Made by a program: the position numbers and the translations under genes
Shown here: positions 1 to 64,000 of the stretch, one piece after another
How positions within the stretch are numbered: the first letter of the stretch is position 1
How the letters are laid out: every line of letters starts with the position of its first letter
Notes under the pieces: generated by a model
Told to the model about the DNA's origin: nothing
Seen by the model: only the letters and a program-made list of their open reading frames with translations
The model's database searches: none
Assembly: GCA_026239495.1 (NCBI GenBank)
Contig: CP110830.1
Location: forward strand, 1 to 64,000
DNA from: Spiroplasma phoeniceum
Lineage (GTDB): Bacteria; Bacillota_I; Bacilli_A; Mycoplasmatales; Mycoplasmataceae
Length of the DNA stretch: 64,000 nucleotides
Reading direction: 5' to 3'

Positions 1-1
1 T

Positions 2-1228
2 AAATCTTATATTCAATCAGCGTGAGAAGGAGCAAGCAAACATATTGTGTCACAATTTACCCAAGGCTCATCAATGACACAATGACAAAATAGTCCATTG
101 CGAGCTAGCTATTTTGAACCAAATGGTATTACACCAGGTGAATTTAAAGCATCTTATATTACAGCTAGTATTGCTGGGGCAAAGACGCTAATTTTACCTG
201 GTTTTAGTCATGCCAATACCATTGGTTGAGCAGCAAACTTAGTGGATAATGTTATTTTTATTGATGGTAGTGGTCAGAATGTCCATAAAAATATGGACCC
301 ACATGGTCCGTTAGTTGATAATATTGTCGGAATTTTATTTCAAAAAGAAATTGCTGGTTTTTTAGCGGGTCTTGTTACAGCAATATGACTTAATTTGCAT
401 CAAACAGAATTTCAACAACAGTTAAATATTGCAACTTATGGAGGAATGGACAATCCAGTTGGTGTTTCAAATTATTTATGAGGATTTTTATTATCAGCGG
501 ATGTATTTAATGAAATTATTAAAACCGATATTAGATATCCTAATTTACATCAATTGATGACATATATTTTAGCAATAATTAAAAACATAAACCCCAAAAT
601 TAATAATTTATTACCAATAAGAAAAGTTCAAGAAGTATTAAATGATAATGAATCATGGTTTTCACAATCATTTAACCAAGGAGAAGGAAAAGTAATTTCT
701 GATTATTTAATTAATAAAAAAGCAAGTATTATTTTTCCTGTTGCAGGACCACAAACCCAAGATACAATTGACCGAATTAAATATAATAAAACTAAAACAA
801 AAGTTGTTGGAGTTGATACAGCACAATCGCAAATATATGGTGATGAATATATTATTACTAGTGGGTTATTAAATATTGCACAAGCAACAGAAGACGCTTT
901 ATCTAATATCTATTCACCAACTTGTAGTTATAATAATGTAACTAAAAAATGAGATAATAAGCAATTTGATTCTTGTTGAATTAATACTGACCAATCTTCA
1001 AAAACAAATTCAAATTGATTAGGGATTGAAAAAACAAAATGGATTGATGATAGTATTATTAATTATATTAATAACGATGCAAAGATTACTAAATTAACAA
1101 CAACAATTGGGATGATTTATGATCAAATTAAACAAGAGCATTTTACTGATACATTAAAATTAACTTATCAAACAAAAAATAAAGTAAAAACTGAATTATT
1201 AAAAACGTTAGAAAAAGGCTTACTATAA
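2..1228 (+). CDS. BMP-family ABC transporter substrate-binding protein (5' partial)
   Basis: About 408 residues are visible; the N-terminus lies upstream of the window. The protein looks like a basic membrane protein / PnrA-type solute-binding lipoprotein. These capture nucleosides or similar solutes outside the membrane for an ABC importer. Diagnostic stretches are DNIVGILFQKEIAGFLAGLV (about residues 105-124), ATYGGMDNPVGVSNYLWGF, and GKVISDYLINKKASIIFPVAG near residue 230, matching the FLAG / GG / AG blocks of the family. It reads through many TGA=Trp codons and stops at TAA 1226-1228. The ATP-binding and permease genes expected next to it are not downstream, so they may lie upstream. A promoter for the next gene follows directly. 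Confidence 0.85.
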
Positions 1229-1242
1229 AAATAATATATTTT

Positions 1243-1272
1243 TTGCATAAATTTTAAAAAGTATAGTATAAT
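1243..1272 (+). promoter_or_regulatory. Sigma-A type promoter
   Basis: The -35 is TTGCAT (1243-1248) and the -10 is TATAAT (1267-1272), with an 18-bp spacer. It lies 25 bp upstream of the ATG at 1297, so it probably drives the two membrane-protein genes that follow. Confidence 0.6.
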
Positions 1273-1296
1273 AGTCATAGATAGTGTGGCGTTTAT

Positions 1297-1557
1297 ATGA
1301 AAGGCTTCTTTACAACAAGCATAACAATCTTAGATTTAGACATTCCAGTAATAGGGTTAATTGGTTTTCTACTAGGATTTGCACCGCTATTATTGTTTGT
1401 TTATTTTATTATTACTTTTTCTTTATTTCGAATTAAAAAAAGCAGGAGTAATTGAACAAATATTGTAAAATTAAAACAAGAAACTAGTTTTAAGGAAAAA
1501 ATTGAGTATTTTGAACAAGAAATTATGCTAGCTAAAAAAATGGGTGATAAAAACTAG
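1297..1557 (+). CDS. Small single-pass membrane protein
   Basis: 86 residues, MKGFFTTSITILDLDI at the start. One strong hydrophobic segment lies at about residues 17-46, followed by a basic, lysine-rich cytoplasmic tail with coiled-coil-like heptads. One TGA is read as Trp. The ATG lies 25 bp after a good promoter, but the Shine-Dalgarno sequence is poor, so initiation may be near-leaderless. I do not recognise a family. The next gene follows after 41 bp and is also a membrane protein, so the two are probably co-transcribed. Confidence 0.6.
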
Positions 1558-1598
1558 CAGTTTACTTTTTAATACAATGTTATTCACATTTAGGGCAG

Positions 1599-3323
1599 GT
1601 GAAACAAAGCGTGGGTTTTTTTAATACGGTTAAATCGTTTATGGTAAAAGATAAAAAACATGAGCAACCACCAATACAATCAGCAAATCGTTTTGGTGAT
1701 AATTTTAATCTTGAATTAAGAAACCAAAATAATGTTGATTTTAACCAGAATCAACATTATCCAAATGGAATGCCTCAAAATTATCTTTCGTCAAATCAAT
1801 ACTTTCGTCCAAATGAAGCATATAAACAAAACCAATTAAATAATATGGAAATGTTATATCAAAATAATAATACAATTCGTCCAGCGTGAATGAACTTAAG
1901 TAACCAATATAATTATTATGCTAATAATCATGACCGCCAGTATCTTGAAGAAGACCCTAATATAATGAATGTAAATGCTTCACAAATGCCACCTGGTTAT
2001 GTTGAACCATATTATAATCACGATGCGGCGCAAAATTATTTGCGTACAGTTCATCAACAAATTTTGCCACGCCGAATTCAGCAGCATATAACAAGTTCTA
2101 ATTATGATAAATATTGGTCAGGACAAAAAAATCAAGGGCAATATGACAATGCTGAATTTATGGGAGATCATAACCACGGCGATCGTTATGTTAACGATGA
2201 AAATATGTATGCAAATCAATATCGCCCTCCTTATCAATCGCGTGTTGCATCACCGTATCATCAATCACAAGTTAATGAACAATTTAATCGTTTAGCATTA
2301 TCTTATGATAGCAAAGAACCCTATCGTGTTGCAAATTCAGCACAATATTTTGATGATAATCAAATGATGACAAATTCAATGCCAGCGCCACCATCCTATT
2401 ATCAAAATGGTCATTTTACTCCATCAGCTCAATTTGACCCACCATCTTTAACAAACAGTAGGGAAAATAATCGTTATGCTTATCAACCACAGTTATCAGA
2501 AAAACAACGTCGTCGTCGTTTTAATAAGGAATATGCTAACCGTTTAATTCCATTAGAAATTGCTAGTGAGATTCGTTCAGAGAAAGTTCGTACCTTAATT
2601 ATGATTATTATTGGTTTTATTGGCATAATGATGACAAGTTTATTTATTGCCTTATATTTTATTTCTCATAAACAAGAATTAGAAGCAATTATGGGAATTA
2701 AAGCGAAATATATTCCTCATTCATTTTTAACAATTACTTTTTTGTTAATTTCTCTAGGATTATTGTTTGCTGGTATTTTTGATTTATCACGAGTTAGAAT
2801 TGAAACAAATAGTTATCTTTCTAATTTAACACGGGGGAATCATACTATTCCGCATTTCTTAATTGATAATTATAAAAAAATGACTGTTCGTAGTATTATT
2901 TTAAATTGATTAGCATTTTCGACTTATTTCTTTGGAGGAATTATTTTAGGAATTTTATATGGTTTTCAACAATACTCAGGTGAAGAGTTCCGGTTTGGTT
3001 TTTGAAATTGAGGCATTGTTGATGATTTAACAGCGGCCATTACAATTACAATCATTATTTTAATCGCAACATTAAGCGTTCATATTGCGAATATTATTTT
3101 AACAAAAAAAAGAAAAGCAAATATTATTGGTTATTATGGATATGAAATTGTTCATCCAGAAGAATTAGCAGCTTTAAAGAAAAAAACAAACCGGATTTGT
3201 TTAGTAATTTTTATTATTTTCTTAATTATTTTAACAATAGTAATTTCAATTCCATGATTAATTGCTCGTCGTCGTAAACGAAACGGCGACGCATTACTTG
3301 GTCGTTGGTTTAACCGAAATTAA
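1599..3323 (+). CDS. Asn/Gln/Tyr-rich multi-pass membrane protein
   Basis: 574 residues, starting at GTG 1599 after a weak AGGGCAGG. TGA codons (for example 1887-1889) are read as Trp. The first ~210 residues are extremely rich in Asn, Gln and Tyr, low-complexity and probably disordered. A basic patch (KQRRRRFNKEY) follows, then about five transmembrane helices in the C-terminal half, for example LIMIIIGFIGIMMTSLFIAL and ICLVIFIIFLIILTIVISI. The C-terminus is Arg-rich. I know no family for it. The prion-like cytoplasmic head on a membrane anchor suggests a scaffold or assembly role, but that is inference only. A strong terminator follows. Confidence 0.7.
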
Positions 3324-3473
3324 ATATTGTTTTAAAAATAATTGATAATGTTTTTCTTAACCAAAAGATAAATAATAATTGTTATTGTTTATTATTACAT
3401 TCTAATGTTAGTAAAAAAATTTTTTATATGAAAATATCATTAGATTTTAAAATATGATTTCTTAATTTTTTTT

Positions 3474-3502
3474 ATTTGCAAGATAACTTTTATCTTGCAA
3501 AT
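3474..3502. repeat. 13-bp perfect palindrome between genes
   Basis: ATTTGCAAGATAA and its exact reverse complement are separated by CTT. It sits just before the intrinsic terminator at 3511. It may be part of a double terminator or a protein-binding palindrome. Confidence 0.55.
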
Positions 3503-3510
3503 AATTTGTT

Positions 3511-3533
3511 AAAGGCACGACGGTGCCTTTTTA
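3511..3533 (+). terminator. Rho-independent terminator
   Basis: Perfect 8-bp stem AAAGGCAC / GTGCCTTT with loop GACG, followed by T-rich sequence. It ends the membrane-protein transcript. Confidence 0.8.
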
Positions 3534-3553
3534 TATATATTATTCAATATAAT

Positions 3554-4621
3554 AGACTTCTTGCATAACCCATTAAAATAATTTCAAATATTTGTAAAAA
3601 GGGGTTAATATAAAATTATAATTTTAATTAATTATGTCTTTTATTTAAAAATTTAATATTTTGCCACAACGAAAAATTATTTTATTATTCAAATTCGTTA
3701 ATTTTAAATAAATCTTTTATGATAACTATAATAATTGTAAATTATAAATTGAAGCAATTAAATTAAATCTTAAACTAAATCTTTTTCTACGATTTCTATA
3801 TTTTTCTGTAATAATTTTAAATTTTTTAAGAATAGCAAAAATATTTTCAATAATAATTCTTATTTTTGAAACTAGTCTATTATGTTGTTTTTGTTCTTTA
3901 TTTAAATGTTTTTTCTTATTTTTCTTTGTGGGCATTATAACATTATTGTGAATTTTTTGTATTCCTTGATAACCACTATCAACTATTAATTTGGTATTTT
4001 TTAAAATTGAGATTTTTGATTCTTTAAATAAAGCATAATCATGTTTTTCCAAGCGAAAAACTTGTTGCAATCATTTTTTTAGTTTCTTGTTCGATAATTA
4101 CTTGTGTTTTAATGGTGTGTTTTTTCTTTTTACCAGAATAAGATTGTTTTTGTCTTTTTTTAAGCGTTTGATTGGGGTTTCGGTAACATCAATAATAATA
4201 ATTTTATCATTAAAATAATCATTTATTAGCGATTTTTTACCAGCTAGTTGTTGAAAATCATAGTGTTTAATTAAAATATCTTCAATTCACTTGATATTGC
4301 GATAACAATTAGCTTCACTAATTCCGAAATTTTTTCCAAGATGAAAATAAGTTCGATATTCTCGTCAATACGATAAAGTCATCAATAATCGATTTTCTAG
4401 TGATAATTTATTAGCTTTGCCACCTTTTTTAAATTTTTCTATTTCAGCTACTTGTAAAATATCTAACATTTTATTAAAAATATCTTGTTTTATTCCTGTT
4501 AATCTTAATCATTCTTTATCATTAATATTTTTAAATTCATCAAATTTCATAATTTAATATCCTCATAAATTATATTTTATAATAATATTTTAATAATAAA
4601 ACCAGGTATCGCAAGAAGTCT
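3554..4621 (-). mobile_element. IS-A copy 1 (IS5-like, ISL2-type)
   Basis: Ends are AGACTTCTTGC / GCAAGAAGTCT. This copy is 1068 bp, against 1070 bp for the standard one. The flanking triplets differ (AAT left, ATT right), unlike most copies, which suggests it is a recombinant between two insertions. Confidence 0.85.
3726..4550 (-). pseudogene. IS-A transposase, frameshifted
   Basis: IS5-family DDE transposase in two frames. OrfA begins MKFDEFKNINDKEWLRLTG; OrfB holds the second D (LIVDSGYQGI) and the E (RIIIENIFAILKKF). The A7 slippery run is present. A 2-nt loss near the codons before KHDYALF (around 4050-4065) puts the rest of OrfB out of register, so even a -1 frameshift could not give a full protein. 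This copy is probably inactive. Confidence 0.75.
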
Positions 4622-4880
4622 ATTAAAAATAATATTTTTATTTTGTTATTTTTTGTAATTATTGATTTTTATTTTTAATTTGTTATAATTTTATTAACTT
4701 TTTATCGTTTAGTTTTACAGTATACAAATTAATGCTAGCAAAGTTTTAATTGAAAAAATAACATTAGAAGAAGCAACGAATGAGTATATTGATTTTTTCT
4801 TATTAGATAATAAAGGTTAAAAATTTTATTAATTTTATCTTTTTTATTTTTTTGTTTTAATATAAAATTATGTTATGTTT
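4622..4880. other. Intergenic, with a possible HPF-like C-terminal remnant
   Basis: AT-rich spacer. A short open stretch (about 4719-4820, stop TAA 4818-4820) encodes VLIEKITLEEATNEYIDFF. It vaguely resembles the start of the C-terminal dimerisation domain of long HPF proteins. The complete short-form hpf follows, so this could be debris from an hpf duplication. The evidence is weak. Confidence 0.25.
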
Positions 4881-4889
4881 TGTTATAAT
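4881..4889 (+). promoter_or_regulatory. Extended -10 promoter of hpf
   Basis: TGTTATAAT gives a TG-N-TATAAT extended -10 with no clear -35, 27 bp before the hpf ATG. Confidence 0.5.
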
Positions 4890-4916
4890 GATGATATAGA
4901 AGTGAGGTAAATATTT

Positions 4917-5294
4917 ATGGAATACAAAATTCGTAGTAAAAATATTATTATTACCGATGCAATGAACCAATATTTAGTTGATACTTTTAATAAATTATTA
5001 AAATATCAACAAGTTAATAAAAATGATCTTGTTCATGTTGACATTGAATTTACGAAAGAAAACAATATTGTAATTCACACTGCAATTGATATTAGAGGGC
5101 GAAATAATTTTTTAAAAGCAGAAGTTCGCAATAGCGATTTTTATAAGGCAGTTGATCAAAGTTTATATAAAGTTGAAGAACAATTAAAAAAAATTAAAGG
5201 CAAACAAGAAGACCGTAATAATAAAAATGAATCATTAGGAAAATTTTATAGTGAAGTGATTGCCGCAGAAGAAGAAGAACCTGATCTTGAATAA
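4917..5294 (+). CDS. hpf: Ribosome hibernation promoting factor (short HPF/RaiA type)
   Basis: 125 residues. The N-terminal ~95 form a typical HPF/YfiA fold: MEYKIRSKNIIITDAMNQYL, then VDIEFTKENNIVIHTAIDI and AVDQSLYKVEEQLKKIKGK. These proteins bind the 30S decoding region and silence or protect ribosomes in slow growth. The acidic tail (AAEEEEPDLE) replaces the ~60-residue dimerisation domain of long HPFs found in most Firmicutes, so 100S formation by the long-form route is not expected from this protein alone. RBS GTGAGG. A strong terminator follows at once, so it is monocistronic. Confidence 0.85.
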   Translation: MEYKIRSKNIIITDAMNQYLVDTFNKLLKYQQVNKNDLVHVDIEFTKENNIVIHTAIDIRGRNNFLKAEVRNSDFYKAVDQSLYKVEEQLKKIKGKQEDRNNKNESLGKFYSEVIAAEEEEPDLE

Positions 5295-5306
5295 TTTTCA
5301 TAAATA

Positions 5307-5342
5307 AAAAATGTTTAACTAAATTTATTTAAACATTTTTTA
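5307..5342. terminator. Intrinsic terminator after hpf
   Basis: 12-bp perfect stem, AAAAATGTTTAA paired with TTAAACATTTTT, loop 5319-5328. The A/T tracts on both sides would let it work in both directions. Confidence 0.75.
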
Positions 5343-5346
5343 TAAT

Positions 5347-6416
5347 AGACTTCTTGCATAACCCATTAAAATAATTGCAAATATTTGTAAAAAGGGGTTA
5401 ATATAAAATTATAATTTTAATTAATTATGTCTTTTATTTAAAAATTTAATATTTTGCCACAACGAAAAATTATTTTATTATTCAAATTCGTTAATTTTAA
5501 ATAAATCTTTTATGATAACTATAATAATTGTAAATTATAAATTGAAGCAATTAAATTAAATCTTAAACTAAATCGTTTTCTACGATTTCTATATTTTTCT
5601 GTAATAATTTTAAATTTTTTAAGAATAGCAAAAATATTTTCAATAATAATTCTTATTTTTGAAACTAGTCTATTATGTTGTTTTTGTTCTTTATTTAAAT
5701 GTTTTTTCTTATTTTTCTTTGTGGGCATTATAACATTATTGTGAATTTTTTGTATTCCTTGATAACCACTATCAACTATTAATTTGGTATTTTTTAAAAT
5801 TGCGATTTTTTATTCTTTAAATAAAGCATAATCGTGTTTTTTACCAAGTGAAAAACTTGTTGCAATAATTTTTTTGGTTTCTTGTTCGATAATTACTTGT
5901 GTTTTAATAGTGTGTTTTTTCTTTTTACCAGAATAAGATTGTTTTTGTCTTTTTTTGGGCGTTGGATTGGGGCTTCGGTAGCATCAATAATAATAGTTTT
6001 ATAATTAAAATAATCATTTATTAGTGCTTTTTTACCAGCAACTTGCTGAAAATCAGGGTGTTTAATTAAAATATCTTCAATTCACTTGATATTGCGATAA
6101 CAATTAGCTTCACTAATTCCGAAATTTTTTCCAAGATGAAAATAAGTTCGATATTCTCGTCAATACGATAAAGTCATCAATAATCGATTTTCTAGTGATA
6201 ATTTATTAGCTTTGCCACCTTTTTTAAATTTTTCTATTTCAGCTACTTGTAAAATATCTAACATTTTATTAAAAATATCTTGTTTTATTCCTGTTAATCT
6301 TAATCATTCTTTATCATTAATATTTTTAAATTCATCAAATTTCATAATTTAATATCCTCATAAATTATATTTTATAATAATATTTTAATAATAAAACCAG
6401 GTATCGCAAGAAGTCT
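5347..6416 (-). mobile_element. IS-A copy 2 (IS5-like)
   Basis: 1070 bp, same ends as copy 1, with matching AAT target duplications at 5344-5346 and 6417-6419. It lies between the hpf terminator and the convergent membrane-protein gene, so it disrupts no gene. Confidence 0.9.
5519..6345 (-). pseudogene. IS-A transposase with nonsense codon
   Basis: Same two-frame IS5 transposase as the other copies, with its A7 slippery run. In OrfB the sequence LFKESKI is broken: the serine TCA codon is TAA (around 5812-5817). A frameshifted product would stop before the second catalytic Asp. Probably inactive, though its ends could be moved in trans. Confidence 0.75.
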
Positions 6417-6421
6417 AATAA

Positions 6422-6862
6422 TTACTTGTTATTACTTGGTGTACTTGCTGTGTTTGTTTTATTAACACGAATTGCTCCAATTCCTTCTAATAATCACATT
6501 AAAGCACCAATTAGAGCAATTAATTCACCAACAATAATTACTCATGCTGAAAATTCTTTTGTTGAAGTAATAATTGCACCAATAATTCCAATAATTACAA
6601 TAGTAATAAAAATAATTCCAGCAACTAATTTAGCAATTTTACGACGAATAAAGGTTGCAACACAGATAAATAAGAAAGCTGTAATCAAAATAATTGTACC
6701 ATTATCACCAGTATTATTGTGAACAAAAAGTTTTGTGTTAACATTAACGTTTGGAAAAGAATTTAAGATTGATAAGATAAATAATCATAACCCAGAAATT
6801 CAAATCATTACTTTTTGGAACGTCACATTAATTTTAATCATTTCATATTTCATTTTTGCCAT
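6422..6862 (-). CDS. Four-helix membrane protein
   Basis: 146 residues starting MAKMKYEMIKINVTFQKV. RBS AAGGAG lies 8 bp upstream of ATG 6862. Four hydrophobic segments are seen: VMIWISGLWLFILSI, TIILITAFLFICVATFI, LVAGIIFITIVIIGIIGAII, and WVIIVGELIALIGALMWLL. The C-terminal tail is short and polar. The gene stays whole beside IS-A copy 2, which sits just past its stop codon. I recognise no family, and the context (hpf, then a DUF192-like gene) does not suggest a role. Confidence 0.7.
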
Positions 6863-6928
6863 TGTTTTTTCTCCTTAACCATAACATTATTTATATTATA
6901 ACTTAGTTTTAAAAATATTAATTATAAA

Positions 6929-7348
6929 TTAAATAATTCTTAAAATATCGTTTGGTTTAATATTTAAAAAATTAATCATTCCAGGAGCAAGACAATAGAC
7001 AAAATAACATTGTGGAAAATAATGACTCATTTTTTGTGGTCCAAAATTTTGAATTGTTTGAATAACTTCAAAATTTTTATTGCAAAAAATAACATCAAGT
7101 TGATAAAAAATTCCAAAACTATTAAAACCACGTACTTTACGTAATAAATATCCATCTTTTATTGTGATATCATTTGGTTGAATTAAACTCGTGAATTTTT
7201 CCCGAAAAGTTTTAATCACATGAATATTAATGTCTTGTGAAATACTATTAACAGTTAATGCTTTACGATTTTTTAATAAATAATATTTTTTATTTCGTTT
7301 ATGTTTTGTCCGATTAAATTTATAAACTACTTTTGATAAAAATCCCAT
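6929..7348 (-). CDS. DUF192-like protein
   Basis: 139 residues from ATG 7348, with AAGG about 9 bp upstream. A GTG at 7357 would add three residues but overlaps that RBS. The C-terminal half, KVRGFNSFGIFYQLDVIF then CLAPGMINFLNIKPNDIL, follows the pattern of DUF192 proteins: a gly-phe turn, LD.IF, then AG....G...GD. No signal peptide is seen, although many family members are secreted. Function unknown. It is divergent from the DJ-1 gene and shares its control region. Confidence 0.55.
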   Translation of the reverse strand: MGFLSKVVYKFNRTKHKRNKKYYLLKNRKALTVNSISQDINIHVIKTFREKFTSLIQPNDITIKDGYLLRKVRGFNSFGIFYQLDVIFCNKNFEVIQTIQNFGPQKMSHYFPQCYFVYCLAPGMINFLNIKPNDILRII

Positions 7349-7372
7349 GCATAACACCTTTTTTCTTTTTTC

Positions 7373-7401
7373 TTAACAATTATATAAAATTATATTATAA
7401 T
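7373..7401 (+). promoter_or_regulatory. Promoter of the DJ-1/PfpI gene
   Basis: TTAACA (7373-7378), a 17-bp spacer, and TATAAT (7396-7401), 26 bp before the ATG at 7427. Confidence 0.65.
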
Positions 7402-7426
7402 TACCAAGAGAAAAGAGGTGTTATTT

Positions 7427-7978
7427 ATGAAATTTGCATTGTTTTTAGCAAAAGGTTTTGAAGAAGGCGAAGCAATTATTACAACTGACGTGTTACGACG
7501 AGGAGGCATTAAGCTAGAATTAATTAGTATTACTAAAGCATTAGAAGTTGTTTCATCCCACGATGTTACGATTAAGGCTGATAAATTAATTGAAGATATT
7601 AAATATGAAGATTATGATGGTTTCATTTTACCAGGTGGTCGCATTGGCGTTGATAATCTTGCAAAAAATGAGATGTTAAAAGATTGGTTATTAAAAGCCA
7701 ATAATGATCAAAAAACAATTGCTGCAGTTTGTGCGGCGCCCCAAATTTTAGGACATTTAGGAATTTTAGACAATAAAGAAGCCACCAGTTATCCGGGATG
7801 TATCGAAGGGATGGAAAAGGTAATTTATAATGATGAAATGGCTGCTATTACTGATGGTCATATTATTACTGGGGCTTCAGTTGGTTCAACAATGAATTTT
7901 GCTTTAGCAATTGCCGACCGAGTTTTAAGAGCAGAAAAAGTAATTAAACTTCAAAATGAATTAGTAATTCGTGATTAA
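7427..7978 (+). CDS. DJ-1/PfpI family protein (YajL/DJ-1-like)
   Basis: 183 residues. ATG 7427 is preceded by AGAGGTG at good distance; an upstream in-frame GTG falls inside that RBS. The DJ-1 fold is clear: KFALFLAKGFEEGEAIITTD with the conserved acidic residue, DGFILPGG (about residues 65-72), and AAVCAAPQILG with the nucleophile-elbow cysteine near residue 106. Relatives act as glyoxalases, chaperones or oxidative-stress protectants; the exact activity cannot be read from sequence. It has its own promoter. Confidence 0.85.
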   Translation: MKFALFLAKGFEEGEAIITTDVLRRGGIKLELISITKALEVVSSHDVTIKADKLIEDIKYEDYDGFILPGGRIGVDNLAKNEMLKDWLLKANNDQKTIAAVCAAPQILGHLGILDNKEATSYPGCIEGMEKVIYNDEMAAITDGHIITGASVGSTMNFALAIADRVLRAEKVIKLQNELVIRD

Positions 7979-7996
7979 TTTAGTTATATTAAATGT

Positions 7997-8025
7997 TTGC
8001 ATAATAAATTGCAAAAGAGTATAAT
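7997..8025 (+). promoter_or_regulatory. Orphan consensus promoter upstream of the lipoprotein gene
   Basis: TTGCAT, exactly 17 bp, then TATAAT. No ORF starts within 390 bp. The next gene is the lipoprotein at 8421, with a MITE lying between them. It either gives that gene a long leader or drives a small RNA. Confidence 0.5.
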
Positions 8026-8126
8026 TAAAATATCTCAAATAATCACATTAATTTTGTATAAATTTTTTAGAAAATCTTAAAAGTCATTCTGATAAATTTT
8101 CTTAATACTTTGTTCAGATAAAAAAG

Positions 8127-8274
8127 GGTAGTAAGAAAAAAGTTTAGGTTTTGGTATAAAAATTATTCTTTATTTTAAATATATTTCTAAAACACTGATA
8201 AATAAACCTTTTAAAAATTTATCTAATTATTTTATTTATATTTTTTATAAAACCTAAGATTTTGTAATACTATC
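8127..8274. mobile_element. MITE-1 copy 1 (148 bp)
   Basis: Non-coding element beginning GGTAGTAAGAAAAAAG and ending GTAATACTATC, with an inner inverted repeat (TTTAGGTTTT / AAAACCTAA). Flanks TAAAAAAG and TAAAAAAT form a 7-of-8 target duplication. It is more diverged than the copies at 19955 and 50870, so probably older. Confidence 0.75.
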
Positions 8275-8420
8275 TAAAAAATATTTTAAAATTTTAGTTG
8301 AGGTAGGGATGTTAATTTGTTATATTTAAATAACAATAATGTTTTTTAACTATAATTTAAATAAATATTAGTTTATATTTTTTTTTGTTTAAAACTGAAC
8401 TACAATAAGGAGGAAAGAAA

Positions 8421-10016
8421 ATGAAAAATTTACTAGCCCTTTTAGGAGCTATTTCATTAGTAGGGTCAAATGCCGCTTTAATGACAGCATGTAATATTAA
8501 AAAAGAAGATACAAATCTTGAAAATCTTAAGCTCGAATTGTCACAATATGTTGAAACACCATTTTTTTCTTCATCATCAAATGAAACAAGTGAGAAGTTC
8601 ACAACAATGTTAAGCAGTCGTCTTAATTTAGGCAGCTATAAATTAGCTGTTAAAAATGATGCAACATTTGTGCAACCAAAGATTATTGATAATAATCATT
8701 CAGATGAAAAAATAGCACAAGCTAATATGTCAACTATTTTACAACAACAAGACTCTAAAAAAGGTTTAGATGTTGTTAATGGAACTGCTAGTGTTAGTAT
8801 TTTAAAAAAAGATAAAGAAGAATTCAATATTAAAATTCAATGAGTTACAAATGAGTTAATTCTTTTAAAAAATACTGTCAATAAAATTGACAATATGAGT
8901 AGTAAATTACAAAATATTAATTTACCATTGCCGCCATTAGTAAAAGGAGCAAATATAACTTTTGCTGATTTATATACTTTTATTGGCTTATTGCCTTTAC
9001 CAGAGAAAGAAATTATGGAGATTGATTTAACTAAAATTAATGAACCAGATTTTCTTGAAAAATTTGACACACTATTAAATATTATTGCTGAAAATCTTAA
9101 GACTTTACAATTTGATATTAGTGGTTATCTTAATAAATATATTTATTTTAATCAAATTCTTGTTGGAAAAGGGACAGTTAAGGACCTTTTACATAATATA
9201 GCGCCTGATTTAATTGCTTTATTACAATGATTTGTTAAAGAAGGAAAAGAAAAAATTGAATCAACACATAATACAGTTCTGCCATTAATCCAATATTTAT
9301 TCTCACCAGTTAATAGCAATTTAAAAGAAAATATTAAAGTTGCTTTTGCTGAAACAGGGTATTTTTATCAAAATACTAATACAAATTTAGACAGTTTAAT
9401 ATTTCATACTTTAACTGGTTATCGAAGCGATTACAAAGAAACGGATAGTAAATATCGATTATCATTATATATATTATTTATTGTTAGTGAAATTAACCAA
9501 AGTAAAGTAAAAAATTTTCTTAGTTTAAAACCAACTTTATTAATTGAAAGTATTTTAGATATTTTTGCTGCAAAAGGTGAAAAAGGAATTGATGCTGTTA
9601 ACACAAATCTTATTCAGCCAAAGACATGACAATGGATTGGTGTAATTGTCACTATTTTTCTTACTAAAATTGAGTTTTTCTTAGGTCCACAATTAATGAA
9701 TTATGCTGGTTCTAATATTTTACGTGATTTTGGAATAAGTAATACTGAGTTAAAAAGTAATGATGTTACAATGAGTGCCGGAACAGTTAAATTACAATTT
9801 AAAACCCCTGGGCAAGATGGTAAGTGAGAAAATTTTAGGGCAATTATTTATGAGAATAATACTCCTAACTTAAAACAAATTATAAATGCTGTTGACTTTA
9901 AATTAAGTTTTACAAATATTAAATTTAAAGTTACAACAAAAACTAATGAAAAAATTACTTATGAAACTAGTGGTCAATCTCATTTTGATTTGTGATTATC
10001 AGATAATTATGAATAA
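8421..10016 (+). CDS. Large surface lipoprotein
   Basis: 531 residues with RBS AAGGAGGAAAG. The signal peptide MKNLLALLGAISLVGSNAA leads to a lipobox LMTAC with Cys at about residue 24, so it should be a diacylated lipoprotein on the outer face. The rest is hydrophilic with Asn/Lys-rich stretches and no catalytic motif that I can see. Several TGA codons are Trp. Spiroplasma genomes carry many such lineage-specific lipoproteins; a role in host interaction is possible but not shown. An intrinsic terminator follows. Confidence 0.8.
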
Positions 10017-10033
10017 TATATATAATGAAAAAG

Positions 10034-10062
10034 TTTTCAATTTTTAATTGAAAAATTTTTTA
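10034..10062 (+). terminator. Intrinsic terminator after the lipoprotein gene
   Basis: TTTTCAATT / AATTGAAAA stem with TTT loop, followed by a T run. Confidence 0.65.
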
Positions 10063-10238
10063 ATTCTTTTTTTGTTTATAATTAATTTAGAATAATATAC
10101 TTATTGCGTAACCTATTAAAAAATTGTAAATATTTGTAAAAAGACACTAATAGAAAAATATGATTTTAATTAATTATGTTTTTTATTTAAAAATTTAATA
10201 TTTTGCCACAAAAAAATGAATTTATTATTTAAATTCTT

Positions 10239-11381
10239 CTTTAATTTTGTCGAAAACTCTTGATGAAATAAAAAAAATCATCAATATGACAATTTAAAAA
10301 CTAATTTTGTGTAAGATTATGATTTTGTTTTAAATTTTTTAAACGTTAAAATATAATACCGTTGATTGTTGGTTTGGTGTTAAACCTTTATGTTGGTATT
10401 TTCATTTTCAGAGCTTTAAATAATTTTGAATATTAGTGAAACCCAAACCATGATAATGAATTAAGGCTTCTTTAAGACTGGATTGTAATTTATTAATCTT
10501 ATTTAACTTTCGATAACTAGTATCAGGGTTTGTACTAGTTTTGGTGGAATATAGAGTAGAATTTGTTTGTTTTGCTACTAATAAATATAGTGGTTGCATG
10601 TCAGAAATAATCGTTGATTTTTCTTTAATCAATTGCTTATTCATATTTTCAATAATTCATTGTTTTTGTAATCGTTTGGTATTGGTAGATTGAACAAAAA
10701 TATTATTATTGCTATCAACTGCCATTTGAATACAGCATTTGGTATTGGTTGAAAATGGATCGAGATGAGTTTTTCGTTTATCAAATTTATCTTTAAAATT
10801 ACCTTTATGGATTTCTTTAATAAATGTTTCATCCATTTGAATTTGACCATTTAATTTTTTAAATTTTAATTGGGTATTTTCTAATTGTTTTGATTGCATT
10901 AATTTTTGTCGATTATACCAAGCAGTTTTTGGGGTTGTTTTAATAAAACGAGAAATTATTTTGCTAGATTGTTCTAATAATGCAATTTGAATTAATAAAT
11001 TTCATTGTTCATAATTTAAATGACTTCAATAAGTAAAATGATGACGAAAAGCATCAAAACTAGCACGACATTTTTTACATAAATATTTTTGTTTTCCTTC
11101 AGGATTATGACCATTTTTAACACAATGAAAAGATTTGCAATTAGGACATGTAATGCCTTTATCTCTAAATTTTTGATCAATTTCATTTAAACGTTTTTGT
11201 TTTTTGATTACCTTTACTTCTTTTTTTATTTTTTCATAAAATTCTAAAAATTGATCATCTGTAAAACTGTTTTTTAATTCTGTAATTATTTTTTCCATCA
11301 ATTATTTACCTCTATATATTAAAAATATACCTAAAATTAGGTATATTCTATAAATATCAAGAGTTTTCGACAAAATTAAAG
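10239..11381 (-). mobile_element. IS1595-family insertion sequence, intact
   Basis: 1143 bp. Perfect terminal inverted repeats of about 26 bp begin CTTTAATTTTGTCG. Flanked by an exact 8-bp duplication AAATTCTT (10231-10238 and 11382-11389), as IS1595 elements make. Joining the flanks rebuilds the uninterrupted IS-A' sequence seen at 60913 onward. Confidence 0.9.
10339..11298 (-). CDS. IS1595-family transposase
   Basis: 319 residues, one uninterrupted frame with TGA=Trp. RBS AGAGG lies before ATG 11298. The N-terminus has a zinc ribbon, CPNCKSFHCVKNGHN...YLCKKC (about residues 49-78), a family hallmark. It is followed by the catalytic domain with QMDETFIKEIHKG (first Asp), QMAVDSNNNIFVQ (second Asp) and HYHGLGFTNIQNYLKLWKW near the C-terminus. 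This is the only copy of this element in the window, and both ends and the gene look complete, so it may be active. Confidence 0.88.
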
Positions 11382-12319
11382 AAATTCTTTAATTTTAAAT
11401 AAATCTTCTATGCTAACTACAAATTATAAATTGAAGCAATTAAATTAAATATTAAACTAAATCGTTTTCTTCGATTACGATATTTTTCTGTAATAATTTT
11501 AAATTTTTTAAGAATAGCAAAAATATTTTCAATAATAATTCTCATTTTTGAAACTATTCTATTACGTTGTTTTTGTACTTTATTTAAAGGGTTTTTCTTT
11601 GTTTTTTTGTGGGTATTAGAACATTATTGTGAATTTTTTGAATTCCTTGATAACCAATATCAACTATTAATTTGGTATTTTTTAAAATTGAGATTTTTGA
11701 TTCTTTAAATAAATCATAATCATGTTTTTTTCCAATCGAAAAACTTGTTGCAATAATTTTTTTGGTTTCTTGTTCGATAATTACTTGTGTTTTAATAGTG
11801 TGTTTTTTCTTTTTACCAGAATAAGATTGTTTTTGTCTTTTTTTGGGCGTTGGATTGGGGTCTTGGTAAAATCAATAATAATAGTTTTATCATTAAAATA
11901 ATCATTTATTAGTGCTTTTTTACCAGCAACTTGCTGAAAATCAGGGTGTTTAATTAAAATATCTTCAATTCACTTGATATTGCGATAACAACTAGATTCA
12001 CTAATATCAAAACTTTTAGCAAGATGAAAATAAGTCCGATATTCTCGTCAATACGATAAAGTCATCAGTAGCCGATTTTCTAGTGATAATTTATTAGTTT
12101 TGCCACCTTTTTTAAATTTTTATATTTCAGCTACTTGTAAAATATTTAACATTTTATTAAAAGTAGCTTTTTTGCTCCGGTTAATAGCAACAATTCTTTA
12201 TCATTAATAAAATTAAATTTATCAAATTTCATAATTTTAATCTCCTATAATTTCTATTTTAATTTAAAAATATTTTATAGGAATTTTAAAATAATTAGAT
12301 TAGTTTATGCAAGAAGTCT

Positions 12320-12592
12320 AATATAATAAATCAAAGAAAAGAAATTATAAAAATTAAATAATTTGTAATGAAAAATAGTTTAATTTTTAATTTTAAAGAT
12401 ACTATCTGATGAATAATGCAAATAAAAAAATCGCCCTAATAAGCAGTTACTTTAATTTATATTTAATTGCTTTATTTATATTTTTGTAAAACCTAAGTTT
12501 TTTTCCGACTACCAATAATGGCAATTTACAAAAAGGACGTTATCCTATTCTTTGTTTTTTCTAAGATAACAAATAAATAATATTTGAAAATG
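12320..12592. other. Intergenic debris: phage-type repeat arm and MITE-1-like end
   Basis: No gene is seen. At about 12400-12431 there is a single arm of the inverted-repeat element found at 42453 and 57928 (TACTATCTGATGAATAATGC). At about 12488-12517 lies a sequence like the MITE-1 end (AAAACCTAAG ... CGACTACC). Both look like relics of earlier insertions. Confidence 0.45.
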
Positions 12593-12601
12593 TGATATAA
12601 T
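12593..12601 (+). promoter_or_regulatory. Extended -10 promoter
   Basis: TGATATAAT, 54 bp upstream of ATG 12656; no clear -35. Confidence 0.45.
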
Positions 12602-12655
12602 AATAAATGATTTACAACATAATAGGATATGATTGGACTAAAGGAAGTATAAACA

Positions 12656-14032
12656 ATGAAAAATGATATGCGCGCTATATATGATAAAATGTGTGATACC
12701 TGTAAAAAAACCTTTAAAAAAATTATTTTAGCAATTCGTAGTGACCAAACAAAAGATGTTAATAATTTACTTCTTTTTGTTTGTAAAATTAATACAACAT
12801 TTACTCTTAAAGAAGATGCAGGAATAATGCCAATTGCATTAATTAATTGTAAGGACAATAAGTATACTTTTTTTTGAAAAAATAATTTTTTAGATGTCTC
12901 AGGCAATCCAAAAGTTCCTGTTGTTAACCAAACAATTCAATTATCAAAAGAAACAATTGACAAAATTCCAACTCATCGTCATTCGTTGCCAATTAAGTCT
13001 AAACCACCGATTGAAAAAGTTCCTGTAGTTCAAGAAAAGAAATTTGAAACATTAAAACCAATTCCTGAAGTAAAAAATAAATTAGAATTAGAGGTGGCAA
13101 GTAAAATTGAAATGCCAGATAATGATAAAAATAAGGATAATAATGATATTAAAGAAAAACCTATTGATTTGCCAACTGAATTAGTGATACCATCACCTTC
13201 AATTGACGGTGAAGCTATTGCTTTGGCAAAAAAAATGGAACCCGATTCTATGACATCAATGCGTAAAATTTTACATACTATTAACCGAAAAATACAATTC
13301 AAAATTTGAAGTTTAGTTGTTATTTTAGCAATATCACTTGTTGGTTTTGGCATTGGTGGATGACAATTATGAAAACACTTTGCAAACACTGCAAATAATG
13401 AAAATAGTGGTGGAGGCGTTAGTGAACGAACTAATATTACTTTATTAGGTGGCGACTTAAGTAAACAAGTTATTGAAATTGAAGATTCAAATAATTGGAT
13501 GGATTTATACGGTGCTTTATTAACCTTAGAAATTGGTTCCAAAAATGATGGGAAATTACAGCCACAACTGTTAGAAGCAATTAAAGATCCAGCCACTACT
13601 TTAACTTTTAGTAGTGAACGTTTTCACGAAGATAAAACAGCCTATGCAGCTACAATTATTATTGATACAGATAATTCAACTAATTTTTATGGTATTACTA
13701 ATATTGCAATCCAAGCTAAGTCAAAACGAATTAATATTATTAATTTGGGCACAAATTTAGCAGATACTCCTGTTGATATTTCAAGTGACATACCTAAAGA
13801 TATTTTATCAGCTATGATAGAAAATTCAGAAATTTCAAATGAGCTATTACCAGAATCATTAGCGTTTTTAAAAACGGCGCAAAAAGATGAAAATTTATTT
13901 CTAAGAATTGATGGTAGTGTTAATAAAAAACCTGACGCAACATCTGATGTGCAATTAGTTATTTTAGCGGATAAATCAAATCTTTATAAAGGAACAGCTT
14001 CATTTTTCTTGAAAGTAAAATGAAAATTATAA
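12656..14032 (+). CDS. Single-pass membrane protein with large extracellular domain
   Basis: 458 residues. RBS AAAGGAAG. The cytoplasmic N-terminal ~210 residues include CDTCKK and a Pro/Lys-rich linker (PPIEKVPVVQEKKFETLKP). One transmembrane segment, LVVILAISLVGFGIGGWQLW, lies at about residues 222-241. About 215 residues outside carry repeated Ser/Thr/Asn-rich beta-like stretches. TGA codons (12876 and others) are Trp. No family is recognised. The linker-TM-ectodomain layout fits a surface protein; the two N-terminal cysteines could bind a metal, but this is a guess. Confidence 0.7.
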
Positions 14033-14134
14033 CAATTAATTTTTAAACTTATTATTATCTATGATTTTTTTTATTTTTAAAAAGGATTTCTTGTAATTTA
14101 CAAGTTAATCTAATATAGAAGGAAGATAGGAGAG

Positions 14135-14290
14135 ATGTATGCTTCAATTTATTGAACAGTTCAAGATATTAATGCAAATTTAATTTATTTAGAACATAAT
14201 AATTATTGTTATGAAATTAATTTAGTTACAAATAAATTATTTAAGTTTAAGAAAACAATACAGATTAATTATAGATTGCACCCAGTTTAG
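14135..14290 (+). pseudogene. Short ORF cut by an IS30 end
   Basis: Starts MYASIYWTVQDINANLIYLE at ATG 14135 after GGAGAG. It runs 51 codons until it enters the IS30-type terminal sequence (TGCACCCAGTTTAGTAAG), where it stops. It is probably the 5' part of a gene whose remainder was lost on IS30 insertion. No family recognised. Confidence 0.5.
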
Positions 14291-14326
14291 TAAGTATTAA
14301 TAAAAAAAGTTATAAACTTTTATTTA
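14284..14326. mobile_element. Solo IS30-type end
   Basis: TGCACCCAGTTTAGTAAGTA matches, in one orientation or the other, ends at 49112-49165, about 42880-42900 and 60739-60765. The transposase part is gone and IS-A copy 3 sits directly behind it. Confidence 0.6.
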
Positions 14327-14328
14327 TT

Positions 14329-15398
14329 AGACTTCTTGCATAACCCATTAAAATAATTTCAAATATTTGTAAAAAGGGGTTAATATAAAATTATAATTTT
14401 AATTAATTATGTCTTTTATTTAAAAATTTAATATTTTGCCACAACGAAAAATTATTTTATTATTCAAATTCGTTAATTTTAAATAAATCTTTTATGATAA
14501 CTATAATAATTGTAAATTATAAATTGAAGCAATTAAATTAAATCTTAAACTAAATCGTTTTCTACGATTTCTATATTTTTCTGTAATAATTTTAAATTTT
14601 TTAAGAATAGCAAAAATATTTTCAATAATAATTCTTATTTTTGAAACTAGTCTATTATGTTGTTTTTGTTCTTTATTTAAATGTTTTTTCTTAGTTTTCT
14701 TTGTGGGCATTATAACATTATTGTGAATTTTTTGTATTCCTTGATAACCACTATCAACTATTAATTTGGTATTTTTTAAAATTGCGATTTTTGATTCTTT
14801 AAATAAAGCATAATCGTGTTTTTTGCCAAGTGAAAAACTTGTTGCAATAATTTTTTTGGTTTCTTGTTCGATAATTACTTGTGTTTTAATAGTGTGTTTT
14901 TTCTTTTTACCAGAATAAGATTGTTTTTGTCTTTTTTTGGGCGTTGGATTGGGGTTTCGGTAGCATCAATAATAATAGTTTTATCATTAAAATAATCATT
15001 TATTAGTGCTTTTTTACCAGCAACTTGCTGAAAATCAGGGTGTTTAATTAAAATATCTTCAATTCACTTGATATTGCGATAACAATTAGCTTCACTAATT
15101 CCGAAATTTTTTCCAAGATGAAAATAAGTTCGATATTCTCGTCAATACGATAAAGTCATCAATAATCGATTTTCTAGTGATAATTTATTAGCTTTGCCAC
15201 CTTTTTTAAATTTTTCTATTTCAGCTACTTGTAAAATATCTAACATTTTATTAAAAATATCTTGTTTTATTCCTGTTAATCTTAATCATTCTTTATCATT
15301 AATATTTTTAAATTCATCAAATTTCATAATTTAATATCCTCATAAATTATATTTTATAATAATATTTTAATAATAAAACCAGGTATCGCAAGAAGTCT
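14329..15398 (-). mobile_element. IS-A copy 3 (IS5-like)
   Basis: 1070 bp with ATT duplications at 14326-14328 and 15399-15401. It is inserted immediately beside an IS30 end. Confidence 0.9.
14501..15327 (-). CDS. IS-A transposase (OrfA/OrfB joined by -1 frameshift)
   Basis: OrfA from ATG 15327 covers the N-terminal helix-turn-helix-like region and the first Asp (IIIDATETPI). At the run of seven A (CCC AAAAAAA GAC on the coding strand) a -1 slip enters OrfB: RQKQSYSGKKKKHTIKTQ, then LIVDSGYQGI and RIIIENIFAILKKF, ending at 14501. The fusion is about 275 residues with complete DDE. No other lesion is seen in this copy. Confidence 0.75.
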
Positions 15399-15454
15399 AT
15401 TATATATTTTTCTTTCCGAATTGAATATCATTTATTTCATTTTTTAACATCTGT

Positions 15455-16258
15455 AAATTGTAAATGCAAATTTAGCACTTTATGAACTATAAAATAAAGA
15501 TTTTTAAATTTTTAAAGATCTGTTATAAAAATTAAAGCAAAAATATCTTTTATTTTATGGCTTATTTTCGTTAATTAATTACTAAAATTAAATATTAAGC
15601 TTAAAACTAAGATTTTCATTCATATAAAAATTGCTACACTTCATAGTACAATTTACAATCATTAATATATTCATCATGAGATAAATAAATATTTTTATGA
15701 ATTGTTGCTTTTTTTAATAAATAATGAAAACTTTCAATAACAATATTATAAGCACAATGATAATTTTTATCCATAGAAATTCTAATTTTATTAGATATAC
15801 ATTTATTATTATATATTTTTGATGTGTATTGAAGTCCATGATCTGAATGAATTATTATGCTACTGAGATCTTTTTTTGTTTGTTTAATTTTATTAATTGC
15901 AGCATCTAAATTGTTCATAACAATTTTGTTATCATTATATTTTGATGACTGCATATCAACAATTTCTTTAGCATATCCATCAATTATTGTTGATTGATAA
16001 TGTTTTTTACCATTTCAAATTAAATAAGTTGCATCAGTAAATAAAACTTTAAATTTGCACAGTTTCAAATATTAGCACTTTTTATCTAAATTCAAATCTT
16101 AGTTTTAAGCTTAATATTTAATTTTAGTAATTAATTAACGAAAATAAGCCATAAAATAAAAGATATTTTTGCTTTAATTTTTATAACAGATCTTTAAAAA
16201 TTTAAAAAGATTGATTTTATATTTCATAAAGTGCTACATTTGCATTTACAATTTACAA
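15455..16258. mobile_element. IS-C (IS3-type) remnant with duplicated inverted ends
   Basis: The outer ends match (left TGTAAATTGTAAATGC; right, reverse-complemented, the same). About 170 bp inside each end are near-identical in inverted orientation, far longer than normal IS3 terminal repeats, so the same element end seems to be present twice. A transposase fragment lies between the arms. Confidence 0.6.
15634..16055 (-). pseudogene. IS3-type OrfB C-terminal fragment (IS-C)
   Basis: Reads KVLFTDATYLIWNGKKHYQ (first catalytic Asp), then SSIIIHSDHGLQYTSKIYNN (second Asp) and IESFHYLLKKATIHKN (catalytic Glu), stopping at 15634. The N-terminal half of OrfB is missing here; a matching N-terminal piece lies at 19198-19512. 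Confidence 0.7.
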
Positions 16259-17020
16259 TTAAAATGCTTTTTAATTCAAATTGAATTGGAGGAATTTTTA
16301 ATTTTAAAATCCTTCTATAATTATTATAATCAACAATATAATTATCTATCATATTTTTTAGCTCATTAAATTTTTGTATTTTGTTATATTTTTATTTTCT
16401 GTTTTTAAAATTGAAAACCAATTTTCAATAGGTGAATTATCTAAACAATTTCCACGTCGATACATACTTATAGTGACTCCATAATCTCTTAATAAATCAA
16501 AATATGCACGTGAAGTAAAATGAACGCCCTGATCAGAATTAATTATTAATTGACCAGGTTTAATTTTTCGATTAATTAAGCTTTGTTTTAAACAATTAAT
16601 TACTCAATTTACTGCTGGCCTTACTGTTAGTGAGTATCAAACAATTGCATTGCTAAATAAGTCTTTAATAGCAAATAAATATACTGATTCTGAATATATT
16701 TTAATTATTGTAATATCAATTGATCATTTTTGATTGATTTGATTAGAATGAAAATTACGTTTAAGTAAATAGGTGTATTTTTTATGTTCATATAACATAT
16801 TATTAAAATGTTTAATTCATTTTTTATGTTTAATTCTAACTTCAGAACATATTTGTAATATCTTCATATAACGATATACAGTGCTTGCTGATATTTTTAT
16901 TTTTTGTTCTTCCAAATCAAGTTTTATTTGTCGATGACCTTTATTTTTATTGTTTTTTCAAATTATTTTAATTATTTCTAATATATTGTAATCAATTTTT
17001 CATTCATATTTTTCATGAAT
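16259..17020 (-). pseudogene. IS-B (IS3-type) transposase, C-terminal part
   Basis: Homologous to the longer copy at 53126. It has the rve-type core: SIDITIIKIYSESVYLFAIK, LIINSDQGVHFTS and SPIENWFSILKTENK, reading toward 16259. The 5' part is cut off by IS-A copy 4 at 17024. At its 3' side the IS-B end is fused to the IS-C end. Confidence 0.7.
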
Positions 17021-17023
17021 ATT

Positions 17024-18093
17024 AGACTTCTTGCGATACCTGGTTTTATTATTAAAATATTATTATAAAATATAATTTATGAGGATATTAAATTATGAAA
17101 TTTGATGAATTTAAAAATATTAATGATAAAGAATGATTAAGATTAACAGGAATAAAACAAGATATTTTTAATAAAATGTTAGATATTTTACAAGTAGCTG
17201 AAATAGAAAAATTTAAAAAAGGTGGCAAAGCTAATAAATTATCACTAGAAAATCGATTATTGATGACTTTATCGTATTGACGAGAATATCGAACTTATTT
17301 TCATCTTGGAAAAAATTTCGGAATTAGTGAAGCTAATTGTTATCGCAATATCAAGTGAATTGAAGATATTTTAATTAAACACCCTGATTTTCAACAATTA
17401 GCTGGTAAAAAATTACTAATAAATGATTATTTTAATTATAAAACTATTATTATTGATGCTAACGAAACCCCAATCCAACGCACAAAAAAAGACAAAAACA
17501 ATCTTATTCTGGTAAAAAGAAAAAACACACTATTAAAACACAAGTAATTATCGAACAAGAAACCAAAAAAATTATTGCAACAAGTTTTTCACTTGGTAAA
17601 AAACACGATTATGCTTTATTTAAAGAATCAAAAATCGCAATTTTAAAAAATACCAAATTAATAGTTGATAGTGGTTATCAAGGAATACAAAAAATTCACA
17701 ATAATGTTATAATGCCCACAAAGAAAACTAAGAAAAAACATTTAAATAAAGAACAAAAACAACATAATAGACTAGTTTCAAAAATAAGAATTATTATTGA
17801 AAATATTTTTGCTATTCTTAAAAAATTTAAAATTATTACAGAAAAATATAGAAATCGTAGAAAACGATTTAGTTTAAGATTTAATTTAATTGCTTCAATT
17901 TATAATTTACAATTATTATAGTTATCATAAAAGATTTATTTAAAATTAACGAATTTGAATAATAAAATAATTTTTCGTTGTGGCAAAATATTAAATTTTT
18001 AAATAAAAGACATAATTAATTAAAATTATAATTTTATATTAACCCTTTTTTACAAATATTTGAAATTATTTTAATGGGTTATGCAAGAAGTCT
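17024..18093 (+). mobile_element. IS-A copy 4 (IS5-like)
   Basis: 1070 bp with ATT on both sides (17021-17023, 18094-18096). Left flank is IS-B; right flank is a 53-bp terminal piece of another IS-A. The matching ATT could come from insertion into that older IS-A, followed by loss of its left part. Confidence 0.88.
17095..17921 (+). CDS. IS-A transposase (OrfA/OrfB joined by -1 frameshift)
   Basis: OrfA 17095-17547; slippery A7 at 17484-17490 in frame as A AAA AAA; OrfB ends at 17921. DDE residues are present. Compared with other copies the first-Asp region reads DANETPIQRTKK instead of DATETPIQRPKK, which may matter for activity. RBS-like GAGG precedes ATG 17095. Confidence 0.72.
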
Positions 18094-18149
18094 ATTAACC
18101 CCTTTTTACAAATATTTGAAATTATTTTAATGGGTTATGCAAGAAGTCT
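18094..18149 (+). mobile_element. Solo 3' end of a second IS-A
   Basis: Repeats the last 53 bp of IS-A (AACCCCTTTTTACAAATATT to GAAGTCT) directly behind copy 4, preceded by ATT and followed by ATT. It is the leftover of an older IS-A that copy 4 hit. Confidence 0.75.
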
Positions 18150-18990
18150 ATTCAAATTGATGGAACTTATTTAAAAATGTGAAATGAAAATAAAAAGGGG
18201 AAAGAAAAAATAAAAAAACATAGTATATTTTCAACTGTTCATACTGGTTTTAATAAAACAAAATCAACTAAAAAAAAGGCCTGTAATTGCAAATAAATTA
18301 GGTGTTATAGAACTAGATAATATTCCAGAATATATTAAAAAAAATAGTAAATTAATTAATTTTGTTAGTAAATTACTTACATTAATTACCAGTTATTATG
18401 ACATTAATGACAATATTGAATTTATGGTATTAGGAGATGGTGCACTTTGAATTAAAAATATGGTAAAATTTATTCAAGAATATTTTCCTAAAAATAAAGT
18501 ACATTACACGATAGATAAATTTCACCTTACAAGTAGATTTAAAAAATTATATCCTCATCAAAGTAAAAACAAAGAAAACACAGAAACATACCATAAAGCA
18601 GTCGATTATTTTTTTAATGGTAAATATGAAGAATTATTAGAACGCGTAGAAAACAGTGCTTCTTTTATAAAAGAATCAAAAATGAAATTCTTAAAAGAGA
18701 CAATTAAATTAATTAAAAATAATGAAGAAAGTGTCAGAAATCAAACATTATGAAATAATATTGGTTGTCATATTGAGGGTGATATATCACATTACTGTAA
18801 GGGTGTTTTGGTTAAAAAAGCAACTTATCATGAAAAAACTATTAAAAATAAATTAAATACTAGTATGATGAATTTTAAAAATAAAATTAATTTATTTAAT
18901 ACTAATGAATCATTAGAAGAAAATAGAATTAATTATTCAGTTAATAATTTTGTAAATAATAGTTTACAATCAAACTTATATTTTTATTAA
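18150..18990 (+). pseudogene. ISLre2-family (UPF0236) transposase fragment
   Basis: Begins QIDGTYLKMWNENKKGKEK at the IS-A junction, so the 5' part is lost. Family signatures are VLGDGALWIKNMVKFIQEYF, VHYTIDKFHLTSRFKKLY, and CHIEGDISHYCKGVLVKKA. One frameshift lies in an A run near 18275-18283 (KSTKK to RPVIANKLG). Ends at TAA 18988. Confidence 0.8.
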
Positions 18991-19197
18991 TTTTATCTAA
19001 ATAAATTAAATAACTTTAATAAACATGTATTTTTGTCGTGGAAAAATTTAAAAATAATGAAAAAATATATTGACAATAAAATTAAAAGTAATACAATTTA
19101 ATTAAGTAAATTTCATATTATTCCACAATTTCTAAGATATTAATTAAAACCCTTAAATAATACATACAACCTATAAAAAAATCGTGCTAAATATTCA
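18991..19197. other. AT-rich debris between IS fragments
   Basis: No gene or clear repeat. It probably includes the 3' terminal part of the ISLre2 element. Confidence 0.35.
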
Positions 19198-19512
19198 TTA
19201 AAATTATTGCCTGATATAACATGTTTAAAGCGTAGTTATTGAGATAAATATAAAAATTATTTAAGTAATGGCAAGGATAACGAAACATTAAAGAATATTG
19301 TAAAATTCTATGAAGAAAATTTAAAACAATTTGGATATCGTCGGATAACTAAATATTTAAAAGAAGATTATGGCATTATTTATAATGCTAAAAAAGTATT
19401 ACGAATTATGAATGAAAATAATATTCAAGCTGAATATGTAAAAAGGATGCGTAAAAAAATATTACTAAAAAAGGCCAAAAATAAAAATATAATTAATGAA
19501 TATCTAAAATAA
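19198..19512 (+). pseudogene. IS3-type OrfB N-terminal fragment
   Basis: Encodes NIVKFYEENLKQFGYRRITK and DYGIIYNAKKVLRIMNENN, the HTH_21-like region preceding the catalytic core of IS3 OrfB. It stops at 19512, just before IS-D. The missing core resembles the fragment at 15634, so both may be from the same element type (IS-C). Confidence 0.65.
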
Positions 19513-19578
19513 AATTGACATAAAAAAGAGACAAACATTTTCTGTTATATAATTTTATTGAAAGGATGTTCGTTTCTT

Positions 19579-19905
19579 ATGGCAAAACAATGAAATAAAA
19601 ATGAAAAACTAGAAATTTTAACATTTGCTGAGTTAAATGGCATTAAACTAACAGTTCAAAAATATAACATAGCCAAATCTACCATACATAGATGACTTGT
19701 AGACGCACAAAACAATTTTGATAACCTAGAATGAGGTAGTTGATCTCAAAGTAAACAAAATACAAAAAGAAGAATTAGTATTTCAACAATTGACTCAAAT
19801 GATGTTAAAAAAATGTCACGTTCTGAATTAGAAGAGATTGATAAATTATATTTTTCATTAAAAAGCATGAGGCGAAGACTATTAAAGAAAAGTTCTTCGC
19901 AGTAA
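19579..19905 (+). CDS. IS-D OrfA
   Basis: 108 residues, MAKQWNKNEKLEILTFAELN, then an HTH KYNIAKSTIHRWLVDAQN (about residues 33-50) and a coiled C-terminal part (ELEEIDKLYFSLKSMRRRL). It is an IS3-type OrfA DNA-binding protein. OrfB lies in the -1 frame and overlaps its end near AAAGAAAAG, the usual place for IS3 programmed frameshifting. Confidence 0.8.
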
Positions 19906-20930
19906 ATAAATTATCAGCAGATTATTTTGTTGATTTTCTATCTGGAAAATTAGGGATAGCATTACAAAAGTTGAGGTTTTATAAAAAATATAAATAAAAT
20001 AATTGGATAAATTTTTAAAAATCCTGATTTATTAGTGTTTTAAATTCATCAATAACATTAAAAAAATACTTTTTATACCAAAACCTCAACCCTTTTCTTA
20101 CTACCAAATTAGGTATTACTAGAAAAGGTTATTACTTATGGATTAAAGAAGGGAAACCTATGTATAAAAAATATAATTTTGTTTTAGCAGAAATAATACT
20201 TGAAATATTTAATAAATTTAAAGGTGTTTATGGGTACCCAATGATTACGATTTTGTTAGAAAAATATAAAAATATCAAATTTAACAAATGAGTAGTCTAT
20301 CGCTATATTAAAATATTAAAAATTAAGTCTATTCGAAAGAAAATAAAACCGAATTATTTTAAATCAGGCCCTCTAAGATTCCCAAATATCTTAAAAAGAG
20401 ATTTTGTTACATCTGAACCAAACAAAAAATGATTGATAGATATAACATATTTACCTATTAATAATGGCGTGGTATATTTATCAATTATCCGTGATTTATT
20501 CAATGGTGAAATAATAGATTGAAAATTATCAAATCATGATGATGCTAATTTGAGTTTTAAGAATTTATTATCGGCTTGAAATTATGCAGGACGTCCCAAA
20601 AAATTAATTATTCATTCAGATCAAGGCTATGCATATGAATTGCCACAATGAAAAGAATTTTGTGAAAAAATGGTAATTATTATTTCGATGTCTCGACGTG
20701 TTAATTCACCAGATAATTGTGCTTGTGAAACTTGATTCAGTTCATTTAAAAATGAATGTTTTTTCTTATATAAACGAAAAAGTCTTAATTTTAGTAATAT
20801 TATGAACATTGTTTCAAATTATGTTGATTTCTATAATTTTGTCAGACCTAGAGTTAAACAAAGAAAAACTCCATTTGAACAACGAATGGAGTTTCAAAAT
20901 AAAAATGTCTCTTTTTTCTGTCAATTTTAA
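19890..20930 (+). pseudogene. IS-D OrfB, interrupted by MITE-1
   Basis: Before the MITE: VNKLSADYFVDFLSGKLG. After it: GITRKGYYLWIKEGKPMYKK, then KKWLIDITYLPINNGVVYL (first Asp), LIIHSDQGYAYELPQWK (second Asp), and SRRVNSPDNCACETWFSSFK (Glu), ending at TAA 20928. Removing the MITE with one copy of its 8-bp duplication gives a single open frame, so this gene was intact until the MITE arrived. Confidence 0.85.
19955..20105. mobile_element. MITE-1 copy 2 (151 bp)
   Basis: Starts GATAGCATTACAAAAG and ends CTTTTCTTACTACC, with inner arms GTTGAGGTTTT / AAAACCTCAAC. An exact 8-bp duplication AAATTAGG flanks it (19947-19954, 20106-20113). It codes for nothing. Confidence 0.88.
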
Positions 20931-21093
20931 TTGACATTGTCATTAAATATCATGATTTAGTAAATCGTAAATTTAATAAAATTAAAGAAAAAATTAAAGT
21001 TTTATACAATGTTTCTTTTAACTGAAAATATGAAATAAAAAACCTTTCTAGGTTATTATTAAAATATATAAAGTTAGGAGAAACATTTTTTAT
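20924..21093. other. IS3 debris
   Basis: Decayed sequence, including a stretch resembling the NRKFN region of IS3 OrfB, and probably the left end of IS-B. No intact gene. Confidence 0.35.
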
Positions 21094-21536
21094 ATGGAAA
21101 GGGGTAAAACTAAAGGGTCAAAAGACTATGATATTTAATTTAAAAATAAAATTATTAACGAATATTACGAATATAATAAATCAATATCTTTAATATCTAA
21201 AGAATATGAAATAAGTACTGCAACTATTTCTAGGTGAATTAATGTTTTCAATAAAGATAAAAAATTTGATAAACGAACATATATTAAAAAAATGCCGATT
21301 TTTAATAATCCGCATGATGAAACTATATATTTATTAACAAAAGAAAATGAACAAATAAAAGCAGAAAATAATATTTTAAAAAAGCTTGAATCTCTTCCAA
21401 AAACAAAAACAAAGATTAATATTAGAAAAAAATTGATTTTATTAAAAACGAATTAAATAACAACTCAATCTTGCCATTAAGATGATTTTTAAAAATATTA
21501 TGCATTTCATATGATACATGAAATAAATATAAAAAT
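21094..21536 (+). pseudogene. IS-B (IS3-type) transposase, 5' part
   Basis: ATG 21094, MERGKTKGSKDYDI then a TAA in frame, followed by FKNKIINEYYEYNKSISLIS and an HTH-like region, KEYEISTATISRWINVFNKD. A further frameshift lies near 21430-21460. It is cut at 21536 by an IS-A derivative. The homologous downstream part is at 53126-54128. Confidence 0.7.
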
Positions 21537-21836
21537 AGACTTCTTGCGATACCTGGTTTTATTATTAAAATATTATTATAAAATATAATTTAATATCCTC
21601 ATAAATTATATTTTATAATAATATTTTAATAATAAAACCAGGTATCGCAAGAAGTCTATTATAGTTATCATAAAAGATTTATTTAAAATTAACAAATTTG
21701 AATAATAAAATATTTTTTCGTTGTGGCAAAATATTAAATTTTTAAATAAAAGACATAATTAATTAAAATTATAATTTTATATTAACCCCTTTTTACAAAT
21801 ATTTGAAATTATTTTAATGGGTTATGCAAGAAGTCT
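21537..21836. mobile_element. Rearranged IS-A derivative with a 121-bp palindrome
   Basis: Positions 21537-21657 carry the 5' end of IS-A (AGACTTCTTGCGATACC...) twice in inverted orientation, about 55-56 bp per arm. Positions 21658-21836 are the 3' non-coding end of IS-A. The transposase is gone. AAT duplicates flank the whole unit (21534-21536, 21837-21839), so it behaves like one insertion, now lying directly against ruvA. Confidence 0.8.
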
Positions 21837-21947
21837 AATAATTTACAAAATAAAGTTATTAATTGTTTAAAAACATTAGGTTATTATTTAACAACTATTT
21901 ATCAAACAATTAATGCAATTAAACAACCACCAAAGCAACTTGACTAA
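21837..21947 (+). pseudogene. ruvA: ruvA remnant (C-terminal domain III only)
   Basis: 36 codons, LQNKVINCLKTLGYYLTTIY then NAIKQPPKQLD and TAA. This fits the C-terminal UBA-like domain of RuvA, the part that regulates RuvB. The Holliday-junction-binding domains I and II are absent: the IS-A derivative ends exactly where homology begins. ruvB follows 34 bp later, the normal gene order. Confidence 0.65.
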
Positions 21948-21981
21948 TATTTAAAAATAGTTTTAACAGCAATCACAAAAA

Positions 21982-22922
21982 ATGCAGTTATTTAATTTTC
22001 TTCCTGATAATTTTGAAACATATATTGGTCAAGAAAGTATTAAAACAAATTTAAAAATTATGATAGCAGCTAGTCAAAAACAAAAGTTGCCTTTAAAAAA
22101 TATTCTTTTTATTGGCGGTAGTGGTATGGGAAAACAAGTTTAGGATATTTAATTGCCAATTTATTAAAACAAAAATTACATCTTTTACATAGACCAAATT
22201 TAAAAAAACCAAGTAACCTTATTACTTGTTTAATGCAAATTAAATCTTTTGATTTAGTTTTTATTGATAAAATTCATACTATTAGTCAAGAAGTAAGTGA
22301 AACATTATATCCTGCTCTAGAAGACAATTACTTAAACTTAATTTTAGGAAAAGATTATAATACTAAAAATGTAGCATTATCATTGCCGCCGTTTATATTT
22401 TTAGCAGCAACAACTTTGTTATATCAAATTCCACAACTATTATTGAATCGTTTTACAACTGTTTTTTATTTTGAAGAATATAGTAATTTTGAAATTCAAC
22501 AAATTTTAAATAATTTATTTTTACAAGTTGGATTAGTTTTGCCAGCTAATTAATTACAATTATTAACAAGTTATACTCGTAATAATCCCCGCACCACTTT
22601 TCGGTTATTTTATCGAGTATATGACTATTTGGTTGTTAATTATCGTTCAATTGATCTTGACTTTTTAACATAAATTTTAAATAATTTAAAAGTATTTCAA
22701 GATGGGTTAGAATGAAATGAAGTTAATTATTTAAAACATATTTATCACCTTTTCCAACAAAAACCAGATGGTTTAGCAACATTAGGTCAAATTTTAAATG
22801 AACCTCTTTTAACAATTACCAATAATTTAGAACCATTTTTATTAAAAAGGGTCATTTGTTAAAAACCCGCACCCGGGGTATTAACATTAAAAGCAATTGA
22901 ATTTTTAAAAAAATTAACATAA
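21982..22922 (+). pseudogene. ruvB: ruvB, Holliday junction branch-migration helicase, multiply broken
   Basis: Length (941 bp) matches a full RuvB. The start MQLFNFLPDNFETYIGQESI is typical. The Walker A region reads GGSGMGK, then a 1-nt deletion shifts the frame before the expected TSLGYLIANLL. Walker B is VFIDKIH, where the family has DEIH, so the catalytic Glu is Lys. Later in-frame TAA codons occur after LVLPAN (22550-22552), after DFLT and after KRVIC. The AAA+ second half is still recognisable (FIFLAATTLLYQIPQLLLNR). The gene is certainly dead by several independent lesions. Confidence 0.82.
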
Positions 22923-22987
22923 ATTGCTTAATTTTTTAAATAACTCAGTTATAATAATAATTGGAACTAAAGTAAGGTGTAAATATA

Positions 22988-23278
22988 ATGCAAAATCATC
23001 AAAAAGAACCACAACAAATTGCTAACTATGTTTTAAAAATGATTAGTTTAAAAACAGTAGATTTAAAGTTATTAAATCAAAATACTACTGAACAGGATGT
23101 TATTAATTATTTATTAAAAATAATTTTAGTTGATAAAAAAATTATTGATGTTAGTGACGCGGCTTATTATATTTTTAATATTAAACTTAACCGGATAATT
23201 GAATTTATGAATAATCAAAAAATTACTGATCCAGATCTATCGTTAGATGATTTTAAAGATATGTTTATTAAATCATAG
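22988..23278 (+). CDS. Small hypothetical protein between ruvB and secDF
   Basis: 96 residues, MQNHQKEPQQIANYVLKMIS, largely alpha-helical, with a conserved-looking pattern KIIDVSDAAYYIFNIKLNRI resembling a short helical DNA- or protein-binding domain. ATG 22988 after AAGGTG. No family recognised. Unlike ruvAB just upstream it is intact, so it may have its own role or share the secDF transcript. Confidence 0.65.
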   Translation: MQNHQKEPQQIANYVLKMISLKTVDLKLLNQNTTEQDVINYLLKIILVDKKIIDVSDAAYYIFNIKLNRIIEFMNNQKITDPDLSLDDFKDMFIKS

Positions 23279-23331
23279 GATTAAATAAGAAATATTGTAC
23301 AATATATAAAGAAAAGTTAAAAAGTAGAATA

Positions 23332-26300
23332 GTGGTGTCAAGCGTGGGAAAGAAAGAAAAAGTTAAAATAATTAAAGAGACAAAAGATAAAAAAGCAATA
23401 AGTCGATTAATTATCGGAATCGGAACGTTAATTGTTTTAGTTATTGCTATGATTGTTGGTGCGCTTTTTTCAGCGGATATTTTTCGTTATTCATATCAAA
23501 CAGGAATTGCTTATTCAGGAGCATATCAAGTTCAAATTGATGTTTTTGACAAAAGAGACCCTAATTATTCACCGGATACTCCAAATGGATATAGCAAAAA
23601 AGGTTTAGAATTATTACGAAATAAATTAGACCCTTTATCAAACCAAAATTTATATTTACAAACATTAGGACGTAATTCGGTTGAATTTATTGGTGGAAAA
23701 GATAGGTTTAAATCTTATAATGACTTAAGTAAAATAATTCAACGATTAGGAGCAATTTATTTAACTGATAATAAGGGAAAAGATTTATTAATTAGTGATA
23801 ATAAAGGAACAAAAGAACGAACACCATTAAGTGATGTTATCTCTGGTTCAACAACAGGAGTTGACCAAGCACGTCGACCAATTATTACCTTACAAATTAA
23901 AAATCAACAAAAATGAGATAGCATTATTAATAGTTTAAAACCAGCAGAAGGAGGCGGACAAGCACAGCCATTATATATTTGAACTGATATTGGTCAAATG
24001 ATTGATGATTTACGTCATGATATTGATAATATACAAGCAATTGCAACTTTGTTTAGTATTGATATTCGTAGTAAGGTTTCTTCAACAGATTGAACAAATA
24101 TTTATCATATTTTTGATTTAGAATATTATGATACAGGGACTGCTCGAAGTCAGCATGGAAATTTGTTAGATTTAGCATTACTTTATCCAATTTCGCAAAT
24201 TAGAACATGAATGGAAGATAGTATTTTTCGTTTTACAACAGTACCGAAAAATCTTTTATTAATTGATCCAAATGATAAAAGTACTACAACAAATGCATAT
24301 ATTGATCCATTGCGTCCATATTTAAAAACAATTATTGAATATAATAGTGTTTTGACCGAAGCATATAAAAAATATATTATTAATTGAAATTCAATTAAAA
24401 TTGGAACTGGTGCAGCCGAAAATTCAAATCAAATTACAACATCAACCGAGACAGAAGCTCGTCAAATTAGTAACTTGATTAATGGGGGGCTAAGTGGACT
24501 AGAATTTACTATTCGCGGTTATCGTGAAATCCCACCGGTTGTTTCAGCAAATGTGTTTAAAATTTCAATGATTATTTTAGGTGTTCTAGTTTTAGCCATT
24601 TTTATTGTATTATTAGTTTATTATCGTTTATTTGGATTAATTGCCATCTTAACTTTATTGTTTACAATTATTTCAACCTTATATTTCTCATCTTTATTAA
24701 AGGTTGAAATTTCACCAGAAAGTATTGCCGCCTTAATTATTGTTTTTGGATTATCATTAGAAGGAAACTTGTTGTTCTTTTCACGGTATAAACGTGAGCG
24801 GCATCAAAATAACATCCCATTTGAACCAGCAATGAAAATTGCCAATAAACAAACAATTGCTGTTTTTATCGATGCTTTAGTTGTTTTAGTAATTTTAGGA
24901 CTGTCGCTATTTTGAATAGGAACTAATAATATTAAATCATTTACCACAATTTTATTAGTTGGTTTAATTATTTCAATTATTATGATTTTTGCCGTAGCGC
25001 GGTTAATGTATTGAATTGTCATTAAGTTACATTGACAAGAAAAATATCGTTGGTTAGATGTTTCACGATTTTCATTATGAACTTGATTGTTTAAGAAACA
25101 ATCAAGAAAACTAGCTACGGATGTTAAAATAGTGGATTATTCAACAACCGAGCTTCCATCTGATGTTGAAGTAAACCTGCCTGCTAATGCTGAAACAGAA
25201 TTATCTTATTCAGCACCTGTAGAAAATAAAAATCGTAAAAAATTAAAACATGGCAAATGAACCTTTTGTAATATTACAAAATTAAACCCAATTGTTGTAA
25301 TCATTTTATTAATAATTGCCTTAGCAATTGGTTTTGCTGGAAAAGCAAATGTTGCTAATACAATCAAACCAGGAATTAATATTACAGTTAATGAAGACTT
25401 GTGAGGAATAGATGGGTCTAAACAACTTCCAAATGAAGTTGCAATTGCCAAGTTAAATGCGCAAATTGAAGAGTATCGACAAACAACACGTCATAATTTT
25501 AGTTTTAATATTTATGTGATTAAACGACAAGATAGTGTTAATAGTAACCGTATTTTAGTTGTTAGTACAAATATTACGAAGGGTACTTTTGAACTTGAAT
25601 TGTTATCAAGCATTGCTTCATTTTATGGTGCTAGCCCGAGTGATACATCATTAGCGTTACAACAAACTGACCCAGTTATGGAAGGTTATATCTTAAAAAT
25701 TGCGGCAATTAGCCTGGCAATTGGTTTAGCATGTATTTTTGTTTATACATTATTCCGCCTGGATTGAGTACAATTTGTTGTAATGGTGTTATCCGCAATC
25801 TTTACGTTAATTGTTACTATTGCAATTGCGATTATTACGCAGTTGTTAATTACCTTTGAAATGTCAATTGCGTTCTTAACAATTTTTGGGTTTGCAATTG
25901 CTTTTGGAACAATGCTAATGGTGTGTGCAAAACAAAATAAAAAAGCAATTAATATTAGTGAGTATGAAACATTCTTTGCCTATATGTCAGAACATCGTGC
26001 TCAAATTAAACGTTTACGTCGTGCTCATAATGTTTATTATCAAGAGGAATTAAAAAAACTAGCAGTTAAAAATCCAGATTTAAAATTAAAAGAATTGAAA
26101 AAACAATATCGCGACCAATTGCACCGGGTAGAATTGGTGGCAAAAGATATTAAAAGTAAAAACCATAAAATCATCCGAGAAATTCAAAAAGAGTTTCGGA
26201 TCTATAATTATGAACATAGCTTTTTACAAAAAGTTGCTAATATTACAATTAAACAAATGTTACAGCACTGTTTAACATTAGGAATTATATTTGCAATTTT

Positions 26301-26520
26301 ATTAATTACTTTAGCGGCTTTTTCAGGAACATGATTTGGTTTTAATGTTGTTATTTTAATTGGTTTAATTATTGGGATGTTTGCGACATTATTTGTCGCA
26401 ATCCCAATTTGAGTAGCATTAGAAAAATATCGTGTGTTAAATAAAATCCGTGTTAAAAATTACTTAGATTCACAACGTGTTGAAGTTGACGAACAAATTG
26501 TTGTTGGAATTAATGATTAA
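23332..26520 (+). CDS. secDF: SecDF fused protein-export membrane protein
   Basis: About 1062 residues with many TGA=Trp codons; ends at TAA 26518. SecD and SecF are fused in one chain, as in Bacillus. It uses the proton gradient to help SecYEG finish translocation. The N-terminal helix is LIIGIGTLIVLVIAMIVGAL. The SecD membrane block begins VFKISMIILGVLVLAIFIVL after GLSGLEFTIRGYREIPPVVS. The SecF half begins near IVVIILLIIALAIGFAGKAN, with its own domain and second block (YILKIAAISLAIGLACIFVY). The long cytoplasmic insert between the last helices (about 26000-26240) is basic and helical. GTG starts are possible at 23332, 23335 or 23344; no RBS decides. Confidence 0.9.
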
Positions 26521-26545
26521 TTAACCAAGAAAGGAATTTTTAAAA

Positions 26546-27058
26546 ATGGATCTAAAAAAGTTTATTGTTAATATTCCTAATTTTCCAGAACCGGGGGTTA
26601 TTTTTCGTGATATTACTCCGTTATTAAATAACGCTTTGGCTTTTAAAACAGTAATTAAGCAATTAGCAGCGTATGTTGTTGCTCAAAAAGCAACAGTAAT
26701 TATTGCTCCTGAAGCACGTGGTTTTTTGTTTGGCCCAGCTGTTAGTTATGCTACCAATTTACGGTTTATTCCTGTGCGAAAAGCGGGAAAATTACCCCGC
26801 GCAGTTATTGATGTAAAATATAGCTACGAATATGCGACAAATCAATTAGAAATTCATGCAGGAGATTTACAACCAAATGATCGTGTGTTGATTGTTGATG
26901 ATGTTTTAGCATCTGGAGGAACAGCGCGCGCAATGTGTCAATTAGTTAAGCAAGAACAAGCAACAATTGCTGGTTTAGCTTTTGTGATTGATTTAACATA
27001 TTTGAATGGTAAAAAAGATTTAGGTTCATATCCAATTAAAACCCTGATTGAATATTAA
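26546..27058 (+). CDS. apt: Adenine phosphoribosyltransferase
   Basis: 170 residues, full length. It makes AMP from adenine and PRPP, the main purine salvage route in mollicutes, which lack de novo purine synthesis. MDLKKFIVNIPNFPEPGVIF is the family start; IIAPEARGFLFGPAVSYATN is the adenine-binding region; VLIVDDVLASGGTARAMCQL holds the PRPP loop. RBS AAAGGAAT before ATG 26546. It lies 25 bp after secDF and 51 bp before rel, the same secDF-apt-rel order as in Bacillus. Confidence 0.95.
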   Translation: MDLKKFIVNIPNFPEPGVIFRDITPLLNNALAFKTVIKQLAAYVVAQKATVIIAPEARGFLFGPAVSYATNLRFIPVRKAGKLPRAVIDVKYSYEYATNQLEIHAGDLQPNDRVLIVDDVLASGGTARAMCQLVKQEQATIAGLAFVIDLTYLNGKKDLGSYPIKTLIEY

Positions 27059-27109
27059 TGCTAAACGCGATATAATTATAATTATTATAAGAAAAAGGGG
27101 TTGTTTATA

Positions 27110-29359
27110 ATGGATCGAGATATTAAATACGAAAAAGTCTTAGCTCAAATTAAGTTTTATATTAAAGATGAAGCAACATTAAAGGAAATTCATAAAGCAT
27201 ATGAGTATGCTGAAGAAAAACACTATGGGCAAGTTCGCAATAGCGGAGCAACGTATATTATGCATCCACTATGAACAACCTTTTTTTTGGCACAATGGCG
27301 AATGGGACCAAAAACTTTAATTGCTGGGTTATTACATGATGTTTTAGAGGACACCCCCGCTACCTTTGAAGAATTACAAGAATTATTTGGGATTGAAATC
27401 GCTAATTTAGTTGAAGGGGTAACCAAAGTTAGTTATTTTGCAAAAGAAAATCGGACACAAATCAAAGCACAATATTTACGAAAGTTATATTTATCAATGG
27501 CGAAAGATATTCGCGTAATTATTGTCAAGTTAGCCGATCGTTTACATAATTTAAAAACAATTGGTTATTTAAAACCAGAACGTCAACAAATTATTGCACG
27601 AGAAAGTTTAGAAATTTATTCAGCAATTGCTCATCGCTTAGGAATGAAAGCTGTTAAACAAGAAATTGAAGATATTAGTTTTAAAATTGTTAACCCTGTG
27701 CAATACAATAAAATTGTTTTATTATTAGAATCAAGTAACAAAGAGCGAGAAAATACTATTAATCAAAAAATTGAAGAATTAAAACAAATTTTAATTACTG
27801 AGAAAAAGATGTCTGTAAAAGTATATGGACGTAGTAAATCAATTTATTCAATTTATCGTAAAATGAATCAGTTTGGTAAAAATTTTGATGATATTCATGA
27901 TATTTTAGCTGTTCGTATTATTACAAATAGTGTTGATGATTGTTATAAGGTGTTAGGTTTTGCTCATCAGCATTATACGCCATTAAATAATCGATTTAAA
28001 GATTATATTGCTACGCCAAAACATAATTTATATCAATCCTTGCATACCACAATTGCGGCTGATGACGGTATTATTTTTGAAATTCAAATTCGAACTGAAG
28101 AAATGGATGAATTAGCAGAACAAGGGGTAGCAGCGCATTGACGTTATAAAGAAGGGGAAAATTATGATATTGCAAAAAAACAAAAAGATATTGATGAACG
28201 ATTAGATATTTTTAAACGGATTTTAGATTTAGAAAATATTTCAATACAAGAACGAGATGAAATTCAACAAGAAGTTTATAAACGAGATCATTTAATGGAA
28301 CAAATTATTCAAAATGATATTTTTTCTTCGTTAATTTATGTTTTAACACCAAATGGGAAGGTTGTAACATTACCATTTGGTTCAACTGTTCTGGACTTTG
28401 CTTATAAAATTCATTCTGAAATTGGAGAAAAAACAATTGGAGCAAAAATTAATGGTTTATTTTCACCAATTTCAACTGTTTTAAAATCAGGGGATGTGGT
28501 TGATATTAAAACGGTAGTAACCCAAAAACCAAATCATTCATGATTAGTTGTAGCCAAAACATCATCGGCGTTACAAAAAATTAAGAAGTATTTGAAAAAA
28601 GAATTAGTTGAAGTCACTAGTGATGCAAAATCAGTTAATTTAGAGAAAATTAAACAAACAAAGGCACAAATTGAAGAATATATTGCAAAAAAAGATTTAA
28701 AATGAAAATTAGTTCATTCAGAAATACAATTAGAACGATTACATGCAATTAATTTTAATAATATTGAAGATTTTTTGTTAGATGTTGCTAATGATGAATA
28801 TTCTTTAGAAGAAGCAATTAATTTAGTTTATTTAGATCACGAAACAAGTCAAAATGAAAAAATTTTAAAAAAATTACAAGATAAACAATATAAAAAAGCG
28901 CAATTAAAAGATGATATCATTGTCCAAGGTATTTCAAGCATTAAACTTGTTATTTCACAATGTTGTTTGCCAATTCCATATGAAGACATCACTGGTTATG
29001 TTTCTAAAGTTGAAGGTATTAAAGTTCATTTAAAAACTTGTCGTAATATTCAAAGCGGTGATAAGCAAGATCGCCAAGTTGAAGTTAGTTGAAATGAAGC
29101 AGTTTGTAAAAATAAACAATATGATTGTGCAATTCGGATTGAAGCAATTGATCGACCAGCCTTACTAGTTGATGTTACAAAAGTATTAAGTCATTTAAAT
29201 GCATCGGTTCAAATGATGAGTGCTAATGTTTCTGGTGATTTAATCAATTTAACAATTAAAACAATTATTAAGGTTAGTAATGCTGACCGATTGCAACAAA
29301 TTCGGTCATCATTATTAGCCATTCCAGATATTAAAGTAGTAGAACGAGTTATGATGTAA
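27110..29359 (+). CDS. rel: Bifunctional (p)ppGpp synthetase/hydrolase (Rel)
   Basis: 749 residues. HD hydrolase domain: ATYIMHPLW, GLLHDVLEDTPATFEEL, VKLADRLHNLKTI. Synthetase domain: VYGRSKSIYSIYRKMNQF, DIHDILAVRIITNSVDDCY, LYQSLHTTI. TGS domain: LIYVLTPNGKVVTLPFGSTV (about residues 401-420). A Cys-containing zinc-finger-like region SQCCLPIPYEDITGYV and a C-terminal ACT domain (AIRIEAIDRPALLVDVTK) follow, so the regulatory half is present. It makes or degrades the stringent-response alarmone at the ribosome. ATG 27110 is preceded by AAGGGG. Confidence 0.93.
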
Positions 29360-29409
29360 TTTGTTAATCACTTCAGAATAAATAAAAAATATCATATTCC
29401 TTGTTTTCT

Positions 29410-29418
29410 TGGTATAAT
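29410..29418 (+). promoter_or_regulatory. Extended -10 promoter
   Basis: TGGTATAAT 35 bp before ATG 29453; a TTGTTT lies too close to be the -35. Confidence 0.5.
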
Positions 29419-29452
29419 ATATTTATAATTATTTAGAAACATGGAGGAGACT

Positions 29453-30682
29453 ATGGTATTAAAGTCTTGACTAAAATTTAGTACTATATGATTTTTAGCA
29501 GGAATTGTAATTATTATAGCTGGATCAGTTGTTCCAACATTAAATCAACAAGTAATAGCCTTAAAACGAGAAATTATTAATTCATTAAGCGTTAAAGGAC
29601 TAAACCCTAATCCGTTAGAAACTTTACAGGGAGATAGTGCTTATAATATTTTAAATTTTTTATTATCATATGGTTATTTTCAATCAGTTTTTAGTTTAAA
29701 TGGATTTGTTCTTTTTAAATTTTGAGTAATTGATTTATATATTTTTGTTCCTATTTTTACATTAATTGCAGTTGGAACAGCAATTTTTGTTATTCATTTA
29801 TTAACAAATATAACAGCAGCACATTGAAAATGAAATGTTAGCTTATTAGTTGGTAAATGAATGACAAGAATTGGTGGCCTTACTCTATATCTATCCTTCT
29901 TTTTAGGATTATTTTTCATTGCTATTGCTGATGGTTTTTCTTTTGTACTGTGTGAAAAACTTTATTGATATAATTTAACTAATAGTCAAGGATTGGCAAA
30001 TTGAATAAACAATGTACAATATCAACCAAATGTGTTTTCAATATTAGGTTTAATAATTAATCAAGACGGCTTAGGAAAGCTTTTTGCACAAGCACCAACA
30101 ATTATGCAAGCAGGAGTAGTATTAATTATTTTCGTGATTCCCCCTGCTGTTGCTAATGTTGTGATTGGATTATCAATTCGCACTTCAATTGAATTATTAT
30201 TACCATCATCATCAGGACACCGCGGTGGATTTGTAACTAATTTTATGCGATGATTATTATACATTAATATTTCTTCTCGTCGTGAACTTCGCCAACGCTT
30301 AGGAAGCAACACTGGAATGATTTTATTAATGATTGGTTTTATTGTAATTATAATTTTCCCTGCTTTCACATCAACAACGGGGTATGTTAGAACTAATTGA
30401 ATTCTTTTAGTAGTTGCGACAGGATTAATGATCATTAGTTTTATTCCCCTTTATTTTATGTTGTTTTGTTTAGCACGTTTACAAGAATTTTCATATAATT
30501 TATTAATTTTTGTTCAAATGCTAACATGATTAGTAATTGGTTTACTTTGACAAACCTTAATGTGAACAATATTTCGCCAATATTTTCAATATCCAGTCAT
30601 TGTGCCAGTAATTACGACTTTCTTCTTTGTTAATATTTTATTAGTTTCGTTTTATTTATTGGTTCTAGGGTATCGAAAATAG
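29453..30682 (+). CDS. Polytopic membrane protein
   Basis: 409 residues, starting ATG 29453 after GGAGGAG. About nine or ten hydrophobic segments, for example FLAGIVIIIAGSVVPTLN, LYIFVPIFTLIAVGTAIFVI, LSFFLGLFFIAIADGFSF and VVLIIFVIPPAVANVVIGL. A charged cytoplasmic loop near residues 275-285 carries RRELRQRLG. A large share of its Trp codons are TGA. No transporter motif is recognised, so function is unknown. It sits alone between rel and alaS with its own promoter. Confidence 0.7.
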
Positions 30683-30730
30683 GCTTTTAGCAATAACTTC
30701 TTTGAAATAAAAAATTTTTTTCGTTTGGTA

Positions 30731-30739
30731 TGTTATAAT
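30731..30739 (+). promoter_or_regulatory. Extended -10 promoter of alaS
   Basis: TGTTATAAT 37 bp before ATG 30777. Confidence 0.5.
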
Positions 30740-30776
30740 CCTATTAATTAATTATGAAAGAGAAGAGAATATTAAA

Positions 30777-33533
30777 ATGACAAAATTTACAGCAAATGCA
30801 ATTCGAAGAATGTGGTTAGATTTTTTTCGCAGTAAGGATCATTATGAATTACCTTCATTATCATTGATTCCTGTTGATGATCCGTCATTATTATGAATTA
30901 ACTCTGGTGTGGCGACATTAAAGCCATATTTTGATGGGCAAAAAACACCATCATCACCACGCTTGACAAATTCACAAAAATCAATTCGAACTAATGATAT
31001 TGAAAATGTTGGTTATACAGCACGTCATCATACTTTGTTTGAAATGCTTGGTAATTTTTCAATTGGTGATTATTTTAAAAAAGAAGCAATTATGTATGCT
31101 TGAGAATTTTTAACTGATAAAAAATGAATTGGGTTTGATCCCGCCAAATTATATGTCACAATTTATAAAGATGATGAAGAAGCTTATGAAATTTGACGAA
31201 ATGTAATTGGTTTAAGTGATGAACGAATTTTTAAAGGTGATAAGGATACTAATTTTTGAGAAATTGGGGCCGGACCATGTGGACCTAATACCGAAATTTT
31301 TTATGACCGTGGGGAAAAATATGATCCTGAGCAATTAGGATTAAAGTTATTGCAAGATGATTTAGAAAATGATCGCTATTTGGAAGTTTGAAATATTGTT
31401 TTTTCACAATATAATAATAATGGTGGCGGGACATATACTGACTTACCGCGGAAAAATATTGATACAGGTGCTGGATTAGAACGAATTACTTCAATTATTC
31501 AAGAAACACCAACTAATTTTGAAACTGATTTGTTTATGCCAATTATTAAAGCGGTTGAAAAATTAGTAAATGGAAAGTTTCATTATGATGAAACAGCATT
31601 GTTTAACAATAATTCAGAACAATTAAAAATTAATACTGCATTTAAAGTAATTGCTGATCATATTCGTGCAGTTACTTTTGCAATTGCTGATGGTGCTTTT
31701 CCGGGGAATAAAGATCGCGGTTATGTTATTCGGCGGTTAATTCGTCGTGCTAGTTTATATGGGAAAAAAATTGATTTAACAGAACCATTTTTATTTAAAT
31801 TAGTGGGAACAGTAGTTAACATTATGCAAGAATATTATTCTTATCTAGTTGAAAAACAACCAATTGTTGAACAAGCTGTGTTAGATGAAGAAAATAAATT
31901 TTTGAGAACATTAGAACAAGGAAACAAACTTTTTAATGAAGTTAAAACAAAATATGGCACTATTTCAAAAGAACATGCCTTTCGTTTATTTGAAAGTTAT
32001 GGTTTTGCAATTGAATTAATTGAAGAAGAAGCACGCGAAGCAGGAATTAGTGTTGATCGTGTTGGTTTTGATGAATTATTAGAAAATGCAAAAACAATTT
32101 CACGTACTAATAGAAAAGAGATTAAAGCAATTCATTTACAAAGCGAACTTTTTACCAAGTTAGATGTTGCTAGTCAATTTGTTGGTTATGAACATGAACA
32201 AGTTAATAATACAGAAATTGTCTTTATGTTTGCTGATGATAAACCAGTCATAGAATTAACTAATACAACAGGATATATCATTTTAAAAGAGACACCATTT
32301 TATGCTGAAAAAGGGGGGCAAGCTGCTGATCGCGGATTGATTTTAAAAGAAAATACGAAAGCCTATGTTCTCGATGTACAAAAAGGGCCAAATAAACAGA
32401 ATTTACATTTTGTTAAAGTTGAAGGGACACTTAAGATTGGAGATTTGGTCAATGCGTCAATTGACAGTGATCGTCGTTTTTATACGCGGAAAAATCATTC
32501 AGGGACACATTTGATTCATGCCGCTTTACGAGAAGTGTTAGGAAACCATGTTATGCAAACTGGTTCTTATAACGATGATGAACGTTTACGAATTGATATT
32601 ACACATAATAAAGCAATTACACCAGCAGAAATTACAGATGTAGAAGCTTCTGTTACAAAAGCAATTAAGGCCGCAATTCCTTGTGAAGTTATTTATACTG
32701 ATATGCAAACAGCATTAGATGTGCACAATGCTTTAGCTTTTTTTACAGAAAAATATGATGATGAGGTTCGAATTGTTAAATTTGGTACTTATTCTTGTGA
32801 ACTTTGTGGAGGAACCCATGTGACTAATTCACAAGATGTTGAAGATTTACTAGTAACTGGTTTGGAATCAAAAGGAGTTGGAACATTTCGAATTCATTCT
32901 ATTACCTCAAATAAAACAATTGCTAGTTATCTAAATGAACAATTTTTAAAAGAAAAAAATGAAGCAATTAATTATTTTGATAAGTATAATCAAGGCAAGA
33001 AAGAATTACCTGACCAACGTTTAGAACAAACTTCAGAACAAATTAGTAATTTAACTGTTTCAAAAACAAACTGGAAACAGTTAAAAGAGTTATTAGTACA
33101 ATTTAAAGAATATTTTAAACATTGACAAAAAAAATATGATAATATTTTAATTCAACAATTTGTCAAACAATATAATACCTTGTTACCACAAACTAAAAAT
33201 GGAATTAATGTTTTAACTCATCAATTTACAACAAAAGTTGATATTAATGCTTTAAAAGTGTTAATTGATGATTATAAAGTTCGATATCAAAACTTACTAA
33301 TTTTCTTAGTTGATGTTAGTGATGAAAAACAAGCCACATTAATTGTTGGTGTTAGTTATGATTTACAAGATCGCTATCAAGCCGGAAAAATTATTCAACA
33401 ATTGATTCCATTATTAGGTGGTAAAGGTGGCGGAAATAATAGTGTTGCTCAAAGTGGTTTTAACAATAAAGACAAAACCTTACTTGTTAAATTATTTTCT
33501 GACCCTCTAGAATTTTTAAAACATCATGGCTAA
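30777..33533 (+). CDS. alaS: Alanyl-tRNA synthetase
   Basis: 918 residues. Class II core: [77 protein letters not shown] and [12 protein letters not shown]. Editing domain: [19 protein letters not shown] (HxxxH zinc ligands) with [17 protein letters not shown]-like Cys/His ligands further on ([18 protein letters not shown]). C-Ala domain ends [15 protein letters not shown]. Charges tRNA-Ala and clears Ser/Gly mischarging. It overlaps ruvX by 8 nt, suggesting translational coupling. Confidence 0.95.
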
Positions 33534-33945
33534 GTATTATTTAGGAGTTGATGTTGGTAGTAAAACACTAGGGTTAGCAACAAGTTGGGGATTGATTGCG
33601 ACTGGGTATGGTGTTTATAGTTTTCCAGAAAATGATTTTGCACAAGCAGCACAATATTTAGCGGAGTTAATTACAACTAACCAATTTAGTGATATTATTA
33701 TTGGCTATCCAAAAAATATGAATAATACAATTGGACATCGTGCTTTAATGGTTAATGATTTTGCTAATATTTTAAAACAATTATTAGAAGCAACCACAAC
33801 AATTCACTTAGTTGACGAACGGTTAACAACACGTCAAGCTCATCAAATAATGTTAGAAGCAAATCTTTCGCGTGAAAAACGAAAACAAAAAAAAGATAGT
33901 TTAGCAGCGCAATTAATTTTAGAAACATATTTACAACAGAAATAA
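33526..33945 (+). CDS. ruvX: RuvX/YqgF putative Holliday junction resolvase
   Basis: 139 residues. RNase H-like fold: YYLGVDVGSKTLGLATS (first Asp), DIIIGYPKNMNNTIG, IHLVDERLTTRQAH (Glu/Arg pair) and KKDSLAAQLILETYLQ (last Asp). Relatives process pre-16S rRNA and may cut Holliday junctions. ATG 33526 lies inside alaS, so the two are translationally coupled, as in other Firmicutes. It is intact while ruvA and ruvB nearby are dead, which fits its main role being in rRNA processing. Confidence 0.9.
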   Translation: MAKYYLGVDVGSKTLGLATSWGLIATGYGVYSFPENDFAQAAQYLAELITTNQFSDIIIGYPKNMNNTIGHRALMVNDFANILKQLLEATTTIHLVDERLTTRQAHQIMLEANLSREKRKQKKDSLAAQLILETYLQQK

Positions 33946-34247
33946 AAGAGTCATTCTTAGACTGCACCCCAAAAAGTAAGTAAAATTAAAAAAGAACTTT
34001 ACTAAACTTTTGCACAGTTTCAAATAACTGAGAATTGTTTTTTTAATTTAAAATGCTTTTTAATTCAAATTGAATTGGAGGAATTTTCAATTTTAAAACC
34101 CCTCTATAATTATTATACTCAACAATATAATTATCTATCATATTTTTAGCTCATTAAAATTTTTGTATTTTGTTATATTTTTATTTTCTGTTTTTAAAAT
34201 TGAAAACCAATTTTTAATAGGTTATGCAAGAAGTCTAATGATTAATT
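33946..34247. mobile_element. IS remnants: IS30-like end, IS-B 3' end, IS-A' end
   Basis: From left to right: a decayed IS30-type end (TGCACCCCAAAAAGTAAG), then GCACAGTTTCAAATAACTGA, which is the IS-B end reading inward to about 34210, then the terminal bases of IS-A' (GGTTATGCAAGAAGTCT, 34220-34236). Three different element ends lie side by side within 300 bp, with no gene. Confidence 0.6.
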
Positions 34248-34774
34248 ATGAAAAAAATATTATGTGCTTTATGAATAATCACTTTAATCGGAACAAGTAC
34301 AACAAATTTAGTTGCTTGTAATAATAAAAATAAAATACACGAATATACAAAAGAACGATTAGCAAAAGAAAAAGCAGAAAACAAAATAAATACAAAAGAT
34401 GGTATTTTAGAATGAATATCACCACAAGAAAAACCATTTAATCAAGTGGATAATAAATGATATTTTGCTATATGGAAACCTAATAATTCTATTTATTGAA
34501 AAATATCAAAATTTAAACACGATACAAATAAAGGAAAAAAATTGAGGCTTGAGATCCATTAAAACCATATTATATTGATCTCTTTTTATGGGTTTTTGAA
34601 ACAAAAGAACAAGATTTATTAATAGATGATCAATCAGAAGGTAAAATAGAACGAATTTTTTGAAATGAAGATAAGGGACGAAATTTTAAAGCAGTTTATC
34701 GTTAAAATTTAGAAGATACTAATGTACCTAATTTAATTATTGATAAAACCGGTAATGTAAAAGTTAATGAATAA
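34248..34774 (+). pseudogene. DUF3688-like lipoprotein, broken
   Basis: Signal peptide MKKILCALWIITLIGTSTTN and lipobox LVAC (Cys at about residue 24). The body FNQVDNKWYFAIWKPNNSIY matches the Spiroplasma phage-type protein I associate with DUF3688. One missing A in a run near 34535-34541 shifts the frame; ORF 1 stops at 34562. The next frame continues DPLKPYYIDLFLWVFETK to VYR, where the conserved Trp codon is TAA (34703-34705), then NLEDTNVPNLIIDKTG to 34774. The upstream edge is an IS-A' end, so its own RBS is gone. Confidence 0.6.
34423..34703. repeat. 281-bp inverted repeat, left arm
   Basis: By eye an exact reverse complement of 35383-35663. It covers the conserved core of the DUF3688-like protein, including the same 1-nt deletion. 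679 bp lie between the arms. Confidence 0.85.
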
Positions 34775-34775
34775 T

Positions 34776-34803
34776 AAAAAGTCATTTTAATAAATGACTT
34801 TTT
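34776..34803. terminator. Bidirectional terminator
   Basis: Stem AAAAAGTCATTT / AAATGACTTTTT with loop TAAT, between convergent reading frames. Confidence 0.75.
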
Positions 34804-34900
34804 ATATTTCTAATATAATTAATGATAATTTTTCATTATTTTTATTAAATAGTTGTAAATTATTAATATTAATTTGTTCTTTTTCGGTAAAAATTGTAAT

Positions 34901-35545
34901 TTAATAATTACCATAACCTCATATACCTGATATTTCAATTTGATTTAAATTAAATAGTTTTTTATCAAAAGTTATTTTAATACTATAATCAATTAAATCT
35001 TCGATTGTACTAATTCAATCTATTTTAGAATAAAGTAATTTATATCATTCAGAAAAATAATTTAAATAGTTTTCTATTTTGTCATTAGAAACAATTAAAT
35101 TAGTTAAATATTTACCATATTCACCATCAGATAATTTAATTTCTGATGGAATAAGAGAAGTAATGTTATTTGTTTCTAATTCATTTGTTATTGATAATCA
35201 ATTAAAAAAATTTGTTTCTAATCGATAAATATGATTTTCTGAAATATCTTTGTTTTTAACACTTACTCTAATTTCATTATCTTTGTTATTATTAACATTT
35301 GTTTGTTGTTTTAAATTTCAATCAATAATTTTTCCAGTACTTGAATCAATTAAAGGTTTAAGAGGTTCACCACCACCATTTCAACGATAAACTGCTTTAA
35401 AATTTCGTCCCTTATCTTCATTTCAAAAAATTCGTTCTATTTTACCTTCTGATTGATCATCTATTAATAAATCTTGTTCTTTTGTTTCAAAAACCCATAA
35501 AAAGAGATCAATATAATATGGTTTTAATGGATCTCAAGCCTCAAT
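34901..35545 (-). pseudogene. DUF3688-like C-terminal part, out of frame
   Basis: Continues the core as DPLKPYYIDLFLWVFETK, KIERIFWNEDKGRNFKAVYR, then WNGGGEPLKPLIDSSTGKII and a ~150-residue C-terminal region. It lies one frame away from the upstream ORF because of the missing A. TAA at 34901 follows GIWGYGNY; open sequence then continues in the same frame to 34802, so that stop is probably also a mutation. Confidence 0.55.
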
Positions 35546-35663
35546 TTTTTTCCTTTATTTGTATCGTGTTTAAATTTTGATATTTTTCAATAAATAGAAT
35601 TATTAGGTTTCCATATAGCAAAATATCATTTATTATCCACTTGATTAAATGGTTTTTCTTGTG
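35383..35663. repeat. 281-bp inverted repeat, right arm
   Basis: Partner of 34423-34703. The arm boundaries coincide with the points where the two reading frames change from shared DUF3688-like core to unrelated sequence, so the inversion or duplication made the present gene fusions. Confidence 0.85.
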
Positions 35664-37011
35664 CTTTAATTTCTTTTCAATAATTTACTGGAATCGGTGG
35701 ATTAGAACCAATAAAATCAAAATATAATGAATATATTTGTACTTGACAATCTGAAAAATAAAAATATCCTTCTTCTAATCTATTTGGTTTTGAAATTAGT
35801 TTAAAATAATAAAGAGCAATTAATTTAATATCATCATTATAACCTTTGTTAACAGCATATTTACTATATGTATAATTTGATAACATATAGATAATTTGTT
35901 TAAATATTTTAACAGCACCGTCATTAATAGATGTAGGAGTATCTAGTTTTCAATTTTCAAATAAACCATCAATTACATCTTCGGGTTTTTGTCCTTCAAA
36001 TTTTTGGCGTAATTCTGCCGCTTTATTGGCGGGATTACCTTTTTCATCATATTTTGCACCTTGAAATTTACGGTCATAATTATAACGATATGTTAAATAA
36101 TTTAATAAAACTTTGTCTAAACCATTTTTATTTACCAAATCTAAAATATCTTTTCCTTGAATATAGTTTTTGGCTATACTTCATGGTAAAAAACTTTCAG
36201 TAAATAAATACTGAAATATTCGTACGTTAGGATTTGTTTCGATGGGCATTGATAACAAAGGTACTAAACTAGCATTTTCAACGATTGATGATGGATAAGA
36301 ATAAACATCATTGATATGGCCTCAACATTTAATATTTCCAAATAACATTGATTTGGGATATTTAATTTCAATCCCAGTAAATACTGTATCTTCGGGTAAT
36401 GATTTTTGTAAAACTAAATGAATACTATTTTGATTTTTTCATTTAAAGTCAGTTATTTTAACTAAGTGCATAGATTTAATGATATTTACACCATCAGGTG
36501 AATAAGGTCTTTTATATTCTTCAATGATGTAGCATTCATTTTTATTGTCTTCTGTAATTGGTTCATTAATAGATACTATTTTTAATTCTAATGTTTCTAA
36601 AAATTCTTTGTTTTGTTTCGAAATATCATTGATTAAAATATCTTTTTCATTAATCATTACATAACTTGTGCTATTATCTTGTACTGTGGTGTTTTGTTGA
36701 ATTTGTAACTTAAAGTTAAAATCACTAATTTCATAACCTGTTATTTTAATATATTCATCTTTATCAATAAAACCTATTTTAACGTTATTTTGAGAGTAGT
36801 TTAAGATTGGTTTTTGCTTTGTCTTAACAAGATTATTAATTTTATAAATATATAAGGTTCTGGCACGGGCTTCACTAAATAATTGTTCTAAATCAGGGTC
36901 GCTGTACTGCGATTGATTAGCAAAATCTAACGGAATACTATCAATTGAATAATCAATTGGTTCATCATTTTCTGCTAATTGTGCTAACATTTTTTCTGAT
37001 GGTTTTAACAT
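35524..37011 (-). CDS. Phage structural-type protein fused to a DUF3688-like core
   Basis: 495 residues from ATG 37011, which overlaps the stop of the upstream gene (TAATG). Residues 1-~445 start MLKPSEKMLAQLAENDEPID and are not similar to anything I recognise. They are acidic/polar with ARARTLYIYKINNLVKTKQK and a 60-residue stretch AKYDEKGNPANKAAELRQKF. From about residue 450 it switches to the DUF3688-like core (AQEKPFNQVDNKWYFAIW) at the inverted-repeat boundary and ends shortly after a frameshift. The original C-terminus is therefore lost. Function: probably a virion or assembly protein, judged from its neighbour only. Confidence 0.5.
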
Positions 37012-38264
37012 TATTCTTGTTCTCCTTCTTGATTAGGCATATTGGTAATGGTTTCGTTGTTTTTTAATTGTCTGTTTAAAGTAGCATTTACTGGTAAGCG
37101 AACATCAACAATTAACTCATCAATATTTTTAATATTGAATGTTCTACTGTTTAAAATCGCATTATCATATTTAATTAACTTAATAATAAATTCAGTTAAT
37201 TTAATTTCTCTAATATATATCATTTGTTCATAAGAGGCGTTTGTTTGAATATTTACACCAGCAACTTCCGCTTGAGTTTGTTGTGCTCCCTTAGCAATTG
37301 CGAGAACATGATGGCGATTTATTTTATAGTAATTAGTTAATAATCAATCATATATTTTGTTTAATTGCTCACCTTTAAAATTACCAGCTATATAGTCTAC
37401 TGGTTGAAAATTACTATCGGGGTCTCCTTCAACCAATAATAAGTCATTTTCAATAAATGAAGCCAACATTTTACTAATTTCTTGGTCAACAACACCAGTA
37501 ACTCCATTAGTATTAATGGTAAATTTACCACTATTTAATAATGGATCTAACATTATCTTTTCAGCAATAATATCTAAAATACTAGCAAATTGTTTACCAT
37601 AACGAGCAGACGGTTCAAAATTAGGGTTATTAGGAATAATTTCAATGGGAATAAAATCAATTGATAATATTTCTTCTCTTTGCAATGTTGTATAGTTATT
37701 TCATTTAGAATCATCAATATATAAATCGGTAATAGTACTATATAATTGTGTTTTTAACTTTCTAATAACTTTTACTTGTTTAGTTACAGCATCAATTTCT
37801 AATTTTTCAGTAATAAAAACACTCTGGTCATTTGTAATATAAGGGTCATAATCAAAAGTGCAAGATACTAAATTACCCAATTCATTATACTGGTCATTGT
37901 AAAAATCAATAGTAATAAAATTAAGTTTTGAATTATTAGAAAAAATAAAGTATGCACCTTTGCCATTTTTATTAATTTTATATTCGTTATATCAATTCTT
38001 ATTGATAAAGTCTTGCATTTTTAAAAAGTTATTAATTAATTTAGTATCTAATTCTTGATTAGTAAGTGGATTATAAATGCTAATTTCTAAATCTCGTGGA
38101 TTTAAAAAATTAGCATTATCTTCACAAATTCTTTTTTCTAAAATCTCATTATGTTTTTGAACAGTAACATTTTTACGATTAGTAATCGTTGATGCTAAAT
38201 TAAGACAGTAACTATCAATATCATATTCTTTTTTTAACTTCTTTTTGTCTGGTAACAATCCCAT
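37011..38264 (-). CDS. Phage portal/connector-like protein
   Basis: 417 residues in one frame with TGA=Trp. RBS GAGGTG lies before ATG 38264. No membrane segments. Features reminiscent of portal or connector proteins are a mid-protein SIDFIPIEIIPNNPNFEPSA (like the family's GYIPVV.F.NN), a long helical part KQFASILDIIAEKIMLDPLL, and a C-terminal AQQTQAEVAGVNIQTNASYE with a final acidic tail. That would place it at the DNA-entry vertex of a capsid. This rests on pattern resemblance only; other phage structural roles are possible. Its stop overlaps the next gene's start. Confidence 0.45.
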
Positions 38265-38277
38265 TTATAACACCTCT

Positions 38278-38547
38278 TTATTTTGTTTCTTCTTTTTTAA
38301 TAACATCTTCAATGCTATCTTGTCTTTGTTGTTTGTTATGAGTTTTGATAAATCTAATTGTTTCAATAATTAAAACTATAATTCCAGCACAAATAAGCAT
38401 TGATGAAACAATAACATATGCTGGCCAAGAAATACCTAATGTTTTTTCTCCTATAAAACAAATAATGATTCCTGCTATAAAAAACAATGATGAAACTCCA
38501 AATATTTTCAAAAACATAATTAAATCTTTAATAGTTACTTTTGGCAT
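38278..38547 (-). CDS. Two-helix phage membrane protein
   Basis: 89 residues with RBS AAGGAG. Two hydrophobic segments, VSSLFFIAGIIICFIG and YVIVSSMLICAGIIVLIIET, and a charged C-terminal tail (RQDSIEDVIKKEETK). It sits 13 bp upstream of the portal-like gene in the same direction. Size and topology would suit a holin or a small virion membrane protein; sequence alone does not decide. Confidence 0.55.
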   Translation of the reverse strand: MPKVTIKDLIMFLKIFGVSSLFFIAGIIICFIGEKTLGISWPAYVIVSSMLICAGIIVLIIETIRFIKTHNKQQRQDSIEDVIKKEETK

Positions 38548-38564
38548 AAAACCATCTCCTTTCT

Positions 38565-39304
38565 AAATTACTTTTTTTCTTTCAATAAACACAAATCCCA
38601 AAGTTCTAAATGTTGCTGGACCATTAACTCCAATATTAATCAATCAATCCATCAGGATCAATAGATAATGCTAAGCATGCACTATTAATCCCTATTTGAT
38701 CATATATAGCACCTATTGTTTGTCTAAAACTATGCCTTGTTTGCAACATCCCTTGACTTTTTAAATCTCCTTTGCTGTCTTCTCCTGAGGCTCAAATTCT
38801 ATAAATATAACTTTCTTTATCAAAATTAGGAATATTATATCCAGTTTAACCAACTATAAAATCACTAGTATCAACAATTTCTCAATCTGGAACATTTGAT
38901 ATAACAATTGATTTTTTTAATTCATCTAAAATTTCTTCTTTTATTTTTGTAATTTCTTCTTTTATTTTTGTAATTTCTTCATCTTTAATTTTTGCAAGTT
39001 TTTCATCTTTAATTTTTTCTATAACAAGTTTATCTAATAAAGCGTCAACTTCTAATTGAGTATAATATGCTTCTAAATCAATCATTGTTAAATCAATACC
39101 TTCTTCTTGAAAAGTACGAAACATTTTCTTTAAAGTTGTTAAATTAGCCAGTGATTTTGCATAGGTAGGCAATAAACCTTGTCATGTTGCCATGTGGTCA
39201 TTTTGTGAAGAATAATTAATATTATCAACACTCATATTTGCTGAAGTAAAAAACTCAATTGGAATGCGGTTAAATGTTCAATGTTCAATCGTAATAAACA
39301 CCAT
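38565..39304 (-). pseudogene. Phage tail/fibre-like protein, broken and cut by IS-A
   Basis: Open from the IS-A copy 6 edge (possible ATG 39304). Reads [17 protein letters not shown], then a coiled coil with a 7-residue repeat (EEITKIK; the DNA repeats in 21-bp units around 38930-38980). Stops and shifts follow: TAA after DFIVG, then TGYNIPNFDKESYIYRIWAS, MLQTRHSFRQTIGAIYDQIG, a shift after DPDGLID, and GVNGPATFRTLGFVFIE. The 5' part is lost to the IS. Confidence 0.5.
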
Positions 39305-39326
39305 ATTAATACAAATTTTCTTTAAT

Positions 39327-40396
39327 AGACTTCTTGCGATACCTGGTTTTATTATTAAAATATTATTATAAAATATAATTTATGAGGATATTAAATTATG
39401 AAATTTGATGAATTTAAAAATATTAATGATAAAGAATGATTAAGATTAACAGGAATAAAACAAGATATTTTTAATAAAATGTTAGATATTTTACAAGTAG
39501 CTGAAATAGAAAAATTTAAAAAAGGTGGCAAAGCTAATAAATTATCACTAGAAAATCGATTATTGATGACTTTATCGTATTGACGAGAATATCGAACTTA
39601 TTTTCATCTTGGAAAAAATTTCGGAATTAGTGAAGCTAATTGTTATCGCAATATCAAGTGAATTGAAGATATTTTAATTAAACACCCTGATTTTCAGCAA
39701 GTTGCTGGTAAAAAAGCACTAATAAATGATTATTTTAATTATAAAACTATTATTATTGATGCTACCGAAACCCCAATCCAACGCCCAAAAAAAGACAAAA
39801 ACAATCTTATTCTGGTAAAAAGAAAAAACACACTATTAAAACACAAGTAATTATCGAACAAGAAACCAAAAAAATTATTGCAACAAGTTTTTCACTTGGT
39901 AAAAAACACGATTATGCTTTATTTAAAGAATCAAAAATCGCAATTTTAAAAAATACCAAATTAATAGTTGATAGTGGTTATCAAGGAATACAAAAAATTC
40001 ACAATAATGTTATAATGCCCACAAAGAAAACTAAGAAAAAAAATTTAAATAAAGAACAAAAACAACATAATAGACTAGTTTCAAAAATAAGAATTATTAT
40101 TGAAAATATTTTTGCTATTCTTAAAAAATTTAAAATTATTACAGAAAAATATAGAAATCGTAGAAAACGATTTAGTTTAAGATTTAATTTAATTGCTTCA
40201 ATTTATAATTTACAATTATTATAGTTATCATAAAAGATTTATTTAAAATTAACGAATTTGAATAATAAAATAATTTTTCGTTGTGGCAAAATATTAATTT
40301 TTTAAATAAAAGACATAATTAATTAAAATTATAATTTTATATTAACCCCTTTTTACAAATATTTGAAATTATTTTAATGGGTTATGCAAGAAGTCT
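39327..40396 (+). mobile_element. IS-A copy 6 (IS5-like)
   Basis: 1070 bp with AAT duplications (39324-39326, 40397-40399). It truncates the phage tail-like gene. (Copy 5 is the rearranged derivative at 21537.). Confidence 0.9.
39398..40224 (+). CDS. IS-A transposase (OrfA/OrfB joined by -1 frameshift)
   Basis: OrfA 39398-39850, OrfB to 40224 in the -1 frame after the A7 run. DDE motifs are complete (DATETPIQ, LIVDSGYQGI, RIIIENIF) and no other lesion is seen. One change, KKHLNKE to KKNLNKE, is shared with copy 9. Confidence 0.75.
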
Positions 40397-40459
40397 AATA
40401 ACTTTATTTAAATAAGAACAAACTTTATTTTTAAACTCATTTAATATTAAATACATATT

Positions 40460-41529
40460 AGACTTCTTGCGATACCTGGTTTTATTATTAAAATATTATT
40501 ATAAAATATAATTTATGAGGATATTAAATTATGAAATTTGATGAATTTAAAAATATTAATGATAAAGAATGATTAAGATTAACAGGAATAAAACAAGATA
40601 TTTTTAATAAAATGTTAGATATTTTACAAGTAGCTGAAATAGAAAAATTTAAAAAAGGTGGCAAAGCTAATAAATTATCACTAGAAAATCGATTATTGAT
40701 GACTTTATCGTATTGACGAGAATATCGAACTTATTTTCATCTTGGAAAAAATTTCGGAATTAGTGAAGCTAATTGTTATCGCAATATCAAGTGAATTGAA
40801 GATATTTTAATTAAACACCCTGATTTTCAGCAAGTTGCTGGTAAAAAAGCACTAATAAATGATTATTTTAATGATAAAACTATTATTATTGATACCACCG
40901 AAACCCCAATCCAACGCCCAAAAAAAGACAAAAACAATCTTATTATGGTAAAAAGAAAAAACACACTATTAAAACACAAGTAATTATCGAACAAGAAACC
41001 AAAAAAATTATTGCAACAAGTTTTTCGCTTGGTAAAAAACACGATTATGCTTTATTTAAAGAATCAAAAATCGCAATTTTAAAAAATACCAAATTAATAG
41101 TTGATAGTGGTTATCAAGGAATACAAAAAATTCACAATAATGTTATAATGTCCACAAAGAAAACTAAGAAAAAACATTTAAATAAAGAACAAAAACAACA
41201 TAATAGACTAGTTTCAAAAATAAGAATTATTATTGAAAATATTTTTGCTATTCTTAAAAAATTTAAAATTATTACAGAAAAATATAGAAATCGTAGAAAA
41301 CGATTTAGTTTAAGATTTAATTTAATTGCTTCAATTTATAATTTACAATTATTATAGTTATCATAAAAGATTTATTTAAAATTAACGAATTTGAATAATA
41401 AAATAATTTTTCGTTGTGGCAAAATATTAAATTTTTAAATAAAAGACATAATTAATTAAAATTATAATTTTATATTAACCCCTTTTTACAAATATTTGAA
41501 ATTATTTTAATGGGTTATGCAAGAAGTCT
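40460..41529 (+). mobile_element. IS-A copy 7 (IS5-like)
   Basis: 1070 bp with ATT duplications (40457-40459, 41530-41532). It lies only 63 bp from copy 6 in the same orientation; the 63 bp between encode no recognisable gene. It truncates the RuvC-like phage ORF. Confidence 0.9.
40531..41357 (+). CDS. IS-A transposase (OrfA/OrfB joined by -1 frameshift)
   Basis: OrfA 40531-40983, OrfB to 41357. The first Asp region reads DTTETPIQ and the post-shift region SYYGKKKK instead of SYSGKKKK; the frame is otherwise complete, with all three acidic residues. Confidence 0.75.
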
Positions 41530-41942
41530 ATTATTTATTGCTTCTTCTTCATTTTTGGAATTAAAAGTAATATTATTAATTATTTTCTTTTGCAAAACAT
41601 TATAAATAATAATACCAGTTTGTCCAATTCCAGCAGGGTCAATTGCAATAATATATTTTAATTTATTTGTTTTATTTTTTTGTCAATTTGTAATATTTTT
41701 CATCCATCCGAAGCTAAATCTAAAATATCGTTAATTTTGTAATGTTGCATATAAGAAGCAATAACATCTCACTCGTCTTTAAATAAATTTAAGTACATTT
41801 TGGCTCATTCTAAACACTGCAAATCATAATGATTTTTATGATGTGAAATACGACAATTAATAGGCTGACAATTAACTCAATCAAATAATGTTGTTATTTC
41901 ATTCCAAGTTTTATTAATATATTTACTTTTATATTCTTTCAT
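41530..41942 (-). CDS. Phage RuvC/RNase H-like protein, 3' truncated by IS-A
   Basis: About 137 residues from ATG 41942 (RBS AAAGGA). N-terminal part MKEYKSKYINKTWNEITTLF, then HHKNHYDLQCLEWAKMYLN and YKINDILDLASDGWKNI. The last part, YIIAIDPAGIGQTGIIIYNV, looks like the first strand of a RuvC/terminase-nuclease fold, with an Asp followed by Gly-x-Gly and Thr-Gly. IS-A copy 7 removes the rest, including the other acidic residues. A second damaged copy is at 58567. It starts next to the conserved phage leader block, so it is the first gene of that transcript. Confidence 0.5.
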
Positions 41943-41959
41943 AATATTTTATTCCTTTC

Positions 41960-42452
41960 TTTTTATTTTTTTAAATAAACAGAAAATCACTTTGTTGGTT
42001 AATATTTTGATATTTAGTAATAATATTTGTATTTTGATTTAATTAGCTTAATTCGCCATCCACCTCACTTTTTTTTGAGGGGTGGTGGCGATACTAAAAT
42101 TCTATATTTAAACAGAGTTTACCCCCCATACGGAAATAAACAAAAAGCAGTTTACAAAGTTATTAATTACGCTTCATCCATCCCTAGACAACTTTATATA
42201 AAGAAAATAACCTTTTGGAGTTCCAGCCCTCTTGTTTTTTTAGTGTCCGATATTGTTTTTTCGGTTTAACAGCACTCTTTTTATGAAAACAAGCAAAAAA
42301 CACGCGCTCTGACATTTCGCAAGTGATTAATCTTGCCGAGAATTAAAGAAATAAATAGGAATAAATCCAATCGCTTTCACACTTTCTTTAAGGCTTCGTG
42401 CCATAGATGAGTTATCCATCTTTAAGCATAAAAAAATATTAAGTTTTATGGG
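41960..42452. other. Conserved phage leader block, copy 1
   Basis: Non-coding and less AT-rich than its surroundings, shared with 51195-51642 and (inverted) 58069-58560. It contains a strong hairpin (42054-42090), TTTTTCGGTTTAACA-like and GGCTTCGTGCC hairpin motifs, and CATAGATGAGTTATCCATC. Each copy lies upstream of a phage ORF, so it may be a phage origin, promoter and leader, or a structured RNA. Confidence 0.6.
42054..42090. other. GC-rich hairpin in phage leader block
   Basis: CGCCATCCACCTCA pairs with TGAGGGGTGGTGGCG across a T-rich loop, with one bulge and one mismatch. Equivalent stems of different sequence exist at 51247-51279 and 58421-58455. Confidence 0.65.
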
Positions 42453-42593
42453 TTGCATTATTCATCGGATAATACCTTTATTTAAAAGGAAATTTATAAA
42501 AATATCGTTTATTTTGTGTAGGGAAAACAGAATAATATCTGTTTTTATGATAAAAATTCTAAATTTAAAGATACTATCCGATGAATAATGCAA
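42453..42593. repeat. Inverted-repeat element at the leader edge, copy 1
   Basis: 141 bp bounded by ~28-bp arms starting TTGCATTATTCATCGGATA. It occupies the same place as elements at 57928 and 51643. Confidence 0.7.
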
Positions 42594-42639
42594 ATAAATT
42601 TATGTTGTTTAATATAAAAATAAAAAAAACAATCTCACA

Positions 42640-42844
42640 AGATTTGTTTTTTGCCGGTTCATCGTACAGGACGCCTTTTATTAAAAGTAGCTTTTTTAGC
42701 TCCGGTTAATCGCAATAATTCTTTATCATTAATAAAATTAAATTTATCAAATTTCATAATTTTAATCTTCTATAATTTCTATTTTAATTTAAAAATATTT
42801 TATAGGAATTTTAAAATAATTAGATTATGTTATGCAAGAAGTCT
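42640..42844 (-). mobile_element. IS-A' 5' end fragment
   Basis: About 170 bp of the transposase-start end of IS-A' (from about 42676), ending GGTTATGCAAGAAGTCT-like at 42844 and followed by AAT. It joins directly to the sequence GGTTCATCGTACAGGACGCC, also found beside the phage block at 57849. Confidence 0.7.
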
Positions 42845-43022
42845 AATAAATAAAAGCTTATAGTTCTTTTTTATTAATACTTACTAAACTTGGCGCAGTC
42901 TATCCTCTTTTATTTTTTTTAATATTTAATTATACAAGTATTCATATCAAAAGCAAGAAAAAAATGATATAATTTTAAAGAAAAAATTTATTGACGGTTA
43001 TAATTTAAAAATTTGAGGTAAA
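42845..43022. promoter_or_regulatory. Upstream region of the hydrophilic-protein cluster
   Basis: Holds a decayed IS30-type end (ACTTACTAAACTTGGCGCAG, about 42880-42900), then an extended -10 TGATATAAT (42965-42973), and a second TATAAT at 42999-43004 closer to the gene. RBS TTGAGG lies just before 43023. Confidence 0.4.
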
Positions 43023-45047
43023 ATGATGGCTAGTAAGAAATTAAATGAAACAAAACAATTACAAGAAGTTAATAATAATTTAATAATAAATTTTAATGAA
43101 AGAATGCTTATTAAAATGCTAACTAAGTCTTGGAAAAATTCAGAACCATATTTAAAGCTAATGGAAGAATATCAAAATTTGAATTCAAATAGTGCAATTG
43201 ATTGAAATCAACGTTATGAAAAAGAATATGAAAAATTTGTTAAATTATTATTAGGAGAAAATGCACAATTTAAAAAAACCTCAAGTAAAAAATCATCATT
43301 ATTTAAAAAAGAATTGGCAAAAAATGCAACGAGTAGCAATAAAACAATGGGACTAAATCCTAGCCAGTTAAGATTATTGTCAAAACGAAAATTATCGCGA
43401 GTTGAAGACTTATTTCCATCGCGAGTTGTTCGTGGTTATCAAGCATCACAAGAAGCAATTGAATCAGAGATAAAACAACCACGTCAAGCTTTTTTAAATA
43501 ATAATGAATCTGTTTTAGCAAGTTTGCCAACCGAACAAGTTGTTAAGAATGACCTAACCTTAGATGATAATATAAAGTCTGATAAAGTATTTCCTTCATC
43601 AGAAGAAACTGAAAATATTATTAGTAAGTTAAATCCAAATCAGCAATGATTAATCCGACAATGCAATGAAAGTTATTGACTATTTAAAAGTCAAACACAA
43701 GGTTCAAAAAATGACAGTCAAAACGAGAAAACAATTGAATCATTAAAAGGATTTAACGAACAAGTGAAAGAACATGCAAATAATTGAGGATTAAATCAAA
43801 ATCAATTAGAATTGTTATCACGACGAGATAATACTAAACATGATTTTAATCCATATTCAAATTGAGCGCGAGAAGGTTATCATCCAGAAGAAGATTATTC
43901 TTTATCAAATCGGGGTCTTAAACCGCGGTCATTAGATGAAATTAAAGATCAAATGAATTTAAGTAAAAATCAATTAGAATTGTTGTCACGTCGGAATTCA
44001 CATCCTTCAGAGTGAAAACAACATATGCAGCAAATCACACATAAAAAAGATAAAAATGAGACACCAATTGTGATCAATCCGGAACATGTTATTAAAAAAC
44101 GTGATCAAATGGTCAAAGAATCATTATCCCGTAGTTTAGGAAAAACTAAGAAACAAATTGGTGGTAAATATATTCGTAATTTTATAAAAGGAGAACCAAA
44201 ACAAAAACCAATTTTTAAAACTGATCTTTATTTAGAACCTGATATTACTAGACAAATTAATCCATTAATGATAAAACCATTAAAGAAGATTAATTCAAAA
44301 TTATCAGTAGAAAAAAATGAAACAATTGGGCCAAATTTAACTTTCACAAATGCAATTAGTAGTAAGCAAAAGCAACCATTTTTGAATGGAACTAGTCAAA
44401 ATAGTGTACCTACTAAAACAATAAGGGCTAGCAATAATAAAACATTAATTGAACAAACACAAAAAAATAAAAATGATTACATTTCAACTATTGATCCTAA
44501 AAAACGCCCTAATTTAAAAAAGTTAAAATATGGTAATGATTATGAAAAAAATAATAATAAAGTTTCTAATTTAAAAATAACAAAAAAACAATCTAATTTG
44601 ATAGCAGAAGTAAATAATCAAACATTTATTCCTACTAAAAGAAAAGACGCGGATTTGATTTTATATACACGGAAAGAATTAAAAGATTATCAAATTGATT
44701 ATGCTGATTCGACAAAAAAACCTAATTTAACAGTTGATTTAACGGAAAATGAATACACTTATGCAGGATATCATCCTCGTGAAATTCGTGAAATTCATCG
44801 TCGTCAGTTAGAACAACTTCATCAACGTTTATTAAAAGAAAAATTAATTAAAAAAAATATACGTAAAGAACGGCGTTATCAAAAAAAACTTAATAATAAA
44901 AAAGAAAAGCCTAAACCATTACCACAAATTTTAATTGAAAAATATCGTGCTGAAGGAAAAAAAGTTATTGATGGTTTTTTAGTTGAAGACTATAATAATG
45001 AAAAGAATGAAACAATAAGTAGTAACAATAAAGTGGCAGAGAATTAA
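43023..45047 (+). CDS. Large hydrophilic repeat protein, lineage-specific
   Basis: 674 residues in one frame with several TGA=Trp. ATG 43023 after TTGAGG; a second ATG follows directly. No signal peptide or membrane segment; very rich in Lys, Asn and Gln. A motif of the form L(N/S)xxQLxLLS(R/K)R occurs three times, near residues 110, 256 and 311. Near residue 490 is IDPKKRPNLKKLKYG and near 563 DSTKKPNLTV, a D..KRPN motif also found in the next genes. The C-terminal 100 residues are a basic coiled-coil region (HRRQLEQLHQRLLKEKLIKK). No family recognised; a structural or scaffold role is plausible but unproven. Confidence 0.7.
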
Positions 45048-45049
45048 CA

Positions 45050-45637
45050 ATGGAAAATAAAAAAATTTCAACAGCCGAATTAATTCGTAAATATTTTGAT
45101 GAAGTTGTGACATCGAGCGGCATTGATCCTCAGAAAAGACCTGATGTGGCCTTACAATGAGCGCGAGAGAAAGAATTGTGAGCACAAGAGGCAGATGCTA
45201 TTGTTCAAAAACAATTATTACAAGCATTAGCAAATAATAATAAAATTCAAATACAACAAGTACAACGTCAACAAGAGTTAGCGCTTCGTGATTTACAAGA
45301 AATTAGATTAAATGAATTAAAAAAACGAGAAGAATATTTGGCTACATTATCAAAGCCAGTTAAATTACCAAAGATAAATAAAAAAATATTAAATAGTGAA
45401 GTTAATGGATTAGAATTGCAAGCAAAGCCATTATTTAAAAATAGAAATGACATTAATAAAATTTCAACAGCAGAAGATAATTATGGCACTATTTTTATGC
45501 GAGAAATTGGTCGTGCATTGTTAGATGAATATAATATGTATCATCAACCACAAGAACAAGAATCTTTGCTGCTATCAACTGAAAAATCAATAAAAAGTAA
45601 GAGGCATCGTTATCTTCGCAAAAAAAGTCCAAAATAA
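45050..45637 (+). CDS. Hydrophilic coiled-coil protein with D..KRP motif
   Basis: 195 residues, MENKKISTAELIRKYFDEVV, then SSGIDPQKRPDVALQWARE near residue 25, resembling the D..KRPN motif of its neighbours. The middle is a Gln-rich coiled coil (IQIQQVQRQQELALRDLQ). It ends in a basic tail. Starts 2 bp after the previous stop, so translation is probably coupled. TGA codons at positions 38 and 44 are Trp. Function unknown. Confidence 0.65.
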
Positions 45638-45739
45638 CGCTGATAATCTTTAAGTTAAAAAAGATATAATATTTTAAATAATTTATTAAAAAAAGCAAAG
45701 TTTTTATTAAAAAAAATTTAAAAAAGTGCAAAAATTTTA

Positions 45740-45793
45740 TATAATATATGTAAATATCGAAAAACAAAAAAATAGACAAAAGAGGAATAGAAA
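45740..45793 (+). promoter_or_regulatory. Possible promoter and RBS in the 45638-45793 gap
   Basis: TATAAT at 45740-45745 in an A/T-rich spacer, RBS AGAGGA before ATG 45794. No clear -35. Confidence 0.35.
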
Positions 45794-46219
45794 ATGGCAA
45801 AAGAAAAAGACTCAGAATCTGTCGTAACTTATCGTGTCAATTATGAAAACATTATTGATTCTGATTGAGATACAACATAACTAATGGATAAAAAATTAAC
45901 GCCAGCAACAATCAAGGTTTTATTGGGACAATTAGATGAAAATAGTGCCGAATACCAAGCGTTAAAACAAAAATATGTTAACAAAGTTTTTGGAACTAAA
46001 AAAACAGGTGTTATTCGTTTAAAGGATAAAAAAAGAAATATTTTAGAAGAGCAAAGAGCTAAAATTAAATTTATTGATTATAGTTATCGGGTTGAAAAAG
46101 AAATTCCTGTTTTGCAAAGATTAAAGAATCACAAAGCAAAACAATGAGTTAGTAAGAAAGCAGGGTCAAAATCAAAGGCTTTCTTACCACAATTTTCACC
46201 AGTAATGTCATTATCATAA
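45794..46219 (+). pseudogene. Small basic protein gene split by an in-frame TAA
   Basis: ATG 45794 with RBS AGAGGA gives MAKEKDSESVVTYRVNYENI then DSDWDTT and TAA (45878-45880). The same frame resumes at once with LMDKKLTPATIKVLLGQL and runs to TAA 46217 (111 residues from ATG 45884). ATG 45884 has no RBS, so the most likely history is one 141-codon gene with a nonsense mutation. Translation of the downstream part, if any, would need reinitiation or readthrough. No family recognised. Confidence 0.5.
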
Positions 46220-46249
46220 GAAATAACAACTACTACCTAGCAAACGAGT

Positions 46250-47437
46250 ATGCCGAAGAAAATGTCTGTTAAAAATGCCAATTCTAAAACAGAAAATTTA
46301 ATGAAACCGTCATCAAAAGATAGCGAGCACACTAATGACCAGTTTTCTACTTTCTCAACCTGAAATCATTTTGATGCTAATCAGGTTAAAAATAAATTAG
46401 AATTATCAAACTCGTTTGAAGACGGACCTAAAACAATTATTCGTCGAAAAGAAACAGAAGAAGTAATAACAATTCGTCGTGATTTACGACCAATCTTGGC
46501 ACAAAAAATTTCTCAAATTAAACAGAATGGTTTATCAATTGTTGATTTTGTTGTTGATCCAAATGATAAAATTGAAATTGAAAAAGGAGATGAAGAAATT
46601 CTTGTTCGTTTAATTAAACAATCACCAGTTTAAATTATTTTAAATGAATTTACTGAAAAAGATATTACTCCGCCAAAACCAAAGCCAGTTAAAATAATTC
46701 GGACAGCAGAAGACCCATTATCAATTGAAGAACGATTAATTTTACGATTAGAAAATAAAAGTTGTTTTCAGAAATTGGCTGATGCAGAGCAAAAGCAATT
46801 AGAACAATTAAAAGCAACTTTTGCTGCAAAACTAAATTATAAACAAACAAAAAAGATCGAGAAACTGCAAAGGCAAAGAAAGCGATTAATAATCAAACAA
46901 ACAAACTAATAACTGATGAACAAGAATTATTGTTTGATGAAAATATTTACAAAAAAAAATTATAATCATCGTTATGATGAAACAAAACGGCCAAATATTG
47001 AAGAAAGATTAGTTTATGATCAAAAAATGATGGAATATTTATTTGAAGTTCGACGTCAATATGAACAAGGATATAATCGTCAAATTTATCAAGAATTAGC
47101 TTATTTTAATCGAGCTATTAACTTATCACGAGCAATTAAAAATAATGATGAAGAATTAAACGATGCAATTTAAAAAAACCGTAGTGAATCAATTTACCTA
47201 TTAAGCAATCATGTTATGCTATTAAACCAAAAGCAATATGTTGAAATTAAATTGCTAAATAAAAAAGTACTTAAATATAAAGATACAAAAGGAAACCCTG
47301 AAGAGTTTATTAAACGTCAAAAGGAATTACGACGGTTATTAAGAATTCGTGATGAAGTTAAAGAAAATCGACAACTTTTAATTGAATCATTACGAGTGCA
47401 AGCAAAACTAATGCAAGACGCACGTAGTAGAAAATAG
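46250..47437 (+). pseudogene. Hydrophilic D..KRPN-type protein, multiply mutated
   Basis: Starts MPKKMSVKNANSKTENLMKP. TAA after IKQSPV (46631-46633) lies in the middle of an otherwise open frame. A shift in an A run near 46850-46856 is compensated by another near 46952-46960. It returns to NYNHRYDETKRPNIEERLVY (the cluster motif) and QELAYFNRAINLSRAIKNND, then TAA 47171 and again open sequence VEIKLLNKKVLKYKDTKGN to 47437. About 395 codons in all. No family recognised. Confidence 0.5.
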
Positions 47438-47516
47438 TGTATTAATTATTAATTATCACCTCGTTAAGTATTAATCAAATATTTATAAACCTTAAGGAGA
47501 TAGGAGGTAACGAGAA

Positions 47517-47969
47517 ATGATAATATATATAAAAACAGGGCATCTTTACTTTTTACGCAATGGAAAAATCATTTGCATTGATCGGATGGACCCCAATGAA
47601 ATGTTTTTTGCAGGTAATGCACAAGATAAAAATAATTTTCTTATTTATAATGTTTATATTGAAGATAATGTTACAGAAGCATGTAATAAAAAGGAATATA
47701 TTTTATTAAGAAATGCTAAATTAGATGATAAATTACTGTATTTACATTCAAAAGAAATTATATTTTTAAAGTTGGCAGAAATTAAAGCTCCATTACTAGT
47801 AGACGGGGTTCATGTTCGGGTACAAGAAAAAATATTTGATTATCAAGAAGCTTTAGCACGTAGATATAATGAAGAATTAGTTGAAAAATTAACAGAAGAA
47901 GATAAAATTCAATATCGATATGCACATCAAAAACGAACTAATCATTTTTGACATCGTAAGAAATCATAG
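47517..47969 (+). CDS. Hypothetical cytosolic protein
   Basis: 150 residues. It has the best RBS in this region (AGGAGGT, 8 bp before ATG 47517). Starts MIIYIKTGHLYFLRNGKIIC; a beta-rich N-terminal part (GKIICIDRMDPNEMFFAGNA) is followed by helical RYNEELVEKLTEEDKIQYRY and a basic end. No family recognised. The gene cluster continues with 48007 and nusB in the same direction at short spacing. Confidence 0.65.
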
Positions 47970-48006
47970 GTTTCTTTTTTACTTAATTTAAAGAAGGGAG
48001 AATAAG

Positions 48007-48672
48007 ATGTTAACATTTAAAAAACGACGTTATTTAGTTAAAATTCGACAGGATCTTGGTTTACCGCCGTTGAATTGAAAACAAGAGTTATATTCTGAGC
48101 AATATTATGGCTTTGATAAGATTATTGAACGATATGTTTGGACTGTTAATTATATGTGATATTTTAAAAATGTTACTTTTTATGATTATTTTAGCCGTAT
48201 TACATATTATTTTCCACGCTTAATTTTAACGAGAAAAAATATTTATTTTTTAAAAATCAAAACATTATCTGAACCAGTAACAACAACATTAACAACTCCA
48301 ATGTGAGAACAAAGGAAAGGTTTAATTACTTCGCCAATTGTAACACAACAATTTATGATTAATCGGATGGTTAAATTACTTGATACAAAACAATTTTTAC
48401 GTACTGCTATAATTAATTTGGTTGTGATTAATAGTAAAGAACCATTTATTGTTAGTGACTTGGTGCCTTATAATAATATTCAAATAATTAATCAGCAAGA
48501 AATGCATTGAAGTGATATAATAAAAAATATTGAAAAAAAAGATGATTTAACGATTGATCTTTTTGCCGATGAAACAATTTTAATGTTACATAATTTGTTA
48601 AGCGAGCACAGTCATCGCCATAATTATCGGTTACAAAAAAGTAGTTTATTTTGTTTATATCATTATATTTAA
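48007..48672 (+). CDS. Hypothetical protein, possibly nuclease-related (NERD-like)
   Basis: 221 residues, RBS AAGGGAG before ATG 48007. Aromatic-rich N-terminus (YVWTVNYMWYFKNVTFYDYF), then SPIVTQQFMINRMVKLLDTK and TAIINLVVINSKEPFIVSDL, a beta-hairpin pattern loosely like NERD domains. C-terminal HNLLSEHSHRHNYRLQKS. The NERD idea is tentative, as the catalytic residues are not evident. nusB starts 13 bp later. Confidence 0.5.
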
Positions 48673-48685
48673 AGGAGTATGTTAC

Positions 48686-49066
48686 GTGTCAAAACGCCAA
48701 GAACGCATTAATATTATTAATTTGTTATATCGTCACTTTGTTTTACAACATAATGTTTTAACAACAAAACAAGAAGCATATGATTTCTCACAAATGGTAA
48801 CAACTTCTATGGGAACAATTCAAGTTGAGAAAATATTATCAAATCTATCAGATATTATTGCGAAAATTAATCAACATTTAAAACCAGGATGAAATTTTGC
48901 TCGTTTAAGTAATTATCATAAGGCTGTTTTAGTATATGGAGTTTATGAAATTTGTTATCAACAATTAGCAAAGGCAATTGTCATTAATGAAAGCTTAGAA
49001 ATTTTAAAATTATATAGCGAAGATACTGATTTTAGTTACATTAATTCAATATTAGATCAAGTTTAA
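48686..49066 (+). CDS. nusB: Transcription antitermination factor NusB
   Basis: 126 residues, GTG start 48686 with AAGGAG 9 bp upstream. All-helical NusB pattern: SKRQERINIINLLYRHFVLQ at the start, GWNFARLSNYHKAVLVYGVY, then AKAIVINESLEILKLYSEDT and a C-terminal INSILDQV (usual FINGVLD.V). It binds boxA RNA with NusE and prevents early termination on rRNA operons. Last gene of the cluster; IS30 and IS-A' debris follows. Confidence 0.88.
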
Positions 49067-49111
49067 TTTCTAAAATATAAGAATGAGTTCATACAAATAA
49101 AAATAGATATT

Positions 49112-49165
49112 TAGACTACACCCAGTTTAGTAAGTATTAACAAAAAAGAGTTATAAACTTTTATT
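49112..49165. mobile_element. Solo IS30-type end
   Basis: GACTACACCCAGTTTAGTAA, nearly the same 50 bp as at 14284, again directly followed by an IS5-type element. Confidence 0.6.
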
Positions 49166-49169
49166 TATT

Positions 49170-50241
49170 AGACTTCTTGCATAACATATTAAAAAATTGC
49201 AAATATTTGTAAAAAGACACTAATATAAAAATATAATTTTAATTAATTATGTTTTTTATTTAAAAATTTAATATTTTTCCACAACAAAAAATGAATTTAT
49301 TATTTAAATTATTTAATTTTAAATAAATCTTCTATGCTAACTGCAAATTATAAATTGAAGCAATTAAATTAAATCTTAAACTAAATCGTTTTCTTCGATT
49401 ACGATATTTTTCTGTAATAATTTTAAATTTTTTAAGAATAGCAAAAATATTTTCAATAATAATTCTCATTTTTGAAACCATTCTATTACGTTGTTTTTTT
49501 ACTTTATTTAAAGGGTTTTTCTTTGTTTTTTTGTAGGTATTATAACATTATTGTGAATTTTTTGTATTCCTTGATAACCACTATCAACTATTAATTTGGT
49601 ATTTTTTAAAATTGAGATTTTTGATTCTTTAAATAAAGCATAATCATTTTTTTTCAAGCGAAAAACTTGTTGCAATAATTTTTTTGGTTTCTTGTTATAT
49701 AATTACTTGTGTTTTAATGGTGTGTTTTTTCTTTTTAACAGAATAAGATTGTTTTTGTCTTTTTTTGGGCGTTGGATTGGGGTTTCGGTAACATCAATAA
49801 TAATAGTTTTATCATTAAAATAATCATTTATTAGTGATTTTTTACCAGCGAGTTGTTGAAAATCAGAATGTTTAATTAAAATATCTTCAATTCACTTGAT
49901 ATTGCGATAACAACTAGATTCAATAATATCAAAACTTTTAGCAAGATGAAAATAAGTCCGATATTCTCGTCAATACGATAAAGTCATCAGTAGCCGATTT
50001 TCTAGTGATAATTTATTATTTTTGCCACCTTTTTTAAATTTTTCTATTTCAGCTACTTGTAAAATATTTAACATTTTATTAAAAGTAGCTTTTTTGCTCC
50101 GGTTAATCGCAATAATTCTTTATCATTAATAAAATTAAATTTATCAAATTTCATAATTTTAATCTCCTATAATTTCTATTTTAATTTAAAAATATTTTAT
50201 AGGAATTTTAAAATAATTAGATTATGTTATGCAAGAAGTCT
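49170..50241 (-). mobile_element. IS-A' copy 2 (IS5-like, degenerate)
   Basis: 1072 bp between AGACTTCTTGCATAAC and GTTATGCAAGAAGTCT. Flanking triplets differ (ATT left, AAT right). The transposase remnant (start near 50152, reading MKFDKFNFINDKELLRLTG-like) has frameshifts, for example in the lysine-rich region near 49660-49690 and before the A7 site, so it is inactive. Confidence 0.8.
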
Positions 50242-50274
50242 AATATAAAATTGAAGGCAGAAGTCAATTATCAT

Positions 50275-50543
50275 TAATATTTTTGATGCAGATATCATCA
50301 ATTAAAAATATATAAAATAATAATAATGTTAAAAATTTATATTTACAAGTATATTATACAAATGATATGAAATTAAAAATTAGATTTTCAAAAGTAATAT
50401 GACCAAAAATTATTAGCACTTATTACCCTGAATATAAAAAATTTGGAAATTTTAATAATTTCACTTTTTCAAATAATTCTGATAAATTAAATTTTACTAA
50501 TAAAAGCAACAATCCGGTTAAAATTACATTTAAACCAAGATAA
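50275..50543 (+). pseudogene. Phage-type protein C-terminal fragment
   Basis: Encodes NVKNLYLQVYYTNDMKLKIR, FSKVIWPKIISTYYPEYKKF and NKSNNPVKITFKPR, ending at TAA 50541. It is probably the C-terminal end of a DUF3688-like lipoprotein whose N-terminal part is g one, judged by its neighbour on the opposite strand. A strong terminator follows. Confidence 0.4.
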
Positions 50544-50582
50544 AAAATAGAAAAAGAGACCTGCATATCTTTTTCTATTTTT
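50543..50582. terminator. Bidirectional terminator
   Basis: 15-bp stem AAAAATAGAAAAAGA / TCTTTTTCTATTTTT around a 10-nt loop, between two converging gene remnants. Confidence 0.75.
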
Positions 50583-50724
50583 ACTTAACTTTTAGATTAC
50601 TATTTGTATCAATATCTAAATTAGGTAATTTTTGTTCTTCACCATTTTAACGATAAAATGATTTAAAATATTTTTCATTATCTTTATTTCATTTAACATC
50701 TCTATTATTATCATTATTAACAAT
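50581..50724 (-). pseudogene. DUF3688-like fragment
   Basis: Reads RDVKWNKDNEKYFKSFYR, TAA, NGEEQKLPNLDIDTNSNLKVK. Compare WNEDKGRNFKAVYRWNGGG of the other copies: the Trp after YR is TAA here, as at 34703. Cut at its 5' side by the palindrome at 50725. Confidence 0.5.
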
Positions 50725-50852
50725 AGACTTCTTGCATAACCTATTAAAAAATTGCAAATATTTGTAAAAAGGGGTTAATATAAAACTATATTTTTCTATT
50801 AGTGTCTTTTTACAAATATTTGCAATTTTTTAATAGGTTATGCAATAAGTCT
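50725..50852. mobile_element. 128-bp palindromic derivative of IS-A/A'
   Basis: The 3' end (AGACTTCTTGCATAACC through TTTGTAAAAAG, about 47 bp) appears at both sides in inverted orientation around a ~34-bp centre. A normal IS-A shares only 11 bp between its two ends, so this is the same end twice. Flanks AAT / ATT do not match. Confidence 0.8.
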
Positions 50853-50869
50853 ATTCTGTCATTTATCTA

Positions 50870-51020
50870 GGTAGTAAGAAAAGGGTTGAGGTTTTGGTAT
50901 AAAAAGTATTTTTTTAATGTTATTGATGAATTTAAAACACTAATAAATCAGGATTTTTAAAAATTTATCCAATTATTTTATTTATATTTTTTATAAAACC
51001 TCAACTTTTGTAATGCTATC
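50870..51020. mobile_element. MITE-1 copy 3 (151 bp)
   Basis: GGTAGTAAGAAAAGGGTTGA to AATGCTATC with inner arms GTTGAGGTTTT / AAAACCTCAAC. Exact 8-bp duplication TTTATCTA at 50862-50869 and 51021-51028. Same length as the copy at 19955, inverse orientation. Confidence 0.88.
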
Positions 51021-51061
51021 TTTATCTATACTCTTTAATTCTTTTTATTTGTTGCTCAAAT

Positions 51062-51151
51062 TTAATCATTAATATCATTTACTGTTACCAGATAAGCACG
51101 TAGCATTAATTCTTGTAATTTACTTTCAATTTTTTTATTTCATTTTTTCAT
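51062..51151 (-). CDS. Small phage-type ORF
   Basis: 29 codons, MKKWNKKIESKLQELMLRAY, with RBS AAAGGAAA, then TAA after VNDIND. Sequence beyond the stop continues IWATNKKN before another stop, so it may be shortened by mutation. It starts next to conserved leader block copy 2, as the RuvC-like ORF does at copy 1. Confidence 0.4.
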
Positions 51152-51194
51152 CAAATATTTTCCTTTCTGTAAAAAACATAATATTCCTTTATTG

Positions 51195-51642
51195 GTTAAT
51201 ATTTTGATATTTAGTAAATAATTTATTTTAATATTTAATTACTTCGCCGCCCGCTCCACTTTGAAGGTGAGTGGGGCGGATAGGATATTTTGATAGAGTT
51301 TACACCCATACGGAAATAAACAAAAAAAATAGTTTACCCAGTTATTAATTACATTTAATCAATCCCTAGACAACTTTTATATAAAAAAAATAACTTTTTG
51401 GAGTTCCAAGCCTCCTGTTTTTTAGTATCCGATATTGTTTTTTTCGGTTTAACAAAACTCTTTTTATGAAAACAAGCCAAAAAAACATGCTCTGACATTT
51501 CGCAAGTGATTAATCTTGCCGATAATTAAAGAAATAAATAGGAGTAAATCCAATCACTTCCACACTTTTTTTAAGGCTTCGTGCCATAGATGAGTTATCC
51601 ATCTTTAAGCGTCAAAAAATATTAAGTTTTAAAGATTGAATT
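51195..51642. other. Conserved phage leader block, copy 2
   Basis: Same order of motifs as copy 1: hairpin (51247-51279), then TTTGGAGTTCCA-like, a CGGTTTAAC motif, CTCTGACATTTCGCAAGTGA, and GGCTTCGTGCCATAGATGAG. It is upstream of the small ORF at 51151. No coding sequence of its own is evident. Confidence 0.6.
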
Positions 51643-51857
51643 TTGGATTAATCGTTAGATAGTATCTTTATTTTTTTATCTCATTATCTTTTTTAATTCT
51701 TTGTTTATTAAATATATTTTTTAGTAATTATATTTAACGATTAACTAACAACTAAATAAAACAATTATTCAAAATTTTTTAAGAAAAGAAAGGATGGCTT
51801 TTTCTGAAAAAAAATATTTTATTAAGTGTAAAAGACACTATCTAACGATTAATCCAA
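51643..51857. repeat. Inverted-repeat element at the leader edge, copy 2
   Basis: 215 bp. Arms TTGGATTAATCGTTAGATA and reverse complement. The arm sequence differs from copies 1 and 3 in five positions, yet both arms changed together. A short ORF inside (51794) looks spurious. Confidence 0.65.
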
Positions 51858-52035
51858 TAAATATAAGTATTTTTTACAAAATAAAAAGCACTTTATTCTT
51901 TTTCAATAAAGTGCTACATTTGCATTTACAATTTACAGATATAATAAAAAAACTGGAATTGTTAATATTAATCCATCTCAACATCCAAAAGGAACTTTTA
52001 AAGATATGTTAAATTTATTTTCAATAATGAATAAT
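51858..52035 (+). other. IS-C end and phage protein fragment
   Basis: AAAGCACTTTATT / AATAAAGTGCT hairpin followed by the IS-C terminal sequence (ACATTTGCATTTACAATTTA, to about 51946). Then a coding remnant, KKTGIVNINPSQHPKGTFKD then MLNLFSIMNN, ends at IS-A copy 8. No intact gene. Confidence 0.4.
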
Positions 52036-52038
52036 AAT

Positions 52039-53108
52039 AGACTTCTTGCATAACCCATTAAAATAATTTCAAATATTTGTAAAAAGGGGTTAATATAAAA
52101 TTATAATTTTAATTAATTATGTCTTTTATTTAAAAATTTAATATTTTGCCACAACGAAAAATTATTTTATTATTCAAATTCGTTAATTTTAAATAAATCT
52201 TTTATGATAACTATAATAATTGTAAATTATAAATTGAAGCAATTAAATTAAATCTTAAACTAAATCGTTTTCTACGATTTCTATATTTTTCTGTAATAAT
52301 TTTAAATTTTTTAAGAATAGCAAAAATATTTTCAATAATAATTCTTATTTTTGAAACTAGTCTATTATGTTGTTTTTGTTCTTTATTTAAATGTTTTTTC
52401 TTAGTTTTCTTTGTGGGCATTATAACATTATTGTGAATTTTTTGTATTCCTTGATAACCACTATCAACTATTAATTTGGTATTTTTTAAAATTGCGATTT
52501 TTGATTCTTTAAATAAAGCATAATCGTGTTTTTTACCAAGCGAAAAACTTGTTGCAATAATTTTTTTGGTTTCTTGTTCGATAATTACTTGTGTTTTAAT
52601 AGTGTGTTTTTTCTTTTTACCAGAATAAGATTGTTTTTGTCTTTTTTTGGGCGTTGGATTGGGGTTTCGGTAACATCAATAATAATAGTTTTATCATTAA
52701 AATAATCATTTATTAGTGCTTTTTTACCAGCAACTTGCTGAAAATCAGGGTGTTTAATTAAAATATCTTCAATTCACTTGATATTGCGATAACAATTAGC
52801 TTCACTAATTCCGAAATTTTTTCCAAGATGAAAATAAGTTCGATATTCTCGTCAATACGACAAAGTCATCAATAATCGATTTTCTAGTGATAATTTATTA
52901 GCTTTGCCACCTTTTTTAAATTTTTCTATTTCAGCTACTTGTAAAATATCTAACATTTTATTAAAAATATCTTGTTTTATTCCTGTTAATCTTAATCATT
53001 CTTTATCATTAATATTTTTAAATTCATCAAATTTCATAATTTAATATCCTCATAAATTATATTTTATAATAATATTTTAATAATAAAACCAGGTATCGCA
53101 AGAAGTCT
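52039..53108 (-). mobile_element. IS-A copy 8 (IS5-like)
   Basis: 1070 bp; flanking triplets AAT and ATT do not match. The right flank is IS-B. Confidence 0.88.
52211..53037 (-). CDS. IS-A transposase (OrfA/OrfB joined by -1 frameshift)
   Basis: ATG 53037, slippery A7, OrfB ending at 52211 in the correct -1 frame. DDE complete. One silent-looking change near 52860 (CAATACGAC) marks this copy. Confidence 0.74.
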
Positions 53109-54128
53109 ATTAAAAAAATGCCAATTTTAATAATACGCATGATGAAACTATATATTTATTAACAAAAGAAAATGAACAAATAAAAGCAGAAAATAATATT
53201 TTAAAAAAGCTTGAATCTCTTCCAAAAACAAAAACAAAGATGAATATTAGAAAACAAATTGATTTTATTAAAAACGAATTAAATAACAACTCAATCTTAC
53301 CATTAAGATGATTTTTAAAAATATTATGCATTTCATATGATGCATGAAATAAATATAAAAATATTAATGAAAAATATGAACGAAAAATTGATTACAATAT
53401 ATTAGAAATAATTAAAATAATTTGAAAAAACAATAAAAATAAAGGTCATCGACAAATAAAACTTGATCTGGAAGAACAAAAAATAAAAATATCAGCAAGC
53501 ACTGTATATTGTTATATGAAGATATTACAAATATGTTCTGAAGTTAGAATTAAACATAAAAAACGAATTAAAAATTTTAATAATATGTTATATGAACATA
53601 AAAAATACCCCTATTTACTTAAACGTAATTTTCATTCTAATCAAATGAATCAAAAATGATCAATTGATATTACAATAATTAAAATATATTCAGAATCAGT
53701 ATATTTATTTGCTATTAAAGACTTATTTAGTAATGCAATTGTTGGATACTGATCAACAGTAAGGCCAACAGTAAATTGAGTAATTAATTGTTTAAGACAA
53801 AGCTTAATTAATCGAAAAATTAAACCTTGTCAATTAATAATTAATTCTGATCAAGGCATTCATTTTACTTCACATGCATATTTTGATTTATTAAGAGATT
53901 ATGGAGTAACCATAAGTATGTCTCGACGTGGAAATTGTTTAGATAACTCACCTATTGAAAATTGGTTTTCAATTTTAAAAACAGAAAATAAAAATATAAC
54001 AAAATACAAAAATTTTAATGAGCTAAAAAATATGATAAATAATTATATTGTTTAGTATAATAATTATAGAAGGGTTTTAAAATTAAAAATGCCCCCAATT
54101 CAATTTGAATTAAAAAGCATTTTAAATT
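53109..54128 (+). pseudogene. IS-B (IS3-type) transposase, nearly full
   Basis: From about 53126 one long frame: DETIYLLTKENEQIKAENNI, KGHRQIKLDLEEQKIKISA (HTH_21-like), QKWSIDITIIKIYSESVYLF (first Asp), LIINSDQGIHFTSHAYFDL (second Asp) and SPIENWFSILKTENKN (Glu). OrfA and OrfB form a single frame here. It lacks its N-terminus (a T is missing near 53127), and TAG replaces a codon after NNYIV (54054), before the last RVLKLKMPPIQFELKSILN. Confidence 0.72.
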
Positions 54129-55198
54129 AGACTTCTTGCATAACCCATTAAAATAATTTCAAATATTTGTAAAAAGGGGTTAATATAAAATTATAATTTT
54201 AATTAATTATGTCTTTTATTTAAAAAATTAATATTTTGCCACAACGAAAAATTATTTTATTATTCAAATTCGTTAATTTTAAATAAATCTTTTATGATAA
54301 CTATAATAATTGTAAATTATAAATTGAAGCAATTAAATTAAATCTTAAACTAAATCGTTTTCTACGATTTCTATATTTTTCTGTAATAATTTTAAATTTT
54401 TTAAGAATAGCAAAAATATTTTCAATAATAATTCTTATTTTTGAAACTAGTCTATTATGTTGTTTTTGTTCTTTATTTAAATTTTTTTTCTTAGTTTTCT
54501 TTGTGGGCATTATAACATTATTGTGAATTTTTTGTATTCCTTGATAACCACTATCAACTATTAATTTGGTATTTTTTAAAATTGCGATTTTTGATTCTTT
54601 AAATAAAGCATAATCGTGTTTTTTACCAAGTGAAAAACTTGTTGCAATAATTTTTTTGGTTTCTTGTTCGATAATTACTTGTGTTTTAATAGTGTGTTTT
54701 TTCTTTTTACCAGAATAAGATTGTTTTTGTCTTTTTTTGGGCGTTGGATTGGGGTTTCGGTAGCATCAATAATAATAGTTTTATAATTAAAATAATCATT
54801 TATTAGTGCTTTTTTACCAGCAACTTGCTGAAAATCAGGGTGTTTAATTAAAATATCTTCAATTCACTTGATATTGCGATAACAATTAGCTTCACTAATT
54901 CCGAAATTTTTTCCAAGATGAAAATAAGTTCGATATTCTCGTCAATACGATAAAGTCATCAATAATCGATTTTCTAGTGATAGTTTATTAGCTTTGCCAC
55001 CTTTTTTAAATTTTTCTATTTCAGCTGCTTGTAAAATATCTAACATTTTATTAAAAATATCTTGTTTTATTCCTGTTAATCTTAATCATTCTTTATCATT
55101 AATATTTTTAAATTCATCAAATTTCATAATTTAATATCCTCATAAATTATATTTTATAATAATATTTTAATAATAAAACCATGTATCGCAAGAAGTCT
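54129..55198 (-). mobile_element. IS-A copy 9 (IS5-like)
   Basis: 1070 bp with ATT on both sides (54126-54128, 55199-55201). Left flank is IS-B and right flank is internal IS-A' sequence, so part of IS-A' was lost after or during insertion. Near its right end CCAGGTATC reads CCATGTATC. Confidence 0.88.
54301..55127 (-). CDS. IS-A transposase (OrfA/OrfB joined by -1 frameshift)
   Basis: ATG 55127, OrfB to 54301 in the proper -1 frame. Carries KKNLNKE as copy 6 does, and QAAEIEK instead of QVAEIEK in OrfA. DDE complete. Confidence 0.73.
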
Positions 55199-56145
55199 AT
55201 TATTTAAATTCTTTAATTTTAAATAAATCTTCTATGCTAACTGCAAATTATAAATTGAAGCAATTAAATTAAATCTTAAACTAAGTCGTTTTCTTCGATT
55301 ACGATATTTTTCTGTAATAATTTTAAATTTTTTAAGAATAGCAAAAATATTTTCAATAATAATTCTCATTTTTGAAACTATTCTATTACGTTGTTTTTGT
55401 ACTTTATTTAAAGGGTTTTTCTTTGTTTTTTTGTAGGTATTAGAACATTATTGTGAATTTTTTTGAATTCCTTGATAACCAATATCAACTATTAATTTGG
55501 TATTTTTTAAAATTGAGATTTTTGATTCTTTAAATAAAGCACAATCATGTTTTTTCCAAGCGAAAAACTTGTTGCAATAATTTTTTTGATTTCTTGTTCG
55601 ATAATTACTTGTGTTTTAATGGTGTGTTTTTTCTTTTTACCAGAATAAGATTGTTTTTGTCTTTTTTTTGGGCGTTGGATTGGGGTTTCGGTAACATCAA
55701 TAATAATAGTTTTATCATTAAAATAATCATTTATTAGCGATTTTTTACCGGCGATTTGTTGAAAATCAGAGTGTTTAATTAAAATATCTTCAATTCACTT
55801 GATATTGCGATAACAACTAGATTCACTAATATCAAAACTTTTAGCAAGATGAAAATAAGTCCGATATTCTCGTCAACACGATAAAGTCATCAGTGGCCGA
55901 TTTTCTAGTGATAATTTATTAGTTTTGCCACCTTTTTTAAATTTTTCTATTTCAGCTACTTGTAAAATATTTAACATTTTATTAAAAGTAGCTTTTTTTG
56001 CTCCGGTTAATCGCAATAATTCTTTATCATTAATAAAATTAAATTTATCAAATTTCATAATTTTAGTCTCCTATAATTTCTATTTTAATTTAAAAATATT
56101 TTATAGGAATTTTAAAATAATTAGATTAGGTTATGCAAGAAGTCT
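55199..56145 (-). mobile_element. IS-A' copy 3, left end missing
   Basis: The degenerate element begins inside its 3' region (TTATTTAAATTCTTTAATTT) and runs to GGTTATGCAAGAAGTCT. Transposase start ATG 56058 (MKFDKFNFINDKELLRLTGA) with a TGA read as Trp near 55873; frameshifts follow downstream (for example near 55440-55450 and 55555-55560). ATT at 56146 matches the ATT before copy 9, so this was a single insertion into IS-B. Confidence 0.78.
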
Positions 56146-56190
56146 ATTAAAAAAATAATTCTCAGTTACCTGAAACTGTGCATCTTTTAA
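56146..56190 (+). mobile_element. IS-B right end
   Basis: AAAAAAATAATTCTCAGTTA then CTGAAACTGTGCA. It completes the IS-B copy begun at 53109, now separated by two other elements. Confidence 0.7.
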
Positions 56191-56273
56191 TTTAATTATT
56201 AAAAAACATATAACTGTTGCACTTAAAATTATAAATCTATATTATTAAAATATAAAAGAAGTGAGGATTAACA

Positions 56274-57353
56274 ATGATTGAACATTTATATGTACATATT
56301 CCTTTTTGTGACCATATTTGTTTTTATTGTGATTTTTTTAAAATTAAAAAATCACGCCCAATAATGATTGAAGAATATTTAAGTTCATTAGCACATGAAA
56401 TTGCTCATCCTCATCCTGATCTTGCTTTAAAAACAATTTATTTGGGAGGAGGAACACCAAATAGTTTAGATGATAATCAATTAGAACAACTATTGCAACT
56501 TTTACAAAAAGTTATGCAAGACCCAATAATGGAATATACAATTGAGTTAAATCCAGAAAAAATTACAAAAAGTCAATTACAACTTTTAAAGAAATATCAT
56601 ATTAACCGTCTTTCAATTGGTGTTGAAATTTTTAATGATCAGTTATTAAAAAAAGTTAATCGTTATCATAATAGTGCTGATGTTGTTAATAGTTATTACT
56701 TAGCTCGTCAAGAAGGTTTTGATAATATTTCGTTTGACTTAATTTATAATTTATTTGATCAAACACAAGCTGATATTGAGGCAGATTTGTTAATGATTAA
56801 AAAATTACAACCTGATCATATTAGTTGATATTCATTAATTTTAAAAGAAAATTCATATTGGGGTAAAACAAAACTTAAATTACCAGAGTATGATATTGCA
56901 TTTGATGAAATTATTAATACTGCATTAACTAAAATAGGTTATGAAAGATACGAAATTTCAAATTATACTAATAACAACAAAAAATCACAACATAATTTAG
57001 CATATTGAACTAATAAGTCTTTTTGATTGCTTGGCCCTAGCGCAGTTGGTTTTATTAATAACGATCGTTACTATTTGTTACAGAATTCGCGAAAATATGC
57101 TAACTGAACACAAACTAAAACAGAATTGTCGGTAAAGGATTATTATTTTCAAATTTTAATGATGGGATTACGTGTTTTAAATGGTATTGATTTAACAAAG
57201 GTTAAAGATGCAAAATCAGCAGTAGATTACTATAAAAATAAAATTGATGTAGAAGTACAAAAAAATAATTTAGTTTTTGATAATAATCATTTACGTTGTA
57301 CAAGCAAAGGTTTAAATATTTTAAATGATATTTTAGTTAATATTATGGATTAA
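56274..57353 (+). CDS. hemW: HemW-like radical SAM protein
   Basis: 359 residues. RBS GTGAGG before ATG 56274. Cysteine cluster HIPFCDHICFYCDFFK (CxxxCxxC for the 4Fe-4S/SAM cluster) at residues 8-23, then TIYLGGGTPNSLDDNQLEQL, YTIELNPEKIT, INRLSIGVEIF and the HemN-type C-terminal region. HemW proteins are thought to carry heme rather than act as coproporphyrinogen oxidases. As mollicutes make no heme, its use here is unclear, but it is intact beside dead genes, so it is probably under selection. Confidence 0.85.
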
Positions 57354-57452
57354 GACTTATGCTATAATGTAAATAAAGAAGAACTATGAATAATTATAAT
57401 TGATAATTAAAAAAATATAAAAAATTAAAACCATAAGAAAGGTAGAAATATT

Positions 57453-57848
57453 ATGTAAATTAATGTTAATAAATTACGAACAGAATATTTTGATGAAGCT
57501 TTGCAAAAAATTCAAGATATTATTCGAATTCCCTCAGTTCGTAGTGAAGCAAAACCAGGCTCTCCATTTGGCGAAGGAACAAAAAAGCCTTATAATATGC
57601 CATTAAGTTAGGAACAGAATTATGTTTCAAAACATATCAAGATTCAGAAAATCGTTATGGTTATGTTAAATATGGTTCTGGTTCAGAAATTTTTGCGATT
57701 TTAGGACATTTAGATGTTGTTCCTCCAGTTGATCTTAACAAGTGAGAGTTTGGACCATTTAAGCCACAAATTAAAGATAATAAATTGTTTGGTCGACGAG
57801 CAATTGATGACAAAGGTTCGACAATTATTAATTTGTATGCTTTAAAAT
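57453..57848 (+). pseudogene. pepV: pepV-like M20 dipeptidase, broken
   Basis: The start context AGAAAGGTAGAAATATT-ATG is followed at once by TAA as codon 2 (57456-57458), then INVNKLRTEYFDEALQKIQD, IIRIPSVRSEAKPGSPFGEG. A deletion after NMPLS shifts the frame; it resumes as GTELCFKTYQDSENRYGYVK, EIFAILGHLDVVPPVDLNKW (metal-binding HxD) and KDNKLFGRRAIDDKGSTIIN (second metal Asp). It is cut after LYALK by the phage block at 57849. About a third of the usual 460 residues remain. Confidence 0.78.
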
Positions 57849-57927
57849 AGGCGTTCTGTACGATGAACCGTCAAAAACAATTCTTGTGAGATTTTTTTTA
57901 TTTTTATATTAAAAAACATAAATTTAT
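57849..57927. terminator. Phage-block edge with hairpin
   Basis: GGCGTTCTGTACGATGAACC then AATTCTTGTGAGATT and a T run. The same sequence, inverted, lies at about 42630-42675. It probably marks the edge of the mobile phage segment and could end transcription. Confidence 0.4.
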
Positions 57928-58068
57928 TTGCATTATTCATCAGACAGTATCTTTAAATTTAGAATTTTTATCATAAAAACAGATATTATTCTGTTTTCCC
58001 TACACAAAATAAACGATATTTTTATAAATTTCCTTTTTAATAAAGGTACTATCTGATGAATAATGCAA
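57928..58068. repeat. Inverted-repeat element at the leader edge, copy 3
   Basis: 141 bp with arms starting TTGCATTATTCATCAGA on both sides. The centre resembles copy 1 (AAAACAGATATTATTCTGTT palindrome-like), in inverse orientation. Confidence 0.7.
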
Positions 58069-58560
58069 TCTAAAACTTAATATTTTGATGCTTAAAGATG
58101 GATAACTCATCTATGGCACGAAGCCTTAAATAAAGTGTGAAAGCGATTTGATTTACTAGTCCTATTTATTTCTTTAATTCTCCACAAGATTAATCACTTG
58201 TTAAATGTCAGAGCACATGTTTTTTGCTTGTTTTCATAAAAAGAGCGATGTTAAACCGAAAAAACAATATCAGACACTAAAAAAAGAGGGTTGGAACTCC
58301 AAAAGGTTATTTTCTTTATATAAAGTTGTCTAGGGATGGATGAAGCGTAATTAATAATTGGGTAAATTTGTTTTACTTCCGTCGGGGGGATAAACTATGT
58401 TAAATATATAATTTTAGTATCGCCACCACTCGCCCCCAAATTGAGGTGGATGGCGAACTAAGCTAATTAAATCAAAATACAAATATTATTACTAAATATC
58501 AAAATATTAACCAACAAAAGGACTTTCTATTTATTTAAAAAAATAAAAAGAAAGGAATAA
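58069..58560. other. Conserved phage leader block, copy 3 (inverse)
   Basis: Reverse complement of the block at 41960-42452 with moderate divergence. Hairpin at 58421-58455 (CGCCACCACTCGCCCC... GAGGTGGATGGCG). It ends just before the RuvC-like ORF remnant, keeping the same order as copy 1. Confidence 0.6.
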
Positions 58561-58566
58561 AATATT

Positions 58567-58768
58567 ATGCAAGAATATAAAAGTAAATATATCAATAAAA
58601 CTTGAAATTAAATAACAACATCATTTGATTGAGTTAATTGTAAGCCCGTTGATTGTCGTATTTCGCACCATAAAAATCATTATGATTCACAATGTTTAGA
58701 ATGAGCAAAAATGTATTTAAATTTATTTGCAGATAAATGAGATGTTATTACTTCTTATATGCAATATT
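58567..58768 (+). pseudogene. Phage RuvC-like ORF remnant, second copy
   Basis: MQEYKSKYINKTWN, then TAA where copy 1 has Glu (ITTLF follows as ITTSFDWVNCKPVDCRISHH), LECAKMYLNLFADKWDVITS-like sequence, to SYMQ. IS-A copy 10 splits it; the continuation YKINDILDLATS lies at 59838-59874 and is then cut by the IS-B palindrome. It carries an early stop as well as two insertions. Confidence 0.55.
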
Positions 58769-59837
58769 AGACTTCTTGCGATACCTGGTTTTATTATTAA
58801 AATATTATTATAAAATATAATTTATGAGGATATTAAATTATGAAATTTGATGAATTTAAAAATATTAATGATAAAGAATGATTAAGATTAACAGGAATAA
58901 AACAAGATATTTTTAATAAAATGTTAGATATTTTACAAGTAGCTGAAATAGAAAAATTTAAAAAAGGTGGCAAAGCTAATAAATTATCACTAGAAAATCG
59001 ATTATTGATGACTTTATCGTATTGACGAGAATATCGAACTTATTTTCATCTTGGAAAAAATTTCGGAATTAGTGAAGCTAATTGTTATCGCAATACCAAG
59101 TGAATTGAAGATATTTTAATTAAACACCCTGATTTTCAGCAAGTTGCTGGTAAAAAAGCACTAATAAATGATTATTTTAATTATAAAACTATTATTATTG
59201 ATGCTACCGAAACCCCAATCCAACGCCCAAAAAAAGACAAAAACAATCTTATTCTGGTAAAAAGAAAAAACACACTATTAAAACACAAGTAATTATCGAA
59301 CAAGAAACCAAAAAAATTATTGCAACAGGTTTTCACTTGGTAAAAAACACGATTATGCTTTATTTAAAGAATCAAAAATCGCAATTTTAAAAAATACCAA
59401 ATTAATAGTTGATAGTGGTTATCAAGGAATACAAAAAATTCACAATAACGTTATAATGCCCACAAAGAAAACTAAGAAAAAACATTTAAATAAAGAACAA
59501 AAACAACATAATAGACTAGTTTCAAAAATAAGAATTATTATTGAAAATATTTTTGCTATTCTTAAAAAATTTAAAATTATTACAGAAAAATATAGAAATC
59601 GTAGAAAACGATTTAGTTTAAGATTTAATTTAATTGCTTCAATTTATAATTTACAATTATTATAGTTATCATAAAAAATTTATTTAAAATTAACGAATTT
59701 GAATAATAAAATAATTTTTCGTTGTGGCAAAATATTAAATTTTTAAATAAAAAACATAATTAATTAAAATTATAATTTTATATTAACCCCTTTTTACAAA
59801 TATTTGAAATTATTTTAATGGGTTATGCAAGAAGTCT
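58769..59837 (+). mobile_element. IS-A copy 10 (IS5-like)
   Basis: 1069 bp with ATT duplications (58766-58768, 59838-59840). It is inserted in the RuvC-like ORF remnant, at a different site from copy 7 in the homologous ORF. Confidence 0.9.
58840..59665 (+). pseudogene. IS-A transposase, OrfB frameshifted
   Basis: OrfA from ATG 58840 is open and the A7 run is present. One T is missing in OrfB (ACAGGTTTTCACTTGG near 59325-59340; others have AAGTTTTTCAC), so the second and third catalytic residues are out of frame. Also NIKW reads NTKW. Inactive. Confidence 0.75.
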
Positions 59838-59874
59838 ATTATAAAATTAACGATATTTTAGATTTGGCCACATC

Positions 59875-59990
59875 TGCACAGTTTCAAATAACTGAGAATT
59901 ATTTTTTTAATTTAAAATGCTTTTTAATTCAAATTAAATTGGAGGCATTTTAAATTAAAAAAATAATTCTCAGTTATTTGAAACTGTGCA
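59875..59990. mobile_element. 116-bp palindromic derivative of IS-B
   Basis: The IS-B 3' end (TGCACAGTTTCAAATAACTG through TTTAAAATGC, about 45 bp) occurs at both sides inverted, around ATTCAAATTAAATTGGAGG. No transposase. Inserted in the RuvC-like remnant. Confidence 0.8.
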
Positions 59991-60000
59991 GAAAAGAAAA

Positions 60001-60565
60001 TTTGCCCCATCGTGGTAAAAAATATAAAACAAAACAAAAAACAAGATAATCGTGGAAAATTAATTAATTTTAAATCAATTTGAGATATTAAAAATAAAGT
60101 TTTTAATGTTGTTTGATTCTAAATAGATACTGTTGTGGGAAAACACCATAAATCCCGTTGTTTGGTGTTATTTGAACAAAATAATAAAAATTATTTTGCA
60201 ATGAAATTAAAAAATAATACCGCTAATGAGGTTTTAGAAAATTTAAAGATATTGTTATAAATAATAATTTAATTGGAAAAATTAAAGGAATAATAACTGA
60301 TAGAGGAAAAGAATTTAGTAAATGAAGAGAAATGTAAATATTTGCTGAAACACAAGTTTATTTTTGTGACCCCGGTAAACCACAACAAAAACCATTAATT
60401 GAGCATATGAACGGCGAATTTAGATATTTACTTTCTAAGGGAACTGATTTTAATAATGTTAGTCAAAAAATGATAGATTTAATAGTTAATGTTATAAATG
60501 ATAAACTTCGACTGTGTTTTAATTGAATAATTGCAAAATCGGTGTTTTTACAAAATATTAAATAA
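60001..60565 (+). pseudogene. IS30-family (plectrovirus-type) transposase remnant
   Basis: Encodes PHRGKKYKTKQKTR, KSIWDIKNKVFNVVW, DTVVGKHHKSRCLVLFEQ (first Asp), IKGIITDRGKEFSKWREM (second Asp), YFCDPGKPQQKPLIEHMNGE (Glu), and VSQKMIDLIVNVINDKLRL. This matches IS30 transposases known from Spiroplasma plectroviruses. Stops after VFNVVWF, after LKILL and after REM, and a 2-nt loss near 60045, show decay. The 5' end is missing. Confidence 0.75.
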
Positions 60566-60786
60566 ATTTATTAGTTAAAATTTAATAAATTATTTTTAGT
60601 GTGCTTAAATATGAATAAAATAAGATAAAATTACAAAAATTTAATTTTTTCTGAAAAAGTTGTTGCAATTTATTAAAAATATTTTATTATTAACTTAACA
60701 AGATATAAATTTGCCGTTTGTATCTACACAACACTTTATTAATATTTACTAAACTGGGCGCAGTATAATAATTTCCTTTTTTAATT
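60566..60786. other. IS30 right flank and end
   Basis: AT-rich tail of the IS30-type element ending in the terminal sequence TTACTAAACTGGGCGCAGT (60746-60765). No gene. Confidence 0.55.
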
Positions 60787-60789
60787 ATT

Positions 60790-61868
60790 AGACTTCTTGC
60801 GTAACCTATTAAAAAATTGCAAATATTTGTAAAAAGACACTAATAGAAAAATATAATTTTAGTTAATTATGTTTTTTATTTAAAAATTTAATATTTTGCC
60901 ACAACAAAAAATGAATTTATTATTTAAATTCTTTAATTTTAAATAAATCTTCTATGCTAACCGCAAATTATAAATTGAAGCAATTAAATTAAATCTTAAA
61001 ATAAATCGTTTTCTTCGATTACGATATTTTTCTGTAATAATTTTAAATTTTTTAAGAATAGCAAAAATATTTTCAATAATAATTCTCATTTTTGAAACTA
61101 TTCTGTTACGTTGTTTTTGTGCTTTATTTAAATGGTCTTTCTTTATTTTTTTTATAGGTATTAGAACATTATTGTGAATTTTTTGAATTCCTTGATAACC
61201 ACTATCAACTATTAATTTGGTATTTTTTAAAATTGAGATTTTTGATTATTTAAATAAAGCATAATCATGTTTTTTTCCCAATCGAAAAAATTGTTGCAAT
61301 AATTTTTTTGGTTTCTTGTTCGATAATTACTTGTGTTTTAATGGTGTGTTTTTTCTTTTTACCAGAATAAGATTGTTTTTGTCTTTTTTTAGGCGTTGGA
61401 TTGGGGTTTTTCTAACATCAATAATAATATTTTTATCATTAAAATAATCATTTATTAGTGATTTTTTACCAGCGAGTTGTTGAAAATCAGAGTGTTTAAT
61501 TAAAATATCTTCAATTCACTTGATATTGCAATAACAACTAGATTCACTAATATCAAAACTTTTAGCAAGATGAAAATAAGTCTGATATTCTCGTCAATAC
61601 GATAAAGTCATTAGTAGCCGATTTTCTAGTGATAATTTATTAGTTTTGCTGCCTTTTTTTTAAATTTTTCTATTTCAGCTACTTGTAAAATATTTAACAT
61701 TTTATTAAAAGTAGCTTTTTTTGCTCCGGTTAATCGCAATAATTCTTTATCATTAATAAAATTAAATTTATCAAATTTCATAATTTTAACCTCCTATAAT
61801 TTCTATTTTAATTTAAAAATATTTTATAGGAATTTTAAAATAATTAGATTAGGTTATGCAAGAAGTCT
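60790..61868 (-). mobile_element. IS-A' copy 4 (IS5-like, degenerate)
   Basis: 1079 bp between AGACTTCTTGCGTAACC and GGTTATGCAAGAAGTCT with ATT duplications (60787-60789, 61869-61871). Transposase start ATG 61781; frameshifts from an extra T in KKGGK (61650s) and extra bases near 61275 destroy it. Its 3' region gives the uninterrupted target of the IS1595 insertion at 10239. Confidence 0.82.
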
Positions 61869-61871
61869 ATT

Positions 61872-61989
61872 ATGAAATTATGATTATAATGGATTGTTTG
61901 TTAATTTAAAATTATTACTTTACTTAACAAAATATCCAAGATAAAATCATAATTAGTAGTTAATTTTAACTAAAAAGAAAGTTGAGAAA
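61872..61989. other. Spacer before the hypothetical gene
   Basis: AT-rich, with RBS AAGAAAG and no convincing promoter. Confidence 0.3.
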
Positions 61990-62700
61990 ATGTCATCATA
62001 TTATACAGAACATATTTTAAAATTAAAACAGCCAAAATTAAAAGAACCATTAACTGATGGGGAAATTAATGCTATTGTAACAGCTTTTAAGCATTTAGTT
62101 TGTAAAATTAAAAAAGATGCTGTTTTTATTAAGCATCAAAAATTTGGATATGAACCCTTTCGTAGTAAAGCATACGACAAATATTGAGCATATGCTCTTA
62201 CATTTACTGAACCTCTTAATCTATTAAAACCAATTTATAAACATCATTGAATTGGTAATGTTTTTGTTGGTTATGGGTATGATACATTAGAAGAAACAAT
62301 TAATCAAACTTTTAAAATGATGGAACAAGGACCAAATGCACAAAAAAATTTTCGTGATTATTTAACTAGTTGAGATGAAGATAAAGACCGAATTTTCTTA
62401 GGTTGAAAAGAAAAAGAATGGTCTTTTGAAAAATATCAAAAATTTCAGCGTTGATATGAAAAAAACAAGGTTAAAATTATGGCAAAACAAATTGGGGTTA
62501 AGGATGCCGAAGATTATAATAAAGAAATTAATGATAAAAATAATAGGCCTGGATTATCGGTTTTATTAGGGAAAATGCAAGACCCACCAAAACGCCCCCT
62601 AGCAATGTCTGTTGTAATGCGCGAGACAGCAAAGACAAAAGAAAAATGAGATGACCCAAAAACCAAAAAATACCTTGTTGGTTTTATGTATGTCAATTAA
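61990..62700 (+). CDS. Hypothetical protein
   Basis: 236 residues from ATG 61990 to TAA 62698. MSSYYTEHILKLKQPKLKEP, then TDGEINAIVTAFKHLVCKIK, an aromatic-rich middle (YDKYWAYALTFTEPLNLLK), and KKYLVGFMYVN at the end. Soluble and acidic/basic mixed, with many TGA=Trp codons (at least seven). No family recognised. It is 16 bp upstream of the methyltransferase gene, likely the same operon. Confidence 0.65.
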
Positions 62701-62716
62701 GAAAGAGCACCATATT

Positions 62717-63499
62717 ATGAATTATCGAGAAATTAATTCAACGCAAAATGAACATATTAAATTATTGGCAAAATTAAAAGAAAAAAAATATCGAAAAGAA
62801 TTTAATTTAGCCTTAATTGAAGGATTAAACACTATTGATGAAGCATTACAACAAAATATTGTTGTTGAAATTTTAACAACAAAAAAAAATCAACCAAAAT
62901 TAAAGAATTTTAATAATATTTTATTAACAATAGTTCCGGAATTAATTTTAACTAAGTTGAGTCAAAGTAAAAATAGTCAAAATATTGTCGGTGTGATTGA
63001 TTTAACGAAGGTTAAGGAACAAAATAATTTTCAATTTAATCAAAACATTCTTTTATTAGAAAACATTCAAGATCCAGGCAATGTCGGAACATTAATTAGA
63101 ACTGGCCTTGGTTTTTGTTTTACAAATATTATTTTGTATAATCATACTGTTGATCTTTTTAATGACAAAGTCTTACGTGCTAGTCAAGGGGCGGTTTTTA
63201 AAGTTGCAATTAAAGAGATTGGTTTAAATGAAATTAAAAACTTCCAATTAAACCAATATAAAATTATTACAACAGGTTTAAAACAAAAAAGTGTTTATTT
63301 ACAAGATTGTCAGTTTAAACAAAATGACCGGTATATTTTAGCACTAGGTAATGAGGGACATGGCCTTTCCAACACATTGCAAGAAATTAGTGATTATAAT
63401 GTCCAAATTAAAATTAATTCACAATTTGATTCATTAAATGTTGCTCAGGCAGGAACAATTTTAATGTATGAAATTAATCGTCAGATGGAGGAAAAATAA
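62717..63499 (+). CDS. SpoU/TrmH-family RNA 2'-O-methyltransferase
   Basis: 260 residues. ATG 62717 with AAAGAG upstream; an in-frame ORF opens earlier at 62651 but inside the previous gene. N-terminal RNA-binding part MNYREINSTQNEHIKLLAKL, KEFNLALIEGLNTIDEAL. SPOUT motifs: ILLLENIQDPGNVGTLIRTG (motif 1), RYILALGNEGHGLSNTLQEI (motif 2) and SLNVAQAGTILMYEI (motif 3). It methylates a ribose in rRNA or tRNA; RlmB/TsnR-like targets cannot be told apart from sequence alone. Its stop overlaps the engB start (TAATG). Confidence 0.88.
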   Translation: MNYREINSTQNEHIKLLAKLKEKKYRKEFNLALIEGLNTIDEALQQNIVVEILTTKKNQPKLKNFNNILLTIVPELILTKLSQSKNSQNIVGVIDLTKVKEQNNFQFNQNILLLENIQDPGNVGTLIRTGLGFCFTNIILYNHTVDLFNDKVLRASQGAVFKVAIKEIGLNEIKNFQLNQYKIITTGLKQKSVYLQDCQFKQNDRYILALGNEGHGLSNTLQEISDYNVQIKINSQFDSLNVAQAGTILMYEINRQMEEK

Positions 63500-64000
63500 T
63501 GTTTAAGTTTAAAAATGCAATTTATGTTACATCAGTTGTTAATAAAGCAGGTTGAATTAAAGATGATTTATTGGAAATTGTTTTTTTAGGGAAAAGTAAT
63601 GTTGGTAAATCAAGTTTTTTAAATATGTTAACAAATCAGCGCAAATTAGCAAAAGTTTCACAAATTCCCGGGAAAACCCGTATGTTAAATTTTTTTGCAA
63701 TTAATAATAATCAATTTCGAATTGTTGATGCACCCGGATATGGGTTTGCAAAAGTTGGCAACCAATATAAGATGGATTTTGCAAAAATGATGGAAGAATA
63801 TTTAACTCAACGCCAAAATTTAAAATTTGTCTGTTTGTTAGTAGATTTGCGTCATCCACCAACTCAAGACGATTATGAAATGTATCAATATTTAAAACAT
63901 TTTAACATTATGACAGTTTTAATTGGAACAAAACTTGATAAGGTCAAAAAGAATGATATTCAAAAGCATGAAAAGCTTATTAAAGATAAATTAAATTTTG
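63499..64000 (+). CDS. engB: Ribosome biogenesis GTPase EngB/YsxC (3' partial)
   Basis: 167 residues visible. G1 FLGKSNVGKSSFLNMLTNQR (about residues 32-51), G2 GKTRMLNFF, G3 VDAPGYGFAKVG, G4 IGTKLDKVKK. EngB helps late 50S assembly. The G1 and switch II glycine pattern is typical and complete. Overlaps the previous gene by one base, so it is translated in the same operon. The end lies beyond the window. Confidence 0.93.

Follow-up and report, generated by a model that had tools for sequence, protein, structure and literature searches.

Probable recent pseudogenization of ruvA and ruvB within a wider collapse of homologous recombination in a Citri-clade Spiroplasma

The window, i.e. the whole 64,000-nt stretch of DNA that was analyzed, belongs to a Spiroplasma genome (G000) whose single 2.18-Mb contig was covered by the whole-genome searches. 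In this window, ruvB occupies positions 21982–22920 on the forward strand and, judging from its sequence, comparison with close relatives and dN/dS, is a pseudogene. The lesions for which the first-pass annotation had declared this gene dead were all found. Compared to close relatives, the Walker A region has a 1-nt deletion within a run of A (at ~22131); a GAA to AAA substitution (E to K) at 22268–22270 changes Walker B from DEIH to DKIH, two in-frame TAA codons (22551–22553 and 22671–22673) were made by substitution, and small indels lie at the 3′ end (~22845–22880). Both homology and gene position identify the sequence as ruvB: its pieces match RuvB_N (PF05496) in two frames, with 87.6 and 32.3 bits, and adjoin ruvA, a 96-aa gene and secDF, as in the relatives. 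No continuous frame with both Walker A and Walker B is present, so that this is a pseudogene rather than a working member of the family. A second ruvAB elsewhere in the genome had been considered at the outset; the RuvB_N search of the 2.18-Mb contig detected no second ruvB, only the two pieces within 21982–22920, and the other matches are weak, fall in intact frames of 471–588 aa and are present in all relatives.

The gene order around this locus (upstream gene, ruvA, ruvB, 96-aa gene, secDF, apt) is conserved among relatives, and the DNA at ruvAB is ~95% identical to that of S. phoeniceum P40 (G007), which argues against the relics being chance similarities. The reading frames of the nearby secDF, apt, rel, alaS and ruvX are uninterrupted, which disfavors general assembly noise. 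Among these neighbors, the open 96-aa gene (22988–23278, forward strand), which belongs to no Pfam family, always lies between ruvB and secDF, and its product shows 60–97% identity across the genus. The secDF-like gene (23332–26520, forward strand, 1062 aa) served as the syntenic anchor and as a control for decay. The ruvX/YqgF gene (33526–33945, forward strand) is recognized by PF03652 with 120 bits; any role for it as a replacement of RuvAB or RecU would be hypothetical. Within the window, neither Rfam families nor tRNA genes were detected.

The ruvA gene is broken into two pieces. According to the first-pass annotation, only its last 36 codons survive, beginning exactly at a derivative of the insertion sequence IS-A (IS5-family). 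The junction was correctly placed: the 3′ remnant (21837–21993, forward strand; identified from the sequence and alignment to relatives) starts at 21837, exactly where an internally deleted IS-A derivative ends (21585–21841, forward strand; 21585–21663 corresponds to one end of IS-A and 21657–21841 to the other). The extent was underestimated, given that the 36 codons end at a premature TAA (21945–21947), at a site where relatives have Q, with ~14 further ruvA codons behind it. Nor is the 5′ part gone, because a tblastn search with an intact RuvA located it ~7.6 kb upstream of the 3′ piece, with query residues 7–50 matching 14135–14266 directly after the conserved upstream gene. This 5′ remnant of ~46 codons (14135–14273, forward strand) was delimited by tblastn, translation and DNA identity to S. 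phoeniceum, which is 95.5% through 14273. Thus, the two pieces are 7.56 kb apart, ~254 bp of ruvA is missing compared to S. phoeniceum and an extra stop is present, so that there is no single continuous ruvA gene. Taken together, the state of both genes supports the conclusion that RuvAB is non-functional in G000, as far as function can be predicted from sequence.

The intervening cluster of mobile elements (14274–21836, no strand assigned) was defined by self-comparison of the window, Pfam searches, IS5-family matches in plasmids and comparison with G007. It contains two full IS-A copies of ~1.08 kb (14324–15403 and 17019–18098), IS3-type transposase genes, a UPF0236 fragment and other IS fragments. 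The stretch 18274–18987 resembles the UPF0236 gene of Spiroplasma phage MaM-2019a (70% identity), and a further fragment in the window, at 50259–50540, resembles a large hypothetical protein of the same phage (44% identity). An imperfect palindrome of 127 bp (94%) at 21534–21660, beside the IS-A derivative, consists in part of IS-A end sequence. Positions 12656–14032, immediately before ruvA, encode a 458-aa protein that belongs to no Pfam family; homologues sit at the equivalent position in several relatives, in some of which they are broken.

We compared 14 Spiroplasma genomes (G000 to G013), including S. phoeniceum P40, S. poulsonii MSRO_BK (G008) and genomes that we take to be S. citri R8-A2 (G002), S. 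kunkelii (G004), S. melliferum (G005) and S. atrichopogonis (G006). In the tree, G000 groups with G007 and G004, next with G012 and next with the pair G002 and G005; G000 is a separate tip, with a secDF 88% identical to that of G002. If G002 is S. citri R8-A2, as we take it to be, the host is not S. citri, the species that the first-pass annotation had brought in for comparison. A broad reduction of homologous recombination had been anticipated, and more genes are hit than was guessed. RecA (PF00154) had no match at E ≤ 0.001 in G000, and none was found in G004 or G011 either. Synteny indicates that recA was deleted in G000, rather than truncated as in S. citri: on one side, pgsA and a remnant of cinA, its initial ~31 codons, are located at 632.7–633.6 kb; on the other, the downstream neighbor of recA ends close to 590.7 kb, and recA and most of cinA are missing. 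The former recA-cinA site (positions 590731–632733 of the contig) holds 42 kb between the flanks; its two ends, the parts that were read, contain IS copies, prophage-like genes, a RecT gene and a truncated RuvC-like open reading frame (ORF). The recO gene is split by ~3.2 kb of IS-A DNA and also contains stops. Stops and frame changes have degraded recU as well, recR shows a frame change in addition to its stops, and in rarA a stop is accompanied by frame changes and by an insert that is GC-rich. This insert, at ~1465.76 kb, has facing runs of G and C and is hairpin-like, in a genome of 25% GC. With its gene broken, RarA was dismissed as a backup for RuvAB; RecG was dismissed as well, being absent in all 14 genomes in a search in which the control passed its cut-off in 8 of the 14. 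UvrB is full length in every genome, G000 included.

Thus, G000 lacks RecA and RecG and has lost RecO, RecR, RecU and RuvAB, and all seven recombination genes in our status table are damaged. All seven are open in G001, G003, G009, G010 and G013 (RecU falls short of the reference end in two of these), and the remaining genomes show partial damage. Among the compared Citri-clade genomes, ruvAB is damaged or undetectable in all except G005, where for G004 and G011 this status refers solely to a missing RuvB match. The loss of ruvAB appears as one part of a wider collapse of homologous recombination.

The dN/dS of ruvB is 0.125 for the intact genes of G009 and G010 and 1.15 (0.60–3.4) for G000 vs. 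S. phoeniceum; secDF yielded 0.13 and 0.63 for the same pairs, so that part of the ruvB signal reflects genome-wide relaxation. For ruvB of G005 vs. G007 and of G005 vs. G012, dN/dS is 0.12. The lesions in ruvB fall at different places in G000, G007 and G012: G007 and G012 have one stop each, at different sites, and neither stop is shared with G000. Together with the dN/dS values, this indicates that selection acted on ruvB until recently and that each line lost the gene on its own. Self-comparison of the window gave mostly 97.8–99.6% identity among its IS-A copies, and synonymous divergence between G000 and S. phoeniceum is ~5%. Because the identity among IS-A copies exceeds similarity at synonymous sites, the burst of IS-A, to which the copy at ruvA belongs, is estimated to be younger than the split from S. 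phoeniceum. Hence the burst appears to overlap the decay of the recombination genes rather than clearly predating it, contrary to the early suggestion that the rearrangements might have come before the loss. The order of loss varies among sister species, with G012 and G005 being opposite cases. G012 has recA in one uninterrupted frame, whereas little is left of its ruvA, its ruvB contains a stop and no RarA match was found; with ruvAB dead while recA is open, loss of RecA did not come first in this line. In G005, ruvA and ruvB are open and recA is stopped.

The RecT gene at the former recA site matches PF03837 with 159.9 bits over positions 2–188 of the 198-position profile, i.e. most of its length, and also matches phrog_148. 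Altogether, RecT matches in the G000 chromosome number 15, of which several are partial, and each of seven other genomes has 2–18. RecT of G000 is 84–93% identical to that of Spiroplasma phage MaM-2019a (OL689226, OL689230), in which the gene following RecT was annotated as RuvC-like by the depositors (HHpred, 99.76% to RuvC 4KTW). Intact-looking RuvC-like ORFs follow RecT in G000 near 685.0, 876.8 and 1158.6 kb, with the conserved motifs GIDPSGTGT, IEDC and HLRDAIIIA; profile searches assigned them to no Pfam family and produced a weak match to phrog_1770, 'Holliday junction resolvase' (E 0.02–0.04). With respect to the first-pass suggestion that rearrangements use routes independent of RecA and RuvAB, candidates are thus available, on paper only, in the form of transposases and phage RecT with its RuvC-like neighbor.

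In an assembly this rich in IS, errors of sequencing or of assembly could mimic pseudogenes, and the Walker A deletion is indeed a homopolymer indel, in a run of A, within a repetitive region. Errors of this kind fit poorly with stop codons and an E to K change that result from substitutions, or with a 7.56-kb IS cluster accompanied by the loss of 254 bp; furthermore, sister species carry similar yet independent damage, and the long adjoining genes are open. We regard this explanation as having a next to negligible probability. Nearly as improbable is the possibility that ruvAB was lost once, in the ancestor of the Citri clade, such that all present copies are old relics. The presence of damaged or undetectable ruvAB in every compared genome of the clade other than G005 is what such an event predicts, but ruvA and ruvB of G005 are open, the low dN/dS of G005 ruvB vs. 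both G007 and G012 is at odds with old relics, and the single stops of G007 and G012 differ from each other and from those of G000. On these grounds, namely lesions that are not shared and uninterrupted ruvA and ruvB in G005, a single ancestral loss was rejected.

The remaining alternative concerns cause rather than state, namely, that phage-borne RecT together with a RuvC-like protein took the place of the host pathway and thereby brought about its decay. Each of the 8 genomes with RecT is damaged in one recombination gene or more, and RecT was not found in any of the 5 fully intact genomes; in G000, RecT and RuvC-like ORFs that look intact lie side by side, and the stretch where recA used to be includes a RecT prophage. 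However, when mapped on the tree, the association between RecT and decay reduces to two independent contrasts and cannot reach significance. G006, in which no RecT was found, has damaged recombination genes and thus lost the pathway without it. The reverse causation, whereby prophages pile up in decayed genomes, fits as well, and so does shared host biology; moreover, the RuvC-like match is weak in G000. The full form of this proposal would be that, in Spiroplasma, a mobile phage module of RecT and a candidate RuvC-like resolvase carries out so much of recombination that the host RecA-RecOR-RuvAB-RecU pathway became dispensable, that the pathway decays where such prophages become established, and that the rearrangements are driven by annealing of nearly identical IS copies without RecA; we consider it unlikely, both as a replacement and in this extended form.

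The explanation that we favor is that ruvA and ruvB are, very probably, recent pseudogenes in a Citri-clade Spiroplasma that lost the RecA-dependent recombination pathway. The sequence shows that IS elements split ruvA, which lost its middle part, and that ruvB succumbed to point mutations and small indels. RecA-dependent strand exchange presumably ceased to matter in the G000 line; RuvAB, RecU and RecOR would then have lost their substrate, and selection on them would have vanished for this reason. IS insertion and ordinary mutation could then have removed these genes separately in each species, and the present rearrangements would stem from transposition and, possibly, also from annealing by phage RecT.

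In host-restricted bacteria that lack RecA, RuvAB is absent wherever RecA is absent, and few other recombination proteins are left; RecG is absent from all mollicutes (Rocha et al. 2005, PMC1193525). G000 resembles these bacteria in that RecA and RuvAB are both gone, but differs in that the relics are still readable, in a 2.18-Mb genome full of mobile elements; also unlike those cases, relatives of G000 show both orders of loss. In S. atrichopogonis, recO, recR, recU and ruvB are pseudogenized or absent, along with an invasion by mobile elements (Lo et al. 2015, PMC4607517); by comparison, the losses in G000 extend to ruvA, which IS elements have split, to rarA and to the entire recA. Citri-clade Spiroplasma are described as RecA-deficient, with recA truncated, frame-shifted or missing, in passages of PMC3563533 and PMC12453411, and S. 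poulsonii MSRO is counted among such cases in PMC8208695; the passages concerned deal with recA and contain no description of ruvAB loss in the clade. The loss of ruvAB in G000 is, then, a further case of the decay known in Spiroplasma and in RecA-less genomes. It is a recent one, in which the whole homologous recombination pathway has been dismantled and the nucleotide excision repair gene uvrB kept, and the relics show how each recombination gene died. Less ordinary is that G000 and most of its similarly decayed relatives carry phage-borne RecT genes. Both phage MaM-2019a and G000 have RecT followed by a putative RuvC-like gene; G000 differs in its 15 chromosomal RecT matches. Rearrangement is heavy in these genomes despite the lack of RecA, and the co-occurrence with phage RecT provides a testable candidate for how it takes place.

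Follow-up and report, generated by a model that had tools for sequence, protein, structure and literature searches.

What brings together the lysine- and asparagine-rich proteins encoded directly upstream of nusB in a Spiroplasma genome of 2.18 Mb, and does the short peptide of the form D..KRPN that recurs in them mark a common binding partner, a common ancestor, a local structural preference or mere chance? We considered these possibilities for a stretch of 64,000 nucleotides from this genome (the window), whose frames are open under code 4, together with the 14 genomes of the genus and 46 other genomes of the family. The best named match of one of the proteins encoded here, P221, is from S. 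phoeniceum P40 (92% identity).

A block of hydrophilic proteins upstream of nusB

The genes stand in the order A-B-C-P150-P221-nusB, with A to P221 upstream of nusB (Table 1). This block recurs, complete or incomplete, in 13 of the 14 genomes of the genus, which settles the doubt, raised beforehand, whether the cluster is conserved in relatives; profiles of B and P221 found no match in the family's 46 other genomes. An earlier note on this DNA had counted five to six genes upstream of nusB; four of the frames (45884-46219, 46250-46633, 46916-47173 and 47216-47437) belong to the single gene C. The C frame of the window holds six TAA and one TAG among its early in-frame stops and C forms one open frame in relatives, so that these small ORFs are pieces of one pseudogene.

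Table 1. Features of the nusB-proximal block in the window
Feature	Coordinates	Strand	Remarks
Gene A	43023..45047	+	674 aa, hydrophilic; four L..QL.LL.RR repeats, two motif sites
A repeat 1	43353..43394	+	LNPSQLRLLSKRKL
A repeat 2	43629..43667	+	LNPNQQWLIRQCN; degenerate
A repeat 3	43791..43832	+	LNQNQLELLSRRDN
A repeat 4	43959..44000	+	LSKNQLELLSRRNS
A motif site 1	44493..44513	+	DPKKRPN; 7-column window ranks 1/770, full identity
A motif site 2	44706..44726	+	DSTKKPN; relatives vary, K[KRT]P[DN]L
Gene B	45050..45637	+	195 aa
B motif	45125..45145	+	DPQKRPD
Gene C	45794..47437	+	pseudogene here, 7 early in-frame stops; ~548 aa where open
C motif	46976..46996	+	DETKRPN
P150	47517..47969	+	150 aa; member of the conserved block, without the motif
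P221	48007..48672	+	221 aa; member of the conserved block, without the motif
nusB	48686..49066	+	closes the gene block; matched the NusB family

With GRAVY values of -1.11 for A, -0.86 for B and -0.93 for the intact C of a relative, and with K+N+Q+E making up 39%, 37% and 35% of their residues respectively, these proteins are hydrophilic. For these three the earlier description as Lys/Asn/Gln-rich soluble proteins devoid of known domains holds, given their GRAVY, their composition and the outcome of the family searches: no A, B, C, P150 or P221 protein, nor any of the further carriers D, E, G and the g9 cluster described below, passed the Pfam/NCBIfam cut-offs, in searches that paired some but not all of the proteins with each library. 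Profile searches of the PDB with A, B, C and P221 gave no match at E 0.01, and none of seven proteins (A, B, C, P150, P221, D and G) matched the PADLOC models of anti-phage defence at the same threshold. AlphaFold2 models of P221 and P150, at mean pLDDT 38.4 and 46.4, are too poor for use. A NERD-like nuclease fold, considered for P221, found no support: 11 members gave no match to NERD in Pfam at a limit of E 10. Protein A carries four repeats of the form L..QL.LL.RR, one of them degenerate, in place of the three (as L..QL.LLSRR) reported earlier; across ten aligned rows, each A protein has 3 to 5 copies.

A short motif in otherwise dissimilar neighbours

The recurrence of the motif across neighbouring genes is borne out at four sites in A, B and C. 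Searched as D..K[RS]P[ND], it matches the DNA of the window 3 times, against a mean of 0.02 in 100 shuffles, none of which reached 3. The codons used at the four sites differ, so that recent duplication of DNA is not their cause. Conservation is strongest in A, in which site 1 is the best-ranked of all 770 windows in an alignment of 10 rows with a mean column identity of 55%; the motif windows of B (rank 52 of 196) and C (78 of 574) are conserved somewhat above average, and site 2 of A (228 of 770) is ordinary.

Profile comparison of A with B yields an alignment over 13 columns that amounts to the motif alone. Since they align nowhere else and their codons differ, the motif shared by A and B looks like convergence at the protein level. 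The alignment of C with A is weak and lies at another place than the motif, and C aligns weakly with B outside its own motif, where C reads KKTGV or KKPGV; this region is possibly a further degenerate site or a trace of old homology with B, and the two proteins may thus be old relatives. The latter observation, together with the adjacency of the three genes and their similar composition, would fit a descent of A, B, C and the further carrier D from one ancestor, with the motif as all that can still be recognised of it. Such remote paralogy appears quite improbable to us, as it sits badly with the bare motif alignment of A and B, with the misplaced similarity of C and A, and with the existence of D relatives at the same genomic place in clades whose D has no motif.

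Enrichment of the motif in one genus

In the 14 genomes of the genus, D..K[RS]P[ND] has 57 matches and the reversed pattern 4. Six protein families account for 47 of the 57: A (14), B (8), C (12), D (10), E (2) and F (1). Matches were assigned by position and ORF, except for one in C (G002:C2:170), which was assigned from its sequence and an adjoining B match. Across the family's 46 other genomes, 14 matches stand against 16 in the control, that is, there is no general excess of the motif. The concern that it might be equally common in unrelated proteins is thereby answered. The variant KKP[ND] shows no enrichment in the genus (9 matches versus 15 in the control).

The ten matches outside A to F comprise seven instances of DNWKRPN, one site in an alpha-amylase and two with serine. 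Six of the seven DNWKRPN sites share the context GAGS.PDNWKRPN, which by eye resembles an antisense reading, and this common context indicates that conserved chance matches do exist. These ten may be fortuitous; extending that explanation to the motif as a whole, as chance similarity within a proteome rich in lysine and asparagine, seems extremely unlikely in view of the excess over the control in this genus and its absence from the other genomes, the conservation of the sites, and the comparison of the window with its shuffles.

Text searches of the papers available to us found Spiroplasma and the letters KRPN nowhere together, and Spiroplasma alongside 'short linear motif' only in work on disorder in general; a search on nusB was answered only by work on Mycoplasma hyosynoviae.

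Carriers outside the block

Family D measures 519-599 aa in its open copies, and in G005 it has four hydrophobic segments at its C-terminal end, with the motif before them. Among 38 entries scanned for D and its relatives, which represent 36 distinct places because one locus had been entered twice and two loci covered one place, 32 have the string GLSGGVDSS after D or its relative; we took this string to denote an mnmA-like gene, and it recurs at two further loci of genus g9. Relatives of D exist in other clades, and the motif was seen only in the members from the genus of the window; outside it D..KRPN was not found in them, the sole degenerate form being DIAKSPN, seen once. The D of G007, putatively S. 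phoeniceum P40, reads DITKWPN. The family that precedes the mnmA-like gene (L016, L076, L084-L104 and L174-L176) spans several Spiroplasma clades, begins with IK[IV]LKI and contains NSHFF in many members.

E has the motif near its C-terminus in two close genomes. F is a VirB4-like ATPase of the window genome (G000) that matched TraG/AAA models and ends in NYDPSKRPNLTNK; this tail is absent from the six plasmid relatives checked among the 40 listed, so that F, a single protein, is weak evidence. G, found through the KKP[ND] form, is matched in 8 of the 14 genomes, G000 not among them; its six aligned rows all keep [IV]DP.K[KR]P, followed by N (in two only), S or T.

Different host proteins carry the motif in other lineages. 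All three genomes of genus g9, a second clade, encode a protein of ~268 aa that ends in DLSKRPNL, DLSKRPNI or DLSKRPEL and has no significant similarity to A, B or C; in the g9 comparisons, as in that of A and B, the peptide is thus shared by proteins that show no homology elsewhere. A further protein, of G048, has DISKRPNL close to its start. In g9 the ~268-aa protein is the second of four adjacent proteins (~590, 268, 390 and 315 aa; loci L172, L165 and L173, in three genomes), which lie after an efp-like gene and a ~100-aa gene and before a tig-like gene. We suspected this cluster to be orthologous to A-B-C, a suspicion to which the comparison lent no support.

The sequence around these sites bears on whether the motif is simply a local turn that caps the next helix, arisen repeatedly in coiled lysine-rich proteins and binding nothing in common. 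By eye, helical-looking sequence does follow it in B and C, whereas loose-looking or tail sequence surrounds it in A, D, E, G and the second clade, where it may even form the very C-terminus. A capping turn also accords poorly with the lack of excess for the control pattern and in the 46 other genomes, and we regard this explanation as unlikely.

Conservation and loss of the carriers

A, B, C, P150 and P221 are all open in six of the 13 genomes with the block (G001, G005, G006, G009, G010 and G013), and P221 is open in 13 of 13. Elsewhere members are broken or cut: A, B, P150 and D in G002; B, P150 and D in G004; P150 in G007; and A and D in G008. In G003 C is broken by one frame change. G012 has two copies of the block, in which one A is a remnant and the other, longer A is without site 1; C and P221 each have one broken copy, and a search for D found none in this genome. 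Some of the single frame changes may be sequencing errors, an explanation that is unlikely for the seven stops in the C of the window. On a second contig of G002 (G002:C2, ~170-1925) the end of B and the C motif are present once more.

The window itself was said in the earlier note to hold two decaying members; we find one, C, and the second broken carrier is D, which lies elsewhere in the genome (203.9-205.1 kb, with a C-terminal piece near 1088 kb). The accompanying idea that the system is losing its use in this strain therefore agrees with the broken C and D and disagrees with A and B, which are open. Given broken members in several genomes, some lineages can apparently do without the motif proteins.

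A putative docking motif

A core that is kept in otherwise different proteins, mostly in loose-looking segments or tails, and in hosts specific to each clade behaves like a docking peptide of a single conserved partner. Our preferred interpretation, to which we give a probability of roughly 0.6, is that Spiroplasma alone uses D..K[RK]P[ND][LIVF] as a short docking motif, through which each carrier would bind the same folded partner, such that A, B and C would be gathered with the membrane-anchored D. The carriers (A, B, C, G and E, and in D the stretch before its hydrophobic end) have little or nothing else in common, and the earlier suggestion that the shared motifs reflect binding to one partner is retained as the best reading. 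Protein A, with its two motif sites and a different kind of repeat in four copies, is a plausible scaffold, probably unstructured to go by its composition, and D would hold the set at the membrane, making the whole a candidate membrane-linked scaffold. The putative partner would be a single protein encoded outside the cluster. G011 and genus g9 have no match to B or P221, and G011 nonetheless possesses an open D with an intact motif; the partner is thus probably neither of these two proteins.

The C-terminal tip of SSB, the C-terminal peptide of FtsZ and the sliding-clamp motif are shared docking peptides of bacterial hubs. As in those systems, the peptide would be one of 6 to 9 residues that recurs in unrelated proteins, often at their tails, and marks binding to a hub. 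It differs from them in its consensus and in an excess observed only in Spiroplasma, and in those systems the hub is known. Docking motifs of this kind are well established for a few bacterial hubs; here a candidate turns up among the lineage-specific proteins of an organism whose genome is small. If the docking motif is real, a peptide of about nine residues would be a ready bait for the hub, and six families (A-E and G) would be tied to one process in an organism with an unexplained tip structure and polarity.

Possible relationship to the cytoskeleton

A special case of docking, rather than an alternative to it, is that the carriers are parts of the swimming cytoskeleton, either the ribbon or the tip dumbbell, with MreB, fibril or a dumbbell protein as the partner. 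We rate this rather unlikely. The motif excess and the carriers of the second clade do fall in genera with at least five MreB-family matches per genome, yet genus g8, with 6 to 9 such matches per genome across 20 genomes, has 7 motif matches against 7 in the control. The genome in which A, B, P150 and D are broken (G002) is putatively S. citri R8-A2, and S. citri is described, at the species level and in the portion of the source available, as helical and motile. By description, the carriers resemble the long, hydrophilic, lineage-specific scaffold proteins of the Mycoplasma pneumoniae terminal organelle. G003, which we take to be S. eriocheiris, encodes an A of 540 aa and a D of 566 aa, and G048, which may be S. 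sabaudiense, carries the motif.

None of the 16 lengths of Triton-insoluble proteins listed for S. eriocheiris in the available part of PMC5289999 equals either of these two, and by length comparison neither A nor D can be recognised in the accessible Triton-insoluble and ribbon lists of this species (PMC5289999, PMC9582952). The available part of PMC9663586 reports S. sabaudiense to be without fibril. The same partial text of PMC5289999 states that S. eriocheiris has no gene similar to 15 tip components of the M. pneumoniae terminal organelle, and little has been established about what the dumbbell consists of, according to the portions available of PMC5289999 and PMC8432965, which counts in favour of such a role. 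Like the components of the internal ribbon (fibril and MreB1-5, as given in the accessible parts of PMC9582952 and PMC5289999), the carriers are Spiroplasma-specific; unlike them, none of A to D could be picked out by length among the identified ribbon proteins, and members are broken in a genome that matches a helical species. A search for fibril through the nucleosidase fold (PF01048) in four genomes returned open frames of at most 265 aa, short of fibril length, and was set aside. A bolder version, in which a docking code peculiar to helical Spiroplasma is read by a single folded hub, located at the membrane or the cell tip, that would recognise KRPN on A as a multivalent scaffold, on B, C and G and on D as membrane anchor, and so build a cortical or polar structure that has escaped sequence searches, possibly the dumbbell, is a speculation that in our estimate has rather long odds.

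Genomic surroundings of the block

Gene names in these surroundings were assigned by eye. G003 and G006 have the order alaS-like, ruvX-like, A-B-C-P150-P221, nusB, xseA-like; G009 and G010 likewise have alaS- and ruvX-like genes upstream of the block, with an ABC-transporter-like gene 3' of nusB, and in G001 the upstream genes are different. In the window, an alaS-like gene (30777-33533) is followed by phage-like genes and transposase copies before A is reached. With an alaS-like gene upstream both here and in relatives, the block of the window lies near its usual upstream neighbour. The phage-like genes, of 495, 417, 89 and 152 aa, occupy 35524-39304 on the minus strand.

An inverted repeat of 104 nt (81%), at 42799-42902 and 49112-49215, encloses the entire A-to-nusB block. 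Transposase-like fragments adjoin both of its copies, which are thus probably insertion-sequence ends flanking the block here. One transposase-like gene is present in several copies (39398-42757, 49508-50074 and 52211-53037), which are split into frames of 150 and 69 aa or into shorter pieces.
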